A stretch of 64,000 nt of DNA, from contig NZ_JASTLC010000001.1 in NCBI RefSeq assembly GCF_030499575.1, forward strand, positions 4,550,001-4,614,000, read 5' to 3'. Below are positions 1 through 64,000 of the stretch, in pieces; position 1 is the first letter of the stretch, and each line of letters starts with the position of its first letter. The notes under the pieces were generated by a model. That model made no database searches. It was given only the letters and a program-made list of their open reading frames with translations, and was not told the DNA's origin. A program made the position numbers and the translations under genes. This DNA is from Streptomyces sp. DG2A-72 (GTDB lineage: Bacteria > Actinomycetota > Actinomycetes > Streptomycetales > Streptomycetaceae).

Positions 1-645
1 GGCGCCCGAGGTCACGCCGGCCTCGGACCGCGCCACGACATCCGGGTCCAGGACCTCCACCAGCGCGTCGAAGTCGCCGTCCCGCGCGGCGGCCAGGAAG
101 GCGTCGACGACCCGCCGCTGCCGTACCAGATCGGTGTCCGGGGCCTCGGCGCCCTGCACCCGCCGCCGGGCGCGACTGGCCAGCTGCCGGGCCGCGGTCG
201 GCGTCCGCCCCACGATCGTGGCGACCTCGTCGAACGGCACCGCGAACAGATCGTGCAGCACGAACGCCAGCCGCTCGGCGGGCGACAGCGTCTCCAGTAC
301 GACCAGCAGCGCGACACCCACCGAGTCCGCGAGCAGCGCGTCCTGCTCCGGGTCCGGCGCCGTGTCCGTCGGCACGGGCGCGCCGGAGTCGAGGGGCTGT
401 TCGGCGCGGGACTTCCGGGTGCGGAGCATGTCGAGGCAGACCCGGCCCACCACCGTCGTGAGCCAGCCCCCGAGATTGCCGACCTGACTGGTGTCCGACC
501 GGCTCAGCCGCAGCCACGCCTCCTGCACCGCGTCCTCGGCCTCGGCCCGCGAGCCGAGCATGCGGTAGGCGACGGCACTGAGGTGACTTCGGTGCGACTC
601 GAAGTGCTCGGCGAGGAACTCGGTGCTGTGCGGCGCGTCGGTCAT
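1..645 (-). CDS. ECF sigma factor, SigJ/ECF41-like, 3' end outside the window
   Basis: The first 215 residues of an RNA polymerase sigma factor read on the minus strand from ATG at 643-645 and run off the left edge. Region 2 (about residues 5-75) carries [20 protein letters not shown], the core-binding and -10 recognition helix. Region 4 (about 105-160) carries [15 protein letters not shown] and an HTH ([20 protein letters not shown]). After it the protein continues with [20 protein letters not shown], the start of the SnoaL-like C-terminal domain typical of the SigJ/ECF41 group, where that domain modulates activity. ECF41 genes usually have an oxidoreductase-type partner next door; it would lie outside this window. 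The group is clear; the promoter targets cannot be read from this sequence. Confidence 0.9.
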
Positions 646-743
646 GGTCGGGGTCCCCTCGTACGGATCGCGGTCGGTCGACACGAACATGACGGATGGG
701 GTGGGGGAAACGTGACAGGGGAGCCGGTGTTCTCACGCCGACC

Positions 744-821
744 GGCTCAGGACCGGCCATGCGGCCGACGGCTCAGGACCGGCCATGCGGCCGACGGCTC
801 AGGACCGGCCATGCGGCCGAC
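744..821. repeat. Three tandem copies of a 26-bp repeat
   Basis: The unit GGCTCAGGACCGGCCATGCG followed by GCCGAC begins at 744, 770 and 796. A fourth, imperfect start (CCTCAGGACC) runs into the 3' end of the neighbouring arfB-like gene, whose stop codon is at 826-828. The period is not a multiple of three. The array lies between the sigma factor start and the 3' end of the release-factor gene. Confidence 0.85.
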
Positions 822-825
822 CGCC

Positions 826-1254
826 TCAGGACCAGTCCCGCCCCGACCGCCCCCGCTTCGTGTCCGACCGCGCCTTCTTCTCCCGCAGCCGCCGCTCGTT
901 GATCCCGCGTGGGATGCGCGTCGGCCGCCGCGGCTTGGGCGGCGGCGCGGTGGCCTCGGCCAGAAGGGCGGCAAGGCGTACGGCGGCGGTCTCGCGGTTG
1001 CGCCACTGGGACCGGTGCTCGGAGGACCGTACGGTGATGACCCCGTCGACGAGCCGGGCGGCCAGCCGCTCCAGGGCCCGCCGCTTCCACACCTCGGGCA
1101 GGGCCTCGGTCTTCGCCAGGTCGAAGCGCAACTCCACCTGCGAGTCACTGGTGTTGACGTGCTGACCGCCCGGACCCGAGGACCGCGAGAAACGCCACAT
1201 CAGCTCGGCCTCGGGAAGCGAGACGGAGCCGCGAATGGGATAGGGACCGGACAT
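826..1254 (-). CDS. arfB: ArfB/YaeJ-type peptidyl-tRNA hydrolase (ribosome rescue)
   Basis: This 142-residue protein belongs to the short, codon-independent release-factor family. Members hydrolyse peptidyl-tRNA on ribosomes stalled on mRNAs that lack a stop codon. The catalytic GGQ is seen in [20 protein letters not shown] near residue 30. The C-terminus is a basic tail ([20 protein letters not shown] and beyond), which in the family inserts into the empty mRNA channel. No codon-recognition domain is present, which separates it from RF1/RF2. Start chosen at ATG 1252-1254, since the GGQ domain begins directly after it; an open frame continues upstream but runs through terD on the other strand. 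The last codons adjoin the 26-bp tandem repeat. Confidence 0.9.
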
Positions 1255-1425
1255 GGCTCCATGGTCGCCGCTCTGTCCGGTCCACGTCACCCCAATATCC
1301 AGAGCGTCCCGGCCATCCCGGGTAAAGAAAGTAAAGCCACCTGGAACCTCGCGTTCGCTCCCGGCGTTCATAGGGGTAGCTGTAGCGTTCTTGCCGTACG
1401 TAAACGAGGGAAGGGACTCCCAACA

Positions 1426-2001
1426 ATGGCTGTAAGCCTGTCCAAGGGTGGCAACGTCTCGCTCACCAAGGAGGCTCCGGGCCTGACCGCCGTCACCGTG
1501 GGCCTCGGCTGGGACGTCCGCACCACCACCGGCACGGACTTCGACCTCGACGCCTCGGCGATCGCGGTCAACCCGCAGGGCAAGGTGTACTCCAACGCCC
1601 ACTTCATCTTCTTCAACAACAAGCAGACGCCGGACAACACCATCGTCCACACCGGCGACAACCGCACGGGCGAGGGCGAGGGCGACGACGAGGCGATCAA
1701 GGTCAACCTGGCCGGCCTCCCGGCCGACGTCGAAAAGATCGTCTTCCCGGTGTCCATCTACGACGCCGAGAACCGCACGCAGAACTTCGGCCAGGTGCGC
1801 AACGCCTACATCCGCATCCTCAACGAGGCCGGCGGCGCCGAGATCGCCCGCTACGACCTCTCGGAGGACGCGGCCACCGAGACGGCCATGGTCTTCGGCG
1901 AGCTCTACCGCAACGGCGCGGAGTGGAAGTTCCGCGCAGTCGGCCAGGGCTACGCCTCGGGCCTGGTCGGCATCGCCCAGGACTTCGGCGTGAACGTCTG
2001 A
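1426..2001 (+). CDS. terD: TerD-family calcium-binding stress protein
   Basis: This 191-residue TerD-domain protein is full length and starts [20 protein letters not shown]. The calcium-binding acidic motifs are visible as [12 protein letters not shown] near residue 40 and [19 protein letters not shown] near residue 80. In streptomycetes these cytosolic proteins are linked to tellurite resistance, calcium homeostasis and differentiation; the exact role is not settled. A GA-rich ribosome binding site (GAGGGAAGGGA) precedes ATG 1426-1428. The gene stands alone, divergent from arfB, with a strong terminator directly behind it. Confidence 0.95.
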
Positions 2002-2020
2002 CGGACACGTCGGCTCACCA

Positions 2021-2048
2021 AGCCCCCGGCCTTTCGAGGCCGGGGGCT
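2021..2048 (+). terminator. Hairpin terminator after terD
   Basis: AGCCCCCGGCCT pairs with AGGCCGGGGGCT across a four-base loop, 20 bases after the terD stop codon. It lacks a strong T tract, as is common in Streptomyces. Confidence 0.85.
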
Positions 2049-2073
2049 CCGTCGTAGGCGCGTGCGGCAGCCC

Positions 2074-2226
2074 TCAGCTGACCTCGTCGAGGACCTCGCG
2101 CAGCTTGCGCGCGAAGGCCTCGGGCTGCCCGGCATAGCCGAACTCGCCACCGAGGAAGCCGCCGTGGTGACTGGGGAACACCGTCGCCTGCTGACCGAGC
2201 AGCTCGGCCGTCGCCACCGAGGTGCG
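2074..2226 (-). pseudogene. 3' fragment of an alpha/beta-hydrolase gene
   Basis: About 50 in-frame codons end at TGA 2074-2076 and begin after an in-frame TAG at 2227-2229. They include TAELLGQQATVFPSHHGGFL, then GGEFG and AFARKLREVLDEVS. The HHGGF stretch matches the conserved C-terminal histidine region of a Streptomyces alpha/beta-hydrolase group. No N-terminal part, nucleophile or start codon exists, because the neighbouring membrane-protein gene begins its 3' end at 2231. I read it as a remnant left by a deletion; the family assignment rests only on this C-terminal signature. Confidence 0.6.
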
Positions 2227-2230
2227 CTAC

Positions 2231-2968
2231 TCACGGCGCAGGAGCGACTGAGAGGCGCTGCCGGCAGTGGCGGTAGAGCTGCCAGGCCATGTAGGACATG
2301 ACCGGGACCACGACGGTGGGCACGAGCCACCAGGGCAGGCCCAGCCACAGGCTGAGGAAGCCCGCGCCGGTGCAGAGGACGCCCAGGGTGATGAGCAGCC
2401 ACTTGCCGAACGGGCGCCAGGTGAAGGGTTCGTGGTCGCGGGGCCGGGCCAGCCGTACCGCACCGAATCCGAGCGCCACGGCCGCCAGGAGGCCTGCGAA
2501 CGTGCCGATGGCGGCTGTCATCTGGGCCTCGTCGCGGGGCGCGTCGGCGGTGTTCTGCCGGGCGTCTCCCTTGGTGATCGTCATGATGTCGCCGCGCCAG
2601 ACGGTACCGGTGATCCGTTCGCCCGGCCGAAGCCGCTCCAGCACCGGCCCTGGATCACCGAAGGCCACGACGTGGTTCCAGAAGGGAGCGGCGTACAGGG
2701 TCGCGTTGTAGGAGACACCCTTTCCGCGGCTGTCGACCTCCGCGTCTTTCACGGTGAAGGAGACCGTACGCAGACAGTCCTCCGCCCGCTGCGTCGCCGC
2801 CCGGTCAGGGCACTGCTCGGCCGCCACGTAGTCCCGGTGGCGCCCGACGTCGGAGGGCAGCCAGACGGCGAAGGCGAGGTAGCAGAACAACGCCGGGATC
2901 AGCGAGGCGGCGACCAGCGCCCCGCCCATGCCCGTCCCGTTGATCGTGTCCGTACGCGTTGTTGTCAC
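2231..2968 (-). CDS. Hypothetical membrane protein
   Basis: I do not recognise this 245-residue protein. It has one N-terminal membrane segment (about residues 15-35, GGALVAASLIPALFCYLAFA), an extracytoplasmic domain of about 115 residues, a second segment near residue 155 (AGLLAAVALGFGAVRL) and two closely spaced hydrophobic stretches near 185-220 (ITLGVLCTGAGFLSLWL and WWLVPTVVVPVMSYMAW). The extracytoplasmic part contains two Cys (AEQCPDRAATQRAEDCLRTV) that could form a disulfide, and GERITGTVWRGDIMTITKGD. The start is GTG. It is probably transcribed alone. Confidence 0.7.
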   Translation of the reverse strand: MTTTRTDTINGTGMGGALVAASLIPALFCYLAFAVWLPSDVGRHRDYVAAEQCPDRAATQRAEDCLRTVSFTVKDAEVDSRGKGVSYNATLYAAPFWNHVVAFGDPGPVLERLRPGERITGTVWRGDIMTITKGDARQNTADAPRDEAQMTAAIGTFAGLLAAVALGFGAVRLARPRDHEPFTWRPFGKWLLITLGVLCTGAGFLSLWLGLPWWLVPTVVVPVMSYMAWQLYRHCRQRLSVAPAP

Positions 2969-3067
2969 GAGGCCAAAGCTTCTATGGCCGGAAGGCGGAA
3001 GGCAACGGGCTCAGTGAGCAACCCAGTGCACTTTTCCTTTCCGTGTTCCGGCAATCACCGCCGCAGC

Positions 3068-3568
3068 TCACCCCACCCGCGGGAACTTCGCCTGCAAGGT
3101 CCAGATCGCCGGATTCTCCGCCAGGTCGTCGTGCAGATCACACAGGTCGGCGATCAGATCCTGGAGGAAGTCCCGTGCCTCGCGCCGCAGCTCGGCGTGG
3201 GAGAAGCTCAGCGGTGGCTCCTCCGCCGGCATCCAGTCGGCCTCGATGTCCACCCACCCGAAGCGGCGCTCGAAGAACAGCCGGTCGGTGGACTCGGTGA
3301 AGTCGAGTTCCGCCCGCTGGGGGCGGGAGGCCCGGGAGCCGGCCGGATCCCGGTCGATCCGCTCGACGATGTCGCACAGCGCCCACGCGAAGTCCAGCAC
3401 CGGCACCCATCCCCAGGCTGTGGACAACTCCCGGTCCGCCTTGGTGTCGGCGAGATAGACGTCCCCGCAGAACAGATCGTGCCGCAGCGCCCGGACGTCC
3501 GCGCGCCGGTAGTCGGTCTGGGGCGGATCGGGGAAACGGGTGGAAAGGGCGTAGCCGATGTCGAGCAC
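3068..3568 (-). CDS. Hypothetical cytosolic protein
   Basis: This 166-residue soluble protein has no signal peptide and no motif I can name. It is acidic and aromatic-rich, with blocks such as WGWVPVLDFAWALCDIVERI near residue 55 and FFERRFGWVDIEADWMPAEE near 100, and a helical C-terminus. It is divergent from the metallopeptidase gene with 38 bases between the starts, so the two promoters must overlap. The GTG start at 3568 is the first in a well-coded frame; a slightly shorter start is possible. Confidence 0.65.
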   Translation of the reverse strand: MLDIGYALSTRFPDPPQTDYRRADVRALRHDLFCGDVYLADTKADRELSTAWGWVPVLDFAWALCDIVERIDRDPAGSRASRPQRAELDFTESTDRLFFERRFGWVDIEADWMPAEEPPLSFSHAELRREARDFLQDLIADLCDLHDDLAENPAIWTLQAKFPRVG

Positions 3569-3593
3569 GTACGCGATGGTGTCACGGCCCGCC

Positions 3594-3599
3594 TAGGAT
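3594..3599 (+). promoter_or_regulatory. Candidate -10 hexamer for a leaderless transcript
   Basis: TAGGAT lies only seven bases before the GTG at 3607. That spacing would put the transcription start at or next to the initiation codon. No ribosome binding site is present upstream. Leaderless mRNAs are common in Streptomyces; transcript-start mapping would settle this. Confidence 0.45.
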
Positions 3600-3606
3600 C
3601 ACGGAC

Positions 3607-5016
3607 GTGTCCCGATCCGCACCCGTTGTCCCGGCCTGCGCACTTGCCCTGCTCACCCTCGCGTCGACCGCGTGCGGCGGCGGAGTCGTCGGCACCCCCG
3701 GCGGCTCGGGCCTCGGCGACCCGTACTTCCCGAAGGCGGGCAACGACGGCTACGACGTCACGCACTACGGCCTGACCCTCGACTACGTCCCCGAGACGGA
3801 GCACCTCACCGGCACCGCCGAGATCACGGCGACGGCCACCCAGGACCTCTCCGCCCTCAACCTCGATTTCGAGGGCCTGGACGTCGAATCCGTCACCGTG
3901 GACACCGAGCGCGCCCGCTGGAACCGCACCGGCCAGGAACTGACCGTCCGCCCGCCCCACGACCTGGACGACCAAGACACCTTCCGCATCACCGTCCGCT
4001 ACTCCGGCACCCCCGAGACGATCACCGACCCGGACGGCTCGGAGGAGGGCTGGCTGCCCACCGAGGACGGTGCCCTGGCCCTCGGCGAACCGACGGGCTC
4101 CATGGCCTGGTTTCCCGGCAATCACCACCCGTCCGACAAGGCGGCGTACGACATCGAAGTGACCGTGCCGAAAGGGCTGCACGCCGTCTCCAACGGGGAG
4201 CTGACCAACGAGACGACCAGGGACGGCCGTACGACCTTCACCTGGCACTCCGCCGAGCCCATGCCGAGCCACGCCGCCACGCTCGCCGTCGGCCGCTACG
4301 ACATCAGCCGCACCACCGTCGCGGACGACCTGCCGGCGTACACGGCCGTGGACCCCCGCCAGACCAAGGCGAGCCGGGAGGTGCTGGGGCGGCTCCCCGA
4401 GATCATGGAGTGGGCCGAGGACAACTTCGGCCCGTACCCCTTCTCCTCCACCGGGGCGATCATCGAGCGTGAGGACGACACCGACTACGCCCTGGAGACC
4501 CAGAACCGGCCCGTCTTCCCCGGCGCCCCCGACACGGAACTCCTCGTCCACGAACTCGCCCACCAGTGGTACGGCGACTCCGTCTCCCCGAAGACCTGGC
4601 GGGACATGTGGCTCAACGAGGGCTTCGCGACCTACGCGGAGTGGCTGTGGCAGGAGGACCACGACGGCGAATCCGCCCAGGAGATCTTCGACCAGCTCTA
4701 CGCCGGCGACTACTACGACGACCCCGAGGACAACGAGGCGATCTGGGCCTTCCCGCCCGGCAAGCCGACCGACGCCGCGCACATCTCCGACCCCCCTGTC
4801 TACGTACGCGGCGCGATGGTCCTCCACAAGATCCGGGAGACGGTCGGCGACGACACGTTCTACGAGATCATCCAGGGCTGGGCCGCCACCCACCGCCACG
4901 GCAACGCGGACACCGACGACTTCACGGCATACGTCGAGCGGCAGGCCCCGGATCAGGACTTCACGCCGGTCTGGGAGGAGTGGCTGTACGGCGAGGGCAG
5001 GCCGGACCAGCCCTGA
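3607..5016 (+). CDS. M1-family zinc metallopeptidase, lipoprotein
   Basis: This 469-residue exported aminopeptidase-like protein has a signal peptide ending in a lipobox (TLASTAC, lipidated Cys at residue 23), so it should be anchored outside the membrane. The N-terminal beta domain is followed by the gluzincin core. The zinc site is HELAHQWYGDSV near residue 315, with the third ligand in LNEGFATYAEW 18 residues later. Where classic M1 enzymes have G-x-M-E-N, this one has YALETQNRPVF, a variant I recall from other actinobacterial M1 proteins, so substrate choice may differ. The ERAP-type C-terminal helical domain is short. GTG start, probably leaderless. Confidence 0.92.
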   Translation: MSRSAPVVPACALALLTLASTACGGGVVGTPGGSGLGDPYFPKAGNDGYDVTHYGLTLDYVPETEHLTGTAEITATATQDLSALNLDFEGLDVESVTVDTERARWNRTGQELTVRPPHDLDDQDTFRITVRYSGTPETITDPDGSEEGWLPTEDGALALGEPTGSMAWFPGNHHPSDKAAYDIEVTVPKGLHAVSNGELTNETTRDGRTTFTWHSAEPMPSHAATLAVGRYDISRTTVADDLPAYTAVDPRQTKASREVLGRLPEIMEWAEDNFGPYPFSSTGAIIEREDDTDYALETQNRPVFPGAPDTELLVHELAHQWYGDSVSPKTWRDMWLNEGFATYAEWLWQEDHDGESAQEIFDQLYAGDYYDDPEDNEAIWAFPPGKPTDAAHISDPPVYVRGAMVLHKIRETVGDDTFYEIIQGWAATHRHGNADTDDFTAYVERQAPDQDFTPVWEEWLYGEGRPDQP

Positions 5017-5075
5017 CGTCATACGATGTGAATCTCCAGTAAACAGTGACAAAAAGGTGCGGAGGGGTGCTGCAC

Positions 5076-6098
5076 GTGCGATCCATTTGGAACGGCGCCA
5101 TCTCGTTCGGCCTGGTCAGCATCCCGATCAAGCTGGTGAACGCCACCGAGAGCCACTCGATCTCCTTCCGCCAGATCCATACGGAGGACGGCGGCCGTAT
5201 CCGCTACCGCAAGGTCTGCGAACTGGAGGACCGCGAGGTCACGCAGGGGGAGATCGGCAAGGCGTACGAGGACGCGGACGGCTCGCTCATCCCGATCACC
5301 GATGAGGACCTGTCCCACCTTCCGCTCCCCACCGCCAAGACGATCGAGATCGTGGCGTTCGTGCCGAACGACCGGATCGACCCGCTCCAGATGGACGCCG
5401 CGTACTACCTCGCGGCGAGCGGCGCCCCGGCCGCCAAGCCGTACACGCTGCTGCGCGAGGCACTCAAACGGAGCAACAAGGTCGCCATCGCGAAATTCGC
5501 CCTGCGCGGGCGGGAGCGGCTGGGCATGCTGCGGGTGGTCGGCGACGCGATCGCCATGCACGGGCTGCTGTGGCCGGACGAGGTCCGCGCCCCCGAGGGC
5601 GTCGCCCCGGACACCGGAGTCACGGTCCGCGACAAGGAGCTGGACCTCGCGGACGCCCTGATGGACACCCTCGGCGAGGTCGAGCTGGAGGATCTGCACG
5701 ACGAATACCGCGAGGCCGTCGAGGAGGTCATCGCCGCGAAGGCCGCCGGCGAGGCGCCGCCCGAGGCCCCCGAGCCCGCGAAGGGCGGCAAGGTCCTGGA
5801 CCTGATGGCCGCCCTGGAGAAGAGCGTCCGGGAGGCGAAGGAGTCCCGCGGCGAAGCGGCGGAAGAGGAACCCGCCGAGGTCAAACGCCTCCCGGCCCGC
5901 AAGACCGCCCGCGCCGCTCCCAAGCAGCCGGCCGGCAAGAAGTCGACGGCGGCCAAGAAGACGGCCGCGAAGAAGACAGCATCCGCGAAGAAGACGACGG
6001 CCAAGTCGGCGCAGGGCACGAAGAAGTCGACGGCCGCGAAGAGTACGGCGAAGAAGACGCAGGCCAAGAAGACGACGCCCCGCAAGCGGACGGCCTGA
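5076..6098 (+). CDS. ku: Ku protein (non-homologous end joining)
   Basis: The 340-residue bacterial Ku forms a homodimeric ring that binds double-strand DNA ends and recruits ligase D. The Ku core runs from VRSIWNGAISFGLVSIPIKL at the N-terminus to about residue 260, with the typical LPLPTAKTIEIVAFV and ALRGRERLGMLRV blocks. After it comes a strongly basic tail built from repeated KKTAAKK/KKSTAAK units, a lysine-rich extension known from some actinobacterial Ku proteins that adds DNA binding. I chose GTG 5076 because GGAGGGG stands just before it and the conserved N-terminus starts there. No ligD is visible nearby. A second Ku lies at 17,793. Confidence 0.95.
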   Translation: MRSIWNGAISFGLVSIPIKLVNATESHSISFRQIHTEDGGRIRYRKVCELEDREVTQGEIGKAYEDADGSLIPITDEDLSHLPLPTAKTIEIVAFVPNDRIDPLQMDAAYYLAASGAPAAKPYTLLREALKRSNKVAIAKFALRGRERLGMLRVVGDAIAMHGLLWPDEVRAPEGVAPDTGVTVRDKELDLADALMDTLGEVELEDLHDEYREAVEEVIAAKAAGEAPPEAPEPAKGGKVLDLMAALEKSVREAKESRGEAAEEEPAEVKRLPARKTARAAPKQPAGKKSTAAKKTAAKKTASAKKTTAKSAQGTKKSTAAKSTAKKTQAKKTTPRKRTA

Positions 6099-6266
6099 GC
6101 CGAGCGGACCGGCCCTACAGCTCCTTGCGCAACACCGTGGACGCCAACTGACGTCCTGCCGCCTCATTCCCCGAAGGGAATTGTCCGCCCCTTCCCCCGG
6201 TCGAAGGATGTGGTGCGGAGCGCAGCGCCCCAGCCTGCGGTGAACCCGACACCAAGGAGCCACCCC

Positions 6267-6689
6267 GTGATCGACATCGACGCACAGGACCTCGCCCAGC
6301 GTTACGTCGCCCAGTGGACGGAGCCCGATGCCTCGGTCCGCCGCACGGCCATCGAGCGGCTCTGGGCCGAGGACGGCACCCACGTCCTTCAGCCGCCCGA
6401 GGAGATGAGGGAGACGGCGGCGGCGCTCGGCTTCGACCACACGGCGCTGGAGGCCCAGGGACACGACGCCATCGAGATCCGCGTGGCGCGCAGCTATGAA
6501 CGGTTCGTCGAGAAGGAGGGTTTCACCTTCCGGTCGCGCGGTGACGCCGTGCGTCTGCACGGCGTGGTCAAGTTCGGCTGGGACGCGGTGTCCGTCGCCA
6601 CCGGTGACGTGCTGGGCGGCGGTATCGACATCCTCGTCCTCGATGCCGGCGGCCGGATCCAGACCGACTACCAGTTCCCGGACGCCTGA
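6267..6689 (+). CDS. NTF2-like/SnoaL-fold protein
   Basis: The 140-residue single-domain protein has the cone-shaped NTF2/SnoaL fold: helical N-terminus (AQDLAQRYVAQWTEPDASVR), then alternating strands ending DILVLDAGGRIQTDYQFPDA. Members may be small enzymes or ligand-binding proteins, and no catalytic pair can be assigned here. GTG 6267 is preceded by AAGGAG. Its 3' end overlaps the convergent HTH regulator by 22 bases. That pairing of an NTF2-like gene with an MmyB-type regulator suggests linked expression, which is an inference. Confidence 0.8.
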   Translation: MIDIDAQDLAQRYVAQWTEPDASVRRTAIERLWAEDGTHVLQPPEEMRETAAALGFDHTALEAQGHDAIEIRVARSYERFVEKEGFTFRSRGDAVRLHGVVKFGWDAVSVATGDVLGGGIDILVLDAGGRIQTDYQFPDA

Positions 6690-7474
6690 TCCGAACCCGT
6701 CGGCGCGTCCGTTCGCCCGGCGGCCACCGCAAGCGCCTGTGCCGTTGCGGCGTCCGCCGGCAGGAACGCCTCCAGCTTCAGCTCCGAGAGCGTCACGTCG
6801 ACCGCGGTGGCGAAGGTCGTCACCGTCGTCATCAGGTGCAGCTCTCCGTACGGCGACGACAGCCGGAGCGGGACCGCGAAACCGAGCTGCCCGTCGGACG
6901 GCTCCAGTTCGGGGACATACCCGGCGAGTTCGTCGCGCAGCTCCGGCAGGTGGTCCAGTCGTACGAGGATGTGGCGGGCCCATTCGGCGAGGTTGCGGAT
7001 GCGGGGCGCGACCCCGTCCGGATGGAGCGCGAGGCGGTACATGTTCCGGCCCGGACCGACCAGCTCCGGGTCCGCCCCCTCGGTGATCACATCGAAGGCG
7101 CTGTTCGCGGCGACCAGATCACCTCGCCGGTCGACGACCAGCGCCGGATAGGGCAGGTGCCCACGCAGGATGTGGTCGATCGCCGCGCGGACGGGCTCCA
7201 GCTCGGGGGCGTCGAGGCCACGCTCGGGATAGACGGGCGCGTACCCGGCGGCCAGCAGCAGCTCGTTGCGCTCCCGCAGCGGCAGTTCCAGCGACTCGGC
7301 GAGCCGCACCACCATGGCCCGGCCCGGCACGGATCTGCCGGACTCGATGAAGCTGACATGCCGCTGCGTGGTGCCCGCACGCAGCGCCAGATCCAGCTGG
7401 CTCAGGTGCCGACGGGCCCGGCGGTCGCGGAGGACGCGGGGGAAGTCCGGGGGATCGGACGAGATCGTCCCCAT
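6668..7474 (-). CDS. HTH regulator with MmyB-type ligand-binding domain
   Basis: The 268-residue regulator has an N-terminal XRE-type HTH (about residues 12-70: LRDRRARRHLSQLDLALRAG, then TTQRHVSFIESGRSVPGRAM) and a C-terminal PAS-like MmyB domain (about 95-260). The latter shows LPYPALVVDRRGDLVAANSA and SSPYGELHLMTTVTTFATAV. Many streptomycetes carry dozens of these next to oxidoreductases or NTF2-like proteins, which they usually control in response to a small ligand. It is convergent with and overlaps the NTF2-like gene, and stops four bases after the pentapeptide gene begins its 3' end. Confidence 0.9.
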   Translation of the reverse strand: MGTISSDPPDFPRVLRDRRARRHLSQLDLALRAGTTQRHVSFIESGRSVPGRAMVVRLAESLELPLRERNELLLAAGYAPVYPERGLDAPELEPVRAAIDHILRGHLPYPALVVDRRGDLVAANSAFDVITEGADPELVGPGRNMYRLALHPDGVAPRIRNLAEWARHILVRLDHLPELRDELAGYVPELEPSDGQLGFAVPLRLSSPYGELHLMTTVTTFATAVDVTLSELKLEAFLPADAATAQALAVAAGRTDAPTGSDQASGNW

Positions 7475-7478
7475 TCCG

Positions 7479-8147
7479 TCACCCCTCCACCCGGATTCCC
7501 AACTCCCCCGCCAACACCCCTGCCAGATCCAGCAGTTGCCCCGAGCTGATCACCGCCCCCGACAGCCGGCCGATCCCCCGTGCGATGCCCAGTTCCGCCG
7601 CTTCCCTCAGGTCGACGTCCATCAGCGTCACCGAGGTGAAGTCGGCTTCCTTGAGGACGCAGCCGGGGAACTCCACGCGTTCCAGGCGGGCGCCGCCGAA
7701 GTCCGGTTCGACCAGGACGCAGTTCTCGAAGACGACGTCTCTGACGCGGGCGGCGCGCAGGTTCAGGTAGTCGATCTTGCCGCCGCGGATGACGACGCGT
7801 TCCAGGACGGCGCCGTGCAGTTGGGTTCCGCCGAGCCGGGCGTCCAGTACTTCGACATCGCGCAGGGTCGCCTCCGCGAGGTTCGTGCCGACGCCGCGCG
7901 GGGCGGTGAGGACCGAGTCGAGGAAGCGGGCGTGGTGCAGCCGTGTCTCGTCCAGCGCGCAGCCCGTCAGCGCGCAGTCCATGAAACGGGCGCCCCCGCC
8001 GTCCTGCCCGGCGAGGTCGGACTCCCGGAACTCCAGCCCGTCGTAATCCCCGTCCGGCTCCAACTCCCCGTCCCCGAACGGCTCCAGCGCCGGCAACCGC
8101 ACCTCCGGCCGCCGCGCCCCCTTCACGGCCTCAGCCTTCTTCGCCAC
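7479..8147 (-). CDS. Pentapeptide-repeat protein
   Basis: This 222-residue protein consists mostly of A(D/N)LXX-type pentapeptides forming a right-handed quadrilateral beta helix, e.g. TNLAEATLRDVEVLDARLGG and GGARLERVEFPGCVLKEADF. Some members mimic DNA and protect gyrase; most, including this one, have no known target. The start is taken at GTG 8145-8147, preceded by a GGGAGG ribosome binding site, because the stretch upstream is low-complexity and lacks the fold. It lies directly upstream of the HTH regulator in the same orientation and may be cotranscribed with it. Confidence 0.85.
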   Translation of the reverse strand: MAKKAEAVKGARRPEVRLPALEPFGDGELEPDGDYDGLEFRESDLAGQDGGGARFMDCALTGCALDETRLHHARFLDSVLTAPRGVGTNLAEATLRDVEVLDARLGGTQLHGAVLERVVIRGGKIDYLNLRAARVRDVVFENCVLVEPDFGGARLERVEFPGCVLKEADFTSVTLMDVDLREAAELGIARGIGRLSGAVISSGQLLDLAGVLAGELGIRVEG

Positions 8148-8368
8148 GCCCTGCCTCCCGTCACTCCCGCACCACACCGCCCGTACCGCCCGTACCGCCC
8201 CCATACTGCACCCCACCACCGACAATCCCCCTGACCTGCTAAAACCCCACCCCAGCAGCGTGCCATGTCACATTCCGTGCCCCTCCGACCGTCGTACTCC
8301 CAGAAAGGCACGCAGCACCCGCACACCCGCACGCAAAAGGCGACCCAACCAGAGGGAGACCCCCAGCC

Positions 8369-9532
8369 ATGCACCGCATCACCGTCATCGGCGGCGGCTT
8401 CGCCGGACTCACCGCGGCCATCACCGCCGCGGAGGCGGGCGCCAAGGTCACCATGTACGAAGCGCATCACACCCTCGGCGGGCGGGCGCGGACCGCGGAG
8501 GGGCCGTACCGGACGAACGAAGGCCCGCACGCCCTCTACAGCGGCGGCCCGCACTGGGCCTGGCTCCGGCAGCGCGACCTGATCGGGCCGCTCGCCCCGA
8601 TCCCGCCCCTGGAGGCGGCCCGGCTGCGGCTGAAGCACCACGGCGTGCTGCGCCGCACGCCACCCTTCGCGATGCTCAAGCTGCTCCGCCGCAGCGCCCA
8701 ACAGGCGCCCGTCGACGTCGACTTCATGACGTGGGCCGAGCGGGAGGCGGGTGAGGAGGGGGCCCGCGCCGCCGCGCACTACTCCGCCGTCGCGCTCTTC
8801 CATCACGACCCCGGCAGCCTGTCCGCGGCCTTCGTGCAGGAGCGGCTGCGGCGTGCCACGAAGCTGCCTCCGGAGGCGCACTATCCGCGCGGCGGCTGGG
8901 CCACGCTCATCGACCGGATGGCCGCCCGCGCCTGGAACCTCGGTGTCCGGATGGAGACCCTGTCCCGCGTCGACACCCTGCCGACCGACACGCCCGTCGT
9001 CGTCGCCACCTCCCTCGACGCCGCTCGCCACCTGCTCAAGGACGACTCCCTGACGTGGACGAGCGGGCGTACGGCCCTCATCGACCTCGCGGTGCGTACC
9101 CGGCGCGGGGATGCCTTCGCCGTCTCCGACCTCGACTCCCCCGGCTGGCTGGAGCGGTTCACCGCGCAGGACCGTTCGCTTGCACCGGCCGGTGAGCAGC
9201 TCATCCAGGGGCAGATCCCGATCGCCCCGCACGAGTCCCGGGCCGACGGCATCGCCCGTGCCGAGCGGCTGCTCGACATGGCCTTCGAGGGCTGGCGCGA
9301 GCGCGTCACCTGGCGCCGGGAGGCCGTGGCGAACGGCCGTACGGGCGCCGTCGACCTGCCCGGCACCAGCTGGCGCGACCGGCCGGCCGTCTACCGCGGT
9401 GCCGGCGTCTATCTCGCGGGCGACCAGGTCGCCGCGCCGGGCGTGCTGTCCAAGGTCTCCTTCAACAGCGCGCTCACCGCGGTGTCGCTGGCCCTCGGCC
9501 GCCACAACACCCTTGACCTCAAGCAAGCTTGA
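8369..9532 (+). CDS. FAD-dependent oxidoreductase, phytoene-desaturase-like
   Basis: The 387-residue flavoprotein begins with the dinucleotide-binding motif GGGFAGLTAAITAAEAGAKV and the second FAD contact LGGRARTAEG. The C-terminus has the conserved GVYLAGDQVAAPGVLSKVSF. It fits the amine-oxidase/phytoene-desaturase superfamily, acting on an unknown hydrophobic or amine substrate. It is shorter than true desaturases. A GAGGGAG ribosome binding site precedes the ATG. The last codons overlap the SoxR-like palindrome in front of the next gene. Confidence 0.85.
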   Translation: MHRITVIGGGFAGLTAAITAAEAGAKVTMYEAHHTLGGRARTAEGPYRTNEGPHALYSGGPHWAWLRQRDLIGPLAPIPPLEAARLRLKHHGVLRRTPPFAMLKLLRRSAQQAPVDVDFMTWAEREAGEEGARAAAHYSAVALFHHDPGSLSAAFVQERLRRATKLPPEAHYPRGGWATLIDRMAARAWNLGVRMETLSRVDTLPTDTPVVVATSLDAARHLLKDDSLTWTSGRTALIDLAVRTRRGDAFAVSDLDSPGWLERFTAQDRSLAPAGEQLIQGQIPIAPHESRADGIARAERLLDMAFEGWRERVTWRREAVANGRTGAVDLPGTSWRDRPAVYRGAGVYLAGDQVAAPGVLSKVSFNSALTAVSLALGRHNTLDLKQA

Positions 9533-9535
9533 GGT
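9516..9535. promoter_or_regulatory. SoxR-like operator
   Basis: ACCTCAAGCAAGCTTGAGGT is a near-perfect 20-base palindrome, broken only at the centre. It matches the SoxR box consensus (CCTCAAG, short spacer, CTTGAGG). It overlaps the stop codon of the upstream gene and lies 66 bases before the oxidoreductase ATG. A TTGACC just upstream may serve as -35. In S. coelicolor, SoxR activates a handful of enzyme genes under redox-active compounds, SCO4266 among them, and the downstream gene here looks like that orthologue. Confidence 0.8.
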
Positions 9536-9600
9536 TGAAGAGTGGGCGCCATACCGAGCGATCGAATCGCCGTACCGAGCGATCACACGAGGAGCGCGCC

Positions 9601-10581
9601 ATGCACGCCATCCGCCTGCACACCTTCGGCCCGGCCGAGAACCTCACCCACGAAGAGGTCGCGGACCCGCGGCCGGGCCCGGGTCAGGTCCGTATCGCCG
9701 TGGAAGCGGCCGGAGTCCACCTCCTCGACACCGCCCTGCGCGAGGGCATGCAGGGCCCCCTGCCCGGACCCCCGGCCCTCCCCACCATTCCCGGCCGCGA
9801 GGTCGCCGGTGTCGTCGAGTCCCTCGGTGAGGGTGTCGCCCGGCTGTGGCTCGGCAAGCGCGTGGTCGCCCACCTCGGCTTCGCGCCCGGCGGTTACGCC
9901 GAACTGGCCGTCACCGACGTCGACCGCGTCCACGAGATCCCCGAGCGCCTGGACTTCGCGCAGGCCGTCGCCATGATCGGCACGGGCCGTACGACGATGG
10001 GGATCCTGCAGTTCACCGAGCTGGGCCCCGACTCGGTGGCCGTGGTCCCGGCGGCGGCCGGCGGCATCGGCACCCTGCTCGTGCAGTACGCCCGGAACGC
10101 CGGCGCCACCGTGATCGGCCTCGCGGGCGGCCCGGAGAAGGTCGCGCGCGTGCAGGCGAACGGCGCCGATCTCGCCGTCGACTACCAGGACCCCGCCTGG
10201 CCGGACAAGGTCCGCGCCTTCCTGGGCGGACGGGGAGCCACCGTCGTCTTCGACGGGGTCGGCGGCGACGTCGCCCGCGCGGCCGTCGATCTGCTCGGGC
10301 CCGGCGGGCAGCACATCGTCTTCGGCTGGTCCGGCGAGGGACTCCACGACGGCAGCCCGTACGTCGTCGAAGGCGTGACCGAGCAGGTCCTCGGGCCCGT
10401 GATGATGCAGAAGGCGGGCGGCCCCAACCCCGTACGCACCCTCGAACTGCGCGCCCTCGCCGAGGCCGCCGAAGGCCGCCTCATCCCGGCCGTACAGCGC
10501 TTCTCGCTCGCCGAGGCCGCCGCCGCGCACCGCGCGCTGGAGAACCGCGGAACCACCGGAAAGGTCGTACTGGAGCCATGA
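9601..10581 (+). CDS. Zinc-type alcohol dehydrogenase-like quinone oxidoreductase, SoxR target
   Basis: The 326-residue MDR-superfamily NADPH:quinone-reductase-like protein has the GroES-like N-terminal half, with GREVAGVVESLGEGV near residue 65, and the Rossmann half with AAAGGIGTLLVQYARNAGAT near residue 155. Structural and catalytic zinc ligands of true alcohol dehydrogenases are absent. It probably reduces quinones or redox-cycling metabolites with NADPH. ATG follows GAGGAG. The SoxR-like box just upstream gives a direct regulatory reading: induction by redox-active compounds, perhaps self-made antibiotics. No soxR gene is in the window. Confidence 0.9.
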   Translation: MHAIRLHTFGPAENLTHEEVADPRPGPGQVRIAVEAAGVHLLDTALREGMQGPLPGPPALPTIPGREVAGVVESLGEGVARLWLGKRVVAHLGFAPGGYAELAVTDVDRVHEIPERLDFAQAVAMIGTGRTTMGILQFTELGPDSVAVVPAAAGGIGTLLVQYARNAGATVIGLAGGPEKVARVQANGADLAVDYQDPAWPDKVRAFLGGRGATVVFDGVGGDVARAAVDLLGPGGQHIVFGWSGEGLHDGSPYVVEGVTEQVLGPVMMQKAGGPNPVRTLELRALAEAAEGRLIPAVQRFSLAEAAAAHRALENRGTTGKVVLEP

Positions 10582-10655
10582 ACAGGAAGACCGGCCACTA
10601 AGATCCTGAAGATCCTAAAGATGCAATACGATCCGATTCATGGTCTTCTGGCCCG

Positions 10656-11902
10656 GTGAGTGTCACCCGGACAGGTGAACCCACGGGCGCCGACCCCCGC
10701 CGCTGGTGGGGCCTGGTGGTCATCGCCCTCGCTCATTCGGCGCTCGTGCGTTGCAGGGCGTCTTCGCCGCCGTACTCGCCCCGTCCGCGCTCTCCCTGCT
10801 CACCACCACCTTCACCGACCCGAAGGAGCGGGCGAAGGCCTTCGGGATCTACGGCGCTCTCGCGGGCAGCGGTTCGGCGATCGGCTTCATCGTCGGCGGG
10901 CTGCTCACCGAGTACCTGGACTGGCGCTGGTGTCTTTACGTCAACGTGCCCATCGCCGTCGCCGCCGTCTTCGGCGCGCTCGCCCTGCTGCACGACCGGC
11001 CCGGCCACGCGGGCGCCCGCCTCGACGTGCCCGGTGTGCTGCTGGGCTGCGGCGGCCTGGTCGCGATCGTCTACGGCTTCAGCGAGGCCGAGCCGCGGGG
11101 CTGGACGGACGGTCTGGTGCTGGGCCTGTTCGCGGCAGGTGTCGTACTCCTGGCCGCCTTCGTGTGGTGGCAGAACCGGGCGCCCGTGCCGCTGCTGCCG
11201 CTGCACATCATCAAGGACCGCGACCGCGCGGGCTGCTTCCTGACCATGGCGCTCGCCGTCATCGGCATGTTCGGCCTGTTCCTGTTCATGACTTACTACC
11301 TCCAAGCCGTCCTCGGCTACTCGCCCGTCAGGACCGGCCTCGCCTTCCTGCCGCTGACCGCTGCGATCATCGTCGGCTCCACTCAGATCTCGGCCCGGCT
11401 GCTGGACCACGTACCGCCACGCATGCTGATGGCCCCCGGCATGGTGCTGGCGGCGGGCGGCATGGTGATCCTCACGCAGATGACGGTGGATTCCTCGTAC
11501 ACCACCGAGATCCTGCCCGCACTGCTCCTGATGGGCCTCGGCATGGGCCTGACCTTCATGCCGGTGTTCGCCACGGCGACGGCGGGCATCGCCCCGCAGG
11601 ACTCCGGCGTCACCTCGGCGACCGTCAACACCTCGCAGCAGGTGGGCGGTTCGATCGGTACGGCGCTGCTGAACACGATCGCGACGACGAGCAGCGCGGC
11701 CTATGTCACCGCCCACCTCACCGACCCCTCCCAGCGGGACCTGGTGGTACGGGAGGGCGTCGTCCACGGCTACACAGTCGCCATCTGGTGGGCCGCCGGC
11801 ATCATGCTGCTGGCAGGCCTGGTCGCGGCCTTGATGGTGACGGCGAAGGCCCCGAAACACGGCGCCACGACGCAGGCGCCGGTACCGGAATCGGTGGCCT
11901 GA
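10656..11902 (+). pseudogene. MFS (DHA2-type) exporter with internal deletion and frameshift
   Basis: The N-terminus reads well from GTG 10656 (RRWWGLVVIALA, start of the first membrane segment). At about 10,735 the frame changes and the sequence jumps to GARALQGVFAAVLAPSALSL, which normally lies about 70 residues further on. The rest is an intact C-terminal 390 residues with the usual helices and TTTFTDPKERAKAFGIYGA. About 200-230 bases encoding membrane segments 1-4 are therefore missing. The product cannot be a working 14-segment drug/proton antiporter. The junction is a single clean site, so this looks like one deletion and not gradual decay. Confidence 0.85.
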
Positions 11903-12283
11903 GGACGCGGGGAGGGACCCCAACGAACCACGGAGCCCCTCCCCGCCCCGCTCACCGCCAGCTGCGTGCAGCCGAAGCCGCGCGCCCGCGGGCAGCCGAA
12001 GCCGCGCAGCCTGCGGGCATTCGTGCCGCAGAGGCGGCGCCCACCCGACAGGCGGCAGGACGGCTCCGCCAAGCTGCGGGCATGCGTGCCGCCTGGGGCG
12101 GCACGGGTGGGCGCAGGCGGCGCCCCGTCAGCGCCGGGCTGCGCGACCCACCCCGCCCCCGCCCCCACGCGCTCCGCTGGAGGTGCCGGGATGCGTCGTC
12201 GGTCGTCTGCGGCACCATCGTGGCTGGTCGCGCCCGCGCGGCGGAGCCGCATATCGATACAGCCCCGCGCCCCTTCGGGGCCC
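11903..12283. repeat. Intergenic low-complexity region ending in a dispersed Streptomyces repeat
   Basis: I see no gene here. The stretch is built from GC-rich near-repeats such as GCAGCCGAAGCCGCGC (twice, at about 11,967 and 11,993) and GCGGGCAT-CGTGCCGC (twice). It ends at 12,223-12,281 with a copy of a dispersed element: GGCTGGTCGCGCCC, a GCGGCGGAGCCGC hairpin, ATCGATACAGCCCCGCGCCC. Related copies occur at 14,882, 45,827 and 50,199. The stretch lies between the stop codons of two damaged genes. Confidence 0.7.
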
Positions 12284-13686
12284 TCACCGCCCGGCAATCC
12301 GGTCAGCGAACCGCGCCAGCCGCGACGTCTCCCCACTCCGCATCGCCGCCTCCCGCCGATCCGCGCCCGATACGTGGCGTACATGCCCTGCACCCCCAGC
12401 CAACGCAGCGGCTCCGGCTCCCACTTGCGCACCCTGTGCCCGACCCACGGCAGATCGGTGAGCTCGGTCCGCCCGCCCTGCCCGGAGTCCTGCTGCACCA
12501 GATCCCGCAGGGTCCGCGCGGCGAGATTCGCGGTGGCGACGCCCGAGCCGACGTAACCGCCCGCCCAGCCGATCCCCGTCGACCGGTCCAGCGTGACGCC
12601 GGCGCACCAGTCGCGCGGCACGCCCAGCACCCCCGACCAGGCATGCTCGATCCGCACTCCGGCGAGCGACGGGAAGAACCGCACGAGGACCTCCCGCAGC
12701 GCCTCGATGGTCGCCTCCTGCGTCCGCCCGTCGTTGTCGGTCCGCGATCCGAACCGGTACGGCACTCCACGCCCGCCCAGCACGATCCGCCCGTCGGCGG
12801 TGCGCTGCGCGTACATGTAGGCGTGCGCCATGTCGCCCAGCGTCTCGCGCCCGTCCCAGCCGACCGACTCCCACTGCTGGTCGGTGAGCGGCGCGGTCGC
12901 GATCATCGACGAATTCATCGGCAGCCAGGTCCGCTTCTGGCCCTTGAGTCCGGCCGTGAACCCCTCGGTGCAGCGCAGCACATACGGCGCCCGGACGGTC
13001 CCGTACGGCGTCACCGCGTGCTTCGGCCGGATCTCCGTCACCGGCGTCCGCTCGTACACACTCACCCCGAGCGACTCGACCGCCGCCGCCAGCCCCTTCA
13101 CCAGCTTGACCGGATGCACCCGCGCCCCATGGGGCGTCCAGCTCGACCCGACGGCATCCATCACCCGGATCCGCTCGGCGGTCTCGCGGGCACCGTACAG
13201 CTCGCGGTCCTTCTCGCCGTACGACGACTCGCGCTCGTGGAATGCCTTCAGCCGCGCCAACTGGGCTGGCCCGAGGGCGACTTCGAGGACCCCGCCGCGG
13301 TGGATGTCCGCGTCGATCCCTTCCGCCGCGGCGACCTCGACGACCTCGCTCACGGTGTCGTTCATGGCCCGCTGCAGTCGTACGGCGGCCTCGTGGCCGT
13401 GCAGCTTCGCGTACCGGTCGCGCCCCGCGATGCCGTTGTACAGCCACCCGCCGTTCCGCCCCGAGGCCCCGTACCCGCAGAACTTCTGCTCCAGGACGGT
13501 GATACGGAGGAACGGCGCCGCCTTCTTCAAGTAGTACGCCGTCCACAGTCCCGTATAACCGCCGCCGACGATCACGACATCCGCCGACGCGTCACCGACG
13601 AGCGGCTCCCGCACCGCCGGGAGCCCGTCGTCCGCGTACCAGAAGGAGACACCGCCGTTTGTGGCACCGCTTGCCGAGCTGCTCAT
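12284..13686 (-). pseudogene. FAD-dependent amino-acid oxidase-like protein, one-base frameshift near the 3' end
   Basis: A DAO-type flavoenzyme of about 465 residues. The N-terminal FAD motif is DVVIVGGGYTGLWTAYYL near residue 35, with GRNGGWLYNGI after it and TGIGWAGGYVGSGVATANLA near the C-terminus. At about 12,366 the frame breaks: the well-coded frame up to VQGMYATYRA is joined, one base out, to DRREAAMRSGETSRLARFAD and RIAGR before TGA 12,284-12,286. Expected GCGGCGGAT is GCGCGGAT, so one G is missing. Without a shift the protein would read about 170 random residues through the repeat region. It may be a true mutation or a sequencing error. ATG at 13,684-13,686. Confidence 0.8.
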
Positions 13687-13740
13687 GGCGAGGACATTAA
13701 TTCGCGTGAGCCGATTCCCCCACGCCAGTACGGTCACAAG

Positions 13741-14628
13741 GTGATCGACATTCCGCAGGAGCTCGCCGCATCACAGCAGATGTACAACGGGGAAGCGGGC
13801 CGCGCCTTCATCGCCGGACTCCCGGACCTGACGGCCGGCTTCCTGAACCGCTGGCAACTGACGGTCGACGGACGGCCGATGCACGGAGTCGCCGCCCTGG
13901 TCGTGCCCGTCGTCCGCGCGGACGGCACGGCAGCCGTCCTGAAACTGCAACTCCTCGACGAGGAGAGCGAGGGCGAACCGGTCGCGCTGCGCATATGGGA
14001 CGGCGAAGGGGCGGTACGGCTCCTCGACCACGATCCGGCCACCGGCACGATGCTCCTCGAACGCCTCGACGAGACCCGCATGCTGTCGCACCTCGGCGAC
14101 ACCCGCGAGGCCGTGCTGATCATCGCCCGTCTGCTGGCCCACCTGACGTCCGTCCCGGCACCGCACGGCATGCGCCGGCTCGGCGACATCGCCCAGGCCA
14201 TGCTGGACCAGACCCCCTGGGCGCTCCAGCGGATCCCCGACCCGGAGGCCCGCCACCTGGTCGCCGACTGCGCGTCCGCCGTACGCGAGGTCGTGAACGA
14301 ACCCGGCGACCGCCTCCTCCACTGGGACCTGCACGACGAGAACGTCCTCGCCTCCGACCGCGCACCCTGGCTCGCCATCGACCCCAAACCACTGTCCGGC
14401 GACCCCGGATTCGAACTGTGGCCCGCCCTCGACAACCGCTTCGACGCCGACGAGATCGTCTGGCGCTTCGACGCGATGACGGACGTCCTCGGCCTGGACC
14501 GGGCACGCGCGCGTGCCTGGACGCTGGGCAGGCTGCTCCAGAACACCCTCTGGGACATCGAGGACGAACGCCCGCTGGAGGCACGGCAGTTGGAAATCGC
14601 CAGACGCCTGAGGAACCACCCTGGCTAA
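13741..14628 (+). CDS. Aminoglycoside/hydroxyurea phosphotransferase-like kinase
   Basis: The 295-residue kinase of the APH(6)/hydroxyurea family has the phosphotransferase catalytic loop LLHWDLHDENVL near residue 198 (Asp base and Asn metal ligand present) and the family signature WLAIDPKPLSGDPGFELWPA. A Lys for ATP binding is in TAAVLKLQLL. Family members phosphorylate streptomycin on the 6-hydroxyl or hydroxyurea. Without a producer cluster nearby, the true substrate here is unknown. GTG start at 13,741, divergent from the FAD oxidoreductase with 54 bases between. Confidence 0.9.
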   Translation: MIDIPQELAASQQMYNGEAGRAFIAGLPDLTAGFLNRWQLTVDGRPMHGVAALVVPVVRADGTAAVLKLQLLDEESEGEPVALRIWDGEGAVRLLDHDPATGTMLLERLDETRMLSHLGDTREAVLIIARLLAHLTSVPAPHGMRRLGDIAQAMLDQTPWALQRIPDPEARHLVADCASAVREVVNEPGDRLLHWDLHDENVLASDRAPWLAIDPKPLSGDPGFELWPALDNRFDADEIVWRFDAMTDVLGLDRARARAWTLGRLLQNTLWDIEDERPLEARQLEIARRLRNHPG

Positions 14629-14637
14629 CCTCGCCCC

Positions 14638-14853
14638 ATGATTCGCCCCGCCGCCCACGCCCACATCGCCGCCGACGACACGACCGGCGAACCGGTCGGC
14701 GGGACCTCTACGTCCGCCCCACTGCCCGCGGCGCCGGCCACGGCAAGGCCATACTCACCGAACTGGCCCGCCTGTACGTGACCCGCGGCTAGGCCGCCTG
14801 GAGTGGTCCGTCCGGCTGACGGACGAGGCCCTGACGAGGCTGGGCACCGCCTG
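14638..14853 (+). pseudogene. Decayed GNAT acetyltransferase
   Basis: Pieces of a GNAT protein can be followed: an N-terminal MIRPAAHAHIAADD, then in another frame DLYVRPTARGAGHGKAILTE (the R/Q-x-x-G-x-G/A acetyl-CoA loop) up to a stop at 14,790-14,792, and then, in a third frame, RLEWSVRLTDEALTRLGTA to TGA. The central segment that normally joins EWSV to YRLTDEAL is gone. At least two deletions and frame changes make this non-functional. Confidence 0.75.
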
Positions 14854-14881
14854 AGCGGGACTGGTGAAGTCCGGTGCGGTA

Positions 14882-14935
14882 CAGCGCCCCGTAAGGGGCG
14901 CGGGGAACTGCGCGACCAGCCCCCACCGGCCCGCA
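14882..14935. repeat. Dispersed Streptomyces intergenic repeat
   Basis: CGCCCCGTAAGGGGCGCGGG forms a small hairpin followed by GAACTGCGCGACCAGCCCCC. It is the reverse orientation of the element at 12,223 and 50,199. It sits between the GNAT remnant and the TetR gene and may serve as a transcription end. Confidence 0.6.
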
Positions 14936-14970
14936 GCCGCAATCCGCAAACCGCGCTTCCCGCGGAGCGC

Positions 14971-15564
14971 TCAGCCGAGCCCTCCGATCGCGGCGATCCC
15001 CACCCCGACCGTACGCCTCAGCTCCCGTGCATCCGCCCCGGCCCGCGAGCGCAGATTGACCCCGTACGCCAGCAGCGCCAGCAGATCGGCCGCGGCGTCG
15101 AGGTCCGTGCCGGGGCCGAGTTCGCCGCGGGCGCGGGCCTGGCCGAGGGCGGAGTGCATCGCGTCCCGCAGCTGCCGGTGGTGCCGTTCGAGGAGGTCGA
15201 GGACTTCCGGGTCGCCGTTCTCGGCACCGGCGTGCGCATTGGCGACCATGCAGCCCCAGCGCGCGTACTCGCCCGAACAACGGACCTGGATCAGCCCGTC
15301 GAAGAAGTCGGACACGGCCGCCAGCCCTCGCCCGTCCTCGGCGAGGTGGCGGAACGCCGGCCGGGAGTGGGTGTCGACGTACCGGCGCAGCGCGGCCCGG
15401 TAGAGATCCTGCTTGCCGCCGAAAGTGGCGTACAGGCTGGAGCGGTTGAGCCCGGTCGCCGCCACGACGTCCTGGATACCGGTCGAGGCCACGCCCTGCC
15501 GCCAGAACAGCCGGACCACCGTCTCCAGGGCCGTGTCCGGGTCGAAGTGCTTGATGTCCGGCAT
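14971..15564 (-). CDS. TetR-family repressor
   Basis: The 197-residue regulator has an N-terminal TetR HTH (about residues 10-55: ALETVVRLFWRQGVASTGIQ, then NRSSLYATFGGKQDLYRAAL) and a C-terminal ligand domain with a Cys pair (QVRCSGEYARWGCMV). The start at ATG 15,562-15,564 follows GGAGGA. It faces the peroxiredoxin gene, and two copies of the same palindrome lie between them. It therefore most likely represses both itself and the peroxiredoxin, with the Cys residues as possible redox sensors (inference). Confidence 0.9.
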   Translation of the reverse strand: MPDIKHFDPDTALETVVRLFWRQGVASTGIQDVVAATGLNRSSLYATFGGKQDLYRAALRRYVDTHSRPAFRHLAEDGRGLAAVSDFFDGLIQVRCSGEYARWGCMVANAHAGAENGDPEVLDLLERHHRQLRDAMHSALGQARARGELGPGTDLDAAADLLALLAYGVNLRSRAGADARELRRTVGVGIAAIGGLG

Positions 15565-15576
15565 GGTTCCTCCGCC

Positions 15577-15600
15577 ATCTTGAACTGACGGTTCCAAGAT
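15577..15600. promoter_or_regulatory. Putative TetR operator, copy 1
   Basis: The 24-base site has arms ATCTTGAAC and GTTCCAAGAT around a five-base centre; it is an imperfect palindrome. It lies 13 bases upstream of the TetR start codon and would block that promoter. The same site recurs 39 bases away. Confidence 0.75.
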
Positions 15601-15615
15601 ACGCCGTCAGGGACT

Positions 15616-15639
15616 ATCTTGAAACGGACGTTCCAAGAT
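15616..15639. promoter_or_regulatory. Putative TetR operator, copy 2
   Basis: The arms ATCTTGAAAC and GTTCCAAGAT flank GGAC. It is nearly identical to copy 1 and lies on the peroxiredoxin side, 33 bases before its ATG. Two matched operators in a 108-base divergent gap are good evidence for shared control. Confidence 0.75.
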
Positions 15640-15672
15640 GCCGTACGAGACCCCTCATCCGGAAGGAACCCG

Positions 15673-16326
15673 ATGACGCTCGACGCCGAACTCCGCGCCC
15701 TCTTCGACAACCGCCACACGCGTATCCCCGCCGAAGCCCTGGAGATCATGGACCGCAGGAGCCGCGAACTGGCCGAATCCGGCCAGGCGGACCGCGCCCT
15801 GACCGCGGGCGACCGAGCCCCCGCCTTCCGCCTCCCCACCGCAACGGGCGGGACGGTCGCCCTGACCGACCTCCTTGCCGACGGCCCGGTGGTCCTGACC
15901 TTCTACCGCGGCGCCTGGTGCCCGTACTGCAACCTCGCCCTGCGAGCCCTCCAGCACATCCACTCCGACATCACCGCACACGGCGCCCAGCTGGTCGCCG
16001 TCTCCCCGCAGATCCCCGACGAGTCCCTCTCCCTCACCGAGAAGCACGGCCTCGCCTTCCACGTCCTCAGCGACCTCGGCTCCGACGTCGCCAAGCAGTA
16101 CGGCCTCGCCTTCGACCTCCCCGACGACCTCGCCACCCTCTACGACAGCTTCGGCTTCGACCTCCAGCGCGTGAACGCGGGCCACGCCCGCACCCTCCCG
16201 CTCCCCGCGACGTACGTCATCGACCGGGCCGGCACGATCCGCTGGGCGTTCGTGAACACGGATTACGAGAAGCGGGCGGAGCCGCAGGACATCCTGGGGG
16301 CGCTTTCCCGTTACGCAGCGTCCTGA
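15673..16326 (+). CDS. Peroxiredoxin-like thiol peroxidase
   Basis: The 217-residue AhpC/TSA-fold protein has the thioredoxin-like motif FYRGAWCPYCNLALRALQ near residue 85, i.e. C-x-x-C at the peroxidatic site, and GDRAPAFRLPTATGGTVALT before it. This CxxC-bearing subgroup reduces peroxides or acts as a disulfide reductase in the cytosol. An AAGGAA site precedes ATG 15,673. The divergent TetR gene and paired operators point to induction by a thiol-reactive or oxidising signal. Confidence 0.88.
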   Translation: MTLDAELRALFDNRHTRIPAEALEIMDRRSRELAESGQADRALTAGDRAPAFRLPTATGGTVALTDLLADGPVVLTFYRGAWCPYCNLALRALQHIHSDITAHGAQLVAVSPQIPDESLSLTEKHGLAFHVLSDLGSDVAKQYGLAFDLPDDLATLYDSFGFDLQRVNAGHARTLPLPATYVIDRAGTIRWAFVNTDYEKRAEPQDILGALSRYAAS

Positions 16327-16373
16327 AGCGGCTACGCGTCAGGAACCTCGTGGCTCGGAGAAACGCGCTCTGT

Positions 16374-16411
16374 GTACAGTGGTGCCGCCTTCGCGTGCGG
16401 CACCACTGTAC
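16374..16411 (+). terminator. 15-bp perfect stem-loop before tRNA-Thr
   Basis: GTACAGTGGTGCCGC pairs perfectly with GCGGCACCACTGTAC around an eight-base loop. It ends five bases before the tRNA 5' end. It may terminate the peroxiredoxin transcript, or be part of the tRNA precursor. There is no T tract. Confidence 0.7.
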
Positions 16412-16416
16412 GCGCT

Positions 16417-16493
16417 GCCTCCTTAGCTCAGATGGCCAGAGCGGGTCACTTGTAATGATCAGGTCGTCGGTTCGAGTCCGACAGGGGGCTCCA
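16417..16493 (+). tRNA. tRNA-Thr (anticodon TGT)
   Basis: A complete cloverleaf can be drawn. The acceptor stem GCCTCCT pairs with AGGGGGC, the D arm is GCTC/GAGC, the anticodon stem GGTCA/TGATC holds loop CTTGTAA with anticodon TGT, and the T arm has GGTTCGAGTCC. A genomic CCA follows at 16,491-16,493. The sequence immediately downstream is a mobile-element remnant, so the tRNA 3' half is a likely attachment site. Confidence 0.96.
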
Positions 16494-16585
16494 ACAGCAT
16501 GGGTAACCCGCCGCGAGGCCCGTGAGCTCGTAGTTTCGGCTACGGTCGAGGTCCCGCGGCGGGGCCGCAAGGGCGGTGAGCCTCG

Positions 16586-17394
16586 GTGAGGGCCGCCGAG
16601 GAGCCCCGCAAGGACGGTTCTCGCGCGGCTGACCTTGAGACGTGGGTGCGGCGTGGCTGTGCCTTGGTCGTGGCGTCGGTGGCCGCGTACGCCTCCTATG
16701 TTCACCAGAGGGACTTTGCCCTTCAGGGCGGGACGGACGCGACGAGCGCCGCATTGTGGCCCCTGTCGGTCGATGGGCTTCTGCTCTTGGCGACGGTCGG
16801 CCTTCTGAAGCCCGCCGAGCATGCCGGCCGTCGGGCACGCTCCGTGGTGTGGATGGCGTTTCTGCTCGGCATCGGAGTGTCGCTTGCGGCAAATGTCGCT
16901 GCGGCTCCCGACCTCGCTTGGAAGCCGGTGCTCGTCGCGGGGTGGCCGCCGGTCGCCCTCCTCTTCTCGGTGGAACTTCTCGCGCATCGGTCCGGAGACC
17001 GAGAGCGAACTGAGACGGGACGCGAGAACAGGCCTCCCGTCTCGTCCCGAAGTCATGGCCGAGCGCACCGGAAGCCAAGCGAGACGGGCTCGCTGCACCA
17101 CAGCGAGACTCTCGGAGCGGGCGCGAGAGCGAGACCAGCGACTCTCGCTCTTCCTCAGTCACGCCACCCAAGGCTGGGCAGAACGCTGAGGAGGTCATGT
17201 GGAAGCACTTCCAGCAACAGCGGGCCGTCGGCCGAACGCCGACAGGCGCGGAGCTGGACCGAGTGGCTGGCACCAACAACTACGGTCGAGCTGTCCTCGC
17301 GCGCTGGCGGCGAGCAGGCCGCATCCCTGCCGCGCCAGAGGAGGCATCGACAAACCGGTTCGTCACCCTGAGTAAGGACGGGCCGGGCGGTTGA
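16586..17394 (+). pseudogene. DUF2637/SpdB-like membrane protein of an integrative element, frameshifted
   Basis: The N-terminal half, from GTG 16,586, shows the DUF2637 membrane bundle: ALVVASVAAYASYVHQRDFA, WPLSVDGLLLLATVGLL and PVLVAGWPPVALLFSVELLA. The family's conserved C-terminus (EEVMWKHFQQQ, then GRTPTGAELDRVAGTNNYG) is present at 17,188-17,320 but in a different frame. At least one indel between 17,010 and 17,160 breaks the gene. DUF2637 proteins are encoded beside the transfer genes of pSAM2-like actinomycete integrative elements. Its place directly after tRNA-Thr is typical of such elements. Confidence 0.8.
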
Positions 17395-17792
17395 TGGAAC
17401 GCGGAACATCGCGTTCGGGGTTTATCCCTGAATGCCTGATGCGAGCAACGTAGAGGACCTCGGTGATCGCGCCGGGGTCCTCTTTGCACAGCCCGGGGAT
17501 GGTGAGGGCATGCGGCGCTGGCCCCGGCCACGCCCAAGTCATCGGAAGGGATCGGTCGCCCATGCCAACCCACGGCGAGTCAGAACTTGATGACGGCCTC
17601 CCAAGGGGCGGCGGGGCGCGGAGCACAACGCCATCGGATCGGCGTCCGCCGAGCGCGGGCCGACCGGCTACAACAACTGCCCCGACGGCATCGAGCGGGA
17701 GGACACGGGGCCACTTCCTCGTGACGCGGGCAGTCCGGTGGGCTGGCCGTGACCGGGATGCGCGTCACGTGGTGTGGCATGACGCTGGATGC
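17395..17792. other. 398-base gap without a recognisable gene
   Basis: No open frame here has convincing coding character or a recognised motif. The composition is irregular, with a short DNA stretch (GAGGACCTCGG...CCGGGGTCCTC at about 17,453-17,482) that can form a hairpin. I take it as scar sequence between element remnants. Confidence 0.5.
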
Positions 17793-18773
17793 ATGAAGGC
17801 CACGTGGTCCGGGATGATCCGGTTCGGGTTGGTCGGCGCGCCGGTCAGGCTGTACGCCGCCACGGAGGAGCATCCCGTGAGCCTTCACGAGATCCATGTC
17901 GCCGATGGAAGCCGCGTCGAGCATCGCCGCTTCTGTAAGGCCGAGAACCGGGAGATCCCGTACGAACAAGTCGGCAGGGGCTTCGCCCTGGGCGACGGGC
18001 GTATGGTGCCGCTCACCGAGGAAGACTTGACCCGTCTGCCTTTGCCCACGCAGCGGACGGTCGACGTGCTCGGTTTCGTGCCCTTCGAGGATATCGATCC
18101 GATCAGTTACGGGCGGCCGTACTACGCAGCTCCCGACCCGGGCGCAGACCGCCCGTACGCGCTCCTCGTCGAGGTGCTCGCCCGCACCGGCTACGTTGCC
18201 GTCTCCAAGGTCGCCCTCTGCGGCCGGGAGCGCCTGGCGCTGCTCCGTCCCCGCCACGGCGTTCTCGTCCTCCAGACACTCCTGTGGCAGGACGAGCTGC
18301 GCGATCCCGGAGACCTCGCACCCTCCACTCCGGTCACCGACCGGGAGCTGGAGCTGGCCGAGGTGCTGATCCGGGAACTCGCCGGCATCGATGTCGCCGA
18401 GGTGCATGACGAGTACGCCCACGCCCTTGAGCAGCTAGTGGATGCGAAGATCACCGGCGGTGAGCTCGCCGAGCCAGCGGAGGCCTCCCCGGCGCTGGAC
18501 CTGATGGCGGCGCTGGAGGAGAGCCGTCCGGGCTGCCGAGCGGTCGCACGGACGCCCGTCAGCCCGGCCTCGGCCATAGTCCTCGTGGGCGTACAGAGCC
18601 CCGGCCGCCGTGCCAGCGGTCTGACCCGGCGTGAGCCGCTTCGTGATGCGCGGCTCTCCCCACCGGAAGCCCCCCGTACCAGCCGGGAGACGGTTTCACG
18701 AGCTGTCAGAAGCGCCCTAGTCTTGGCCTGCCGGTGGCCGAGGAGAGTGAGGCGCGGTGTCGAATCGCGGTGA
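17793..18773 (+). CDS. ku: Second Ku protein, C-terminal tail frameshifted
   Basis: A Ku core domain from MKATWSGMIRFGLVGAPVRL to LDLMAALEES (about residue 244), with the expected LPLPTQRTVDVLGFVPFEDI and CGRERLALLRP blocks. The family then continues S-V-R-A-A; here an extra C in AGCCGTCCGG at about 18,525 moves the frame, giving about 80 residues of Arg/Ser-rich tail to TGA 18,773. Removing that base gives EESVRAAERSHGRPSARP and a stop at 18,577-18,579. The core may still bind DNA ends. The tail overlaps the next gene's GTG by 17 bases. It is about 45% diverged from the chromosomal Ku by eye and probably came with the island. Confidence 0.85.
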   Translation: MKATWSGMIRFGLVGAPVRLYAATEEHPVSLHEIHVADGSRVEHRRFCKAENREIPYEQVGRGFALGDGRMVPLTEEDLTRLPLPTQRTVDVLGFVPFEDIDPISYGRPYYAAPDPGADRPYALLVEVLARTGYVAVSKVALCGRERLALLRPRHGVLVLQTLLWQDELRDPGDLAPSTPVTDRELELAEVLIRELAGIDVAEVHDEYAHALEQLVDAKITGGELAEPAEASPALDLMAALEESRPGCRAVARTPVSPASAIVLVGVQSPGRRASGLTRREPLRDARLSPPEAPRTSRETVSRAVRSALVLACRWPRRVRRGVESR

Positions 18774-19770
18774 GGTGCGGGGGCAGGACATCACCCCGGT
18801 GGCCTGGAAGAGGGTGGACGAGGAGCTGCGGGCCAACGACGTCGCTGTGATCGCGCTGGCTGACGGGCGGCGGGTGCTCGCTTCGGGCGGCGACGACGGC
18901 GCCGCCCACGTGTGGGACGCCCGCGACGGCGGCATCGTGCGCAGCGTGCTCGGGCACAGCGAGTGGGTGTTGTCGGTGGCGTTGACGCAGCTTCCGAGCG
19001 GGGCTGTCCTCCTGGCCACCGGCGGGAAGGACGGCCTCGCCCGGATCTGGGGCGCGAAGACGGGCTCCGCGCTACGGACGGTGACCGGGCACGGCCGCGC
19101 GGTCAACTCGGTCGCCTGGGCAAGCCCGCCAGGCCGGGAGCCGTGGCTGGTCACCGGGAGCGACGATGCGACCGTGCGGGTCTGGGACGCGAACAGCGGG
19201 GCGGCAGAGCGCGTCTTCCCGGCTGGGACGGCGGGCGTGGATCTGGTCTGGTCCGTCGCAACGGCCCTCTCGCCCGCCGGCGAGGTGCACCTCACCGCAG
19301 CCACTGACGACAGCGAGGCGACCACCGTGCACATCTGGAACGCCACGACGGGCACGAAGACACACGCCCTGGTCGTCGAACGCGACGGCCTCGGCTCGGC
19401 CGAGTCGCAGGTCGCGGTAGCGACCCTGCCGGACGGGTCGTTGCGCGTCGCCGCCATCGTCGGGGCGGCCGTGCGCCTCTGGGACGGCCGCACCGGCCAG
19501 GTGATGCGCACCCTGTCCGCGGCCGAGGGCAGCAAGGGGGACGTGGCCGTGGCCGTGGCGCCGGACGGGCGGCTGATCATCGCTGCCACCCGTGGCGAGC
19601 AGACCCGGATCTGGGACGCCGACACTGGCATCCTGCACGCCACGCTCGTCCACGGCGGCGGGTACACCGGCGCCATGGACATGGTCGCGCTGCCCGATGG
19701 GGCGCTGCTGCTGGCGACCGCACGCGAGGCAGATGCGCCAGCCCGCCTGTGGCGCGTCGACCTGTCCTGA
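18757..19770 (+). CDS. WD40-repeat beta-propeller protein
   Basis: The 337-residue protein is made of WD40 repeats, seen as ASGGDDGAAHVWDARDGGIV, TGGKDGLARIWGAKTGS, TGSDDATVRVWDANSGAAE, TTVHIWNATTGTKTH, AAVRLWDGRTGQV, EQTRIWDADTGIL and PARLWRVDLS. That is seven blades, one full propeller. No N-terminal enzyme domain is attached, unlike the kinase- or caspase-fused WD40 proteins common in streptomycetes, so it may be a free scaffold or the separated tail of a larger protein. GTG start inside the 3' end of the Ku2 reading frame. Confidence 0.85.
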   Translation: MSNRGEVRGQDITPVAWKRVDEELRANDVAVIALADGRRVLASGGDDGAAHVWDARDGGIVRSVLGHSEWVLSVALTQLPSGAVLLATGGKDGLARIWGAKTGSALRTVTGHGRAVNSVAWASPPGREPWLVTGSDDATVRVWDANSGAAERVFPAGTAGVDLVWSVATALSPAGEVHLTAATDDSEATTVHIWNATTGTKTHALVVERDGLGSAESQVAVATLPDGSLRVAAIVGAAVRLWDGRTGQVMRTLSAAEGSKGDVAVAVAPDGRLIIAATRGEQTRIWDADTGILHATLVHGGGYTGAMDMVALPDGALLLATAREADAPARLWRVDLS

Positions 19771-20104
19771 TCGCGCCGAGGACCTGTCCGGCAAACGGTC
19801 GGCGACTTCGCACCGGCGCCTGCGCGCCAGGAACACCGGGGCGGGGACACCGCCGTGGGAGACCTCCCAGCCCGCCGCCCACCAGGCCAGGCTGTCCCGG
19901 CGAACAACTCCGCGGTCGCCTCGTCCATCCGGTCGACGGCGCGGACATCGACCACGCGGCCCTGGCCATCCGCGAGCCGTCTGAAGTAGTCCGGAGCGTG
20001 ACGGCGCACACGTTTCCCCTCGCCTAGTACAGCCAGAACGGCTGCGACGCGATCTCGACCACCTCCGGATCCCGGTCCATCAAGATCAGCCAGTCCCGCT
20101 CCAT
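19771..20104 (-). pseudogene. TnsA-like transposase endonuclease remnant
   Basis: ATG at 20,102-20,104 starts MERDWLILMDRDPEVVEIAS, then QPFWLY and a TAG. One base over, the sequence resumes as GKRVRRHAPDYFRRLADGQG, then RVVDVRAVDRMDEATAELFA. A third frame gives GWEVSHGGVPAPVFLARRRR. This order (E-R-D, R-H-A-P-D-Y, V-x-D-V-R) is the actinobacterial TnsA-like heteromeric transposase subunit, whose N-terminal catalytic fold uses the D and the V-D-V-R region. At least two frameshifts kill it. No TnsB or TnsC partner remains nearby. Confidence 0.7.
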
Positions 20105-20116
20105 CTGGGCATTGGA

Positions 20117-20224
20117 TCAACCGTTGCTGTCACAGGTGACCTCCAACTGCGCAAGGTATTGGGCGGCAGCGGGTGCTTCGGCCGCGCCGATCCGCTGGTA
20201 AAGGGTCACCGCTTCGCGGAGACC
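20117..20224 (-). pseudogene. C-terminal remnant of a TPR-type protein, cut by the IS
   Basis: Read on the minus strand, LREAVTLYQRIGAAEAPAAA and QYLAQLEVTCDSNG precede TGA 20,117-20,119. The EAVTLYQRIGAAEA block resembles the end of tetratricopeptide tails in actinobacterial NB-ARC/XRE regulators. The IS begins at 20,228. On its far side the same frame continues for only about 20 codons (RAEAARQPKYS) before running into the receiver gene, so most of the gene was already lost. Confidence 0.45.
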
Positions 20225-20227
20225 TGA

Positions 20228-21326
20228 GAGGGCGTTTGAAGTGGGCAGATTGCCGTTTACGTCCTAGCACGTTCCTCGCCAGGCGAGTGTCGTCTCGTCC
20301 GTTATGCGCCTGGCGAGGTTGTCGATCGAGGCGATGTGGATCATGGCCTCGGAGCTGGCGGTGAGGGTCTCGTAGTCGCGGGCGAGGCGGCGGTGCATCA
20401 TGATCCAACCGATACTCCGCTCCACCACCCAGCGCCTTTTCACGACCTGAAAGCCGCGACTCTCCGGATTCCGGTTGACGACTTCGACGTCGATTCCGAG
20501 GGTGGCGCCGTGCTCGACGACGGCATTCTTGAAGCCGGTGTCGCCCCAGCTCTTCGAGATGGTCGGGTACGTCTTCTTCGCCTGGTCGAGGAGGCGGATT
20601 CCCAGGACGTTCTCCGAGAGACCGGCGGCCGTGACGGTCACGGCGAGGATGAGTCCGATCGTGTCGGTGAGGATGCCCCGCTTCCGGCCCACGATCTTCT
20701 TCGCGGCGTCCGTTCCCTGGCTGGTCACGGGCACGTTGATGGAAGTCTTCACGCTCTGCGTGTCGATCACGGATGCGGTCGGCTCAGGATTGCGCCCCTC
20801 TTTCACTCGCGCCAGTCCGGTCAGGTCGCAGTTGAGCTGGGCGAGGATTCCTTCGTCGCGCCAGGCGGCGTAGTAGGCGTAAACGGTGCCGTGGTTCGGG
20901 AAGTCGTGCGGGAGGAATTTCCAGGAGATTCCGGTGCGGTTCACGTAGAGGATGGCGTTGAAGACGTCCCGTAAATCGACCTTGGCCGGTTGTCCGGTTG
21001 GTCTGCGGTCGAGTCGGGCCTTTCTCCAGGCCGTCAACGTCGGCTCGATCAGGGCCCATCGGGCGTCGGACAGGTCGCTGGGGCACGGCTTGCGCTCGCT
21101 CACGGCGTAGCGTGATCACGTGCGAGGCGGATGGCTCGGCTCCGTCGTTCATTGGGCGATTCCACGGCAACTTCAAACCAGACGGACTTCCAGGCATGGA
21201 AGCGAACGAGACGGATGGCTGAGCTTCCGCCCTGGAGACCGCCATTCACCGCCTATGGGATGAAGGCCCCCAAATCAGGGCAGGGGCGAGAGCTGCATTT
21301 AGGGCTTGACCTGCATAAACGCCCTC
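20228..21326 (-). mobile_element. IS5-family insertion sequence, 1,099 bp
   Basis: The ends share the inverted repeat GAGGGCGTTT (left GAGGGCGTTTGAAGTGGGCA; right end, reversed, GAGGGCGTTTATGCAGGTCA). The element is flanked on both sides by TGA (20,225-20,227 and 21,327-21,329), a 3-bp target duplication of the TNA type seen in part of the IS5 family. It carries one intact transposase gene. The remaining 220 bases on the right side are non-coding. Intact ends, duplication and frame suggest a recent insertion. Confidence 0.8.
20264..21103 (-). CDS. IS5-family DDE transposase
   Basis: A full-length 279-residue single-frame transposase. The N-terminal DUF4096-type domain reads CPSDLSDARWALIEPTLTAW and VFNAILYVNRTGISWKFLPH. 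The DDE core includes the first Asp in ASVIDTQSVKTSIN, then GRKRGILTDTIGLILAV, and the C-terminal Glu region in VVKRRWVVERSIGWIMMHRR. All catalytic regions are present, so it is probably active. It starts at 21,103, and the gene fills most of the element. Confidence 0.93.
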   Translation of the reverse strand: MSERKPCPSDLSDARWALIEPTLTAWRKARLDRRPTGQPAKVDLRDVFNAILYVNRTGISWKFLPHDFPNHGTVYAYYAAWRDEGILAQLNCDLTGLARVKEGRNPEPTASVIDTQSVKTSINVPVTSQGTDAAKKIVGRKRGILTDTIGLILAVTVTAAGLSENVLGIRLLDQAKKTYPTISKSWGDTGFKNAVVEHGATLGIDVEVVNRNPESRGFQVVKRRWVVERSIGWIMMHRRLARDYETLTASSEAMIHIASIDNLARRITDETTLAWRGTC

Positions 21327-21384
21327 TGAGTACTTGGGTTGGCGGGCAGCCTCCGCACGGTCGGCGCCCTCTCCTTCATGAGCG

Positions 21385-22011
21385 TCAGGCGAACCGGGCT
21401 CGTTCCATCAGATCGATCACGTAGTGGATGAGCCGATCCGGGCCGGTGGTGGTGGCGAATGCCCTCCTGTCGGCTTGCGCCCTCAGCCGTGACGAGCCCG
21501 AGTAGATCACGACCGGTACGTCGATACCTCTCTCACTCATTCGCTTGATCAGAGTGTTCCCGGCGTCCTCGTCGCCGTCGCGCTCCAGGTCGGTGATCAC
21601 GATGTGGTAGCTCCGCACCTCCAAACGCTCCAAGCCCTCCTCGGTGGAAAGAGCCAGGTCGACCTGCATGCCCATCGATTCGAAGAGGCGAACCAGGGCG
21701 ATGTTGTTACGTGGACGGTCATCGGCCCAAAGGATCTTGCCGTCCTGCAGGGACTCTGCCGATCGCTCAAGCCGTCGAAGGACGCCGCGCCGAGCAGTCG
21801 TGGGCACACGCTCCTCTTGATCTGTGGCGGCATCATCGAGCAGTTCACCTGCTCGCTCCGTGAACTCGATGCTTCCCGCGGGTGTCGCCAAGCTCCGCGT
21901 CCTGGCTATCAACTCGCCGATTCCTCTGCGAAATCGATAGAGGAAGATCAAGACCACCGAAGGCCACACGAGTGCTTCGACATACTTAAGGATCAACTCA
22001 GCCACGGTCAC
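21385..22011 (-). CDS. Membrane-anchored receiver-domain protein
   Basis: A 208-residue protein with one N-terminal membrane segment (KYVEALVWPSVVLIFLYRF), a linker of about 50 residues (GSIEFTERAGELLDDAATDQ), and a receiver-like domain from about residue 90: DGKILWADDRPRNNIALVRL, FESMGMQVDLALSTEEGLER, YHIVITDLERDGDED and VPVVIYSGSSR. The acidic pair (ADD) and the phospho-acceptor position (ITDL) are there. There is no DNA-binding or enzymatic output domain and no histidine kinase nearby. Membrane-tethered receiver-only proteins of this sort turn up in accessory islands. The function is unknown. Confidence 0.75.
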   Translation of the reverse strand: MTVAELILKYVEALVWPSVVLIFLYRFRRGIGELIARTRSLATPAGSIEFTERAGELLDDAATDQEERVPTTARRGVLRRLERSAESLQDGKILWADDRPRNNIALVRLFESMGMQVDLALSTEEGLERLEVRSYHIVITDLERDGDEDAGNTLIKRMSERGIDVPVVIYSGSSRLRAQADRRAFATTTGPDRLIHYVIDLMERARFA

Positions 22012-22837
22012 GACGCCATCATCCCCATGCTGGCCCTCCGGCTTGACCCAGTTGCGCGAAGGGCCCGACGCCGATATCGGTGGATGCGGCTGCAGGCCCT
22101 GAGTACTTGGTTGGCGAGTCTCGCCAGATAGAGCGCTCAGTCACAGTGACACTCAGAGCTACGTGGCCACCGGCAGAGCTACCTGGCCACATGGCTCAGT
22201 TCGGGCGGCTAGGAGGCGAGCCAGATGCTGTCCGACTCCAAGCAGAGGGCGCACCAGAGCGCGGGTCCCTCGGTGCTCAGGTCGCGCCTTCTGTGTCGTG
22301 AGGTCGGCTCGCCGAGTCCGAAGCTTGACTGGGTTCGTCACGCCGGTGGTGCCGGTTGGAGCAGTGGAACCCGGCGTCCACCCGAGACGACACTCGGGCC
22401 CTCGTCCTGCCCACCATCAGCCACAGAAAGCGTAACGGCCCACCGCCTACGTCGGCGGACCGTTACGAAAGATCGAGGTTAATGACGTTGCTCTGGGTCC
22501 AGAGTTCGAAGCTGGCGGGCCGGTTGTCGAGTTCGCCGTAGGGCAGGACGACGCGGTCCCGAGTTCGCGATCACGCCAACTGACGCAACTCCGCCTGTTG
22601 CACAAGGCCGCGGCCCTATCGTGCGGGTACGTGGATGAAAACGAATTCGGCCGCGGGCTCGCCGAGCTAGAGATAAAGCCCGAGCCGAGACCGGCACGAG
22701 CAGAAAAGGAAGGGGGAATGGGTGTCCGCCCCGCCGTCGCTCGGGCCTGTCGCACGCCTGCGTGAACAAAACGAACGGGTCCTGAAGCTGCGTCAGCACA
22801 TCTTCACGGCTGGGATACGCGCGGCGGGTGCGCATCG
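22012..22837. other. 826-base gap with gene scraps
   Basis: I see no complete gene. On the minus strand, about 32 codons ending at TAA 22,463-22,465 read RDRVVLPYGELDNRPASFEL and WTQSNVINLDLS, which looks like a genuine protein C-terminus of unknown family. On the plus strand, a frame ending at TGA 22,763-22,765 contains LLHKAAALSCGYVDENEFGR and GLAELEIKPEPRP, also protein-like. Neither has a start. A copy of a 12-base sequence found at 21,326 (CTGAGTACTTGG) occurs at 22,099. I treat the region as debris of the island. Confidence 0.5.
22431..22467 (-). terminator. Hairpin at the end of a gene scrap
   Basis: CGTAACGG-CC-CCGCC pairs with GGCGG-CCGTTACG around TACGT. The minus-strand scrap's TAA lies inside the right arm, so this was probably its transcription terminator. 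Confidence 0.6.
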
Positions 22838-23734
22838 TCAGGTCTGGCCGGTGATCAGGTCGTTGGCGGCCTCGGCGAAAGCGCGGACGCGGGCGGTGGC
22901 TCCGTCGGTCCGCCACAGCAGTCCCCACCGCAGGGGCGGTGCGTCGCTGAAGCGGACGTAGACGACGTCGGGGCGGACGTAGTAGCGCCTAGCCTGGGAG
23001 CCCACGGGGAAGACGCCTTGGCCGGCGCCGATGAGGGTGAGCATCTCGTTGAACGTGGCCGCTGAGGGGCCAGGTTCGATCGACCGGCCGGACGGGGTGG
23101 TGCGCGGGGTGCGGTCTTCACGCAGGGAGTCGGGCAGGGTGGCGGGCAGTTGGAGCAGCCGGACCCGGGCCAGGTCCTCCAGGGAGACCGACTCGCGGCG
23201 GGCGAAGGGGTGCTGTGACGGCACCGCGAGCATGCGCCCTTCGGAGACCAGGACCGGCCCGGTGGTGATCCCGGGCTCGTCGATGGGGAAGGTGCCCAGC
23301 GCGATATCGATCTCCCCGTCGCGCAGCCACGGCATCAGGTCGGTCATCTGCGCTTCACGAAGCCGCACGTCGCAGTCGGGGTGGCGCCGCCGGAACAGGT
23401 CGGCGGCCCCGACGAGTAGCTGTCCGCCCGCGGCGCCGACGAAGGCAGCCCGCAGCGTGCTCGTGATGCCGCGCCCGGCGGCGATGGCCTGTTCCCACGC
23501 GGTAGCGATCTGATCCCAGGCGGGCCGCGTCCTTTCGTACAACTGCCGTCCCACCGCCGTCAGCTCCACGCGGCGGCTGGTGCGGTTGAACAGGGGAACG
23601 CCGATGCGCCGCTCCAGCCGGGCGATGATCTGGCTGATCCGCGCGGTCGACACCATCAGGCGCTCGGCGGTGCGGCCGAAGTGCAGTTCCTCGGCGAGGG
23701 TGAGGAACGCCTCCAGCTCGTGCCGCTCCAGCAT
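22838..23734 (-). CDS. LysR-family regulator
   Basis: The 298-residue LysR protein has the N-terminal winged HTH (LERHELEAFLTLAEELHFGR, then ISQIIARLERRIGVPLFNRT) and a C-terminal periplasmic-binding-type effector domain (EIDIALGTFPIDEPGITTGP, LTLIGAGQGVFPVGS). The start is ATG 23,732-23,734, where the HTH begins; an open frame extends upstream without homology. It is divergent from the SnoaL-like/MFS/oxidoreductase group with 131 bases between starts and most likely controls it, as is usual for LysR proteins. Confidence 0.92.
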   Translation of the reverse strand: MLERHELEAFLTLAEELHFGRTAERLMVSTARISQIIARLERRIGVPLFNRTSRRVELTAVGRQLYERTRPAWDQIATAWEQAIAAGRGITSTLRAAFVGAAGGQLLVGAADLFRRRHPDCDVRLREAQMTDLMPWLRDGEIDIALGTFPIDEPGITTGPVLVSEGRMLAVPSQHPFARRESVSLEDLARVRLLQLPATLPDSLREDRTPRTTPSGRSIEPGPSAATFNEMLTLIGAGQGVFPVGSQARRYYVRPDVVYVRFSDAPPLRWGLLWRTDGATARVRAFAEAANDLITGQT

Positions 23735-23865
23735 GACCGTTGTCCCGTCCTTCCGATCGTTAAGTCTCCCTTGACGATCCTTGCACAGAATCGCATTGAT
23801 CGGCCCTTTGCCGCATCCGAGAGTGGAAGCGTTCGACATCCGCTCCGACCTGCACGGGAGCCAGC

Positions 23866-24375
23866 ATGTACGTCACCGGTGAGCAAGCCCTGACCGCGAC
23901 CGCGGCCGACAGCGCGGACCCACTCCTGCGGGAGATACGCGACCGCGCCGAGATCCTGGACGCGCTGTACCGGTTCGCTCTCGGCCAGGACCTGAAAGAC
24001 CGGGAACTGCTCGCCTCGGCCTTCGCCACCGATGCCGAGCTGGACTTCCGCCCCGCGGCCGCGAGGTGGGGCGGTCACCCGCCGGTGATATCCGGGCGGG
24101 ACGCGATCGTGACCACGATTCTGGGCATGTTCACAGGCCGGGTGGACACCACGCACCAGGTCACCAATCCTCGCGTCGCCCTTGACGGCGACATCGCACG
24201 CCTGACCGCGCTGGTGGAGGCGCAGCACCTGCTCACTCCCGACCACGCCGTGTCCGCTCTGCTGAAGAACCTCTACGACGTCGAGCTGGTCCGCGCCGGG
24301 GAGCGCTGGGTTGTCCACCGCATGCGCATCGACAACGTCTGGTACACCGGCGACCCGGCCGCGATCTTCGGCTGA
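23866..24375 (+). CDS. SnoaL-like/NTF2-fold protein
   Basis: A 169-residue protein of the SnoaL_4/ring-hydroxylating-type NTF2 fold: EIRDRAEILDALYRFALGQD, ELLASAFATDAELDFRPAAA, VDTTHQVTNPRVALDGDIAR, then RAGERWVVHRMRIDNVWYTG. The D-x-E-L-D-F and T-T-H-Q-V-T positions correspond to the Asp and His used by dehydratase or cyclase members, so it may be catalytic. It is the first gene after the LysR regulator and stands 102 bases before the MFS gene. Confidence 0.85.
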   Translation: MYVTGEQALTATAADSADPLLREIRDRAEILDALYRFALGQDLKDRELLASAFATDAELDFRPAAARWGGHPPVISGRDAIVTTILGMFTGRVDTTHQVTNPRVALDGDIARLTALVEAQHLLTPDHAVSALLKNLYDVELVRAGERWVVHRMRIDNVWYTGDPAAIFG

Positions 24376-24477
24376 CGATCAGCATCCCGGCACGGCCCGC
24401 CCGTCAGCCGGGTCGCCCGATGCGCGTCATCACCCACCTTCCTGCTGTCCGCTGACTCCCTACGGAGGCGTTTCCTC

Positions 24478-25938
24478 ATGTCAGAAGCCCGCGCCACCAG
24501 ACCCGGGTTCCGTCGCCCCGGGCTGGCCCTGACCCTGCTGGCCTTCGCCCAGCTGATCATTTCGCTCGACTACAACATCGTGTACGTGGCGTTGCCCGAG
24601 ATCGGCGGCTCCCTGGCCTTCTCGGCGCAGACGCTGCAGTGGGTGATCAGTGCCTACGCGGTGGCGTTCGGCGGATTCCTGCTGCTGGGCGGACGGGCCG
24701 TCGACCTGTTCGGGCCGCGACGGATCTTCGTGCTGGGCCTGGTCCTGTACGCCGTGTCGTCGCTGGCGGGCGGACTGGCTACCGCGCCCGTGCCGCTGGT
24801 GGCGGCCCGCGCGGTACAGGGCCTCGGCGGCGCGCTGCTGTTCCCCGCGACGCTGACGCTGGTCACCACCGGTTTCGCCGAAGGCCGGGAACGCAACCGG
24901 GCGTTCGCGGTGTGGGGCACCGCCGGAGGCAGCGGCATGATCCTCGGGTCGCTGCTGGGCGGTGTGCTGACCGACGCGTTCGGCTGGGCGGCCGTCTTCT
25001 ACGTCAACGTGCCGCTGGCGTCCGCGGCCGCCCTGCTGGCCCTGCCGCTGATCCCGCGCGGCGCTCCGCGGACGGACGGCGCGCGGCGGTTCGATCTGGG
25101 CGGGGCACTCACCGCGACCGCCGGCATCACGCTGGTGGTGTTCGCCCTGGTGCAGGCGCCCGAGGCGGGCTGGGACGCACCGACCTCGGTAGGAGCCGCC
25201 TCGCTCGGCCTGGCGTTGCTGGCGGCGTTCGCAGCAATCGAGGCCAACGGCACCGACCCCCTGCTGCCGCTGCGGCTCCTGCGCGGCCGCGACCTCGGCA
25301 CCGGCGTTCTGGTCACCTTCCTCTACATGGCGACCTTCGGCACCCTGCTGTACTTCCTGACCGTCTACTTCCAGGTGGTACTCGGCTACGACGCGCTGCG
25401 CACCGGACTCGCGTTCCTGGTCCCGATGGCCGCTATCGTCGCCGGCTCCCAGCTCGCCGGCCGACTGGCGACCAGTCGCGGTACCCGCACCACGCTGATC
25501 GCCGGCCTGGTCGTTGGCGGCCTCGGCACCGTCGTCGTCGGCACCGCCCTGACCACCGGGGCCTCCTACCTGTCGCTGCTGCCCGGCCTGATCATCCTCG
25601 GCGTCGGCCAAGGCGCCGGCTACACGCTGATGTTCGGTGCGGCCACGGCAGGCACCCCCGCCGATCAACAGGGCGTCGCCTCGGCGGTCGCCTCCACCAC
25701 CCAGCAGATCGGCGGCGCCGTCGGCCTGGCCGTCCTGGTCGCGATCGCGGGCGCTCACAGCGCCGGGCTCACCGGTTCCGCCCTGCGCGCCGCCACCACC
25801 GACGGGCTGCGCACCGCCGTCTTCGTCGCGGCCGCCGGGATCGCCCTGACCGCCCTGACTGCCCTTGGCTTCTCCCCGGCCCGACGGGAGGCTCCCGCCG
25901 CCGAAGCCGCCGAAGCCGCCGAGCGCGTCGCCGTCTGA
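24478..25938 (+). CDS. MFS drug/metabolite exporter, DHA2-type (14 TM)
   Basis: The 486-residue integral membrane antiporter has the DHA2 layout. Motif regions include QLIISLDYNIVYVALPEIGG in the first segment, GGRAVDLFGPRRIFVLGL between segments 2 and 3, and a C-terminal half with LGYDALRTGLAFLVPMAAIV. It should use the proton gradient to export drugs or a metabolite. It is intact, unlike the MFS gene at 10,656. ATG follows a GGAGG ribosome binding site. Its neighbours suggest it exports the substrate or product of the FAD oxidoreductase. Confidence 0.93.
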   Translation: MSEARATRPGFRRPGLALTLLAFAQLIISLDYNIVYVALPEIGGSLAFSAQTLQWVISAYAVAFGGFLLLGGRAVDLFGPRRIFVLGLVLYAVSSLAGGLATAPVPLVAARAVQGLGGALLFPATLTLVTTGFAEGRERNRAFAVWGTAGGSGMILGSLLGGVLTDAFGWAAVFYVNVPLASAAALLALPLIPRGAPRTDGARRFDLGGALTATAGITLVVFALVQAPEAGWDAPTSVGAASLGLALLAAFAAIEANGTDPLLPLRLLRGRDLGTGVLVTFLYMATFGTLLYFLTVYFQVVLGYDALRTGLAFLVPMAAIVAGSQLAGRLATSRGTRTTLIAGLVVGGLGTVVVGTALTTGASYLSLLPGLIILGVGQGAGYTLMFGAATAGTPADQQGVASAVASTTQQIGGAVGLAVLVAIAGAHSAGLTGSALRAATTDGLRTAVFVAAAGIALTALTALGFSPARREAPAAEAAEAAERVAV

Positions 25939-25975
25939 CACGCCACCACGACCCGTCACATGAGAAAGGCACATC

Positions 25976-27280
25976 GTGAACCCTCTGTATGCCCTGCGCA
26001 CCGTCGTTCGCGGCCGGGTGTGGCTGCCCGGCGACCCCGGTTTCGACGCCGCCCGCCGTCCATGGAACCTGGCCGTCGAACAACCGGTCGGGGCTGTGGT
26101 CGAGGCCGCCGACGCCGACGACGTCGCCACCCTCGTCCGGCACGCCCGCACCGCCGGAGTCCCCATCACCACCCAACCGAACGGACACGGCGCCACCGGT
26201 CGTACCGACGGCACCATTCTGTTGCGTACCCGGCGCCTGGACACCCTCGAGATCGACCCGGCGACCGCCCGCGCACACGTCGGCGCCGGCGTGTCATCGG
26301 GCCGAGTACAGGCCGCCGCCGCGACGCACGGACTGACCGGACTGCCCGGCAGCTCACCGGTCGTCAGTGTCACCGGCGTCGCCCTCGGCGGTGGTCTGAG
26401 CTGGTTCGGGCGCGCCCACGGCTGGGTCGCCGACAGCGTCACCGCGTTCGACGTCGTCGACGCGGAAGGCCGCCAGAGGCGCGTCACCGCCCGCACCGAC
26501 CCGGACCTGTTCTGGGCCCTGCGCGGCGGCGGTGGCGACTTCGCGATCGTCACCGCCCTGGATCTGGCCCTTCACCCGGCACCCCGTCTGTACGGCGGCC
26601 GCGTCCTGTGGACCGCCGAACACGCCCCGGCCGTACTGGATGCCTACCGGCGGATCACCGCCACCGCGCCGGACGAGCTGACCGTCTGGCTCGACCTGCT
26701 GCACTTCCCCGGCTCCGCCCCGATGGTCGCCGTGGACGCCACCCACCTCGGCGACGAGGGCGAGGCACGTAAGCTGCTGACCCCGCTGGACCGGCTTCCC
26801 GCGCCGCTGGCCGACGGAAGGCGGGTCATGGCAGTCTCCGAACTCGGGACGATCACGGCCGAGCCCACCGATCCCGGCGCGGGCCTCTCCCGCGGCGAAC
26901 TGCTCACCGAGTTGGACGACACAACGGCCAAGACCCTGCTGGCCGACCCGATCGCTCCCCTGCTGAGCGTGCAGATCCGGCACCTCGGCGGCGCGTTCAC
27001 CCGCCCGTCCGACAGCCCGCACGGCCCGTTGACAGAGCCCTACGCGCTCTACCTGTTCGGCATCCCGGGCACACCGGCGCCGGCCGAGGCCGTCGCGGCC
27101 AGACAGAACGCGCTCGCCGACGCTCTACCCGTCAGCGGCCGCAAGCCGTTCAGCTTCCTCAACCCCGGGGAGACCGCGGCAGACGCCTTCTCCCACACGG
27201 CACTGGGGCGCCTACGCGACGTCAAACACCGCCACGACCCACACCACCTCTTCCGCAGCAACTTCCCCGTCCTCACATGA
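25976..27280 (+). CDS. FAD-linked oxidoreductase with BBE domain
   Basis: The 434-residue berberine-bridge-type flavoprotein has a PCMH/FAD-binding fold with VPITTQPNGHGATGRTDGTI, where the His of N-G-H-G is in the usual place for covalent flavin attachment, then VTGVALGGGLSWFGRAHGWV and LFWALRGGGGDFAIVTALDL. The BBE tail ends KHRHDPHHLFRSNFPV. There is no export signal and no second (Cys) flavin link. Such enzymes oxidise sugars, alcohols or natural-product intermediates. It starts at GTG 38 bases after the MFS gene, in one operon with it. Confidence 0.92.
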   Translation: MNPLYALRTVVRGRVWLPGDPGFDAARRPWNLAVEQPVGAVVEAADADDVATLVRHARTAGVPITTQPNGHGATGRTDGTILLRTRRLDTLEIDPATARAHVGAGVSSGRVQAAAATHGLTGLPGSSPVVSVTGVALGGGLSWFGRAHGWVADSVTAFDVVDAEGRQRRVTARTDPDLFWALRGGGGDFAIVTALDLALHPAPRLYGGRVLWTAEHAPAVLDAYRRITATAPDELTVWLDLLHFPGSAPMVAVDATHLGDEGEARKLLTPLDRLPAPLADGRRVMAVSELGTITAEPTDPGAGLSRGELLTELDDTTAKTLLADPIAPLLSVQIRHLGGAFTRPSDSPHGPLTEPYALYLFGIPGTPAPAEAVAARQNALADALPVSGRKPFSFLNPGETAADAFSHTALGRLRDVKHRHDPHHLFRSNFPVLT

Positions 27281-27617
27281 ACGTTCCCGCCACACCGCGA
27301 CCCCCGGGGATTGGCGTCAGACTGGGCCCTACCGGGTGCTTAAGCGGCTGGGCGGGGGCCGGATGGGGCGGATGTTCCTTGGCCGTTCCCGTTGTGGCCG
27401 ACTGCACCCCCGAACAGCAAGAACGGGAGCGCAGGCCCCGGCCTCGACCGACTGAGACATCTCCACGATCACGCCGGAGAACACCGCTGCATAGGCCGAG
27501 GCGGGGATCAGCACTACCATGAGCGAACGATCAGACAGACGTTCGTCTCACCGTTCCGTCCCCTTGGGACGGACAAAGGCCAGCGTCAATGAGAAAGGGA
27601 CACGACGAAATGCGAGT
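27281..27617. other. 337-base gap, no gene recognised
   Basis: Nothing convincing reads here. A minus-strand frame holds a hydrophobic stretch (MVVLIPASAYAAVFSGVIVE) that could be the scrap of a small membrane protein. An interrupted palindrome (CGAACG...CGTTCG) lies at about 27,523-27,544. The gap joins the intact FAD operon to the conjugation remnants. Confidence 0.45.
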
Positions 27618-28595
27618 CTACAACCGGCTCGCAGCTGGGCGAGTCGCACCGAGATAATCGTCGCCGGGGTAGCGGTATCGCTCCACGCGCACCTTCTCGC
27701 CGGCCGCGGTGCGTTGATCATATGTCCGCTGCCGATGTAAAGCCCGACATGGTGCACGTTCGACGGGGTTCCGTAGAAGACGAGATCTCCCGGCAGTAGT
27801 GGCGCGTCAGCCGGTACCCGCGGTCCTGCGTTGTACTGATCCTGCGCTACCCGCGGCAACGTGATTCCCGCCGCAGCGTACGCTGCCTTGGTCAACCTCG
27901 AGCAGTCAAAACCGCCACTGACCAGTGGCTCTCCCGAGGGAAGTTCAGTCAACGAGGGACCGTTGCCGCCCCACTCATAGGGGAGTCCGAGCTGGCCTTG
28001 GGCGTAGTTGATCGCCTGCAGGGGCGGCGGCGGTCGGAGTGGTGTCGGCGCCGAAGCCTGTGTCGCTGGTGTACGTCTGGGCGTGGGTGAGGACTTGTGA
28101 GACGTACGAGTCGTCGGGGTTGTAGGTCTTGATGGCGCCGGGGATGTTCTTGCCGGCTCGGGTGCCGGAGTCGCATAGGTACGCGGCGGCGGCGTAGATC
28201 GCGTCCTGCTTGTTGTACGGCGAGGGCGGGGTGGCTCCGCCCTTCGGCGGCGGGTGTTTGGCGATGACGCTCTGGAAGGTGGGTAGCAGGAACTGCATGG
28301 GCCCGCGGGCCCCGGCCTCGATTTTAGTGCCCCTGGGGACGCCGGGAAGTGTCGAGCGGCCATGGTCCGATTCCCGCTTGCCGATGCCGGCCAGGACGGA
28401 CCAGTCCAGGCCGGGACAGGTGGCGGCGGCGTCCATGTAGAGGGAGAGGTAGTCGGATGGGATGTCGGTGAGTACGGCCCTGCTGGGCTTGCTGCCGCTG
28501 CTGCCGAAGGCGGACAGCAGGCCGCCGGCCCCGGCGCTGCCGAGGACGGCGACCAGCATCAGCAGTCCCAGGGCCGCGGCGGCGATCTTTCCCAT
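27618..28595 (-). pseudogene. Lytic transglycosylase / NlpC-P60 peptidase of a conjugation system, two frameshifts
   Basis: ATG at 28,595 begins a membrane-anchored protein (MGKIAAAALGLLMLVAVLGS). Its goose-type transglycosylase domain includes the catalytic Glu in AGIGKRESDHGRS (about residue 75). At about 28,010-28,030 the frame shifts into an NlpC/P60 domain (AINYAQGQLGLPYEWGGNGP, SGGFDCSRLTKAAYAAAG, NVHHVGLYIGSGHMI). A missing G at about 27,712 shifts it again before RVERYRYPGDDYLGATRPAA and the native TAG at 27,618-27,620. Canonical F-D-C-S-G is F-D-C-S-R. Such two-domain wall hydrolases open the cell wall for type IV secretion. This copy is dead. Confidence 0.85.
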
Positions 28596-28601
28596 GGCCG
28601 C

Positions 28602-29648
28602 TCACCCCTGTGGGCGACGGTCCGGCGGGCCGGGCGGGAGCGGGGACGGCGGCAGGAGCCCGTTGACCAGGTCGCCGTTGGCCTCTGCTGGGTCGCTCGA
28701 TGAGTTGCCCAGCGGTGGCAGTTGCGGCCAGGCGCGGGTCAGTTCGGCGAGACGTAGGCGTCGGGTGGAGGGCTGCCGGACGTCCAGCGGCTGCCAGCGG
28801 GCCGCCGTGGGGTCGTTGTCCTGGCCGTCGAGGAAGTCCGCGCTGGAGGTAGCCACCGGTACCAGCGACGGATCGTCGAGATCGGCCAGAGCGGCTGCCA
28901 GCGCGCGGCGAACCCGTGCCTCCCGGCGGGTCGTTGGCACCCAGACCAGAACGGGCGTGGTGATGCCGGTGGTGGCGGCCAGCTTGGCGTAGCCGGCGAG
29001 TTTGCGGCCGAGGCGGTCCGGGCGTTCGGTGCCGAAGTCGAACTCCAGGAACCACTCCAGCGCCGCAGGCGTGGGGCTGTTCTCGTGCCAAAGGCCGTAG
29101 ACGTCGGGGCGGACGATGTCGCCGAAGTGCCTGGCGCAGCGGGTCTCCGACCACCAGGCGGTGAGTCGGCCGGACGTGTCCGGGCGGCGGGAGCGGGCGA
29201 CGAGGGCGCGGAAGAAGCCGTTGGTGCCGACGGTGTGGGCCAGGTGCAGGGAGTAGGCGATGCCGGTCGCCCGGTCGAGCCGGTAGTCCAAGTCCCGCAG
29301 TTCCAGACCGTCCTCGCGGGCGAGCAGGGCGGCCCCGGCGAGGTCGAGGACGTAGTGCATGGGGGCGGTGCCGTAGGTGACGAAGGGCTGGAACCGGTCG
29401 ATCAGCCGCCACCGGTACAGCCGCAGCAGCCGCATGTTGGCTGCCCGTACCGACGGCCAGGCCATCTCGACGATCTGGTGGGTGGTCAGGACCCGGTGCT
29501 CGTAGAGCATGCGGGCTAGCCACCGGTCCCGCTCGGTCAGGCGGGTGGCGAGGTGGGCGACGTAGCCGCTGGTGATGGAGGTGCGATGGCTGGGGCGTTG
29601 GGGCTGGTGCCCGCGCAGGGAACGCTGCGGTGTGGGGTTGGTGATCAA
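28602..29648 (-). CDS. Replication-relaxation family protein
   Basis: The 348-residue protein has the Replic_Relax domain of actinobacterial integrative elements and plasmids. The N-terminal winged helix reads TERDRWLARMLYEHRVLTTH and IVEMAWPSVRAANMRLLRLY. The family core HTVGTNGFFRALVARSR and YGLWHENSPTPAALEWFLEF follows. These proteins sit beside conjugation ATPases and are thought to take part in DNA processing. TTG 29,646-29,648 is chosen because GGAGG precedes it by seven bases; the open frame upstream is low-complexity. It ends six bases before the transglycosylase start, so they form one operon. Confidence 0.82.
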   Translation of the reverse strand: MITNPTPQRSLRGHQPQRPSHRTSITSGYVAHLATRLTERDRWLARMLYEHRVLTTHQIVEMAWPSVRAANMRLLRLYRWRLIDRFQPFVTYGTAPMHYVLDLAGAALLAREDGLELRDLDYRLDRATGIAYSLHLAHTVGTNGFFRALVARSRRPDTSGRLTAWWSETRCARHFGDIVRPDVYGLWHENSPTPAALEWFLEFDFGTERPDRLGRKLAGYAKLAATTGITTPVLVWVPTTRREARVRRALAAALADLDDPSLVPVATSSADFLDGQDNDPTAARWQPLDVRQPSTRRLRLAELTRAWPQLPPLGNSSSDPAEANGDLVNGLLPPSPLPPGPPDRRPQG

Positions 29649-29745
29649 GGCGGTGCACCTCCGGAGAGAGGCAAGGGATCGGGTCGTGGAGTGGCGGTCC
29701 GGCTGGCCGCCGCACGCGATGGGCGGCGGGCGGGAGTCCGGGCGC

Positions 29746-30711
29746 TCAGGTGGGGCGGCGCGGGTCCGTCGCCTGCTCGCCGGTCGCCTTGCGGGTTGAG
29801 GCCGGCTGGAGGCGGGCGTTGCGGCGGGCGGCGGCGCGGATCTGCTTGGCCCGGCCCGGGACCGGCGGCGGCAGCGGTTCGGTGACCGCGGTGAAGGCGG
29901 GGGCTTCAGCACCGTGCAGCACCGTGCGGATGACGGCGTGGAAGGCGTCGAGGTTCGACAGATCGTGCGCGGTCACCCGGGGCTCGGTGTGGCGGGCCAG
30001 GTGGCGGGCGTCCTCGGGCGATGCGTTGAAGAAGATCTTGGTGCGGGCGTTGGTGCTGACGCCCTCCTCCAGTTCCTTGGGCAGCTGGCGCAGGTACTGA
30101 TGGGCGAGCGTCATGGACAGCCGGTAGCCGCGGGCCTCGGCGAGCATGTCCTCCAGCGCGTAGGGCAGGTTGAGGAAGTTGTGCGCCTCGTCCAGGTACA
30201 TCCCGGCGTCCGGGCGCTGGCCCTGGGAGATGTGGGCGCGGCGGGTGGTGGCCTGCCAGGTGCGGGCGACCACGATGGAGCCCATCAGGTGGGCGGTCTC
30301 GGTGCCCAGGGCGTCCTTGGCGATACGGACCAGGCAGATCCCGCCGTCGAGGACGGTGGCCATGTCGACGGTGGAGGTCCCTCCGGCGAGGGCGGCGCGG
30401 ACGAAGGGGCGCAGCAGGAAGCCGCGGAGCTTGTTCATCAACGGGGCGGTGACCTGGGCGCGGGCCGGGCCGGACAGGGCGTCGTACCAGGACCAGAAGC
30501 CCCGCAGGACGTCGTCGTCGATCTGGTCGACGGCGCGCTGCCGAAACGAGGGGACCGCCAGCAGTTTGGGCAGGTCGGTCAGGACGGGGATGCCGCCCTG
30601 GGCCCGCAGGGTGAGCAGCCCGGCACGCAGGATGTCGTCGGTGCGCGGTCCCCAGGGGGCTCCGACAGCACGGCCGATCCGTGAACTCCTCCGCAACGCG
30701 GACGAGTTCAC
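29746..30711 (-). pseudogene. Type IV secretion/conjugation ATPase, N-terminal half missing
   Basis: Only the C-terminal part (from about WGPRTDDILRAGLLTLRAQG) of a VirD4/TraG-like ATP-binding protein remains. The Walker B region is clear (RPDAGMYLDEAHNFLNLPYA), followed by RLSMTLAHQYLRQLPKELEE and TKIFFNASPEDARHLARHTE, but Walker A and the membrane anchor are absent. The coding sequence breaks at about 30,665 at the edge of a 43-base palindrome. The replacement N-terminus (MNSSALRRSSRIGR) is the palindrome read as protein. It cannot work as a coupling ATPase. Confidence 0.85.
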
Positions 30712-30717
30712 GGATCG
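30675..30717. repeat. 43-base palindrome at the break of the conjugation ATPase gene
   Basis: CGATCCGTGAACTCCTCCGC pairs with GCGGACGAGTTCACGGATCG (19 of 20 positions) around AAC. It lies exactly where the ATPase homology ends. On the minus strand, the sequence beyond it reads DEGLKIGLPGSRRSIRELVR and VAEEFTDR, possibly the end of another gene scrap. Confidence 0.8.
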
Positions 30718-30815
30718 ATCGCCGCGAGCCCGGCAGGCCGATCTTCAGACCTTCGTCAATTAAGCCCGCGTCAGGCCGTATTGAGCCGACGCCGCCGCAG
30801 AACAAGATCCCTCGC

Positions 30816-30847
30816 ATATCCCATGTCCCCGCCGGGACACGGGATAT
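30816..30847. promoter_or_regulatory. 14-bp-arm palindrome, operator-like
   Basis: ATATCCCATGTCCC, CGCC, GGGACACGGGATAT: the arms differ at one position. It lies 98 bases upstream of the first small secreted protein gene. It could be that gene's operator or the abandoned control site of a conjugative element. It has no T tract, so a terminator is less likely. Confidence 0.5.
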
Positions 30848-30945
30848 CACCGGTGTGGAATAGCGTAGATCGCTACTGCTAGTGTTCATTCAGTCACAGT
30901 AGGCAATCAGCCTCGACGTACATGTAGTGAAAGACCGAGGGTTCC

Positions 30946-31254
30946 ATGCGCAAGCTTCAGCAGGTCATGATCGTCGCGGCGGCGGCCGGCAGCCTGACCG
31001 CCGTCGGTGCCGGTGCCGGTGCCACGGCCGCCTACGCCGACGGTGGCGGGCACGGCCACAAGTCCGACCGGCCGCACGTGTCCCACAAGCAGGCCCCCAC
31101 CCGGGCGCAGGTGTCCGTCACCGACCTCTACCGGCCGTACCAGGAGTGCAGCCCGCAGACGGTGGCCGAGGGCGACCTCCCGATCGGCCTGCTCGGTCTC
31201 GCCGAGACCTTCGACACCACCTGCGGCCAGTTCAACAACGCCTTCACCGACTGA
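30946..31254 (+). CDS. Small secreted protein, ECSPQ family (1)
   Basis: A 102-residue protein with a Sec signal peptide (MRKLQQVMIVAAAAGSLTAV, likely cut after AYA). The mature part starts His-rich (GGGHGHKSDRPHVSHKQ) and then has VTDLYRPYQECSPQTVAEGD and a second Cys in FDTTCGQFNNAF, so one disulfide is possible. The L-[YF]-R-P-x-Q-E-C-S-P-Q motif and the C-G-Q near the end recur in the protein at 34,381-34,872. The layout is faintly like rodlins, but I cannot claim that family. Start codon and leader (ACCGAGGGTTCCATGCGCAA) match those of the paralogues. Confidence 0.75.
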   Translation: MRKLQQVMIVAAAAGSLTAVGAGAGATAAYADGGGHGHKSDRPHVSHKQAPTRAQVSVTDLYRPYQECSPQTVAEGDLPIGLLGLAETFDTTCGQFNNAFTD

Positions 31255-31343
31255 GATCGGCGGCACAGTCGTGCACGACGCCTTCGCGGGCCCCGACGCA
31301 CCAGTGCCTTCAGCAGGCCGTCCCTTCACTTCGTAAGCGAATT

Positions 31344-31383
31344 GGACCCCAGCGCCCCGGACATCTGCCGGACGCCGGGGTCC
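31344..31383 (+). terminator. Hairpin terminator between secreted-protein genes
   Basis: GGACCCC...GCG pairs with CGC...GGGGTCC, 90 bases after the stop codon of the first secreted protein and upstream of the next. Confidence 0.55.
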
Positions 31384-31459
31384 GCCTCTCCGACACCCCA
31401 GGACCCGGCGCGGCCGGTTCACGGCGCCCGGGGCACCCCTCACCAAGGAGACGCAACAC

Positions 31460-31822
31460 ATGTTCAACGGAAAGAAGATCGCGGCCGTCTCGGGGCTTCT
31501 CGGCGGCCTCGCCATGACCTTCGTCGGCGTCAACCAGGCATACGCGGCAGGAGGCCCGGGCGTCTGCTCACTCGACGCCGAGGGCAACATCGTCTGCACC
31601 CAGCGGATCGTGGGCCAGACGCCCGAGGGTGACGGGTTCACCGTCCGCCGGAGCGTGAACTGCCAGCCGACGGAGCCCCTGACCCTGCCCGCTCCCGGCC
31701 TGCTGAACAACGGGCAGACACGGATCGGGCCGCACATCACCTGTTCCGGCCCGACGCCCGAGGCGCCGGCCGCCGACAACAGTGACAACATCACGCCGCT
31801 GCAACGCCTGCTGGGCGGCTGA
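31460..31822 (+). CDS. Small secreted four-Cys protein (1)
   Basis: A 120-residue protein with signal peptide (FNGKKIAAVSGLLGGLAMTF, likely cut after NQAYA). The mature part has four Cys arranged C-x8-C-x24-C-x30-C: GVCSLDAEGNIVCTQRIVG, VNCQPTEPLTLPAPG, then NGQTRIGPHITCSG. The same pattern, G-x-T-R-[IV]-G-P-x-[IV]-x-C-S and a Cys before the Pro-rich stretch, is seen in the protein at 32,809. Function unknown; two disulfides are likely outside the cell. AAGGAGACGCAACAC precedes the ATG. Confidence 0.75.
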   Translation: MFNGKKIAAVSGLLGGLAMTFVGVNQAYAAGGPGVCSLDAEGNIVCTQRIVGQTPEGDGFTVRRSVNCQPTEPLTLPAPGLLNNGQTRIGPHITCSGPTPEAPAADNSDNITPLQRLLGG

Positions 31823-31861
31823 ACCCGGGCTGACCTCCCGTCAGCCTCCTCAACTCACCAG

Positions 31862-31905
31862 CAGCGGATGGCCGGACCAGGGCGACCTGGTCCGGCCATC
31901 CGCTG
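31862..31905 (+). terminator. Strong hairpin terminator
   Basis: CAGCGGATGGCCGGACCAGG pairs perfectly with CCTGGTCCGGCCATCCGCTG around GCGA, 39 bases after the four-Cys protein stop codon. Confidence 0.9.
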
Positions 31906-32156
31906 TTTCGGCAAACGGGTGACCGCGCCCCACTGCCCGTGACTCCCCCTCGGGGAACCGTCGTTGCCACAACAACACCGACTCTCTCACCCCTCTCCAA
32001 GTCCACGGCAACAGGCGGACGAAAGGGGTGCCTCGGCATGAGCCGACACGACACACAGAAGGGCAATAGATCCCAAATTGCTACGGTTCGCGTGTATATG
32101 CTCACACTAAGTAGTCAAGCCAGGGCTTCACGCCCCGGAAAGAAAGGGTCAATTCA

Positions 32157-32489
32157 ATGCGCAAGTTTCAGCGCGTTGCGGTCGTAGCCGCAGCGGTCGC
32201 AGGGCTGTCCGCCTTCGGTGCCGGCGCCGGCACGGCCTCCGCCCACGAGGGCGGCTGGGACGGACCGGACATCACCGCGGTGGCCACCTCGCAGGCCAAC
32301 GCCGTGGCCACGTGGGGCGCTCCGCACGGAAAGCACTCCGCTCCGCACCGGGCTGCCGCGCCGGAGGCCGCTCCCCAGGCCGCGCCCCAGCCTGCTCCAC
32401 AGGCCGCCCCCCAGGCCGCTCCGTACGCTCCCCAGTACGCCGCGCCGGAGGGCTTCGGCGAGTACTCCGCTCCTTACATCGCCAAGTAA
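32157..32489 (+). CDS. Small secreted Ala/Pro/Gln-rich protein (1)
   Basis: A 110-residue protein with signal peptide MRKFQRVAVVAAAVAGLSAF, likely cut after GTASA. The mature chain is His/Trp-containing (HEGGWDGPDITAVATSQANA) and then low-complexity with repeated AAPQAAPQPAPQ and a Tyr-containing end (YAPQYAAPEGFGEYSAPYIA). No Cys. It resembles the larger repeat protein at 35,287. Such disordered, Pro-rich secreted chains are usual in cell-surface or matrix proteins. The leader is homologous to those of its neighbours. Confidence 0.72.
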   Translation: MRKFQRVAVVAAAVAGLSAFGAGAGTASAHEGGWDGPDITAVATSQANAVATWGAPHGKHSAPHRAAAPEAAPQAAPQPAPQAAPQAAPYAPQYAAPEGFGEYSAPYIAK

Positions 32490-32507
32490 AGAAGCGCCGA
32501 GGGTTCG

Positions 32508-32585
32508 ATGCGCGAATTTCAGGGCACTGCGATTGTCGTCGTGACGACGGCGGGGCAGGTGGCACCGCATTCCGCACCACATTGA
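32508..32585 (+). pseudogene. Dead copy of a small secreted protein gene (signal peptide only)
   Basis: After GCGCCGAGGGTTCGATGCGC, a 25-codon frame reads MREFQGTAIVVVTTAGQVAP and ends at TGA. Both the leader and the first residues match the live paralogues (MRKFQRVAVVAAAVAG), but the mature part is gone. It lies 18 bases after the stop codon of the gene at 32,157, so it is the stump of a tandem duplicate. Confidence 0.65.
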
Positions 32586-32808
32586 GCCCCCAGGCCGTTT
32601 CGCAGGCATATCGCCTCGGAGCGTCACGGCAGGCGCATCGAATTCCATCGGAACACTTTATGCACATCGCACGATGTGAAGGCAGCCCGGACGCGCGGCA
32701 GACCCACCAGGGTGCGCGCCCGGGCTGCAGCAATGCCATCGCCGGACGCAGCTGATATCGCGCCGGGCGATGGCTCTGGCATTTCGGATCCGCAAAGGAA
32801 CGCAGCAC

Positions 32809-33153
32809 ATGATCGGTCGACAGAAGATCGCAACCATCTCGGGGCTCGTCGGAACCCTCGCCGTGATCTACGGCGGCGCCGGGCAGGTGTACGCCGCAGT
32901 GCCCTCGCATGATTGCAAGACCTCCGCCCAGGGTGACATCACGTGTGTTCGCAAGAGCGAGACCGCCCGCAAGGGCAAGGACGGCACTGTCGTCCAGCAG
33001 AAGCACGACTGCTCGACGGTCGAGCGGCCGCGCCTGGTGTTCCCCCAGCACGGGATGGGGAACAGCGGCACCACGAGGGTCGGGCCGGTCGTGGACTGCT
33101 CCAACAAGGTGGAGCTGCCCAAGGGGTTCAAGCTGCCTAAATTCGATTTCTGA
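32809..33153 (+). CDS. Small secreted four-Cys protein (2)
   Basis: A 114-residue paralogue of the protein at 31,460. Signal peptide IGRQKIATISGLVGTLAVIY, likely cut after GQVYA. The four Cys are in SHDCKTSAQGDITCVRKSE, KHDCSTVERPRLVFP and GTTRVGPVVDCSNKVE. Compared with the first copy the mature domain is basic (many Lys) and lacks the acidic tail. ATG 32,809 is preceded by AAAGGAACGCAGCAC, nearly identical to the other copy's site. Function unknown. Confidence 0.75.
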   Translation: MIGRQKIATISGLVGTLAVIYGGAGQVYAAVPSHDCKTSAQGDITCVRKSETARKGKDGTVVQQKHDCSTVERPRLVFPQHGMGNSGTTRVGPVVDCSNKVELPKGFKLPKFDF

Positions 33154-33164
33154 AGCGCGATCGA

Positions 33165-33203
33165 AAAATGCCGGACCGGGATTGCTCCCGGTCCGGCATT
33201 TTT
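33165..33203. terminator. Bidirectional terminator between convergent secreted-protein genes
   Basis: AAAATGCCGGACCGGGA pairs with TCCCGGTCCGGCATTTT around TTGC, with A and T tracts on the two sides. It can end both the four-Cys gene (plus) and the SHD-family gene (minus). Confidence 0.92.
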
Positions 33204-33231
33204 CAGGGGAAGGGATCAGCCCTTACTGCCC

Positions 33232-33573
33232 TTACTTGCCACCGAAGGTGTTGTTGCAGCCCATGGACGAGCCCAGGCCGGTCTCCTGCGCGCCCGGGTT
33301 GCCCTCACCGTTCAGCAGGTTGCCGGCCGCACCGTCGAGGATGCCGACCTGGCCGAGGATGCTGACGTTGGCGTCGTGCGACCTGCAGGTCGTGCTCTGC
33401 GCGACGTTGAGGGTCGGGCTGCTCTTGCGGCCTTCGTGGTGGCTGCCGTGGTGGCCCCGATCGCCCGAACTCCAGCCGCCCGGGCCCCCGTCGGCGTGGG
33501 CGGTACCGGCGCCCAGGAGCCCGACGCTCCCGAGGGCGGCGACCAGAACGGCGGCCTTGCGGAGCTTGTGCAT
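33232..33573 (-). CDS. Small secreted SHD-family protein (1)
   Basis: A 113-residue protein with signal peptide (HKLRKAAVLVAALGSVGLLG, cut after GTAHA). After a Gly/His-rich spacer comes the family core: STTCRSHDANVSILGQVGIL, DGAAGNLLNGEGNPGAQET, then GLGSSMGCN. Two Cys bracket the core. The G-N-x-L-N-G-E-G-N and M-G-C-N motifs are the same in the copies at 33,840 and 36,099. I know no function. I chose the second ATG because GGAG is correctly spaced only from it. An inverted repeat shared with the next copy lies just upstream. Confidence 0.75.
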   Translation of the reverse strand: MHKLRKAAVLVAALGSVGLLGAGTAHADGGPGGWSSGDRGHHGSHHEGRKSSPTLNVAQSTTCRSHDANVSILGQVGILDGAAGNLLNGEGNPGAQETGLGSSMGCNNTFGGK

Positions 33574-33600
33574 GTTCATCTCCGATGGAGTGAAGTGGTG

Positions 33601-33617
33601 CGATCTGTAACAGATCG
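33601..33617. promoter_or_regulatory. Palindrome upstream of SHD gene 1
   Basis: CGATCTGTAACAGATCG has perfect 8-base arms around one base, 28 bases upstream of the start codon. The same site, slightly changed, is at the same place before the second copy. The surrounding 70 bases are also alike (GACTTCGTAC-GTTAC). Confidence 0.65.
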
Positions 33618-33761
33618 ACTTCGTACGGTTACAGAGGGTAATAGGAAGAATTTTGGAGCACTCAGCGGCACGCCGAATTCAGGGAATTCTCACCGCCTTG
33701 GCCGATGCCGGAGAATTCCCTTTACTCAATAATAAATAGCAATATCAGTGCGCCACGGAAA

Positions 33762-33800
33762 AGGCCCCGGCACCGAGCCTGACGCTCGGTGCCGGGGCCT
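33762..33800 (-). terminator. Hairpin terminator of SHD gene 2
   Basis: AGGCCCCGGCACCGAGC pairs with GCTCGGTGCCGGGGCCT around CTGAC. It lies downstream of the minus-strand gene ending at 33,840. Confidence 0.9.
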
Positions 33801-33839
33801 GTTTTCCGGCTGTCGGCCGCCTGTGCGACCGTCGCGCGA

Positions 33840-34133
33840 TTAGAACGCGCTGTTGTTGCAGCCCATGGACGAGCCCAGGTGGGTGTCCTGACCACCGGCG
33901 TTGCCCTCGCCGTTGAGCGCGTTGCCCAGCAGGCCGTCGAGGATGCCGACCTGGCCGAGAACGTCGAGGTTCAGGTCGTGCGACTTGCAGTTGGAGCTCT
34001 GCAGGACGCTGAACTTGCCCCCGTCCTTCTTGCCGTGACCGTCCTGGCCGTTGGCGCTGGCGGTGCCGGCGCTCAGGATCCCGACGCTGCCGAGGGCGAC
34101 GACCACGACGGCGGCCTTGCGAAGCTTGTGCAT
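33840..34133 (-). CDS. Small secreted SHD-family protein (2)
   Basis: A 97-residue paralogue of the gene at 33,232. Signal peptide HKLRKAAVVVVALGSVGILS, cut after GTASA; a Lys/Gly-rich spacer; then SSNCKSHDLNLDVLGQVGIL, DGLLGNALNGEGNAGGQDTH and LGSSMGCNNSAF. The two Cys are kept. The repeated hydrophobic L-D-V-L-G-x-V-G-I-L stretch suggests a beta or amphipathic element for self-assembly or membrane contact (inference). It has its own promoter with the shared palindrome. Confidence 0.77.
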   Translation of the reverse strand: MHKLRKAAVVVVALGSVGILSAGTASANGQDGHGKKDGGKFSVLQSSNCKSHDLNLDVLGQVGILDGLLGNALNGEGNAGGQDTHLGSSMGCNNSAF

Positions 34134-34162
34134 GTCATCTCCGGTGGAGTGAGAAGTGGGTG

Positions 34163-34179
34163 CGATCTGTGAAAGATCG
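34163..34179. promoter_or_regulatory. Palindrome upstream of SHD gene 2
   Basis: CGATCTGTGAAAGATCG: six-base arms CGATCT/AGATCG around five bases. It sits at the same distance from the start codon as its counterpart at 33,601. Confidence 0.6.
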
Positions 34180-34287
34180 ACTTCGTACAGTTACGGGAGA
34201 TTAATACGAAGTATCCCAAGATGCCCGGCGACGCGCCGGGTTTCGTGATCGCGTGGCGGAAGCACCCTGACGCCGCATCAGATACGA

Positions 34288-34325
34288 ACGGGCCCTTGAC
34301 GAGGTCGATCCTCGAAGGGCCCGTT
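34288..34325 (-). terminator. Hairpin terminator of ECSPQ gene 2
   Basis: AACGGGCCCTT pairs with AAGGGCCCGTT, with an inner GAGG/CCTC stem. It is downstream of the minus-strand gene ending at 34,381. Confidence 0.85.
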
Positions 34326-34380
34326 GCGGGTCGATCAGCTGCCGTTCGGTCTGCTCAGGCGGACGGCCGGCGTTGCTGCC

Positions 34381-34872
34381 CTAGCGCGTGGTGGTGGCGC
34401 GGGCGTGGGCGAGGGAGTTCGCCTGGCTGTTGGTCTGACCGCAGTCGATGCCGCGGTTCTCGGCGGCGGCGAGTACGGCGACCGGAACAGCCGCGTTGAG
34501 CAGGGACTGCGGGCTGCACTCCTGGGACGGGCGGAAGAGGTTGGTCTGGCCCACCTCACCCTGTCCCGGGCCCGTGTGCGGGGCCGCCTGCGGGGAGATG
34601 TTCGGGCTGAGCTTCGGGTTGAACTGGGGGTTGACCTGCGGGCTGACATCGGCGCCCCGCGTCGGGAGCGCCATCCGCCGCGGGGCCGACGAGCCGGAGT
34701 TCTGCGACGTGGCCTGGGCGGAGGTCATCGAGGTGGCCTGGGCGTCCTGCTGCGAAACGGGCGGCGGAGCACCGTTGTACGCCACAGGGGCGGAGTGGCT
34801 GGGGCCGGCACCGACGGTGGACAGACCTCCGGCTGCTGCGACGACGAGCGCGACCTGCTGAAGCTTGCGCAT
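34381..34872 (-). CDS. Small secreted protein, ECSPQ family (2)
   Basis: A 163-residue paralogue of the gene at 30,946. Signal peptide RKLQQVALVVAAAGGLSTVG; then a Ser/Ala/Gln-rich region (QQDAQATSMTSAQATSQNSG) and a repetitive stretch VSPQVNPQFNPKLSPNISP. The family core is NLFRPSQECSPQSLLNAAVP followed by NRGIDCGQTNSQANSLAHA. P-Q-V-N-P-Q-F-N-P is shared with the large repeat protein at 35,287, linking the two families. It is divergent from that gene across a 414-base gap, and both leaders contain CAGGT-ATGAAGGGCCGAGG. Confidence 0.75.
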   Translation of the reverse strand: MRKLQQVALVVAAAGGLSTVGAGPSHSAPVAYNGAPPPVSQQDAQATSMTSAQATSQNSGSSAPRRMALPTRGADVSPQVNPQFNPKLSPNISPQAAPHTGPGQGEVGQTNLFRPSQECSPQSLLNAAVPVAVLAAAENRGIDCGQTNSQANSLAHARATTTR

Positions 34873-35286
34873 GAAACCTCGGCCCTTCATTGACCTGTGC
34901 ACGGAACGTATTGCGTTGCTGATGACCAGTGCGGCTGTTGCTGGAACGAGCCAAGTGCGGCGTCAGTCACGTGAGTCGGGGTGTGGTCACCCATTTGCTG
35001 CGACCAAAAAACAGAACCGATAATCCGACCGATGGCAAATGAGTGACGGCGTTTCTCACCCCGTGACCAGGCCGGGGGAAATTTCGTTGCCAGCTGAGAG
35101 AGGGCAGCGATCATGAATTCAGAGAGGGCAGTTGGGATCGGCTGTCGGCTCCAGCGTGAAGTCCACATGACAGCCCAGGAGTTACCCCTGTTAGGGCGCA
35201 GCACGAACATCAGACTGAGCGCACGCAAGACTGCACTGAATACAACGGATTTTCCCTGTACAGGTAATGAAGGGCCGAGGGGTTCC
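34873..35286. promoter_or_regulatory. Divergent control region of two secreted-protein genes
   Basis: No gene is seen in these 414 bases. The outer 40 bases on each side are homologous inverted leaders (CTGTACAGGTAATGAAGGGC and the corresponding minus-strand copy). An 11-base direct repeat AGAGAGGGCAG occurs at 35,097 and 35,121. The middle is relatively AT-rich, as expected for promoters. Confidence 0.55.
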
Positions 35287-36036
35287 ATGCGCAAGCTTCA
35301 CAAGGCCGCGCTCGTCGTAGCAACGGCCGGCGGTCTGTCCGCCATCGGCGCCGGCGTCAGCCATGCCGACTCTCCCGGGTACGGCGGTGTCAGCGCGGCG
35401 CCTCCTCCCCCGTACTACCCGGCACCTCAGTACTACGCCCCGGCGCCCGCGCCCCAATATCAGGCGCCTCCGCCGCAGTACTACGCACCGGCACCCGCCC
35501 CCCAGTACCAGGCGCCTCCGCCGCAGTACTACGCGCCCGCGCCCGCCCCCCAGTACCAGGCGCCCCCTCCGCAGGCCACGGCGGTGGCCCGTTCGCAGGG
35601 CACGGCGGAGGCCAGCGGTCCGCATTCCTACGCCCAGCCGGCGCCCCAGTACGCACCTCCGGCGCCTGCCCCGCAGCACAGCGGCCAGGCCTCCGCCGTT
35701 GCCGCGGCGACCGGCAACGCGCACGCCTCCAGCTCGCCGCACGGCTCGCAGCACGCCCCCGCCCGGCAGCCGGAGGTCGTGCCGCAGGTCTCCCCGCAGA
35801 CGGCGCCGCAGGTCACTCCGAAGGTGGCCCCGCAGCTCGACGTACCCCAGTTCTTCGAGCCGGAGCCCGCGCCTCGCGTCGCCCCGCAGGTGAACCCGCA
35901 GTTCAACCCTGAGGTGAACCCGCTCATCAACCCGCTGATCGCGCCGACCGGCGGCACACCGCAGGTGCCCGGGCTCGGCCTCGGTCAGGTCGCGGCGCCG
36001 CCCGTGGGTCAGTTGGGTCTGCCCCGACTCGGCTGA
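35287..36036 (+). CDS. Secreted Pro/Tyr/Gln repeat protein
   Basis: A 249-residue secreted protein. Signal peptide RKLHKAALVVATAGGLSAIG, cut after GVSHA. Residues about 48-95 are three exact-length 16-residue repeats QYYAPAPAPQYQAPPP. Next come Ala/Ser/His-rich and Pro-rich parts, then VVPQVSPQTAPQVTPKVAPQ and VAPQVNPQFNPEVNPLINPL at the C-terminus. No Cys. Tyr/Pro/Gln repeats of this type are usual in elastic or adhesive surface proteins and in substrates for cross-linking; that role is inferred. ATG 35,287 follows GCCGAGGGGTTCC. Confidence 0.78.
   Translation: MRKLHKAALVVATAGGLSAIGAGVSHADSPGYGGVSAAPPPPYYPAPQYYAPAPAPQYQAPPPQYYAPAPAPQYQAPPPQYYAPAPAPQYQAPPPQATAVARSQGTAEASGPHSYAQPAPQYAPPAPAPQHSGQASAVAAATGNAHASSSPHGSQHAPARQPEVVPQVSPQTAPQVTPKVAPQLDVPQFFEPEPAPRVAPQVNPQFNPEVNPLINPLIAPTGGTPQVPGLGLGQVAAPPVGQLGLPRLG
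35428..35571. repeat. Three 48-bp in-frame tandem repeats
   Basis: Units start at 35,428, 35,476 and 35,524 with CAGTACTACGC. They encode QYYAPAPAPQYQAPPP three times, differing only at silent positions, so the protein repeat is under selection while the DNA drifts. Confidence 0.9.
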
Positions 36037-36098
36037 TCGCCTCACCGCAGTTCGTCATTCCGCCCGTTCAGTTCATCCGCTCGTTCAACGGAGAAGAA

Positions 36099-36371
36099 AT
36101 GCGCAAGCTTCAGAAGGCCGCTCTCGTGGGCGCCGTCCTCGGCAGTGTCGGCTCCTTCGGCGTCAGCCCTGCCGTCGCACACGGGCCGGGCAACGACTTC
36201 GACGTCAACCAGAGCATCGAATGCCGCTCGCACGACATGAACATCGACATCCTCGGCAGCATCGGCGCCATCAACGGCGCGCTGGGCAACGCGCTCAACG
36301 GCGAGGGGAACCCGGGTGCGCAGCCCACCGACCTCGGTTCGGACATGGGCTGCAACAGCGAAGCGTTCTGA
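36099..36371 (+). CDS. Small secreted SHD-family protein (3)
   Basis: A 90-residue protein, the shortest SHD-family member. Signal peptide RKLQKAALVGAVLGSVGSFG, cut after SPAVA. The mature part is almost only the core: SIECRSHDMNIDILGSIGAI, NGALGNALNGEGNPGAQPTD, LGSDMGCNSEAF. It lacks the upstream palindrome of the two other copies. It is the last secreted-protein gene and immediately precedes the acyltransferase operon, with a terminator hairpin between. GGAGAAGA precedes the ATG. Confidence 0.77.
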   Translation: MRKLQKAALVGAVLGSVGSFGVSPAVAHGPGNDFDVNQSIECRSHDMNIDILGSIGAINGALGNALNGEGNPGAQPTDLGSDMGCNSEAF

Positions 36372-36400
36372 GCAGACGGTTCGAGGCGATCGGCCTCGCA

Positions 36401-36437
36401 GTCCAACGCCCGCACCATCACGGTGCGGGCGTTGGAC
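36401..36437 (+). terminator. Hairpin abutting the acyltransferase ribosome binding site
   Basis: GTCCAACGCCCGCACC pairs perfectly with GGTGCGGGCGTTGGAC. It ends only 10 bases before the ATG of the acyltransferase, leaving just GAGGAAGGGT as ribosome binding site. It is either the terminator of the SHD gene or an attenuator for the lipid operon. Confidence 0.8.
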
Positions 36438-36447
36438 GAGGAAGGGT

Positions 36448-37704
36448 ATGGCGACCTATCGCATGAGACTGTCCTGTGCCGACGAGATGCTGCTGTTCAA
36501 CGGGTGTCCGGGAGTTGTCGGTCTGGCGGCGGTCTTCGCCGGTGAGCAGCCCGATGTGGCGCAGGTGCGGGCGCGCGTCACCGAGCGGTGGGCAGGTCTG
36601 GAGCGGATGAACTGTGTGCTCGACCGTCCGCAAAGCAGCGGCGGGCGCGCGCGGTGGGTCGTACCGGGGCCGTTCGACCCCGATGTCCATGTCGTCCTGG
36701 CTCGGCACAAGTTGGACGACCTGTGGGCGCGGAGCGTGGACCAGCCGCTGGTCGGCGGGGTGCCGCCCTGGCGGCTGTACGTGGTTCCGGACGCGGCGTA
36801 CGGCGGTTTCGCCCTGGCGCTCGTGGCGCAGCATGTGCTGCTGGACGGGCGCTCGCTGGCCACGTTGATGCGTTCGTTGATGGACAGTCCCAAAGCGGTG
36901 AGGGCGTCTGCCCGGCCGGCGCCGCTGTCTCGTGCCGGGCTGCGAGCGGTGGGCCGGGAACTCAGGGTGATGACGGCCGTGGGACAGGCCCTGCCGATGC
37001 CGTCGCCGGGGCGGACGTACTCCTCGGTCGCGGTGAGCGCGCTGTCGGCGCACACGGTCCGGGCCGCCCGTCGGCAGCCTGCCGACGGGCGGGGCTCGAC
37101 GCTGAACGAGCTGCTGGTGGGCGCGGTGGCCGGGGCGATGCGGGATCGGTACGGTCCGGTACGGCGGTGGCGGCAGCGGGATGAACCCGTGTACACGGCC
37201 GTGCCGTGTGATCTGCGCAGCCGGGCCGATCCGGGCGAACTGGGCAACGCCCTCACGGTGATTCGGGTGCCACTGCCCGTCGACGTGGACGGGCCCGTGG
37301 CGCGGCTGCGGGCGGGTCAGGCCGCGCTGGCCGCGGTTCCCGCACGGGCCGCCGTGCACGCCACGGTGCTGTTTCCCGCGGCTGAGGCGGCACGGCGGAC
37401 CGGCCCTTGGGTGACCAGGCTTCTCACCAACCGTGGTCGCCACTCCTGCTTCGCGGCGACCGCGACGACGGCCGTCAAGTGGCCCGGCGGATCGAGCACG
37501 TTCCAGGGCCACGCGCTCGTGCGCACTGTGGGGCTGCCGCCCCTGCACCACCCGGGCACCGCCAGCTTCGCCCTGGCCCAGGCAGGGGACGCGGTCACGC
37601 TGACCGTGGTGTGCAACCTGCGCCCGAACGACGCGAGACGGCTCGCCGACGCGGTCGTCACGGAGTTTGAGACATGGGCTCGGACGGCGACGCCATCACT
37701 GTGA
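36448..37704 (+). CDS. WS/DGAT-like acyltransferase (1)
   Basis: A 418-residue member of the wax-ester-synthase/condensation-domain superfamily. The active-site H-H-x-x-x-D-G appears as AQHVLLDGRSLATLMRSLMD near residue 128: the first His is Gln, the second (catalytic) His and the Asp are kept. Family features follow: RRQPADGRGSTLNELLVGAV, PVYTAVPCDLRSRADPGELG and the C-terminal GDAVTLTVVCNLRPNDARRL. Such enzymes move acyl groups from CoA or ACP to an alcohol or amine. It is the first gene of an operon with an ACP and a ketosynthase, so the donor is probably the ACP. Soluble, with no signal peptide. Confidence 0.82.
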   Translation: MATYRMRLSCADEMLLFNGCPGVVGLAAVFAGEQPDVAQVRARVTERWAGLERMNCVLDRPQSSGGRARWVVPGPFDPDVHVVLARHKLDDLWARSVDQPLVGGVPPWRLYVVPDAAYGGFALALVAQHVLLDGRSLATLMRSLMDSPKAVRASARPAPLSRAGLRAVGRELRVMTAVGQALPMPSPGRTYSSVAVSALSAHTVRAARRQPADGRGSTLNELLVGAVAGAMRDRYGPVRRWRQRDEPVYTAVPCDLRSRADPGELGNALTVIRVPLPVDVDGPVARLRAGQAALAAVPARAAVHATVLFPAAEAARRTGPWVTRLLTNRGRHSCFAATATTAVKWPGGSSTFQGHALVRTVGLPPLHHPGTASFALAQAGDAVTLTVVCNLRPNDARRLADAVVTEFETWARTATPSL

Positions 37705-37728
37705 GCAACAGGAAACGGAGACAGTTGC

Positions 37729-38007
37729 ATGGACGTGGAACACGTGGACGTATGGGAAGCGCTGCGCCCGCTGTGCGCGCGGGTGATGTCGGTGCCGGTG
37801 GAGGCGGTCGTGCCGCAGGCCCGGCTCGTCGCCGATCTGGGCGCCGACAGTCTGGACATCACCGAGCTGCAGGCGGCGTCGGAGGACGAGTTCGGGGTGT
37901 CCCTGCGTGGAACCGACACCTCCGGGGTGTCCACCGTGGGTGATGTCGCCGACCTCATCGTGAGGCTGCGCACCCACGCCGGCAACGGCCCCCTCGCCGC
38001 CCGGTGA
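37729..38007 (+). CDS. Acyl carrier protein
   Basis: A 92-residue stand-alone carrier protein with the phosphopantetheine site LVADLGADSLDITELQ (Ser at residue 41) and the helical bundle around it. It is acidic, as usual. It is not the primary fatty-acid ACP: it lies between a specialised acyltransferase and a ketosynthase. Its TGA overlaps the ketosynthase GTG, so translation is coupled. It should carry the acyl chain built or extended by the ketosynthase. Confidence 0.93.
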   Translation: MDVEHVDVWEALRPLCARVMSVPVEAVVPQARLVADLGADSLDITELQAASEDEFGVSLRGTDTSGVSTVGDVADLIVRLRTHAGNGPLAAR

Positions 38008-39212
38008 CGCCCCGCCACGCCGTCGCCGTCACGGGCCTGGGGGTTCGCTGCGCGGCCGGAGCGACGCCGGCGGCGCTGTGGGCGAGTCTGGTGGAGTGCC
38101 GTTCGGCGATCTCGCTGCACGCCTTCGACGACGAGGGAGCCGTCGTATATCCGGCGGGTCCGATGAGCGACTTCGACCCGAGTGGACAGCTGACGCCCAA
38201 GGAGGTGCGGCGGGCCGACCGTTCGGTGCAGTTGGCGGTGTGTGCTGCCGTGGACGCCGTGGAGGATGCCGGAGGGCTGCATGTGCCGGCCGAGCGGCGG
38301 GCCGTGGTCACCGGGACCGGCTACGGCGGGGTGATCAGTCAGGAGAACGGCATCGGGCGGCCCGATGTGCTGTACGCGTCGCGGCTGATGCACAACGCGG
38401 GGGCGTACTGGGTCAGCGCCAAGCTCGGTATCACCGGCCCCAGTCTGACGGTCTCCACCGCGTGTGCGTCCGGGACGCATGCGGTGGGTGAGGCGCTGCA
38501 GATGATCCGGGTGGGGGGCGCGGACGTGGTGGTGGCGGGGGGGCACGAAGCTCCGCTGACTCCTACGACCGCGCTGGCCTTCGGCCGGTCCGGCGCGATG
38601 GTCACCGAGTGCGAGGATCCCGCGGCCGCGTCACGGCCGTTCGACGAGGGGCGGCGGGGCTTCGTCCTCGCCGAAGGGGCGGCGTTCCTGGTGCTGGAAC
38701 GGCTGGACCTGGCCCGCGCGCGGGGCGCCCGGATCTACGCCACGCTCACCGGGTACGGACGCACCTCCGACGCCTACCACCTCACGGCACCGCATCCCGA
38801 CGGCGCCGGTGCCCGGGCGTGCATGGAGCAGGCGCTCGCCGACGCGGGCACGACGGCCGACGCCGTCACCCATGTCAACGCGCACGGCACCGGCACCCAG
38901 TTGAACGACCTCGCGGAGGCGCAGGCCATCACCGCCCTCTTCGGTCCCGGTGGGGTGCCCGTGACCGCCCCCAAGGCGGTGACCGGCCATGCGCTGGGGG
39001 CGGCGGGAGCGGTGGAGGCCGTGATCGCGGCCTGGTCGGTGCGTGAAGGGCTCGCGCCGCCGACCGCCCATCTCACGCGGCTGGACCCCCGATGCGAACT
39101 GGACGTGGTCACGGCCGAGCCACGCAAGATCCCGGACGGCCCGGTGATCAGCAGCAGTTTCGCGTTCGGCGGCCACAACGCCTGTGCCGTGTTCGACTCA
39201 CCCGACGGTTGA
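38004..39212 (+). CDS. Beta-ketoacyl-ACP synthase, FabF-like
   Basis: A 402-residue KAS II-type condensing enzyme. The catalytic triad is complete: Cys154 in VSTACASGTHAVGEA, His294 in VNAHGTGTQLND and His329 in KAVTGHALGAAGAVE. It therefore can catalyse decarboxylative Claisen condensation and is not a chain-length-factor (Gln) paralogue. There is no second ketosynthase, ketoreductase or dehydratase in the operon, so those steps must come from primary fatty acid synthesis or the enzyme makes a single elongation. GTG start overlapping the ACP stop. Confidence 0.92.
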   Translation: MTPRHAVAVTGLGVRCAAGATPAALWASLVECRSAISLHAFDDEGAVVYPAGPMSDFDPSGQLTPKEVRRADRSVQLAVCAAVDAVEDAGGLHVPAERRAVVTGTGYGGVISQENGIGRPDVLYASRLMHNAGAYWVSAKLGITGPSLTVSTACASGTHAVGEALQMIRVGGADVVVAGGHEAPLTPTTALAFGRSGAMVTECEDPAAASRPFDEGRRGFVLAEGAAFLVLERLDLARARGARIYATLTGYGRTSDAYHLTAPHPDGAGARACMEQALADAGTTADAVTHVNAHGTGTQLNDLAEAQAITALFGPGGVPVTAPKAVTGHALGAAGAVEAVIAAWSVREGLAPPTAHLTRLDPRCELDVVTAEPRKIPDGPVISSSFAFGGHNACAVFDSPDG

Positions 39213-40537
39213 TCACCCAAGGCGGGGGCCCGGGCAGCTGCACCACCAAGGAAAGAGGCTGTGGAACATGAGGCTGTCGGCCTTCGACGAGGGGCACCTC
39301 CGCAATGGGCTGCCGGGGACGATCGGCATCGCCGCGGTGTTTCCCGGAACGCCGTTCGACCTGGAGCAGGTGCGGTCCCGTGTCCGCGGGCGATGGGGCG
39401 ATCTGGACCGGATGAGCCAGGTGCTGCAGCCTCCCGCCGGGCCGGCGGCGCTGTCGGGCCACCGGTGGTCGGCCGCCCGGCCCTTCGATCCCGCCGCGCA
39501 CATCACCGCCACGGACCAGGACCTGGACTCTCTGCTGACCGTCGGCGTCGGGCACCCGTTGCCGCCCGAACGGCCCCTGTGGCGGCTGCTGGTGGTCCCG
39601 CACGCCACCCCGGCGGGCGAGCACGCCATCGTGCTGCTCGCCCATCACGCGCTGCTGGACGGCAGATCCCTGGAGACGCTCTTCCGGATGCTGATGGACG
39701 ACGCCGCACCGCCGTCCACGCTCGGACCGGCTGCGGCAGCGGGGCGCCCGCGCATCAAAGCGGCCACCGTGTTCCGGGAGTTGCACCGCATCGGGGTCCC
39801 CAGCCAGCCCCTTCCGCCGGCGCCCGCCGACGGCATGCGGCCGTCGGTGGCCATGGTCGGACTCGACCCGCAGACCATGCGCACGGCCCGCCGCCAGCCG
39901 TCCGGCGGGCGGGGAGCGACGCTCAACGAGCTGCTCCTGAGCGCCTACGCCGGCGCCCTCCGCGCCTGCTACGGGCCCCTGCGGTCCTGGCCGAAGGGAC
40001 CGACCCCCCTCTACGCCACGGTGCCGGTCGACCTGCGGACCCGGCACAGCGCAGGGCAACTCGGCAACGGCGTCACCGTCCTGCGCATCCCGTTGCCCGT
40101 CGACATCGCATCGCCGGTGGACCGTCTGCAGGCGTGCCAGGATCTGGTCGCCGCGCTGCATCACCGCTGCGACGCCCACCGCGCGATCCTGCCCGCACTG
40201 CAGGCCTCCGCGCGGACCGTGCCGTGGCTGGCCGAGGTGATGGCCAAGCGCCTGGCGCGCCCCGAGATCACCACCAGCCTGTGCACCGCGTTCAAATGGC
40301 GGGACAGCCCCAGCCAGTTGTACGGCCGTCCCCTGGCGCGCATCGTTCCGCTGCCGCAGCTGTCCCCGCCGGGCACGGCGAACCTCTGCCTCGTCCACAC
40401 CGCCGACGCCTACACCCTGACCGTCGTCAGCCATCTGCGTGCCGGTGACGCCGAGATGATCGGCGCTGCCGTGGCCCGGGAGCTGCAAGCGGTGGCGGCG
40501 TCCGGCGCCCCCGCCACGCGTCGTACGGAGCCGCGGC

Positions 40538-42514
<1,977 letters not shown>

Positions 42515-42598
42515 GGGCGCGGGTGTCCTTCACGAGGGCATGACGAGTTGGCGGTCGGCCATGAGTCCGGCGCCGCTGCTTTCACCGTACAGGATTAG

Positions 42599-42622
42599 AT
42601 GAAGACCCATTCATACGTTCAT
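42599..42622. promoter_or_regulatory. Putative ArsR/SmtB operator
   Basis: ATGAA-N6-TTCAT followed by a second TTCAT (42,618-42,622) lies between the divergent metal ATPase and ArsR genes. ArsR/SmtB sites are usually imperfect repeats of this ATGAA/TTCAT type. Confidence 0.6.
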
Positions 42623-42648
42623 GGATGGGCGTCCGTAGGATGAAGGCC

Positions 42649-43083
42649 ATGGGCCACGGAACGGACGCCAAGACCTCTGCCACGTCACGGGAACGCCTCG
42701 AAGCCGTGGGCGCCGCGGACGTCGCCACCACGCTGCAGGCCCTCGCCACTCCGTCACGCCTTCGGATCCTGGCCCGGCTGCAGGAGGGCCCGTGCGCGGC
42801 CACCGAGCTCGCGGACGCCGTGGGCATGGAACAGTCCGCCTGCTCGCATCAGCTGCGGCTGCTGCGCAACCTGGGGCTGGTGACGGGTGAGCGGCGCGGC
42901 CGTTCCGTGATCTACGCGCTCTACGACAACCACGTAGCCGAATTGCTCGACCAAGCCCTCTACCACGTGGAGCATCTGCGGCTGGGGTTGCGGGACACTC
43001 CGGCGGGGGTCCTCGAAAATTTCGGCGAAGTTCACACCGGTCCAGGTACTGACAGACCAGGTGAACGCCAGGTACCGTCCTGA
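42649..43083 (+). CDS. ArsR/SmtB-family metal sensor
   Basis: A 144-residue winged-helix repressor: LQALATPSRLRILARLQEGP, ADAVGMEQSACSHQLRLLRN, LGLVTGERRGRSVIYALYDN, then HVAELLDQALYHVEHLRLGL. The recognition helix contains a Cys (S-A-C-S-H-Q), and the C-terminal helix has D-x-H and H-x-x-H residues (NHVAEL, YHVEHL) as in NmtR/KmtR-type alpha-5 metal sites, so a Ni/Co-class sensor fits. ATG 42,649 is chosen for its GGATGAAGG site; starts 9 or 24 bases upstream are possible. It should derepress the divergent P1B-4 ATPase. Confidence 0.88.
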   Translation: MGHGTDAKTSATSRERLEAVGAADVATTLQALATPSRLRILARLQEGPCAATELADAVGMEQSACSHQLRLLRNLGLVTGERRGRSVIYALYDNHVAELLDQALYHVEHLRLGLRDTPAGVLENFGEVHTGPGTDRPGERQVPS

Positions 43084-43193
43084 CCCAGTTCACCTATGTG
43101 GACTACACCACAACGGAACCACCCGTAGTGGCACCACCTTCCTACAACGGATCGTCCGGCACGTTCCTGCCGGTAGAAGGGGGCCCATTCACC

Positions 43194-44330
<1,137 letters not shown>

Positions 44331-44387
44331 CGCCTTCCGCCGAGGACAGGAAGTACAACCCCGGGTAATTCACCCAGGTTGACGAAG

Positions 44388-44416
44388 AGGGCCCCGCAGA
44401 GCGCTGCGGGGCCCTT
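44388..44416 (+). terminator. msiK terminator
   Basis: AGGGCCCCGCAG pairs with CTGCGGGGCCCT around AGCG and is followed by TCTCGTTGT, 55 bases after msiK. Confidence 0.9.
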
Positions 44417-44557
44417 CTCGTTGTCGACAAATACCCCGGCAGACCGGTCATTTCGAGCGCCGTACGTCAACGCCGTACCCGATTCGAGGCACTTCTCTAT
44501 CCCCCGAACCGGTGACTGAATGTCGCCAAATCATTACCGGACGCTACCCTCACTCGC

Positions 44558-45004
44558 GTGAAGCACTCCACTACCCAACAGACGCGACGCGGCCGGGGCC
44601 CCGCCCGCCGGATCGGCCGCTCCCTCGCCCTCGTCCTGCCCGTCGTCCTGGTTCTCTCCGGGACCCTCGCGGTCACCCGAGTCAACTGGTCGGGGACCTC
44701 CTCGAACTCGGTGCTCACCGCGTCCTCCGAGGACCTGGCCGCGCCCGCCAAGAAGCGCGCCCCCCAGGACGTGCTGCGCCGGCAGCTCCTGACCGAACTC
44801 CAGGAGAAGGACCCGGGCATCGCCCTCACCCACCTCCAACAGGTGGTCAACGAGCGCCCGTCGCTGGCCAAGCACTGCGCCTCCCTCGCCCGCGACCTCG
44901 GCCGCGCCGCGGTCCGCGTCTACGGCGCGAACCGGGCCCAGTCCTTTTCCCGCCCGGTCTGCGACACCTCGTTCGCCTCGGGGGTCGCGGGCGCGCACAG
45001 CTGA
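44558..45004 (+). CDS. Hypothetical single-pass secreted or membrane protein
   Basis: A 148-residue protein with a basic N-terminus and one hydrophobic segment (SLALVLPVVLVLSGTLAV, about residues 22-40) that may be an uncleaved anchor. The outer domain is helical and contains HLQQVVNERPSLAKHCASLA and RPVCDTSFASGVAGAHS. The H-x-x-L-Q-Q-V-V-N-E-R-P and the two Cys look conserved in streptomycetes, but I know no function. GTG start with no clear ribosome binding site; TACCCT lies just upstream, so it may be leaderless. Confidence 0.7.
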   Translation: MKHSTTQQTRRGRGPARRIGRSLALVLPVVLVLSGTLAVTRVNWSGTSSNSVLTASSEDLAAPAKKRAPQDVLRRQLLTELQEKDPGIALTHLQQVVNERPSLAKHCASLARDLGRAAVRVYGANRAQSFSRPVCDTSFASGVAGAHS

Positions 45005-45058
45005 GAGTCAGTGGTTGCCGCCAGAAGCGGCCGGCGGGACGCGACGTACAGTTCGGTC

Positions 45059-45799
45059 ATGACCGATCCGAACGTCGCGTCCCGCCCCGTTCAGGCCGTC
45101 GTCCTGGCCGGGGGCCAGGGCTCCCGGCTGCGCCCCTACACCGACGACCGGCCCAAGCCGATGGTCGAGATCCCCGGTACGGGGACGCCGATCATCGGCC
45201 ATCAGCTTGTCTGGCTCGCCGAGGAGGGCGTCACGGACGTGGTGGTCAGCTGCGGCCACCTCGCCGACGTCCTGCAGAAGTGGCTGGAGTCGGCGGAACT
45301 TCCCGTGCGGGTCACGACCGTCGTCGAGACCGAGCCGCTCGGGCGCGGCGGGGGCCTCAAGTACGCCGCCGCGCACCTTCCTCATCCGGAGCAGCACTGG
45401 TACGCCACCAACGGCGACATCTGGACCCGGTTCTCGCTGCGTGACATGGCCGACTTCCACGCCGAGCGAGACGCCATAGCGACGCTCGCGCTGGCCCGGC
45501 CGCGGATTCCGTGGGGGGCCGTGCAGACGGACGGGTTCGGTCACATCACGGACTTCATCGAGGCGCCGCCGTCGACGTTCGAGATCAATGCGGGGGTCTA
45601 CGTGTTCTCTCCCGAGTTCGCCGGGATGCTGCCGGAGCGGGGGGATCATGAGCGGACGACGTTTCCGCGGTTGGCTCGGGAGCGGCGGCTGGCGGGGTTT
45701 CCGCTTCCGCAGGGGGCGTATTGGCGGGCCATTGATACGGCGAAGGACTTGACCGAGGCTGCGGAGGAACTCCGTGGGCTGCGGGGTGGGGGCGTCTAG
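45059..45799 (+). CDS. Nucleotidyltransferase (sugar-1-phosphate type)
   Basis: A 246-residue Rossmann-like nucleotidyltransferase. The NTP-binding loop is VVLAGGQGSRLRPYTDDRPK, then PMVEIPGTGTPIIGHQLVWL, and the metal-binding Asp is in WYATNGDIWTRFSLRDM. It would activate a sugar-1-phosphate with NTP, as in GDP-mannose or dTDP-glucose synthesis, but it is shorter than RmlA and lacks the left-handed helix of GmhB/GalU types, so the substrate is open. ATG 45,059, preceded by an 54-base gap after the membrane protein, same strand. Confidence 0.88.
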   Translation: MTDPNVASRPVQAVVLAGGQGSRLRPYTDDRPKPMVEIPGTGTPIIGHQLVWLAEEGVTDVVVSCGHLADVLQKWLESAELPVRVTTVVETEPLGRGGGLKYAAAHLPHPEQHWYATNGDIWTRFSLRDMADFHAERDAIATLALARPRIPWGAVQTDGFGHITDFIEAPPSTFEINAGVYVFSPEFAGMLPERGDHERTTFPRLARERRLAGFPLPQGAYWRAIDTAKDLTEAAEELRGLRGGGV

Positions 45800-45826
45800 G
45801 TCTTCGGTTGTCTGCGGGTCGGTGAG

Positions 45827-45870
45827 GGCTGAGCGCGCAGTTCCCCGCGCCCCTGACGGGGCGCTGCAGT
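45827..45870. repeat. Dispersed Streptomyces intergenic repeat
   Basis: GAGCGCGCAGTTCCCCGCGC followed by CCCTGACGGGGCGC: the same element as at 14,882, in the opposite orientation. Confidence 0.55.
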
Positions 45871-45877
45871 CCCCGTA

Positions 45878-45922
45878 CGTCAGTGGGGTCCCGCACGTGT
45901 CCGTGCGGGACCCCACTGACGT
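45878..45922. terminator. 21-bp-arm bidirectional terminator
   Basis: ACGTCAGTGGGGTCCCGCAC-G pairs perfectly with C-GTGCGGGACCCCACTGACGT around TGTC. It separates the convergent nucleotidyltransferase and DoxX genes. Confidence 0.92.
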
Positions 45923-45938
45923 CGTAGCAGCCGGTGAG

Positions 45939-47570
45939 CTAGCCCAGCAAGCCGCCCACCAAGCCCGGTTCCTCGGGGGTGGAGTCCCCGCCACCGCCGG
46001 CGCCGCCCGGGGAGCCCGTGGTGCCGCCCGAGGTGGGGCCGGTGCTGGTGCTGGGGGCCTCGTCGGCGGGGGAGGACTGTTGGGGTGGGGCCTGGCCGGC
46101 TGTGCCCTGGGTTTGGCTGGGGGAGCCGGGGACGGTGCCGGTGTCTCGGGTGGCGCCGGGGGTGGCTGCGGCGCCGGAGGGGCTGGCCGTGCCTGAAGTG
46201 GCGCCCTGGGTGGGTGGGTTGGAGGCGCTCGGGGTGCGTTCCTGGGCGCTGGTGCCGGGCTTCTGCGGGAGCGGGGAGCCCGGGAGTTCGTTGCGGGGTG
46301 CCTCGCCGGGGCCGGGAACGACCACACGGTCGGCGTCGCGGACGGCGCCGCCGAGCAGGGAGCCGACGAGCAGGGTGAGCCCGATGACGACGGTGGTGAC
46401 GAGGGCGCCGCGGCGCAGGACGTACTGCCGCAGCTCCCAGATGTCGGCGCGGGGGCCGAGGCGGCGCCAGGCGCTGCCGCCGAGACGGCCGTCGATGGAG
46501 TAGACGGGGGCGCCGGCGATGATCAGCGGGGACCAGGCGGCGAGGTAGATGATGTCGGGGGCGTCGTAGGCGGGGACGCTCTTCCAGCTGACGGTGACGA
46601 GCAGCGCGGCCGACAGCAGCGCCCCGACGACCGCGGCGACCCGCTGCCAGCAGCCCAGGACCGTGAGGACACCCACGATGACCTGGAAGAAGGCGATGAC
46701 CAGGCCGGAGCCCACGGGGTGTTCGAGGGCGAACTGGCGCAGCGGCTCGGCGACTTCCCACGGGTGCAGGGTGTTGAGCCACTTGGTCATGGAGCCGCGT
46801 TTGCCACCGTCGAAGTAGACGGGGTCGCAGAGCTTGCCCATGCCCGCGTAGATGGAGATGAAGCCGAGGAAGATGCGCAGCGGGAGCAGTACGACGCCGA
46901 GGTTCATCCGGCGGCCGGGGTAGTAGGCGTGCCGGGCCGGGTCGTCGCCGTGGCGCTTGCTCGGCGCGTCGGTGTCCGGCTCGTCGTCCTCGTAGCCGTA
47001 GTCCTCGTCGAACCGCTCGCGCTCGTAGGCGGGTTCGTCGTAGGCGCTGCCGGCCGAGCGCATCTGGGGCAGGAGCCGGGTCTCGCCGGCGTCGGGGCCG
47101 CGCTGGGCGCCGACGATCGGGGTTTCGAGGGTCTGCTCCGTGAGGTCGTCGCCGTAGCCGTGCCGGTAGCCGCCCTCGTCGATGCGCGGGATGACCTGAG
47201 TGGCTCCGGCGGCGTCGGAGGCGGGCTCCTCGCCGTGCCGGACGCTGCCGCCGCGCACCGCCTGGAGCAGCCGGTGCGCGCCGGTGTCGTCCGGGTCGGA
47301 CTTCCCGCTCCAGACGACGGGGGCGCGGCGGCGGGTGCCCGGGGCGGAGGCGGCGGGGATGCGGGCGGTGTCCTCGGTGGCGCGCAAGTGCCGTGCGACC
47401 CGCGGGGATTGAGTCCGCCGGGTCGAGGCTCCCAACTGCACGCGGAAGCTCACATGATTGACGATGACCTGCGCCGGATCGCTCGGCACCTTCACCATGC
47501 TCAGCGCGGGAGCGTCGTCGTATCCCGACGAGCGGTCCCCCGTGGGTGTGCGGGGTGTTCTGGTGTCCAC
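45939..47570 (-). CDS. DoxX-family membrane protein with long disordered ends
   Basis: A 543-residue protein. The first 215 residues are charged and disordered, with an acidic run (YERERFDEDYGYEDDEPDTD). The DoxX four-helix bundle follows: LLPLRIFLGFISIYAGMGKL, VIAFFQVIVGVLTVLGCWQR, VVGALLSAALLVTVSWKSVP and YLAAWSPLIIAGA. One more segment (ALVTTVVIGLTLLVGSLLGG) leads into a 130-residue Pro/Ser/Gly/Thr-rich extracellular tail. DoxX proteins take part in thiol-redox or quinone systems at the membrane; the partner is unknown here. The start is uncertain: GTG 47,570 or TTG 47,576. Confidence 0.82.
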   Translation of the reverse strand: MDTRTPRTPTGDRSSGYDDAPALSMVKVPSDPAQVIVNHVSFRVQLGASTRRTQSPRVARHLRATEDTARIPAASAPGTRRRAPVVWSGKSDPDDTGAHRLLQAVRGGSVRHGEEPASDAAGATQVIPRIDEGGYRHGYGDDLTEQTLETPIVGAQRGPDAGETRLLPQMRSAGSAYDEPAYERERFDEDYGYEDDEPDTDAPSKRHGDDPARHAYYPGRRMNLGVVLLPLRIFLGFISIYAGMGKLCDPVYFDGGKRGSMTKWLNTLHPWEVAEPLRQFALEHPVGSGLVIAFFQVIVGVLTVLGCWQRVAAVVGALLSAALLVTVSWKSVPAYDAPDIIYLAAWSPLIIAGAPVYSIDGRLGGSAWRRLGPRADIWELRQYVLRRGALVTTVVIGLTLLVGSLLGGAVRDADRVVVPGPGEAPRNELPGSPLPQKPGTSAQERTPSASNPPTQGATSGTASPSGAAATPGATRDTGTVPGSPSQTQGTAGQAPPQQSSPADEAPSTSTGPTSGGTTGSPGGAGGGGDSTPEEPGLVGGLLG

Positions 47571-47693
47571 ACTCAACTAACCGAGTGACATGGAGTTAGG
47601 ACACTGCTTTGACTCGCCGGAAGTGTCCGGACCGCGTCAAGGTTGTCCTGGACGCCAGGATTACCCCGCACGGGCGAGCCCGTGGACGGGTGT

Positions 47694-48635
47694 TCAGCCC
47701 CGGCGCCGGGCCGCCTCGTACAGCACGATGCCCGCCGCCACACCGGCGTTGAGCGACTCGGCGCCGCCCGGCATCGGGATCCGTACGCGGAAGTCGCAGG
47801 TCTCGCCGACGAGTCGGGACAGGCCCTTGCCCTCGCTGCCGACGACGATGACGAGCGGGCCGCCCAGGGCCTCCAGCTCGCCGATTTCGGCCTCGCCGTC
47901 GGCGGCGAGGCCGACGACCACGATGCCCGCCTTCTTGTACGACTCCAGGGCGCGGGTGAGGTTCGTGGCGCGGGCGACCGGGGTGCGGGCGGCGGTGCCC
48001 GCGGACGTCTTCCAGGCTCCGGCGGTCATGCCTGCCGCGCGGCGCTCCGGTACGACGACGCCGTGGCCGCCGAAGGCGGAGACGGAGCGGACGACGGCAC
48101 CGAGGTTGCGCGGGTCGGTCACGCCGTCGAGGGCGACGATGAGCGGGTCCTCGCCCGCGTCGGCGGCCTCGGCGGCGAGGTCCTCGGGGTGGGCGTACTC
48201 GTACGGCGGGACCTGGAGGACCAGGCCCTGGTGGTTGAGGCCGTTGGTCATACGGTCCAGCTCGGGGCGCGGCGCCTCCATGAGGTTGATGCCGCCGCGC
48301 TCGGCCGCGAGCTGGAGTGCCTCGCGGACGCGCTCGTCGTTGTCGATGAACTGCTGGACGTACAGCGTCGTCGCGGGCACGCCCTCGCGCAGTGCCTCGA
48401 AGACGGGGTTACGGCCGACGACCAGCTCGGACGTCGACTTGCCGCCACGGCCGCGGGGCGCGGGACGCCGTACCGACTGCTTCGCCTTGGCGCTCGCGAC
48501 ACGGTTCTTCTTGTGGCCCTTGCGCATCTCGGCGGGCGGGGTCGGTCCCTTGCCCTCCAGGCCCTTGCGCCGCTGGCCGCCACTGCCGACCTGCGCGCCC
48601 TTCTTGCCGGACATGCGACGGTTGTTGGCTGCCAT
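47694..48635 (-). CDS. rlmB: 23S rRNA 2'-O-methyltransferase RlmB (TrmH/SpoU family)
   Basis: The 313-residue SPOUT methyltransferase has a basic N-terminal extension (about 65 residues), the substrate-binding domain ([20 protein letters not shown]) and the knotted catalytic domain: [20 protein letters not shown] (motif 1), [20 protein letters not shown] (motif 2) and [20 protein letters not shown] (motif 3). It methylates G2251 (E. coli numbering) with SAM. It lies downstream of cysS on the same strand, as in other actinobacteria, with a hairpin between. Confidence 0.95.
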
Positions 48636-48691
48636 GACCTACCTGTCTGTTCTCGGAGCACGCCGGAGCATGCGTATGTGCGTATATGCAG

Positions 48692-48719
48692 TGTGCCGCC
48701 CGGACGGCCGGGCGGCACA
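48692..48719 (-). terminator. Hairpin between cysS and rlmB
   Basis: TGTGCCGCCCGG pairs with CCGGGCGGCACA around ACGG. It lies just after the cysS stop and 57 bases before rlmB, so it may partly uncouple their expression. Confidence 0.85.
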
Positions 48720-48735
48720 ATCGATCAAGAAAGGC

Positions 48736-50136
48736 TCAGCGCGGACCGAGCGTCCAGCGCGGGCCCGTCGGGCTGTCCTCGATGACCAGGCCCGACTGGT
48801 TGAGCTGGTCGCGGATGGCGTCGGCGGTGGCCCAGTCCTTGCGGGAGCGGGCCGCTTCACGCTGGTCGAGGACCAGGCGTACGAGGCTGTCGACCACGCC
48901 GTGGAGGTCTTCGCCGCGGTCGCTCTCGCCGGCCCAGTGCGGGTCGAGCGGGTCCAGACCGAGGACGCCGAGCATGGCGCGGACCTCGGCGAGGCGGGCC
49001 ACGGCGGCTTCCTTGTCGTCGGCCGCGAGCGCCGAGTTGCCCTGCCGGACCGTGGTGTGGATGACGGCGAGCGCCTGCGGGACGCCCAGGTCGTCGTCCA
49101 TCGCCTCGGCGAAGGCGAGCGGCACCTCGGGGGCGGGGTCCACGGCTCCGCCGGACAGGTCGACGACGCGCTGCACGAAGCCCTCGATCCGCGCGAACGC
49201 CGACTCGGCCTCGCGCAGGGCCTCCTCGCTGTACTCGATCATCGAGCGGTAGTGCGGGGTGCCGAGGTAGTAGCGCAGGACGATGGGCCGCCACCGCTTG
49301 ACCATCTCGGAGACCAGCACCGAGTTGCCGAGCGACTTGGACATCTTCTCGCCGCTCATGGTGACCCAGGCGTTGTGCAGCCAGTACCGGGCGAACTCGT
49401 CGCCGTAGGCCTTGGCCTGGGCGATCTCGTTCTCGTGGTGCGGGAAGATCAGGTCGAGTCCGCCGCCGTGGATGTCGAAGGCGGAGCCCAGGTACTTGTG
49501 GGCCATCGCCGAGCACTCCAGGTGCCAGCCGGGGCGGCCGCGTCCCCACGGCGTCTCCCACGTCGGCTCGCCGGGCTTCGCCGCCTTCCACATGGCGAAG
49601 TCACGCGGGTCCCGCTTGCCGGTCTCGCCCTCGCCGGAGGGCTGGAGCAGGTTGTCCAGCTCCTGGTTCGACAGCTGGAGGTACTCCGGGAAGGACCGCA
49701 CGTCGAAGTAGACGTTGCCGTCGGCCTCGTAGGCGTGTCCGCGCTCGATGAGGCCGCGCATCATCTCGACCATCTCGGTGATGTGACCGGTGGCGCGCGG
49801 TTCGTACGTCGGCGGCAGGCAACCGAGCGCCCGATAGCCGTCGTTGAACGCCCGCTCGTTCTCGTAGCCGATCGACCACCAGGGGCGGCCCTGGTCGACC
49901 GCCTTGGTGATGATCTTGTCGTCGATGTCCGTGACGTTCCTGACGAACGTCACGTCATAGCCGCGGTACTCGAACCACCGGCGCAGGATGTCGAAGTTGA
50001 GCCCGGAGCGGATGTGCCCGATGTGCGGTGCGGCCTGCACGGTGGCGCCACACAGGTAGATCGAGACACAGCCCGGCGTGAGCGGGGTGAAGTCACGGAT
50101 CTGCCGGGCGCTGGTGTCGTACAGGCGAATAGTCAC
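48736..50136 (-). CDS. cysS: Cysteinyl-tRNA synthetase
   Basis: The 466-residue class I synthetase has the zinc/Cys-specific start [20 protein letters not shown] (with H-I-G-H as the HIGH motif), then [13 protein letters not shown], and the KMSKS loop in [14 protein letters not shown]. Zinc ligands include Cys in YLCGATV and [10 protein letters not shown]. It charges tRNA-Cys in the cytosol. The GTG at 50,134-50,136 begins the conserved [15 protein letters not shown]; the frame upstream is through an intergenic repeat. Confidence 0.96.
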
Positions 50137-50198
50137 GGTGTCCAGGGTAGTAGGCGGTGAGGGGTGTACGGGAACGTTGTCGGGTGCGGGTCCGTGGG

Positions 50199-50252
50199 GG
50201 CTGGTCGCGCCCACGCGGCGGAGCCGCACATCGATACAGCCCCGCGCCCCTG
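50199..50252. repeat. Dispersed Streptomyces intergenic repeat
   Basis: GGGCTGGTCGCGCCCACGCG, GCGGAGCCGC, then ATCGATACAGCCCCGCGCCC: nearly identical to the copy at 12,223-12,281. It lies between ispF and cysS. Confidence 0.75.
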
Positions 50253-50263
50253 AGTCGGACCAG

Positions 50264-50755
50264 TCAGCCCTTCTTGACCACCAACGCCGTTGCCACTGCC
50301 ATCAGCCCCTCGCCCCGCCCCGGAAACCCGAGCCCGTCCGTCGTGGCCCCCGACACCGACACCGGTGCTCCCGCCGCCTCCAAAAGGATCTTCTGCGCCT
50401 CGTCCCGGCGCTTGCCGATCTTCGGTCTCGGCCCGACGACCTGGACGGCGATGTTGCCGATCCGGAAACCCGCCTCGCGGACGATGCGGGCGGCCTCTGT
50501 GAGGAGGGTGATTCCGGAGGCGCCCGACCACTCGGGGCGTCCGGTGCCGAAGTGCTGGCCCAGGTCGCCCAAGCCGGCGGCCGAGAACAGGGCGTTGCAT
50601 GCCGCGTGGGCGACGACGTCCGCGTCGGAGTGTCCGGCCAGGCCCGGGCCCTCGCCCTCCCACTTCAGGCCGGCGCACCACAGGTCGCGGCCGTCCTCGA
50701 AGGCGTGGATGTCGGTGCCGATGCCGACCTGGGGAAGCGGTGCCTCAGAAGCCAT
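50264..50755 (-). CDS. ispF: 2-C-methyl-D-erythritol 2,4-cyclodiphosphate synthase
   Basis: The 163-residue MEP-pathway enzyme converts CDP-methylerythritol 2-phosphate into the cyclic diphosphate. Zinc ligands are visible in [13 protein letters not shown] (D-x-H) and [20 protein letters not shown]. The trimer signature [20 protein letters not shown] is at the C-terminus. Its first 11 bases overlap the end of ispD, so the two consecutive pathway enzymes are translationally coupled. Confidence 0.97.
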
Positions 50756-51497
50756 CGTTCAGCCTCCTGCGGGCGAGGACCGCCTCGGCGAGGACGAGGT
50801 CCAGGGGGCGTGTGACCTTGAAGGCTTCCTCGTGGCCGGGCACGACGACGACCCGCGACCCCAGTTGCTCGACCATGCTCGCGTCGTCGGTGACGTCGTC
50901 GGTCACCGTCTCGTGCGCCCGGACCAGCGTCGCCCGGTCGAAGCCCTGCGGTGTCTGCACGGCGCGGAGACGGGAGCGGTCCGGCGTGGCGACGACCGGC
51001 TCGGGGTCGCCGGGCGTCGGGGCCGGCTCGACCTGCTTGACGGTGTCGGCGAGCGGAAGGGCGGGCACCACCGCCGGCGCGCCTTCGCGTACCGCCTCGA
51101 TCACGGCGTCCACCGTGTCCACGGGGACGAGCGGCCGGGCCGCGTCATGCACCAGCACGATGTCGTACTCGGGGGGCAGGGCGTCCAGGCCCAGCTTCAC
51201 CGACTCCTGGCGGGAATCGCCGCCGGGCACGACGAGGAAGTCCGTCCGCTCCGGCAGCGCATGGGCGTCCAGCATGGACTTGACCTCGGCGGCGCCGTCC
51301 GGCGGAGCCACGACGACCACGAGGGAGACGGCGCGGGACGCGGCCATCGCGCGCACCGCGTGGATCAGCATGGGGGTGCCGCCCAGCGCACGGAGTGCCT
51401 TGGGGGCGCCCGGACCAAGGCGTACACCCCGGCCGGCGGCAGGAATCACCGCGGCAGTGCGTGCGGACGCGGGCGAAGGGCGCGAATCGTCAGACAT
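50745..51497 (-). CDS. ispD: 2-C-methyl-D-erythritol 4-phosphate cytidylyltransferase
   Basis: The 250-residue MEP-pathway enzyme transfers CMP from CTP to methylerythritol phosphate. The nucleotide loop is [20 protein letters not shown], followed by [32 protein letters not shown] and [20 protein letters not shown]. These are the conserved IspD blocks, including the metal-binding Asp of H-D-A-A-R-P. It is cotranscribed with ispF, 292 bases downstream of carD. No fusion with ispF is present. Confidence 0.96.
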
Positions 51498-51789
51498 CGG
51501 TTCCTGTCAGGTTTGTGTGCTCGGCCTACTTGGGTATGGCCACACCGTGCCGGGCGCGACGCCTTGACCGGAACCCTTCCGTGACCCTGGTCGAGCCAGC
51601 TGCCCGGGCCCGGCACGCCAAGTACGGGGGTCCCCTTCCCCGGCGTATGGAATGCGTACAACATCACCGCACGGTGTCTGCGGTAGCGCTGGGCGCGAAC
51701 ATGCCGCAGCGCCCGGCGACAGGAGATACGTCATCGGGCACCGCGGCATTTCCATGTACTGAGGCAGTACGGCGTGGTTGTCGCCTGCG

Positions 51790-52272
51790 TCAGGACGCGA
51801 GGACCTCGTCGAGCAGGGCCTCGGCCTTGTCCTCGTTCGTGTTCTCCGCGAGGGCGAGTTCGCTCACCAGGATCTGGCGGGCCTTGGCGAGCATGCGCTT
51901 CTCGCCGGCGGAGAGTCCACGCTCACGCTCACGACGCCACAGGTCACGTACGACTTCCGCGACCTTGATGACATCGCCGGAGGCGAGCTTCTCCAGATTT
52001 GCCTTGTAACGACGAGACCAGTTCGTGGGCTCCTCGGCGTACGGCGCGCGCAGCACCTCGAAGACCCGGTCCAGCCCGTCCTGACCGACCACATCACGCA
52101 CGCCGACGAACTCCGCATTGTCCGCTGGCACACGCACCGTCAGGTCACCCTGGGCGACCTTCAGCACCAAGTAGGTCTTGTCCACGCCTTTGATCTGGCG
52201 AGTTTCGATGGCCTCGATCAGCGCGGCCCCGTGATGGGGATAGACCACGGTGTCGCCAACCTTGAACGTCAT
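51790..52272 (-). CDS. carD: CarD/CdnL-type RNA polymerase-binding regulator
   Basis: The 160-residue essential actinobacterial regulator has the N-terminal RNA-polymerase-interacting Tudor-like domain ([40 protein letters not shown]) and the C-terminal helical DNA-binding domain with the conserved Trp in [20 protein letters not shown]. It stabilises the open complex at many promoters, notably rRNA. It is the first gene of a carD-ispD-ispF-cysS-rlmB run on the minus strand, which is the usual actinobacterial order. Confidence 0.95.
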
Positions 52273-52942
52273 GTGACAGGTACCCCTTCCGTGGCTATCC
52301 AGAGTAACACGGAAACGGCGGGTTCTGAATGGCGTTTTCGCAGGTCAGGGCATATCTCGGGGCTTGACAACAGCAACAGGAACGTGCTTCGCGGGCCGAG
52401 CGGAAGAAGGTATTCGCAGGTCGGAGCGGCTCTCCGGGGGAAGTGAAACGCGCACGTTACACACATCCGGAGCCACCTCCAAGTGGACGAACGTCCCTAT
52501 ATGTCCGGTTCCAAGTGATCGACTTCCGCTACTCCGTTCGGTGCCTGGGGTGGGGTACGTGACGAATCCGGAATTGATCACAGGAATCACAGGAGACCGG
52601 CTCGGACGGTCGGTGATCAATTATCAGGGCGGCCGTGCATTCCTTCACGGAAAGTTTGCGCACCGGTGGTTCAACTGTGCCGACGCTATGTCGGCGCGTT
52701 GTCGAGGCGTTGTCAGCCGATCGATCTCGGCCACTTATGTGAATGGCCGACGAGCGCCGGTGCAAAGTGACTCGTGAGTCACTTCCGCGGGTACGCCGAC
52801 TGCCGCCCGGTGAGGGAAGCGGCGCCCTTGGGGAGGGTCGGGTGCGGTCGCGCGGGAACGGGTCGGTAGCCTAAGGCCGCTGACAGACACTTAGGGCGGC
52901 TTTACGCGCCCGCCTCGTTCGAGTCAAGGAGTTGCCGCCGCC
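52273..52942. promoter_or_regulatory. 670-base divergent control region, carD and lipoprotein gene
   Basis: I see no gene in this stretch. The carD-proximal part is moderately AT-rich. A GTTACACACAT run at about 52,455 and a perfect palindrome at 52,765 are the only features that stand out. Its length is unusual for a core-gene spacing and may include an unrecognised small RNA. Confidence 0.45.
52765..52784. promoter_or_regulatory. Perfect 9-bp-arm palindrome
   Basis: AAGTGACTCGTGAGTCACTT: arms AAGTGACTC and GAGTCACTT around GT. It lies 158 bases before the lipoprotein start codon and has no T tract, so it looks like an operator and not a terminator. Confidence 0.55.
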
Positions 52943-53614
52943 GTGAGCAGCAGCCTTCGACGCGGCGCCCTCGCCGCCGCCGCCATCGCGTTCTCGATCG
53001 CCTCGCTCTCCGCGTGCGCGGCCGGCAACAACGCCCAGACCCTGGAGGTCAAGCCGGACAACGCCGCCACGACCGTCGGGGACATCAAGATCCAGAACGC
53101 CGTCGTCATCACCCAGCCCGACGAGGAGTCGACCGGCCCGGCAGCGGTCGCCGCGACCCTGTTCAACAGCGGCGCCAAGGCGCAGACGCTCGACTCCATC
53201 ACCGTGGACGGCGCCGGCCCCGCCAAGCTGACCGCGGCCAAGGGCAAGAACCTGTCCATCCCGGCCGGAGGCTCGCTGGTCCTCGGCGGTGAGAACAACG
53301 CCTCCGCCGTACTCACCGGCAGCCGCGAGGCCATGAAGGACGGCGACGCCCAGAAGGTCACCTTCACCTTCTCCACGACCGGCGACGTGAGCCTGGAGGC
53401 CTTCGTCGTCCCGGCCGAGAGCTACTTCTCCAGCTGGGGCCCGACCGAGGTCCCGGCAGCGCCGGGCGCCTCCCCGACCGCCTCCGAGAAGCCGGGCGAG
53501 GGTGCCTCCGGCTCGCCCACCGGGTCGCCGACCGGCAACGCCACCCCGACCGACGCCGCCTCCGCGAGCGCCACGCCCACCGGGTCCGCCTCGAACGAGG
53601 CCGCCGGCCACTGA
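52943..53614 (+). CDS. Exported lipoprotein next to the pho genes
   Basis: A 223-residue protein. The signal peptide ends in SIASLSAC (lipidated Cys at residue 25). A beta-rich domain follows: IKIQNAVVITQPDEESTGPA, AVAATLFNSGAKAQTLDSIT, then GGSLVLGGENNASAVLTGSR and KVTFTFSTTGDVSLEAFVVP. This immunoglobulin-like layout resembles copper-chaperone-type (PCuAC/DUF461) lipoproteins, but their Met/His ligands are not evident. The last 50 residues are a Ser/Pro/Thr/Gly-rich wall-spanning tail. It is convergent with phoP, with a terminator between. Confidence 0.8.
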   Translation: MSSSLRRGALAAAAIAFSIASLSACAAGNNAQTLEVKPDNAATTVGDIKIQNAVVITQPDEESTGPAAVAATLFNSGAKAQTLDSITVDGAGPAKLTAAKGKNLSIPAGGSLVLGGENNASAVLTGSREAMKDGDAQKVTFTFSTTGDVSLEAFVVPAESYFSSWGPTEVPAAPGASPTASEKPGEGASGSPTGSPTGNATPTDAASASATPTGSASNEAAGH

Positions 53615-53630
53615 GCAGCCGTACGAGAAA

Positions 53631-53668
53631 CGAAGGGCGGGACCTCCAGCGAGGTCCCGCCCTTCGTC
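53631..53668. terminator. Bidirectional terminator, lipoprotein/phoP
   Basis: CGAAGGGCGGGACCTC pairs with GAGGTCCCGCCCTTCG around CAGC, in the 70-base space between the convergent stops. Confidence 0.92.
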
Positions 53669-53684
53669 GTCGTACCAACGCGGT

Positions 53685-54365
53685 TTACGGCTCGAACTTG
53701 TAGCCCAGACCGCGCACCGTCACCAGATACCTGGGCGCGCCCGGGTCCGGTTCGATCTTGGCGCGGAGGCGCTTGACGTGGACGTCGAGGGTCTTGGTGT
53801 CGCCGACGTAGTCGGCGCCCCAGACACGGTCGATGAGCTGCATACGGGTGAGGACCCGGCCGGCGTTGCGCAGGAGCATCTCCAGGAGGTCGAACTCCTT
53901 GAGGGGGAGGTCGACCTTGGAGCCGGAGACCGTCACGACGTGGCGGTCCACGTCCATGCGGACCGGGCCCGCCTCCAGGGCGGCCGGGGTCACCTCCTCC
54001 GGCTCGCCGCGGCGGCGCAGGACGGCCCGGATACGGGCGACCAGCTCGCGCGACGAGAAGGGCTTGGTGACGTAGTCATCGGCTCCTATTTCCAGGCCGA
54101 CCACCTTGTCGATCTCGCTGTCCTTGGCGGTGACCATGATCACCGGGACGTTGGAACGACCGCGCAGCTGACGGCAGACCTCGGTGCCCGGCAGGCCGGG
54201 CAGCATCAGGTCGAGGAGGACGAGGTCGGCGCCGTTGCGCTCGAACTCGTCGAGTCCGTCGGGCCCGGTGGTCGCGACGGCGACCTCGAAGCCCTCTTTA
54301 CGGAGCATGTACGACAGGGCGTCGGAGAAGGACTCCTCGTCCTCGACGACGAGCACACGGGTCAC
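53685..54365 (-). CDS. phoP: PhoP response regulator (phosphate control)
   Basis: A 226-residue OmpR-type regulator with receiver domain (TRVLVVEDEESFSDALSYML, phospho-Asp in LVLLDLMLPGLPGTE, Thr/Lys in VMVTAKDSEIDK; the MVTAKD and YVTKPF motifs are intact) and winged-helix domain (LPLKEFDLLEMLLRNAGRVL, then VKRLRAKIEPDPGAPRYLVT). It binds PHO boxes and controls phosphate uptake and, indirectly, antibiotic production. Its start overlaps the phoR stop by four bases, so the two are cotranslated. Confidence 0.97.
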   Translation of the reverse strand: MTRVLVVEDEESFSDALSYMLRKEGFEVAVATTGPDGLDEFERNGADLVLLDLMLPGLPGTEVCRQLRGRSNVPVIMVTAKDSEIDKVVGLEIGADDYVTKPFSSRELVARIRAVLRRRGEPEEVTPAALEAGPVRMDVDRHVVTVSGSKVDLPLKEFDLLEMLLRNAGRVLTRMQLIDRVWGADYVGDTKTLDVHVKRLRAKIEPDPGAPRYLVTVRGLGYKFEP

Positions 54366-55642
54366 GGAAGGACCTCCGGGGCGGGAAGCGGTTCGTACTG
54401 GGATGAATCAGATGAGTCAGGGGACGGGACGGCGGGTGCGGACTGTCCGGCCTCGTCGTCGAGGGCGGAGTGGTGCGTCGCACGGTCGCGGGCGACACCC
54501 GCCTCCGGCAGCCGCAGGGTGAATGTGGAGCCCTGTCCCTCGGAACTCCACACCGAGACCTCCCCACCGTGCGAGGCGGCCACGTGTTTGACGATCGCCA
54601 GCCCGAGGCCCGTACCGCCGGTGGCACGGGAGCGGGCGGGGTCGACGCGGTAGAAGCGCTCGAAGACGCGCTCCTTGTCCTTCTCCGAGATGCCGATGCC
54701 CTGATCGGTCACGGCGATCTCGATATGGGCGCCGCCGGACGCGGTCACCTTGCGGGCGGCTATGCCGACGCGGGTGCGGGCGGGCGAGTAGTTGACGGCG
54801 TTCTCGACGAGGTTGCCGAGGGCCGCGGCGAGCTGGCCGCGGTTGCCCCAGACATGCAGGTCGGCGGTCCCGCCGGCGGCCATGGTGATCTGCTTGGTGC
54901 CGGCCGCGTGCCGGCAGCGGTCGATGGCCTCGGCGACGAGTTCGTCGACGCGGACCGGCTCGGCGTCCTCCAGCGGGTCGTCGTTCTGGACCCGGGAGAG
55001 GTCGATCAGCTCCTGGACCAGGTTGGTCAGGCGGGTCGCCTCTATCTGCATACGGCCGGCGAAACGCTCCACGGCCTCCGGGTCGTCCGAGGCGTCCATG
55101 ACGGCCTCGGAGAGGAGGGAGAGGGCGCCCACCGGCGTCTTCAGCTCATGGCTGACGTTCGCGACGAAGTCGCGCCGTACCGCCTCGATGCGTCTGGCCT
55201 CGGTGAGGTCCTCGACCAGGAGCAGTACGAGGCGGGAGCCGAGGGGCGCGACGCGCGCGGAGACGGCGAGGGCCTCGCCCCGGCCGGTCCCTCTCCTCGG
55301 CAGGTCCAGCTCCACCTGGCGTATCTCTCCGTCGCGCCGGGTGTCGCGGGCCATCTGCAGCATCGGCTCCACGGCGAGCTTGCCGCCGCGGACCAGGCCC
55401 AGGGCGTACGCCGCCGAGCTGGCCTTGACCACGGCGTCCCCCTCGTCGAGGACGACGGCCGAGGAGCGCAGCACGGACAGCACCGTGTCGACGCCCGGCG
55501 GCAGGACCGGGTCGGTGTGCAGAGAGGTTCTCGTGGGTCGCTTCTGGTCGCGTTCGCTCCAGCGGAACGCCAGCATGGCGATGACACCGGTAAGTACACC
55601 GGCGATCGCTGCCGCTGCGGCGACCGCCGCGTTCACGTCCAT
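54362..55642 (-). CDS. phoR: PhoR sensor histidine kinase
   Basis: A 426-residue membrane kinase. A single N-terminal segment (AAAAAIAGVLTGVIAMLAF) is followed by a PAS-like region, the phospho-acceptor helix FVANVSHELKTPVGALSLLS and the ATPase domain with N box (LVENAVNYSPART), DQGIGISEKDKERVFERFYR and GGTGLGLAIVKHVAASHGG. It phosphorylates PhoP under phosphate limitation. As in other streptomycetes, only one short membrane segment is present, so sensing is probably through PhoU and the Pst transporter. Confidence 0.97.
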   Translation of the reverse strand: MDVNAAVAAAAAIAGVLTGVIAMLAFRWSERDQKRPTRTSLHTDPVLPPGVDTVLSVLRSSAVVLDEGDAVVKASSAAYALGLVRGGKLAVEPMLQMARDTRRDGEIRQVELDLPRRGTGRGEALAVSARVAPLGSRLVLLLVEDLTEARRIEAVRRDFVANVSHELKTPVGALSLLSEAVMDASDDPEAVERFAGRMQIEATRLTNLVQELIDLSRVQNDDPLEDAEPVRVDELVAEAIDRCRHAAGTKQITMAAGGTADLHVWGNRGQLAAALGNLVENAVNYSPARTRVGIAARKVTASGGAHIEIAVTDQGIGISEKDKERVFERFYRVDPARSRATGGTGLGLAIVKHVAASHGGEVSVWSSEGQGSTFTLRLPEAGVARDRATHHSALDDEAGQSAPAVPSPDSSDSSQYEPLPAPEVLP

Positions 55643-55715
55643 GCATCCAGGTTAGGCATGGGATAGTCCATGGCCACAGCCATCGGAGTGCGACCTCGAA
55701 CACTCGTCGCCCAGA

Positions 55716-55748
55716 GTTCACCTTGGAGCTAGGGTTGGTTCATTTGGG
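55716..55748. promoter_or_regulatory. PHO box in the phoR-phoU gap
   Basis: Three 11-base direct-repeat units, GTTCACCTTGG, AGCTAGGGTTG and GTTCATTTGGG, lie between the divergent phoR and phoU genes. The outer units match the Streptomyces PhoP-binding consensus GTTCACC plus four bases, and the middle one is degenerate. It explains autoregulation of phoRP and phosphate control of phoU. Confidence 0.85.
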
Positions 55749-55877
55749 GTGGCGAAAACGGACGCGTACGGGCCGGAACGTGGAAGCGTGGGGTGCGAAG
55801 CGCCGGTTTCAGCAGGACCTGATGCACCGGGCCCGGCCCCCGGCAGCCACTGAAACAGACGTACGAGAGGAACCCTG

Positions 55878-56579
55878 ATGCGGGACGCGTACCACGAGGA
55901 ACTCGACTCGATCGGTGACGGTCTGGTCGAGATGGCCCGGCTGGTCGGATCAGCGATCGGGCGCGCCACGACGGCGATCCTCGACTCCGACCTGAAGCTG
56001 GCCGAGAGCGTCATCGAGGGCGACAAGAAGGTCGACGAGCTCCAGCACGACCTGGAGGCCCGGGCCATAGCCCTGCTGGCGCGCCAGCAGCCGGTGGCGA
56101 CGGACCTGCGCATTGTCGTCACCTCGCTGCGGATGTCGGCCGACCTGGAGCGCTCGGGCGACCTGGCCCAGCACGTGGCCAAGCTGGCCCGGCTGCGCTT
56201 CCCGGAGCGCGCGGTCCCCCACGACCTGCACGCCACCATCCTGGAGATGGGCCAGCTCGCCCAGCGCCTGATGGCGAAGGCCGCCGAGGTCATCATCACC
56301 AAGGACGTCGACCTGGCGATGCAGCTCGAGCAGGACGACGACGAGATGGACCTGCTGCACCGCACGCTCTTCCAGCACCTGATGGACGAGAAGTGGAAGC
56401 ACGGCATCGAGACCGCCGTCGACGTCACCCTGCTCGGTCGCTACTACGAGCGGTACGCCGACCACGCCGTGGCCGTCGCCAAGCGCGTGGTGTACCTGGT
56501 CACCGGCGAGCACGCGGACGAGCTCCAGCCCGACATCCAGCCGGACATCCAGCCGGTGACGGGCACCGAGGGCTCCTGA
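55878..56579 (+). CDS. phoU: PhoU phosphate-signalling protein
   Basis: A 233-residue protein with two PhoU helical repeats: RDAYHEELDSIGDGLVEMAR and LKLAESVIEGDKKVDELQHD in the first, then TSLRMSADLERSGDLAQHVA, and in the second VTLLGRYYERYADHAVAVAK. The E/D-x-x-R-x-x-D metal clusters (ERSGD, ERYADH) are intact. It links the Pst transporter to the PhoR kinase and represses the regulon at high phosphate. Divergent from phoR with the PHO box between; GAGAGGAA ribosome binding site. Confidence 0.96.
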   Translation: MRDAYHEELDSIGDGLVEMARLVGSAIGRATTAILDSDLKLAESVIEGDKKVDELQHDLEARAIALLARQQPVATDLRIVVTSLRMSADLERSGDLAQHVAKLARLRFPERAVPHDLHATILEMGQLAQRLMAKAAEVIITKDVDLAMQLEQDDDEMDLLHRTLFQHLMDEKWKHGIETAVDVTLLGRYYERYADHAVAVAKRVVYLVTGEHADELQPDIQPDIQPVTGTEGS

Positions 56580-56679
56580 GAATTCGCACGGGGGCGTGCG
56601 CCAGAGCCTCCGTGCGCCGTTGATGCGACCGGCTGGGCGGGCATGGAATGGGCACAGGCTCCAGCCTTGAGGAGGGACC

Positions 56680-56844
56680 ATGGCCGAATCCCCCAGCATC
56701 TCCGGTACGACACCCGACCCCACCCAGGAACGTCCGACCGAGCAGCCCGCCGAGATCAAGAGCCTGACCTTGATCGGCGCGTGCGGCTGTGGCTCGGGCT
56801 GCCAGTGCGGATGCCAGTCCGGCAATCCGTGCCAGTGCGGCTGA
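56680..56844 (+). CDS. 54-residue Cys-rich metallothionein-like peptide
   Basis: A short frame with a strong ribosome binding site (GAGGAGGGACC) from ATG 56,680 to TGA 56,844. After a Pro/Glu/Thr-rich N-terminal 34 residues it ends in ACGCGSGCQCGCQSGNPCQC-G, with seven Cys in 19 residues as C-x-C, C-x-C-x-C and C-x-C pairs. This spacing is that of a small metallothionein, so soft-metal or nickel binding is likely (inference). It lies between phoU and the nickel-binding protein gene, 126 bases before the latter, on the same strand. Confidence 0.8.
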   Translation: MAESPSISGTTPDPTQERPTEQPAEIKSLTLIGACGCGSGCQCGCQSGNPCQCG

Positions 56845-56970
56845 TCGACCCGTTCTTCGCAGGGGCCCCGGCATCGCGCCGGGGCCCCTGCGCTGGTTGG
56901 TACTGCCGTACGGGCGCAGCATGGAAGAAGAGCAGGCGCAGCGCACGGGCGGAGAAGGAGGTGCGAGGCC

Positions 56971-57219
56971 ATGGCTCAGTTCATGGACGTACACACCGGG
57001 ATGAAGGGCATTACGGCCGAACAGCTCAGGGAGGCCCACCAGGCGGACCTCGCCATCGAGAAGGAAGAGGGCGTCCACTTCGAGCGGGCCTGGGCGGACC
57101 CGGAGTCCGGCATCGTCTACTGCCTCTCCGAGGCGCCTTCGGCCGAAGCGGTCCAGCGCATTCACGAGCGGGCGGGGCACAAGGCGGACGAGGTCCACAA
57201 GGTTCCGCTGTCGATCTGA
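56971..57219 (+). CDS. Nickel-binding DUF4242 protein (SCO4226-like)
   Basis: The 82-residue ferredoxin-like-fold protein AQFMDVHTGMKGITAEQLRE, then GVHFERAWADPESGIVYCLS and ERAGHKADEVHKVPLSI matches, from memory, S. coelicolor SCO4226, for which nickel binding in a homodimer has been reported. The likely ligands are among the His and Cys residues (MDVH, VHFERAW, YCLSEA). It is probably a nickel or copper buffer or sensor in the cytosol. GGAGGTGCG precedes the ATG. Its neighbour encodes a metallothionein-like peptide. Confidence 0.87.
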   Translation: MAQFMDVHTGMKGITAEQLREAHQADLAIEKEEGVHFERAWADPESGIVYCLSEAPSAEAVQRIHERAGHKADEVHKVPLSI

Positions 57220-57313
57220 CCGCCTGATCGCAGCTGTTCGCGCCACCACGGGACACCGGGCGAGGGTACGGGGATGACCTTCGCCCGGCTCCATCTCCTT
57301 CTTTTGTCGGGCC

Positions 57314-57760
57314 TCACATCACCGGTGCCCCGATGGCGAGCAGGTTTCCCTCGCTGTCCCGGAACCAGGCACCGCGTTCGCCGCGGGCGCCGGTGCTCGG
57401 GTAGTTGCCCTCGACTTCGAGGATCCCGTCCACGGTCCGTCCGCCGCCGTACAGCGCGGGCATCTCCACGTCCTCGAACTCCACGCCGCGCGCCTTGAGT
57501 TCGGCGACGACCGCCTCGATGTCGTGGACCTTCCACGCCATCTGGGTGAAGGTGCCGGGCGGGGATCCCGTCGACTCGAACACGACGAACTCCACACCAC
57601 CGCTCCGGTACTTCAGCCCGCCGGGCCGCTCCTCCACGGGCTCCAGCCCGAGCCGCTCGGAGTAGAAGCGCCGCGCCCGCTCCAGATCCTGCGCGGGCAG
57701 CCGGGTCGCCGGGGTCGCACCGGCCAACAGATTCGTGTGTTGCGCGTCCACTGCGTCCAT
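57314..57760 (-). CDS. VOC/glyoxalase-fold protein
   Basis: A 148-residue protein with paired beta-alpha-beta-beta-beta modules: ATRLPAQDLERARRFYSERL, GLEPVEERPGGLKYRSGGVE, then TQMAWKVHDIEAVVAELKAR and GERGAWFRDSEGNLLAIGAP. Metal ligands typical of glyoxalase I are not all evident: an E is present in D-S-E-G-N-L, but the usual His is replaced. It may be a lyase-like enzyme or a ligand-binding protein. It is on the minus strand, convergent with the nickel-binding protein gene. Confidence 0.87.
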   Translation of the reverse strand: MDAVDAQHTNLLAGATPATRLPAQDLERARRFYSERLGLEPVEERPGGLKYRSGGVEFVVFESTGSPPGTFTQMAWKVHDIEAVVAELKARGVEFEDVEMPALYGGGRTVDGILEVEGNYPSTGARGERGAWFRDSEGNLLAIGAPVM

Positions 57761-57956
57761 ACGTCCACTGTGCCGCGAGCGGGGCGGGAATGCCGTACGA
57801 ACGGGGTGGGGCTACCTGCACTCGCGACTCGGTAGGGCACTGCTCACCGCTTGGGACCAGGCGCACGCCGCCCTCCCCGACCCCGAGTGGCGCCATCTGC
57901 AGGACGAGATCGTCCACCCGCGCACCACCGAGGCGTTTCAGCGCCTGTGGCACGCA

Positions 57957-57994
57957 GAGGGCTGGGAGAGTGAGTCGGCGATCTCCCAGCCCTC
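57957..57994 (-). terminator. Hairpin terminator of the secreted protein gene
   Basis: GAGGGCTGGGAGA pairs perfectly with TCTCCCAGCCCTC around 12 bases, just beyond the 3' end of the gene at 58,003. Confidence 0.8.
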
Positions 57995-58002
57995 ACGCCT
58001 CT

Positions 58003-58749
58003 TTACGCGCGGGTGCAACTCGGCAGGTGCCGAGCCTGGACCCAGCCCCAGCGGCGGGCGTCAGGTGAGTAGCCGAATACCCATTGGGCCGGGTCGTACG
58101 GCCTGCCGTCAGCGCGGCGGCAGGTGGTGCGGGTGATGTGGAAGACCCAGCCCTTTCCGGCGTTGCCGATGGCGAACTTCACGGGCCCGTTGCGCAGCGT
58201 CCCGGTCGTTCCGACCTTCACGCTGCCCCTCTTGCGTCCCGGGTCAGGCGTGATGTCCACGAGCTTGACGCGATTGTCACCGCCGGTCGCATGGCGGTGC
58301 CGCAGTGCCGGTGCGTAGCCGTTCGGGTCGGGCCGGTTGGCCAGGTCCCGGGGGTGCGCCACCCGAGGGAACTTCCGTGCGACAGGGTCGACCAGACAGC
58401 TCTTCCTGATCCACCCCCACCAGGGCGCGGTCTGTGCCCGTTGCCGTGCACCGTCACGGACGAGTGCGTAGCCGCCCGCGGTGTACCGCACGCCGACGAT
58501 CCTGCTGGCCGTTGACGGGCCCGCCGGCCAGGTCCGGTCGTTGACGCCGCGATGCGGATAGTTCCAATGAACAGCGCATGCCGGGCCGTCGGCCTTCACC
58601 TTGGTGGCGTTGGTGTAGTGCACCTTGGGCAGCTGATTCGGCTCCGCCTGAGCCGTCGGACCAACGACGCCGATCGCGAGTGTCGTCACCAGAACGGCCG
58701 AGCCGGCAACCGCCGCAGCCCTCGCTTTGCTCCACGCCTGTATGCGCAT
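58003..58749 (-). CDS. Hypothetical secreted protein
   Basis: A 248-residue protein with a Sec signal peptide (RAAAVAGSAVLVTTLAIGVV, likely cut after AQA). The mature part contains four Cys (DGPACAVHWNYPHRG, RKSCLVDPVARKF, RTTCRRADG and LPSCTRA) and two related SH3b-like halves: YTAGGYALVRDGARQR, WWGWIRKSCLV; later WVFGYSPDARRWGWVQARHL. The W-G-W-[IV] at the end of each half suggests a duplicated wall-binding or surface-exposed module. Function unknown. Confidence 0.72.
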   Translation of the reverse strand: MRIQAWSKARAAAVAGSAVLVTTLAIGVVGPTAQAEPNQLPKVHYTNATKVKADGPACAVHWNYPHRGVNDRTWPAGPSTASRIVGVRYTAGGYALVRDGARQRAQTAPWWGWIRKSCLVDPVARKFPRVAHPRDLANRPDPNGYAPALRHRHATGGDNRVKLVDITPDPGRKRGSVKVGTTGTLRNGPVKFAIGNAGKGWVFHITRTTCRRADGRPYDPAQWVFGYSPDARRWGWVQARHLPSCTRA

Positions 58750-58893
58750 GGGGAAGCCCCTTCGTCAGGTCCGTGAGTGTTGGCGACCTTCGCCGCGCAG
58801 GATCTTCCCGAAGGCGAAAAGCACGTGCCGTGTGCGGAGAACGGGGTCATCCGAATAGGTGAAACGGGGGCCACAGAAGAGCCCCCAGGGTTC

Positions 58894-60405
58894 TTATGGC
58901 ACGAGCTCAGACATCACGGCATGCGGAAGCGAAGGGTTGGCGGCCGCCGCTTCTACGACGAGCCAGTCGTCGTCGCCCAGCAGGTCGGCCATGGCCGTGG
59001 GCGGCAGGGCGGGATGGGCGGCGGCGATACGCCTTGCCCGCTTGTCCGCCAGGCAGGCGAGCAGGGCCACGGGGGTTGCCTTGCGATGCCGGGCTATCTC
59101 GCGGAACGCCTTGTGCGCCGGCGGTTGATGCCGGGCCAAGTACTCCAGCAGTGCCGGCGACGCGTCCGGGTTGGCCGCCACTTTGGCAACGACCTGGACG
59201 CCATGGTGGTCGACCATGGCGCGCAGCCGGGTGTCGGAGAGGCCCGGGTGAGGGGCGATGGACTTGACCACTTTCGCGTCGGGGTCGGCGGCCAATGCGT
59301 CGACGATCTCCGCCGGTAGATCGCGTCGTTCGGCCAGGAGCATGCGTAGGGCCGGATGCCGTGATTCGGCCAGCTTCTTGACCTCGTCCGGTGATGCGGC
59401 AGCGATCCTCGGCAGAAGGGTTGAGCCGATCTTGGTCGCAGTCGCCAGAGAGGGGAGGAGGCCGAGCGGCACATCGGGGTTGTGCGCGAGGCTGCGTCGT
59501 ACATCTGGATCACGGTCCGCAGCCATCCCGTGCATCAACGCCTCACCGATCACAGGATTTTCGGCGAGTTCGGCCCGGACACCCGGAGACGGATCGGCGG
59601 CCAGCCGTGCGCAGACCGGCCGTGGCAGATCGGAGCGGGCGGCGAGTTGCCGACGCAGCAGCGGGGAAGGGTGGTCGGCAAAGCCGACGACGGATTCGGC
59701 AGGTGTGGCGGGGTTGCGCAGCGCTTCCTCGTGGAGTCGGTGAACGGTGGACTGGTGCGAGCCGTCGCACGCGGCACCGGGCAGCAGGTCGCAGTCGGGG
59801 CGAGGACAGTGCGGACCATGTACGAACGGCGTCGCCTCGCGGTCGCATACGAGGCACCGCTGGGCCGGTGGCAGCCCCTCACCCGTGATCAACATCGCCA
59901 GTACGACCGGTGGCGTCGCCTCGTTGGCTGCCACCGCGCTACGCACCTCTGCGTGCGGATGCCGCGCGAGCCGGGTGGCCGTGTCCGGTGTTGTCCACAG
60001 AGCGAGCTCGGCGACGACTCGGACGTCCGGGTCGGCGGAGAGCGTCTTGACCACATCGGGCGGAAGGCCCGGGCAGCCGGCCAGCTTCTCCCGGCGCTCG
60101 ACGACGGGATCAGTGGCGAGCAGGCGTGCCCATTCCGGTCTGCCGACGCCCTCGTCGAGCAGGGCAAGTGCGGCGTGTGGTTGTGTCACCGGGTCGATAT
60201 CGGCGGCTGTCAGCTTGCCCTTGTACGCCAGCGGCACAGCGGTCTCCTCACCGAGTCCAGCCAGTGCGACCGCCTGCGCATGGCTGAGGTCCTCGCGGCT
60301 GGCGAGCGCTGAGGCGACATCGGCGTCCGCCATCCCGATCAGCCGGTCGACCAGCTCGGTCGGCAGGGCCGGATTGGCGGCGAGCCCGCACAGGACATGG
60401 TGCAC
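58894..60405 (-). CDS. Leucine-rich-repeat-variant (LRV/HEAT-like) protein with Cys-rich insert
   Basis: A 503-residue protein of short helical repeats typical of LRV proteins: GLAANPALPTELVDRLIGMA, LARHPHAEVRSAVAANEATP, LAARSDLPRPVCARLAADPS, LLAERRDLPAEIVDALAADP, VAANPDASPALLEYLARHQP, AAAHPALPPTAMADLLGDDD. In the middle (about residue 180) sits an insert with five Cys and several His: RCLVCDREATPFVHGPHCPR followed by PDCDLLPGAACDGSH, a likely metal or Fe-S site. Known LRV proteins carry a 4Fe-4S cluster at the N-terminus, so the internal position is odd. GTG 60,403-60,405 chosen; unknown partner. Confidence 0.8.
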   Translation of the reverse strand: MHHVLCGLAANPALPTELVDRLIGMADADVASALASREDLSHAQAVALAGLGEETAVPLAYKGKLTAADIDPVTQPHAALALLDEGVGRPEWARLLATDPVVERREKLAGCPGLPPDVVKTLSADPDVRVVAELALWTTPDTATRLARHPHAEVRSAVAANEATPPVVLAMLITGEGLPPAQRCLVCDREATPFVHGPHCPRPDCDLLPGAACDGSHQSTVHRLHEEALRNPATPAESVVGFADHPSPLLRRQLAARSDLPRPVCARLAADPSPGVRAELAENPVIGEALMHGMAADRDPDVRRSLAHNPDVPLGLLPSLATATKIGSTLLPRIAAASPDEVKKLAESRHPALRMLLAERRDLPAEIVDALAADPDAKVVKSIAPHPGLSDTRLRAMVDHHGVQVVAKVAANPDASPALLEYLARHQPPAHKAFREIARHRKATPVALLACLADKRARRIAAAHPALPPTAMADLLGDDDWLVVEAAAANPSLPHAVMSELVP

Positions 60406-60523
60406 GGGAGCATCCTGCCCGGAGGATGCTCGAAGGGCTCGTGGATTTCTGCCTGCGGGGTCACCGGTACTCCGCTTCCTGCGTGAGCGATGAGTTCGGG
60501 CGGCGGATCGGGTCTGCCCTGGC

Positions 60524-61141
60524 ATGACTCGAATCATCGCCGACATCTCGGTGTCCCTCGACGGCTTCGTCACCGGTCCCGACCCCGGCCCGGACAACGG
60601 TCTGGGCACCGGCGGTGAGGCCCTGCACACCTGGGCGTTCTCCGACGACCCCGACGACCGCCGGGTCCTGGGCGAGGCGACCGCCCGCTCGGGCGCCGTC
60701 GTCCTCGGCCGCAAGCTCTTCGACGTGGTCGACGGGCCGGGCGGCTGGGACGACAGGACCGGCTACGGCGCCGGCGAGGTCGGCAAGCCCGCGTTCGTCG
60801 TCGTGACGAGCTCGCCGCCCAAGGCGGTGCGGCTCACCGACCTCGACTGGACCTTCGTCACCACGGGTCTGCCCGACGCTGTCACCGCCGCGCGCGAGCG
60901 CGCCGAGGAGGCGGCGTCGGACAGCGGCAAGGATCTCGACGTGGTCCTCATGGGCGGCGGCGCCACCGTTCGCTCGGCGCTCGCCGCAGGGCTGGTCGAC
61001 GTGCTGACGCTGCACCTCGCACCCGTCGTGCTGGGCGCCGGGACGCCACTGTTCACCGGCGGGCCACCGCGCATGCTGGCGCAGCGGAGCGTGACGTCGA
61101 CATCGACGGCGACACACCTGACCTACGACGTCCTGCGGTGA
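60524..61141 (+). CDS. Dihydrofolate-reductase-family (RibD C-terminal type) protein
   Basis: A 205-residue protein of the DHFR/RibD-C fold: TRIIADISVSLDGFVTGPDP, SGAVVLGRKLFDVVDGPGGW, KPAFVVVTSSPPKAVRLTDL and DVVLMGGGATVRSALAAGLV, then LHLAPVVLGAGTPLFTGGPP. It is the actinobacterial group with G-R-K-x-F-D and M-G-G-G, probably an NADPH-dependent reductase of unknown substrate and not the folate enzyme. ATG 60,524 is divergent from the LRV protein gene. It ends four bases before the next gene. Confidence 0.9.
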   Translation: MTRIIADISVSLDGFVTGPDPGPDNGLGTGGEALHTWAFSDDPDDRRVLGEATARSGAVVLGRKLFDVVDGPGGWDDRTGYGAGEVGKPAFVVVTSSPPKAVRLTDLDWTFVTTGLPDAVTAARERAEEAASDSGKDLDVVLMGGGATVRSALAAGLVDVLTLHLAPVVLGAGTPLFTGGPPRMLAQRSVTSTSTATHLTYDVLR

Positions 61142-61145
61142 TCCG

Positions 61146-61994
61146 ATGACCACCATCAACATCGGCGTCGATGAGATCGCCTTGGGTATCGAATCGTTCG
61201 GTGACGACGACGCGCCGCTCGTCCTGCTCGCGGGCGCACCGACGATGCTCTCCTGGCCCGACGCGCTGTGCGAGCGCCTCGCCGCCGGCGGGCGCCGCGT
61301 GGTGCGCTACGACCTGCGCGACAGCGGAGAGTCGACGACGGCGGACCCGGAAGCGCCCGCCTACACGCTGCGCGACCTCGCCGCCGACGCGGCGGCCCTC
61401 GCTGACGCGCTCGGCGGCGCCCCCGCGCACCTCGCGGGGATCGGCGTCGGCGGGATGGTCGCCCAGGTGGCCGCGCTCGACCACCCGGGCGCGTTCTCGG
61501 CGCTCACCCTGGCCGGCACCCGCGCGGTTGCACCCGGCCCGCCCGACGACGACCTCCCCGACCATGACCGGGCGACGATGAGCCGGCTGTTCGCGCATCC
61601 GATGCCCGACTGGACCGACCGCGAGGCGGTGGCCGGGTTCGCCGCCGCCGGCGCGGAGATCCTCGGCGACGACCCCGTCGCCGCGCGCGCGATCGCCGCG
61701 CGCATCTGGGACCGCACGCCCGGCACCACGTCCCCGGTCCAGCTGGCCAACCAGCTGGGCATGGTGTTTTCCAGGCTCGACTGCACACCCCGTTGGCGCG
61801 AGCGCCTGCCCGAGATCGAGATTCCCACGCTCGTCGTCCACGGCCGCCGCGACCGGTTCTTCCCCGTCGGCAACGGCGAGGCGCTCGCACGCGAGATCCC
61901 CGGGGCACGGCTGCTCGTCCTCGAGGAGGCTGCCACCGCGATCCCCGATGCGGCGGTGGACGAGGTCGCCGAGGCGATACTCATGCTCGGGTAG
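61146..61994 (+). CDS. Alpha/beta-hydrolase-fold protein lacking catalytic Ser and His
   Basis: A 282-residue protein with the fold: LVLLAGAPTMLSWPDALCER, VVRYDLRDSGESTTADPEAP and PTLVVHGRRDRFFPVGNGEA. At the nucleophile elbow, where family members have G-x-S-x-G-G, this one reads LAGIGVGGMVAQVAALD: the Ser is Gly. The C-terminal catalytic His region (usually E-x-x-G-H) reads LEEAATAIPDAAVDE with no His; only the Asp of G-R-R-D remains. It may be a non-enzymatic binding protein, or a broken enzyme with an intact frame. Cotranscribed with the DHFR-family gene. Confidence 0.88.
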   Translation: MTTINIGVDEIALGIESFGDDDAPLVLLAGAPTMLSWPDALCERLAAGGRRVVRYDLRDSGESTTADPEAPAYTLRDLAADAAALADALGGAPAHLAGIGVGGMVAQVAALDHPGAFSALTLAGTRAVAPGPPDDDLPDHDRATMSRLFAHPMPDWTDREAVAGFAAAGAEILGDDPVAARAIAARIWDRTPGTTSPVQLANQLGMVFSRLDCTPRWRERLPEIEIPTLVVHGRRDRFFPVGNGEALAREIPGARLLVLEEAATAIPDAAVDEVAEAILMLG

Positions 61995-62052
61995 AGGACG
62001 GCGCGGCGTACGGCGTACGGCGTACGGCCCAGAGACGGCCCACGCCACCACA

Positions 62053-62093
62053 AAGCCCCCTACCAGCGGACAACCCGCAGGCAGGGGGCTTGA
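62053..62093. terminator. Terminator between hydrolase and gpmA
   Basis: AAGCCCCCT pairs with AGGGGGCTT across a 23-base loop with an inner GCGG/CCGC. It lies between the convergent hydrolase and gpmA stops. Confidence 0.75.
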
Positions 62094-62103
62094 TCAGTCA
62101 GGG

Positions 62104-62865
62104 TTACTTCTTCTTGCCCTGGTTCTTGACCGCCTCGATCGCCGCCGCAGCCGCCTCAGGGTCGAGGTAGGTGCCGCCGGGGTTGAGGGGCTTGAAGTCG
62201 GAGTCCAGCTCGTAGGAGAGCGGGATGCCCGTCGGGATGTTGAGGCCCGCGATGTCCGCGTCGGAGATGCCGTCGAGGTGCTTGACGAGGGCGCGCAGCG
62301 AGTTGCCGTGGGCCGCGACCAGGACCGTACTCCCGGTGAGGAGGTCCGGGACGATGCCGTCGAACCAGTACGGGAGCATGCGGACGACGACGTCCTTGAG
62401 GCACTCCGTCTGCGGGCGCAGCTCCGGCGGGAGCGTGGCGTAGCGCGGGTCGGAGAACTGGGAGTACTCGGCGTCGCGGTCCAGCGGCGGCGGCGGCGTG
62501 TCGTACGAGCGGCGCCACAGCATGAACTGCTCCTCGCCGAACTCGGCGAGCGTCTGCGCCTTGTCCTTGCCCTGGAGGGCGCCGTAGTGACGCTCGTTCA
62601 GGCGCCAGGTGCGGTGGACCGGGATCCACAGGCGGTCGGCGGCCTCCAGCGCGAGCTGCGCGGTGCGGATCGCGCGCTTCTGGAGGGACGTGTGCACGAC
62701 GTCGGGCAGCAGACCGGCGTCCTTGAGCAGCTCACCGCCGCGGACTGCCTCCTTCTCGCCCTTCTCGTTGAGGTTGACGTCCACCCAGCCGGTGAACAGG
62801 TTCTTCGCGTTCCATTCGCTCTCGCCGTGGCGGAGGAGGATCAGCTTGTACGGTGCGTCGGCCAT
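62104..62865 (-). CDS. gpmA: 2,3-bisphosphoglycerate-dependent phosphoglycerate mutase
   Basis: A 253-residue glycolytic enzyme. The phospho-His is in [20 protein letters not shown], the second His in [20 protein letters not shown], and the conserved [20 protein letters not shown] and [20 protein letters not shown] lie between. The C-terminus is Ala/Lys-rich ([15 protein letters not shown]). It interconverts 3- and 2-phosphoglycerate. ATG at 62,863-62,865. Single gene with its own terminator side. Confidence 0.97.
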
Positions 62866-63026
62866 GCGTCCGAGCGTAATCGAAGGCTTTGATCGCTTGT
62901 GCGTCCGCCCGAAGAGCGGACGGTTGACGGGATCTGTTAATTCAGTGGCCCCGCGCGACAGCGTCCTCGTAAGTTGTGCTCACCGCCTGAGCCGCTTACA
63001 GCCAGCTGACTGCCGTGGGGGACCCG

Positions 63027-64000
63027 ATGTCGCTCGCCTCTCTGAGACGCGCCGCCCGAGAAACCGTTTCCGGACTCCCCCGCGAGTTCTGGTGGCTGTG
63101 GACCAGCACCCTCGTCAACCGGCTCGGCGGCTTCGTCGCCACCTTCATGGCGCTGTACCTCACGCTCGACCGCGGCTACTCCGCCTCGTACGCCGGCCTG
63201 GTCGCCGCGCTCCACGGGCTCGGCGGAGTCGTCTCCTCCGTCGGCGCGGGCGTGCTGACGGACCGGCTCGGGCGGCGGCCGACGCTGCTCGTGGCGCAGG
63301 CGTCCACGGCCGTCTCCGTCGCGCTGCTGGGGTTCATGCACCACCCCCTCGCCATCGCCGCCGTCGCCTTCCTGGTCGGCATGGCCAGCAACGCCTCCCG
63401 GCCCGCCGTGCAGGCGATGATGGCCGACATCGTCCGCCCCGAGGACCGCGTCCGGGCCTTCTCCCTCAACTACTGGGCGATCAACCTCGGGTTCGCCGTC
63501 TCCTCCATGGCGGCCGGCTTCATCGCCGAGTTCAGCTACCTCGCCGGCTTCCTCATCGAGGCGGGCATGACCATGATCTGCGCCATCGTGGTCTTCCTGA
63601 AGCTGCCGGAGTCCCGCCCCGAACGCACCGCGGCCGAGAAGGCGGCGGACGACACCGGCCTCGGCACGGTCCTGCGCGACGGCCGCTTCATGGGCGTCGT
63701 CGGCCTGTCCTTCCTGGTCGCCCTGATCTTCCAGCAGGGCATGGTGGGCCTGCCGGTGGCGATGGGCGAGGCCGGCTTCACCCCGGCCGACTACGGCCTG
63801 GCCATCGCCGTCAACGGCGTCCTGATCGTCGTCCTCCAGATCCCGGTCACCCGCTACATCGAACACCGGGACCCCGGACGCCTGCTCGTGATCTCCGCCC
63901 TCCTCGCCGGCTACGGCTTCGGCCTCACCGCCTTCGCCGGCTCGGTCGGCGTCTTCGCCCTCACCGTCTGCGTCTGGACCCTCGCCGAGATCGTCAACGC
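63027..64000 (+). CDS. MFS transporter, 3' end outside the window
   Basis: The first 324 residues of a major-facilitator protein. A soluble start (SLASLRRAARETVSGLPREF) precedes segment 1 (WWLWTSTLVNRLGGFVATFM), and the classic motif between segments 2 and 3 is LTDRLGRRPTLLVAQASTAV. Segments up to number 9 or 10 are seen (LLVISALLAGYGFGLTAFAG). It is of the small-solute or drug exporter type; the substrate is not visible. ATG at 63,027 after GGGGGACCCG. It is divergent from gpmA with 161 bases between. Confidence 0.92.
   Translation, partial: MSLASLRRAARETVSGLPREFWWLWTSTLVNRLGGFVATFMALYLTLDRGYSASYAGLVAALHGLGGVVSSVGAGVLTDRLGRRPTLLVAQASTAVSVALLGFMHHPLAIAAVAFLVGMASNASRPAVQAMMADIVRPEDRVRAFSLNYWAINLGFAVSSMAAGFIAEFSYLAGFLIEAGMTMICAIVVFLKLPESRPERTAAEKAADDTGLGTVLRDGRFMGVVGLSFLVALIFQQGMVGLPVAMGEAGFTPADYGLAIAVNGVLIVVLQIPVTRYIEHRDPGRLLVISALLAGYGFGLTAFAGSVGVFALTVCVWTLAEIVN

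Follow-up and report, generated by a model that had tools for sequence, protein, structure and literature searches.

Rodlins (RdlA/RdlB) of Streptomyces are small, secreted proteins with two cysteines that are encoded by duplicated genes, and chaplins (PF03777) are likewise small and secreted. Two protein families encoded by a gene cluster of Streptomyces sp. DG2A-72, here called ECSPQ and SHD, share all these features with the rodlins, and the C-terminal end of the SHD proteins (...GN...C-N) resembles that of chaplins. Among the matches listed, five ECSPQ2 homologues carry the UniRef name 'RdlA protein' and three homologues the name 'Chaplin domain-containing'. Unlike the rodlins, the cluster consists of nine genes of four families and tends to occur where rodlins are missing; the same genome also has chaplins, which are encoded elsewhere.

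The window, which is the whole stretch of 64,000 nucleotides that was analysed (contig NZ_JASTLC010000001.1, positions 4,550,001 to 4,614,000), contains the following features in and around the cluster:

30894..30909, forward strand: motif TCACAGTAGGCAATCA, upstream of ECSPQ1 and kept across relatives
30946..31254, forward strand: ECSPQ1, secreted, 102 aa, two Cys (ECSPQ ... CGQ)
31460..31822, forward strand: 4Cys1, secreted, 120 aa, four Cys, own leader MFNGKKI
32102..32117, forward strand: motif TCACACTAAGTAGTCA, same class as TCACAGTAGGCAATCA, upstream of PQ1
32157..32489, forward strand: PQ1, secreted, 110 aa, Ala/Pro/Gln-rich, no Cys
32508..32585, forward strand: broken leader copy (MREFQGT...), start-region block and 25 codons, then a stop
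32809..33153, forward strand: 4Cys2, secreted, 114 aa, four Cys, leader MIGRQKI
33232..33573, reverse strand: SHD1, secreted, 113 aa, two Cys, CRSHD ... LNGEGN ... MGCN (alternative start at 33579)
33613..33632, reverse strand: conserved block GTAACCGTACGAAGTCGATC, upstream of SHD1
33840..34133, reverse strand: SHD2, secreted, 97 aa, two Cys
34175..34194, reverse strand: conserved block GTAACTGTACGAAGTCGATC, upstream of SHD2
34381..34872, reverse strand: ECSPQ2, secreted, 163 aa, NPQ/SPQ repeats followed by an ECSPQ ... CGQ part
35287..36036, forward strand: PQ2, secreted, 249 aa, Pro/Gln/Tyr/Ala-rich repeats, no Cys
36099..36371, forward strand: SHD3, secreted, 90 aa, two Cys

A sequence-only reading of this DNA had described nine short secreted-protein genes of four families at 30946-36371 with one dead copy, and the translated ORFs agree with it: two ECSPQ, two four-Cys, three SHD and two Pro/Gln-rich genes were found together with the broken leader copy, which has no recognisable mature part. 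The string PQVNPQFNP, which that reading had located both in ECSPQ2 and in PQ2, is present in both translations. The Sec signal peptides of all nine proteins were assigned by eye. The common leader start M-R/H-K-L/F proposed for all of them holds for seven of the nine proteins, but not for the four-Cys pair, whose leaders (MFNGKKI and MIGRQKI) form a separate group with 68% DNA identity to each other. Compared over the span from -25 to +75 and with the broken copy left out, leader DNA identity amounted to 62-72% within ECSPQ1, PQ1, ECSPQ2 and PQ2 and to 59-74% within the SHD genes. When the profiles of SHD and ECSPQ were compared, the alignment was confined to the 28-residue leader, so that the mature parts appear to belong to distinct families that carry related leaders.

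By the profile searches and comparisons made, the proteins belong neither to the chaplins nor to the rodlins, in line with the earlier reading. The chaplin domain PF03777 gave no match up to an E value of 1 in any of the nine proteins, and comparison with the chaplin profile using hhalign yielded 2.4% for SHD over 10 columns and 0.1% for ECSPQ. The suggestion that the ECSPQ proteins are faintly rodlin-like was not borne out: a profile built from 19 rodlins was compared with these two families and gave probabilities of 2.1% (ECSPQ) and 3.3% (SHD), restricted to the leader region, in alignments so shallow (Neff 1.5-2.3) that a very remote relation could escape. None of the nine proteins reached the curated cut-off of a Pfam or NCBIfam family or matched a PHROG at an E value of at most 0.001; the single Pfam match below the cut-off was DUF4148 on ECSPQ1 (E 2.7e-4). 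A sequence search of the PDB returned no match for SHD and two chance-level matches in the repeat part of ECSPQ, and AlphaFold2 models had a mean pLDDT of 49 (SHD) and 47 (four-Cys), too low for structural use. As the earlier reading had supposed, no description of such a cluster was found in the open-licence literature that was searched.

The three Cys-containing families occur together in 17 of 101 Streptomyces genomes, or about one in six, always at a single locus except in one genome in which they are split over two contigs. All nine genes lie in one stretch with the same order and orientation in 12 of these 17 genomes, one of which has an extra SHD gene. The remaining five comprise one genome with the nine genes spread over two contigs, one in which a contig end truncates the cassette at seven genes, one with a gap at PQ2/SHD3 and two in which PQ1 is diverged or replaced. 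Of five named cassette genomes, four were read, those of S. musisoli, S. barringtoniae, S. zinciresistens and S. plumbidurans, and all four show the same nine-gene order; ECSPQ1 was found in 20 of 21 aligned loci, counting the window. The sequence-only reading had seen here a locally expanded toolkit. Such a strain-local expansion is rejected by the recurrence of the cassette in other Streptomyces genomes; the shared gene order across the genus marks it instead as an old cassette whose genes were passed on, or transferred, together. The dN/dS values of the cassette genes relative to the closest fetched relative ranged from 0 to 0.55, which suggests purifying selection on these short genes of low divergence. 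Because of these values, the gene order kept elsewhere and the conserved upstream blocks, the cluster appears to be more than a chance arrangement. The upstream pattern TCAC...TCA had no exact match in the genome beyond the two cassette sites that define it, and a wider regulon was rejected, with four one-mismatch genome sites versus three matches for the reversed control.

The distribution of the cassette was compared with that of the rodlins. Rodlins are present in 4 of 17 cassette genomes and in 71 of 84 other genomes (p=1.7e-6, Fisher), a value inflated by shared ancestry because the ten cassettes that bear the lipid operon described below form a single clade. Without the nine sampled genomes of this clade the anticorrelation gave p=0.036, and among 50 named genomes it was weak (p=0.08), with rodlins and cassette together in two of the five named cassette genomes (S. 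humi, whose genome is probably identical with the sampled genome G084, and S. musisoli). Strict mutual exclusion was rejected because four of the 17 genomes carry both. The tie of the cassette to the rodlins consists in their frequent absence from cassette genomes, not in likeness. The genome of strain DG2A-72 itself has no rodlins and only six chaplin domains. Six to seven chaplin domains were counted in seven of the nine cassette genomes tested, 14 and 17 in the other two, and 8-11 in five cassette-free genomes.

In strain DG2A-72 the cassette is adjoined by a putative lipid operon:

36448..37704, forward strand: WS/DGAT-type acyltransferase a, first gene of the operon
37729..38007, forward strand: acyl carrier protein (ACP)
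38004..39212, forward strand: beta-ketoacyl synthase (KAS)
39262..40602, forward strand: WS/DGAT-type acyltransferase b, start codon provisional

The operon combines an ACP and a KAS with two proteins that carry a WS/DGAT domain and in this resembles known WS/DGAT systems; it differs from them in being tied to a putative coat-protein cassette in one cassette clade. Acyltransferase a was found at an identity of at least 77% in 9 of 101 genomes; all nine are cassette carriers and all have the gene beside SHD3.

Spore ornament (smooth, warty, spiny or hairy) has been a main taxonomic character of Streptomyces for decades. One paper calls spore properties of this kind predictive (PMC5559561). No paper on a gene for Streptomyces spore ornament was found in the open-licence literature that was searched. 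Of the eight cassette species for which a spore surface has been described, seven have spiny, hairy or rough spores, a tally biased toward ornamented species because the papers were mostly found by searching for spiny spores. Spores are spiny in S. naphthomycinicus, S. cellostaticus and S. echinatus and rough in S. musisoli (PMC11061393), hairy in S. glaucescens (PMC5307326) and spiny in S. piniterrae (PMC7232196) and in a strain of S. noursei (PMC12417419); relatives of S. spinosirectus and S. plumbidurans are spiny as well (PMC12166134). The type strain of S. lydicus is smooth (PMC7232196), and one strain of this species is among the carriers of ECSPQ2, which served as the cassette marker in homologue listings. 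S. viridochromogenes is spiny (PMC12705811) and has SHD3 homologues; it was left out of the tally. SHD3 of S. echinatus is identical to SHD3 of a complete cassette. Among 30 named cassette species, for 22 of which only the ECSPQ2 marker was seen, three (spinosirectus, spinoverrucosus and echinatus) bear names that we take to refer to spines, versus 8-11 of 1195 taxa of the genus (P 0.0007-0.002 in a test picked after the fact). An advance prediction of the cassette in spiny species failed for the spiny S. iakyrus, which has neither cassette nor rodlins. Literature searches yielded no usable description of the spore surface for S. humi, S. zinciresistens, S. barringtoniae, S. chromofuscus, S. 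filipinensis, S. lanatus, S. canus, S. bungoensis, S. bicolor, S. ferrugineus, S. actinomycinicus, S. regalis and S. griseochromogenes, and none for S. iakyrus and other species that lack the cassette.

Our main reading, to which we assign a probability of roughly 0.45, is that the nine genes are a co-inherited cassette of structural proteins which, on aerial hyphae and spores, make up an outer coat that replaces or supplements the rodlet layer of the rodlins, with ornament included. That the products are coat proteins of the aerial phase is in itself probable; that they specifically build the spiny, hairy or rough ornament is a tentative proposal. A secreted coat of the aerial phase might also replace the rodlins for hydrophobicity, attachment or water control and be unrelated to any visible ornament. 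The rodlin distribution (4/17 versus 71/84), the adjoining wax-ester-type operon of one clade and the spiny S. iakyrus without a cassette are all consistent with this, and we nevertheless consider it rather unlikely, since the described cassette species, in a biased sample, are mostly ornamented and spine names are in excess in the post hoc test. Pro/Gln-rich repeats and small Cys-containing domains are frequent features of matrix proteins, and their presence in the cassette would also suit surface or matrix proteins with no part in development, through which the vegetative mycelium adheres, forms biofilm or contacts its substrate; the anticorrelation with a spore-coat protein, the rodlin, and the low chaplin-domain number in seven of nine tested cassette genomes make such a role improbable. 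A role as secreted, bacteriocin-like peptides for antagonism or signalling that are kept in a cluster for competition, as small, secreted, mostly Cys-containing and clustered paralogues might suggest, is very improbable in view of a unit in which no immunity, protease or transporter genes were seen, a fixed order under purifying selection unlike that of variable arrays, Gly/Asn- or Pro/Gln/Ala-rich sequences and no match in PHROG, Pfam or NCBIfam.

For the structural coat cassette we infer the following course of expression in time and place, assembly and contribution to ornament. All nine proteins would be exported by Sec in the aerial phase. The extended Pro/Gln-rich chains (PQ1, PQ2 and the repeat arm of ECSPQ2) may form a fibrous scaffold. 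The ECSPQ and SHD proteins with their two cysteines, together with the four-Cys proteins, would cap this scaffold and cross-link it via disulphides, resulting in an insoluble layer above the chaplins. In one clade the adjoining WS/DGAT-ACP-KAS operon might contribute an apolar ester lipid. The cassette could then be the first locus to be linked genetically with spore ornament in Streptomyces. It would encode a sheath of nine components, neither chaplins nor rodlins, that replaces the rodlet layer and in one clade is coupled to a dedicated pathway for a wax-type lipid, a possibility that we put forward with much the same caution as the ornament role itself. A 5.5-kb unit that frequently occurs in genomes devoid of rodlins, and that several species with spiny or hairy spores possess, opens the question of ornament to a direct test, and the cassette adds four protein families, as yet without a name, to the candidates for assembling coats or fibres.

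The sequence-only observation on this region is sound and reaches further than that reading saw. The nine short genes and the single broken leader copy were confirmed, as were the four families to which the genes had been assigned (three SHD members and two each of ECSPQ, four-Cys and Pro/Gln-rich, the latter without Cys). The features of the window are as follows.

Window 20264-21103: probable DDE transposase ORF (judged from its translation), left of the cassette
Window 27548-30711: NlpC/P60, Replic_Relax and TraG/TraD C-terminal domains (Pfam), directly before the cassette
Window 30946-36371: cassette of ECSPQ1, 4Cys1, PQ1, 4Cys2, SHD1, SHD2, ECSPQ2, PQ2 and SHD3
Directly 3' of SHD3: genes for WS/DGAT, ACP, KAS and WS/DGAT (Pfam), the lipid operon

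Judged by its domains, the segment directly before the cassette looks like the remnant of an integrative element, and the putative transposase hints at past insertion activity.

Only seven of the proteins have the common start that had been attributed to all nine; the two four-Cys proteins begin with a separate leader. Comparison of the SHD and ECSPQ profiles revealed a leader of 28 residues as the sole common part (95% probability), and at the DNA level the leaders of the cassette genes fall into three groups. Thus differing mature parts are carried on related secretion leaders. The 10.6 Mb genome G000, to which the window belongs (C1:4550001-4614000), contains three further SHD-family genes beyond the cassette (G000:C1:892669-892959, 3816506-3816748 and 4308792-4309067); about 350 bases upstream of the first, on the opposite strand, lies a leader-like ECSPQ match.

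None of the cassette proteins reached a cut-off in Pfam or NCBIfam or matched PHROG, and the one sub-threshold Pfam match was to DUF4148. For the comparison with known surface proteins, a rodlin profile (S. griseus rodlins aligned with others, 19 sequences) and a chaplin profile (domains from 15 places) were compared with the ECSPQ and SHD families using hhalign. The rodlin profile gave 2.1% with ECSPQ and 3.3% with SHD, the chaplin profile 0.1% and 2.4%; the alignments are shallow, so that a very remote relation may exist. By these tests the proteins are neither chaplins nor rodlins, as had been proposed.

The distribution of the three Cys families was analyzed in 101 Streptomyces genomes, G000 and 100 evenly drawn others. 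SHD was detected in 21, ECSPQ in 18 and four-Cys in 19 genomes, and all three together in 17; the surplus single-family matches (G018, G026, G027, G032, G096) were weak. Nineteen stretches were fetched from the 16 other cassette genomes and two of the weak ones. In 12 of the 17 cassette genomes, including that of the window, all nine genes lie in one stretch with order and orientation kept; among these, L101 carries one SHD gene more and L107 an additional SHD fragment, while in L098 a contig end truncates ECSPQ1. The nine genes of L113/L114 are divided between two contigs, L112 shows seven genes before the contig end, L110 is interrupted by a gap at PQ2/SHD3, and PQ1 is diverged or replaced in L104 and L115, the latter also with an extra SHD.

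A second sample was taken from 80 named loci of a CarD scan, in which the first 71 matches tie at 100% identity; 78 genomes were searched, without S. griseoflavus and S. achromogenes. ECSPQ2, the marker of the cassette, was present in five: S. musisoli, S. zinciresistens, S. barringtoniae and S. plumbidurans, where all four loci read contain the nine genes in order, and S. humi, where a contig edge falls inside ECSPQ2. The S. humi genome is probably G084, because the coordinates are near-identical. All organism-named protein matches were from Streptomyces (among the best 120 of 181, 120 of 233 and 120 of 209). The cluster is thus a conserved nine-gene cassette, of which we found no previous description, and not the local expansion initially suspected. 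Smaller arrays, in which weakly matching SHD-like copies adjoin weakly matching four-Cys-like genes, occur at G026:C6:229278-231354 (L105) and G027:C1:5856246-5857723 (L106), in genomes without ECSPQ; they are possibly a reduced or ancestral form.

Against L103, the closest fetched relative, dN/dS of the nine genes was 0-0.55, for short genes at low divergence. Alignment of the regions upstream of seven genes (all except the four-Cys pair; the window and up to nine fetched loci) revealed conserved blocks. ECSPQ1 is preceded by CTACTGCTAGTGT...TCACAGTAGGCAATCAGCCTC and PQ1 by a related motif, TCACA-TA-G-A-TCA; SHD2 is preceded by GTAACTGTACGAAGTCGATC and SHD1 by a variant of it; upstream of both PQ2 and ECSPQ2 lie close variants of CACAGGTAATGAAGGGCCGAGGGTTCC. 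The pattern drawn from the PQ1 and ECSPQ1 sites had no further exact match in the whole of G000.

In a search scoring 17 candidates per genome, the first WS/DGAT was found at at least 77% identity in nine of the 101 genomes including the window's own, always beside SHD3 of the cassette, which suggests that the operon may make an apolar lipid for the same surface as the cassette proteins. The next-best matches (43-60%) were in three cassette-free genomes (G093, G045, G043). S. zinciresistens shows the arrangement of the window.

Using a two-sequence profile, rodlins were detected in 75 of the 101 genomes, with none in G000: 4 of 17 cassette genomes (G016, G020, G084, G085) versus 71 of 84 others (Fisher p=1.7e-6). 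In a tree of cassette proteins from 21 loci the ten lipid-operon cassettes, all without rodlins, form one fully supported clade, so that independent events are few. Without the nine sampled genomes of this clade the counts were 4/8 versus 71/84 (p=0.036), and among 50 of the 78 named genomes, searched with the 19-sequence profile, 2/5 versus 36/45 (p=0.08). For these reasons the relation is a tendency and not an exclusion. According to a 2013 review (PMC4255298), rodlins are "lost readily" and do not occur in S. avermitilis, S. hygroscopicus and S. griseoflavus, the last spiny in Table 1 of PMC5307326. Of nine cassette genomes tested for chaplin domains, seven have 6-7 and the remaining two 14 and 17, compared with 8-11 in five cassette-free genomes.

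Rodlins were also missing in 9 of the 45 cassette-free named genomes (those of L120, L130, L136, L145, L148, L153, L154, L161 and L165), which include S. iakyrus, S. fumanus, S. melanogenes, S. luteolifulvus and a MAG that may be incomplete; this suggests a further coat type. Two rodlin matches (E 2e-52) were obtained in L160 (genome G143), recorded as Kitasatospora aureofaciens; unless this strain is misnamed, rodlins may also occur outside Streptomyces.

Thirty named cassette species were collected, 24 by the ECSPQ2 marker, four more from the named-genome search, and S. echinatus and S. regalis by a protein identical to one in a fetched locus. The locus was read for eight, directly for S. 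musisoli, S. barringtoniae, S. zinciresistens and S. plumbidurans and via exact identity for S. echinatus, S. regalis, S. ferrugineus and S. halobius. According to excerpts of the literature, spores are spiny in S. naphthomycinicus, S. cellostaticus and S. echinatus and rough in S. musisoli (PMC11061393), hairy in S. glaucescens (PMC5307326), spiny in S. piniterrae and smooth in the S. lydicus type (PMC7232196), and spiny in one S. noursei strain (PMC12417419), which differs from the marker strain. Excerpts of PMC12166134 describe S. sediminimaris as spiny, place it in a group with S. spinosirectus, S. plumbidurans and S. spinosisporus (the last also spiny), and state that early spores are smooth. 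Surface descriptions are thus available for eight cassette species, and seven of these have spores that are not smooth, a tally biased by the fact that most papers came from searches for "spiny"; the eighth, S. lydicus, is included by one strain, maybe not the type. Within this set the locus was read for S. echinatus and S. musisoli, and all others are included by the marker. A check by species name is less biased: spine names occur in 3 of the 30 species versus 8-11 of 1195 genus taxa (P 0.0007-0.002, the test chosen afterwards). The near relatives S. spinosirectus and S. plumbidurans have identical ECSPQ2.

The spores of S. iakyrus are spiny. Contrary to our advance prediction, the named-genome ECSPQ2 search found no cassette in this species, which counts against a role in ornament. 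None of the matches listed in open-licence PMC dealt with a gene for spore ornament in Streptomyces, although such a paper may exist. Taken together, the cassette proteins are likely components of the coat of aerial hyphae or spores; that the cassette makes the spore ornament is plausible, and this role would be cheap to test.
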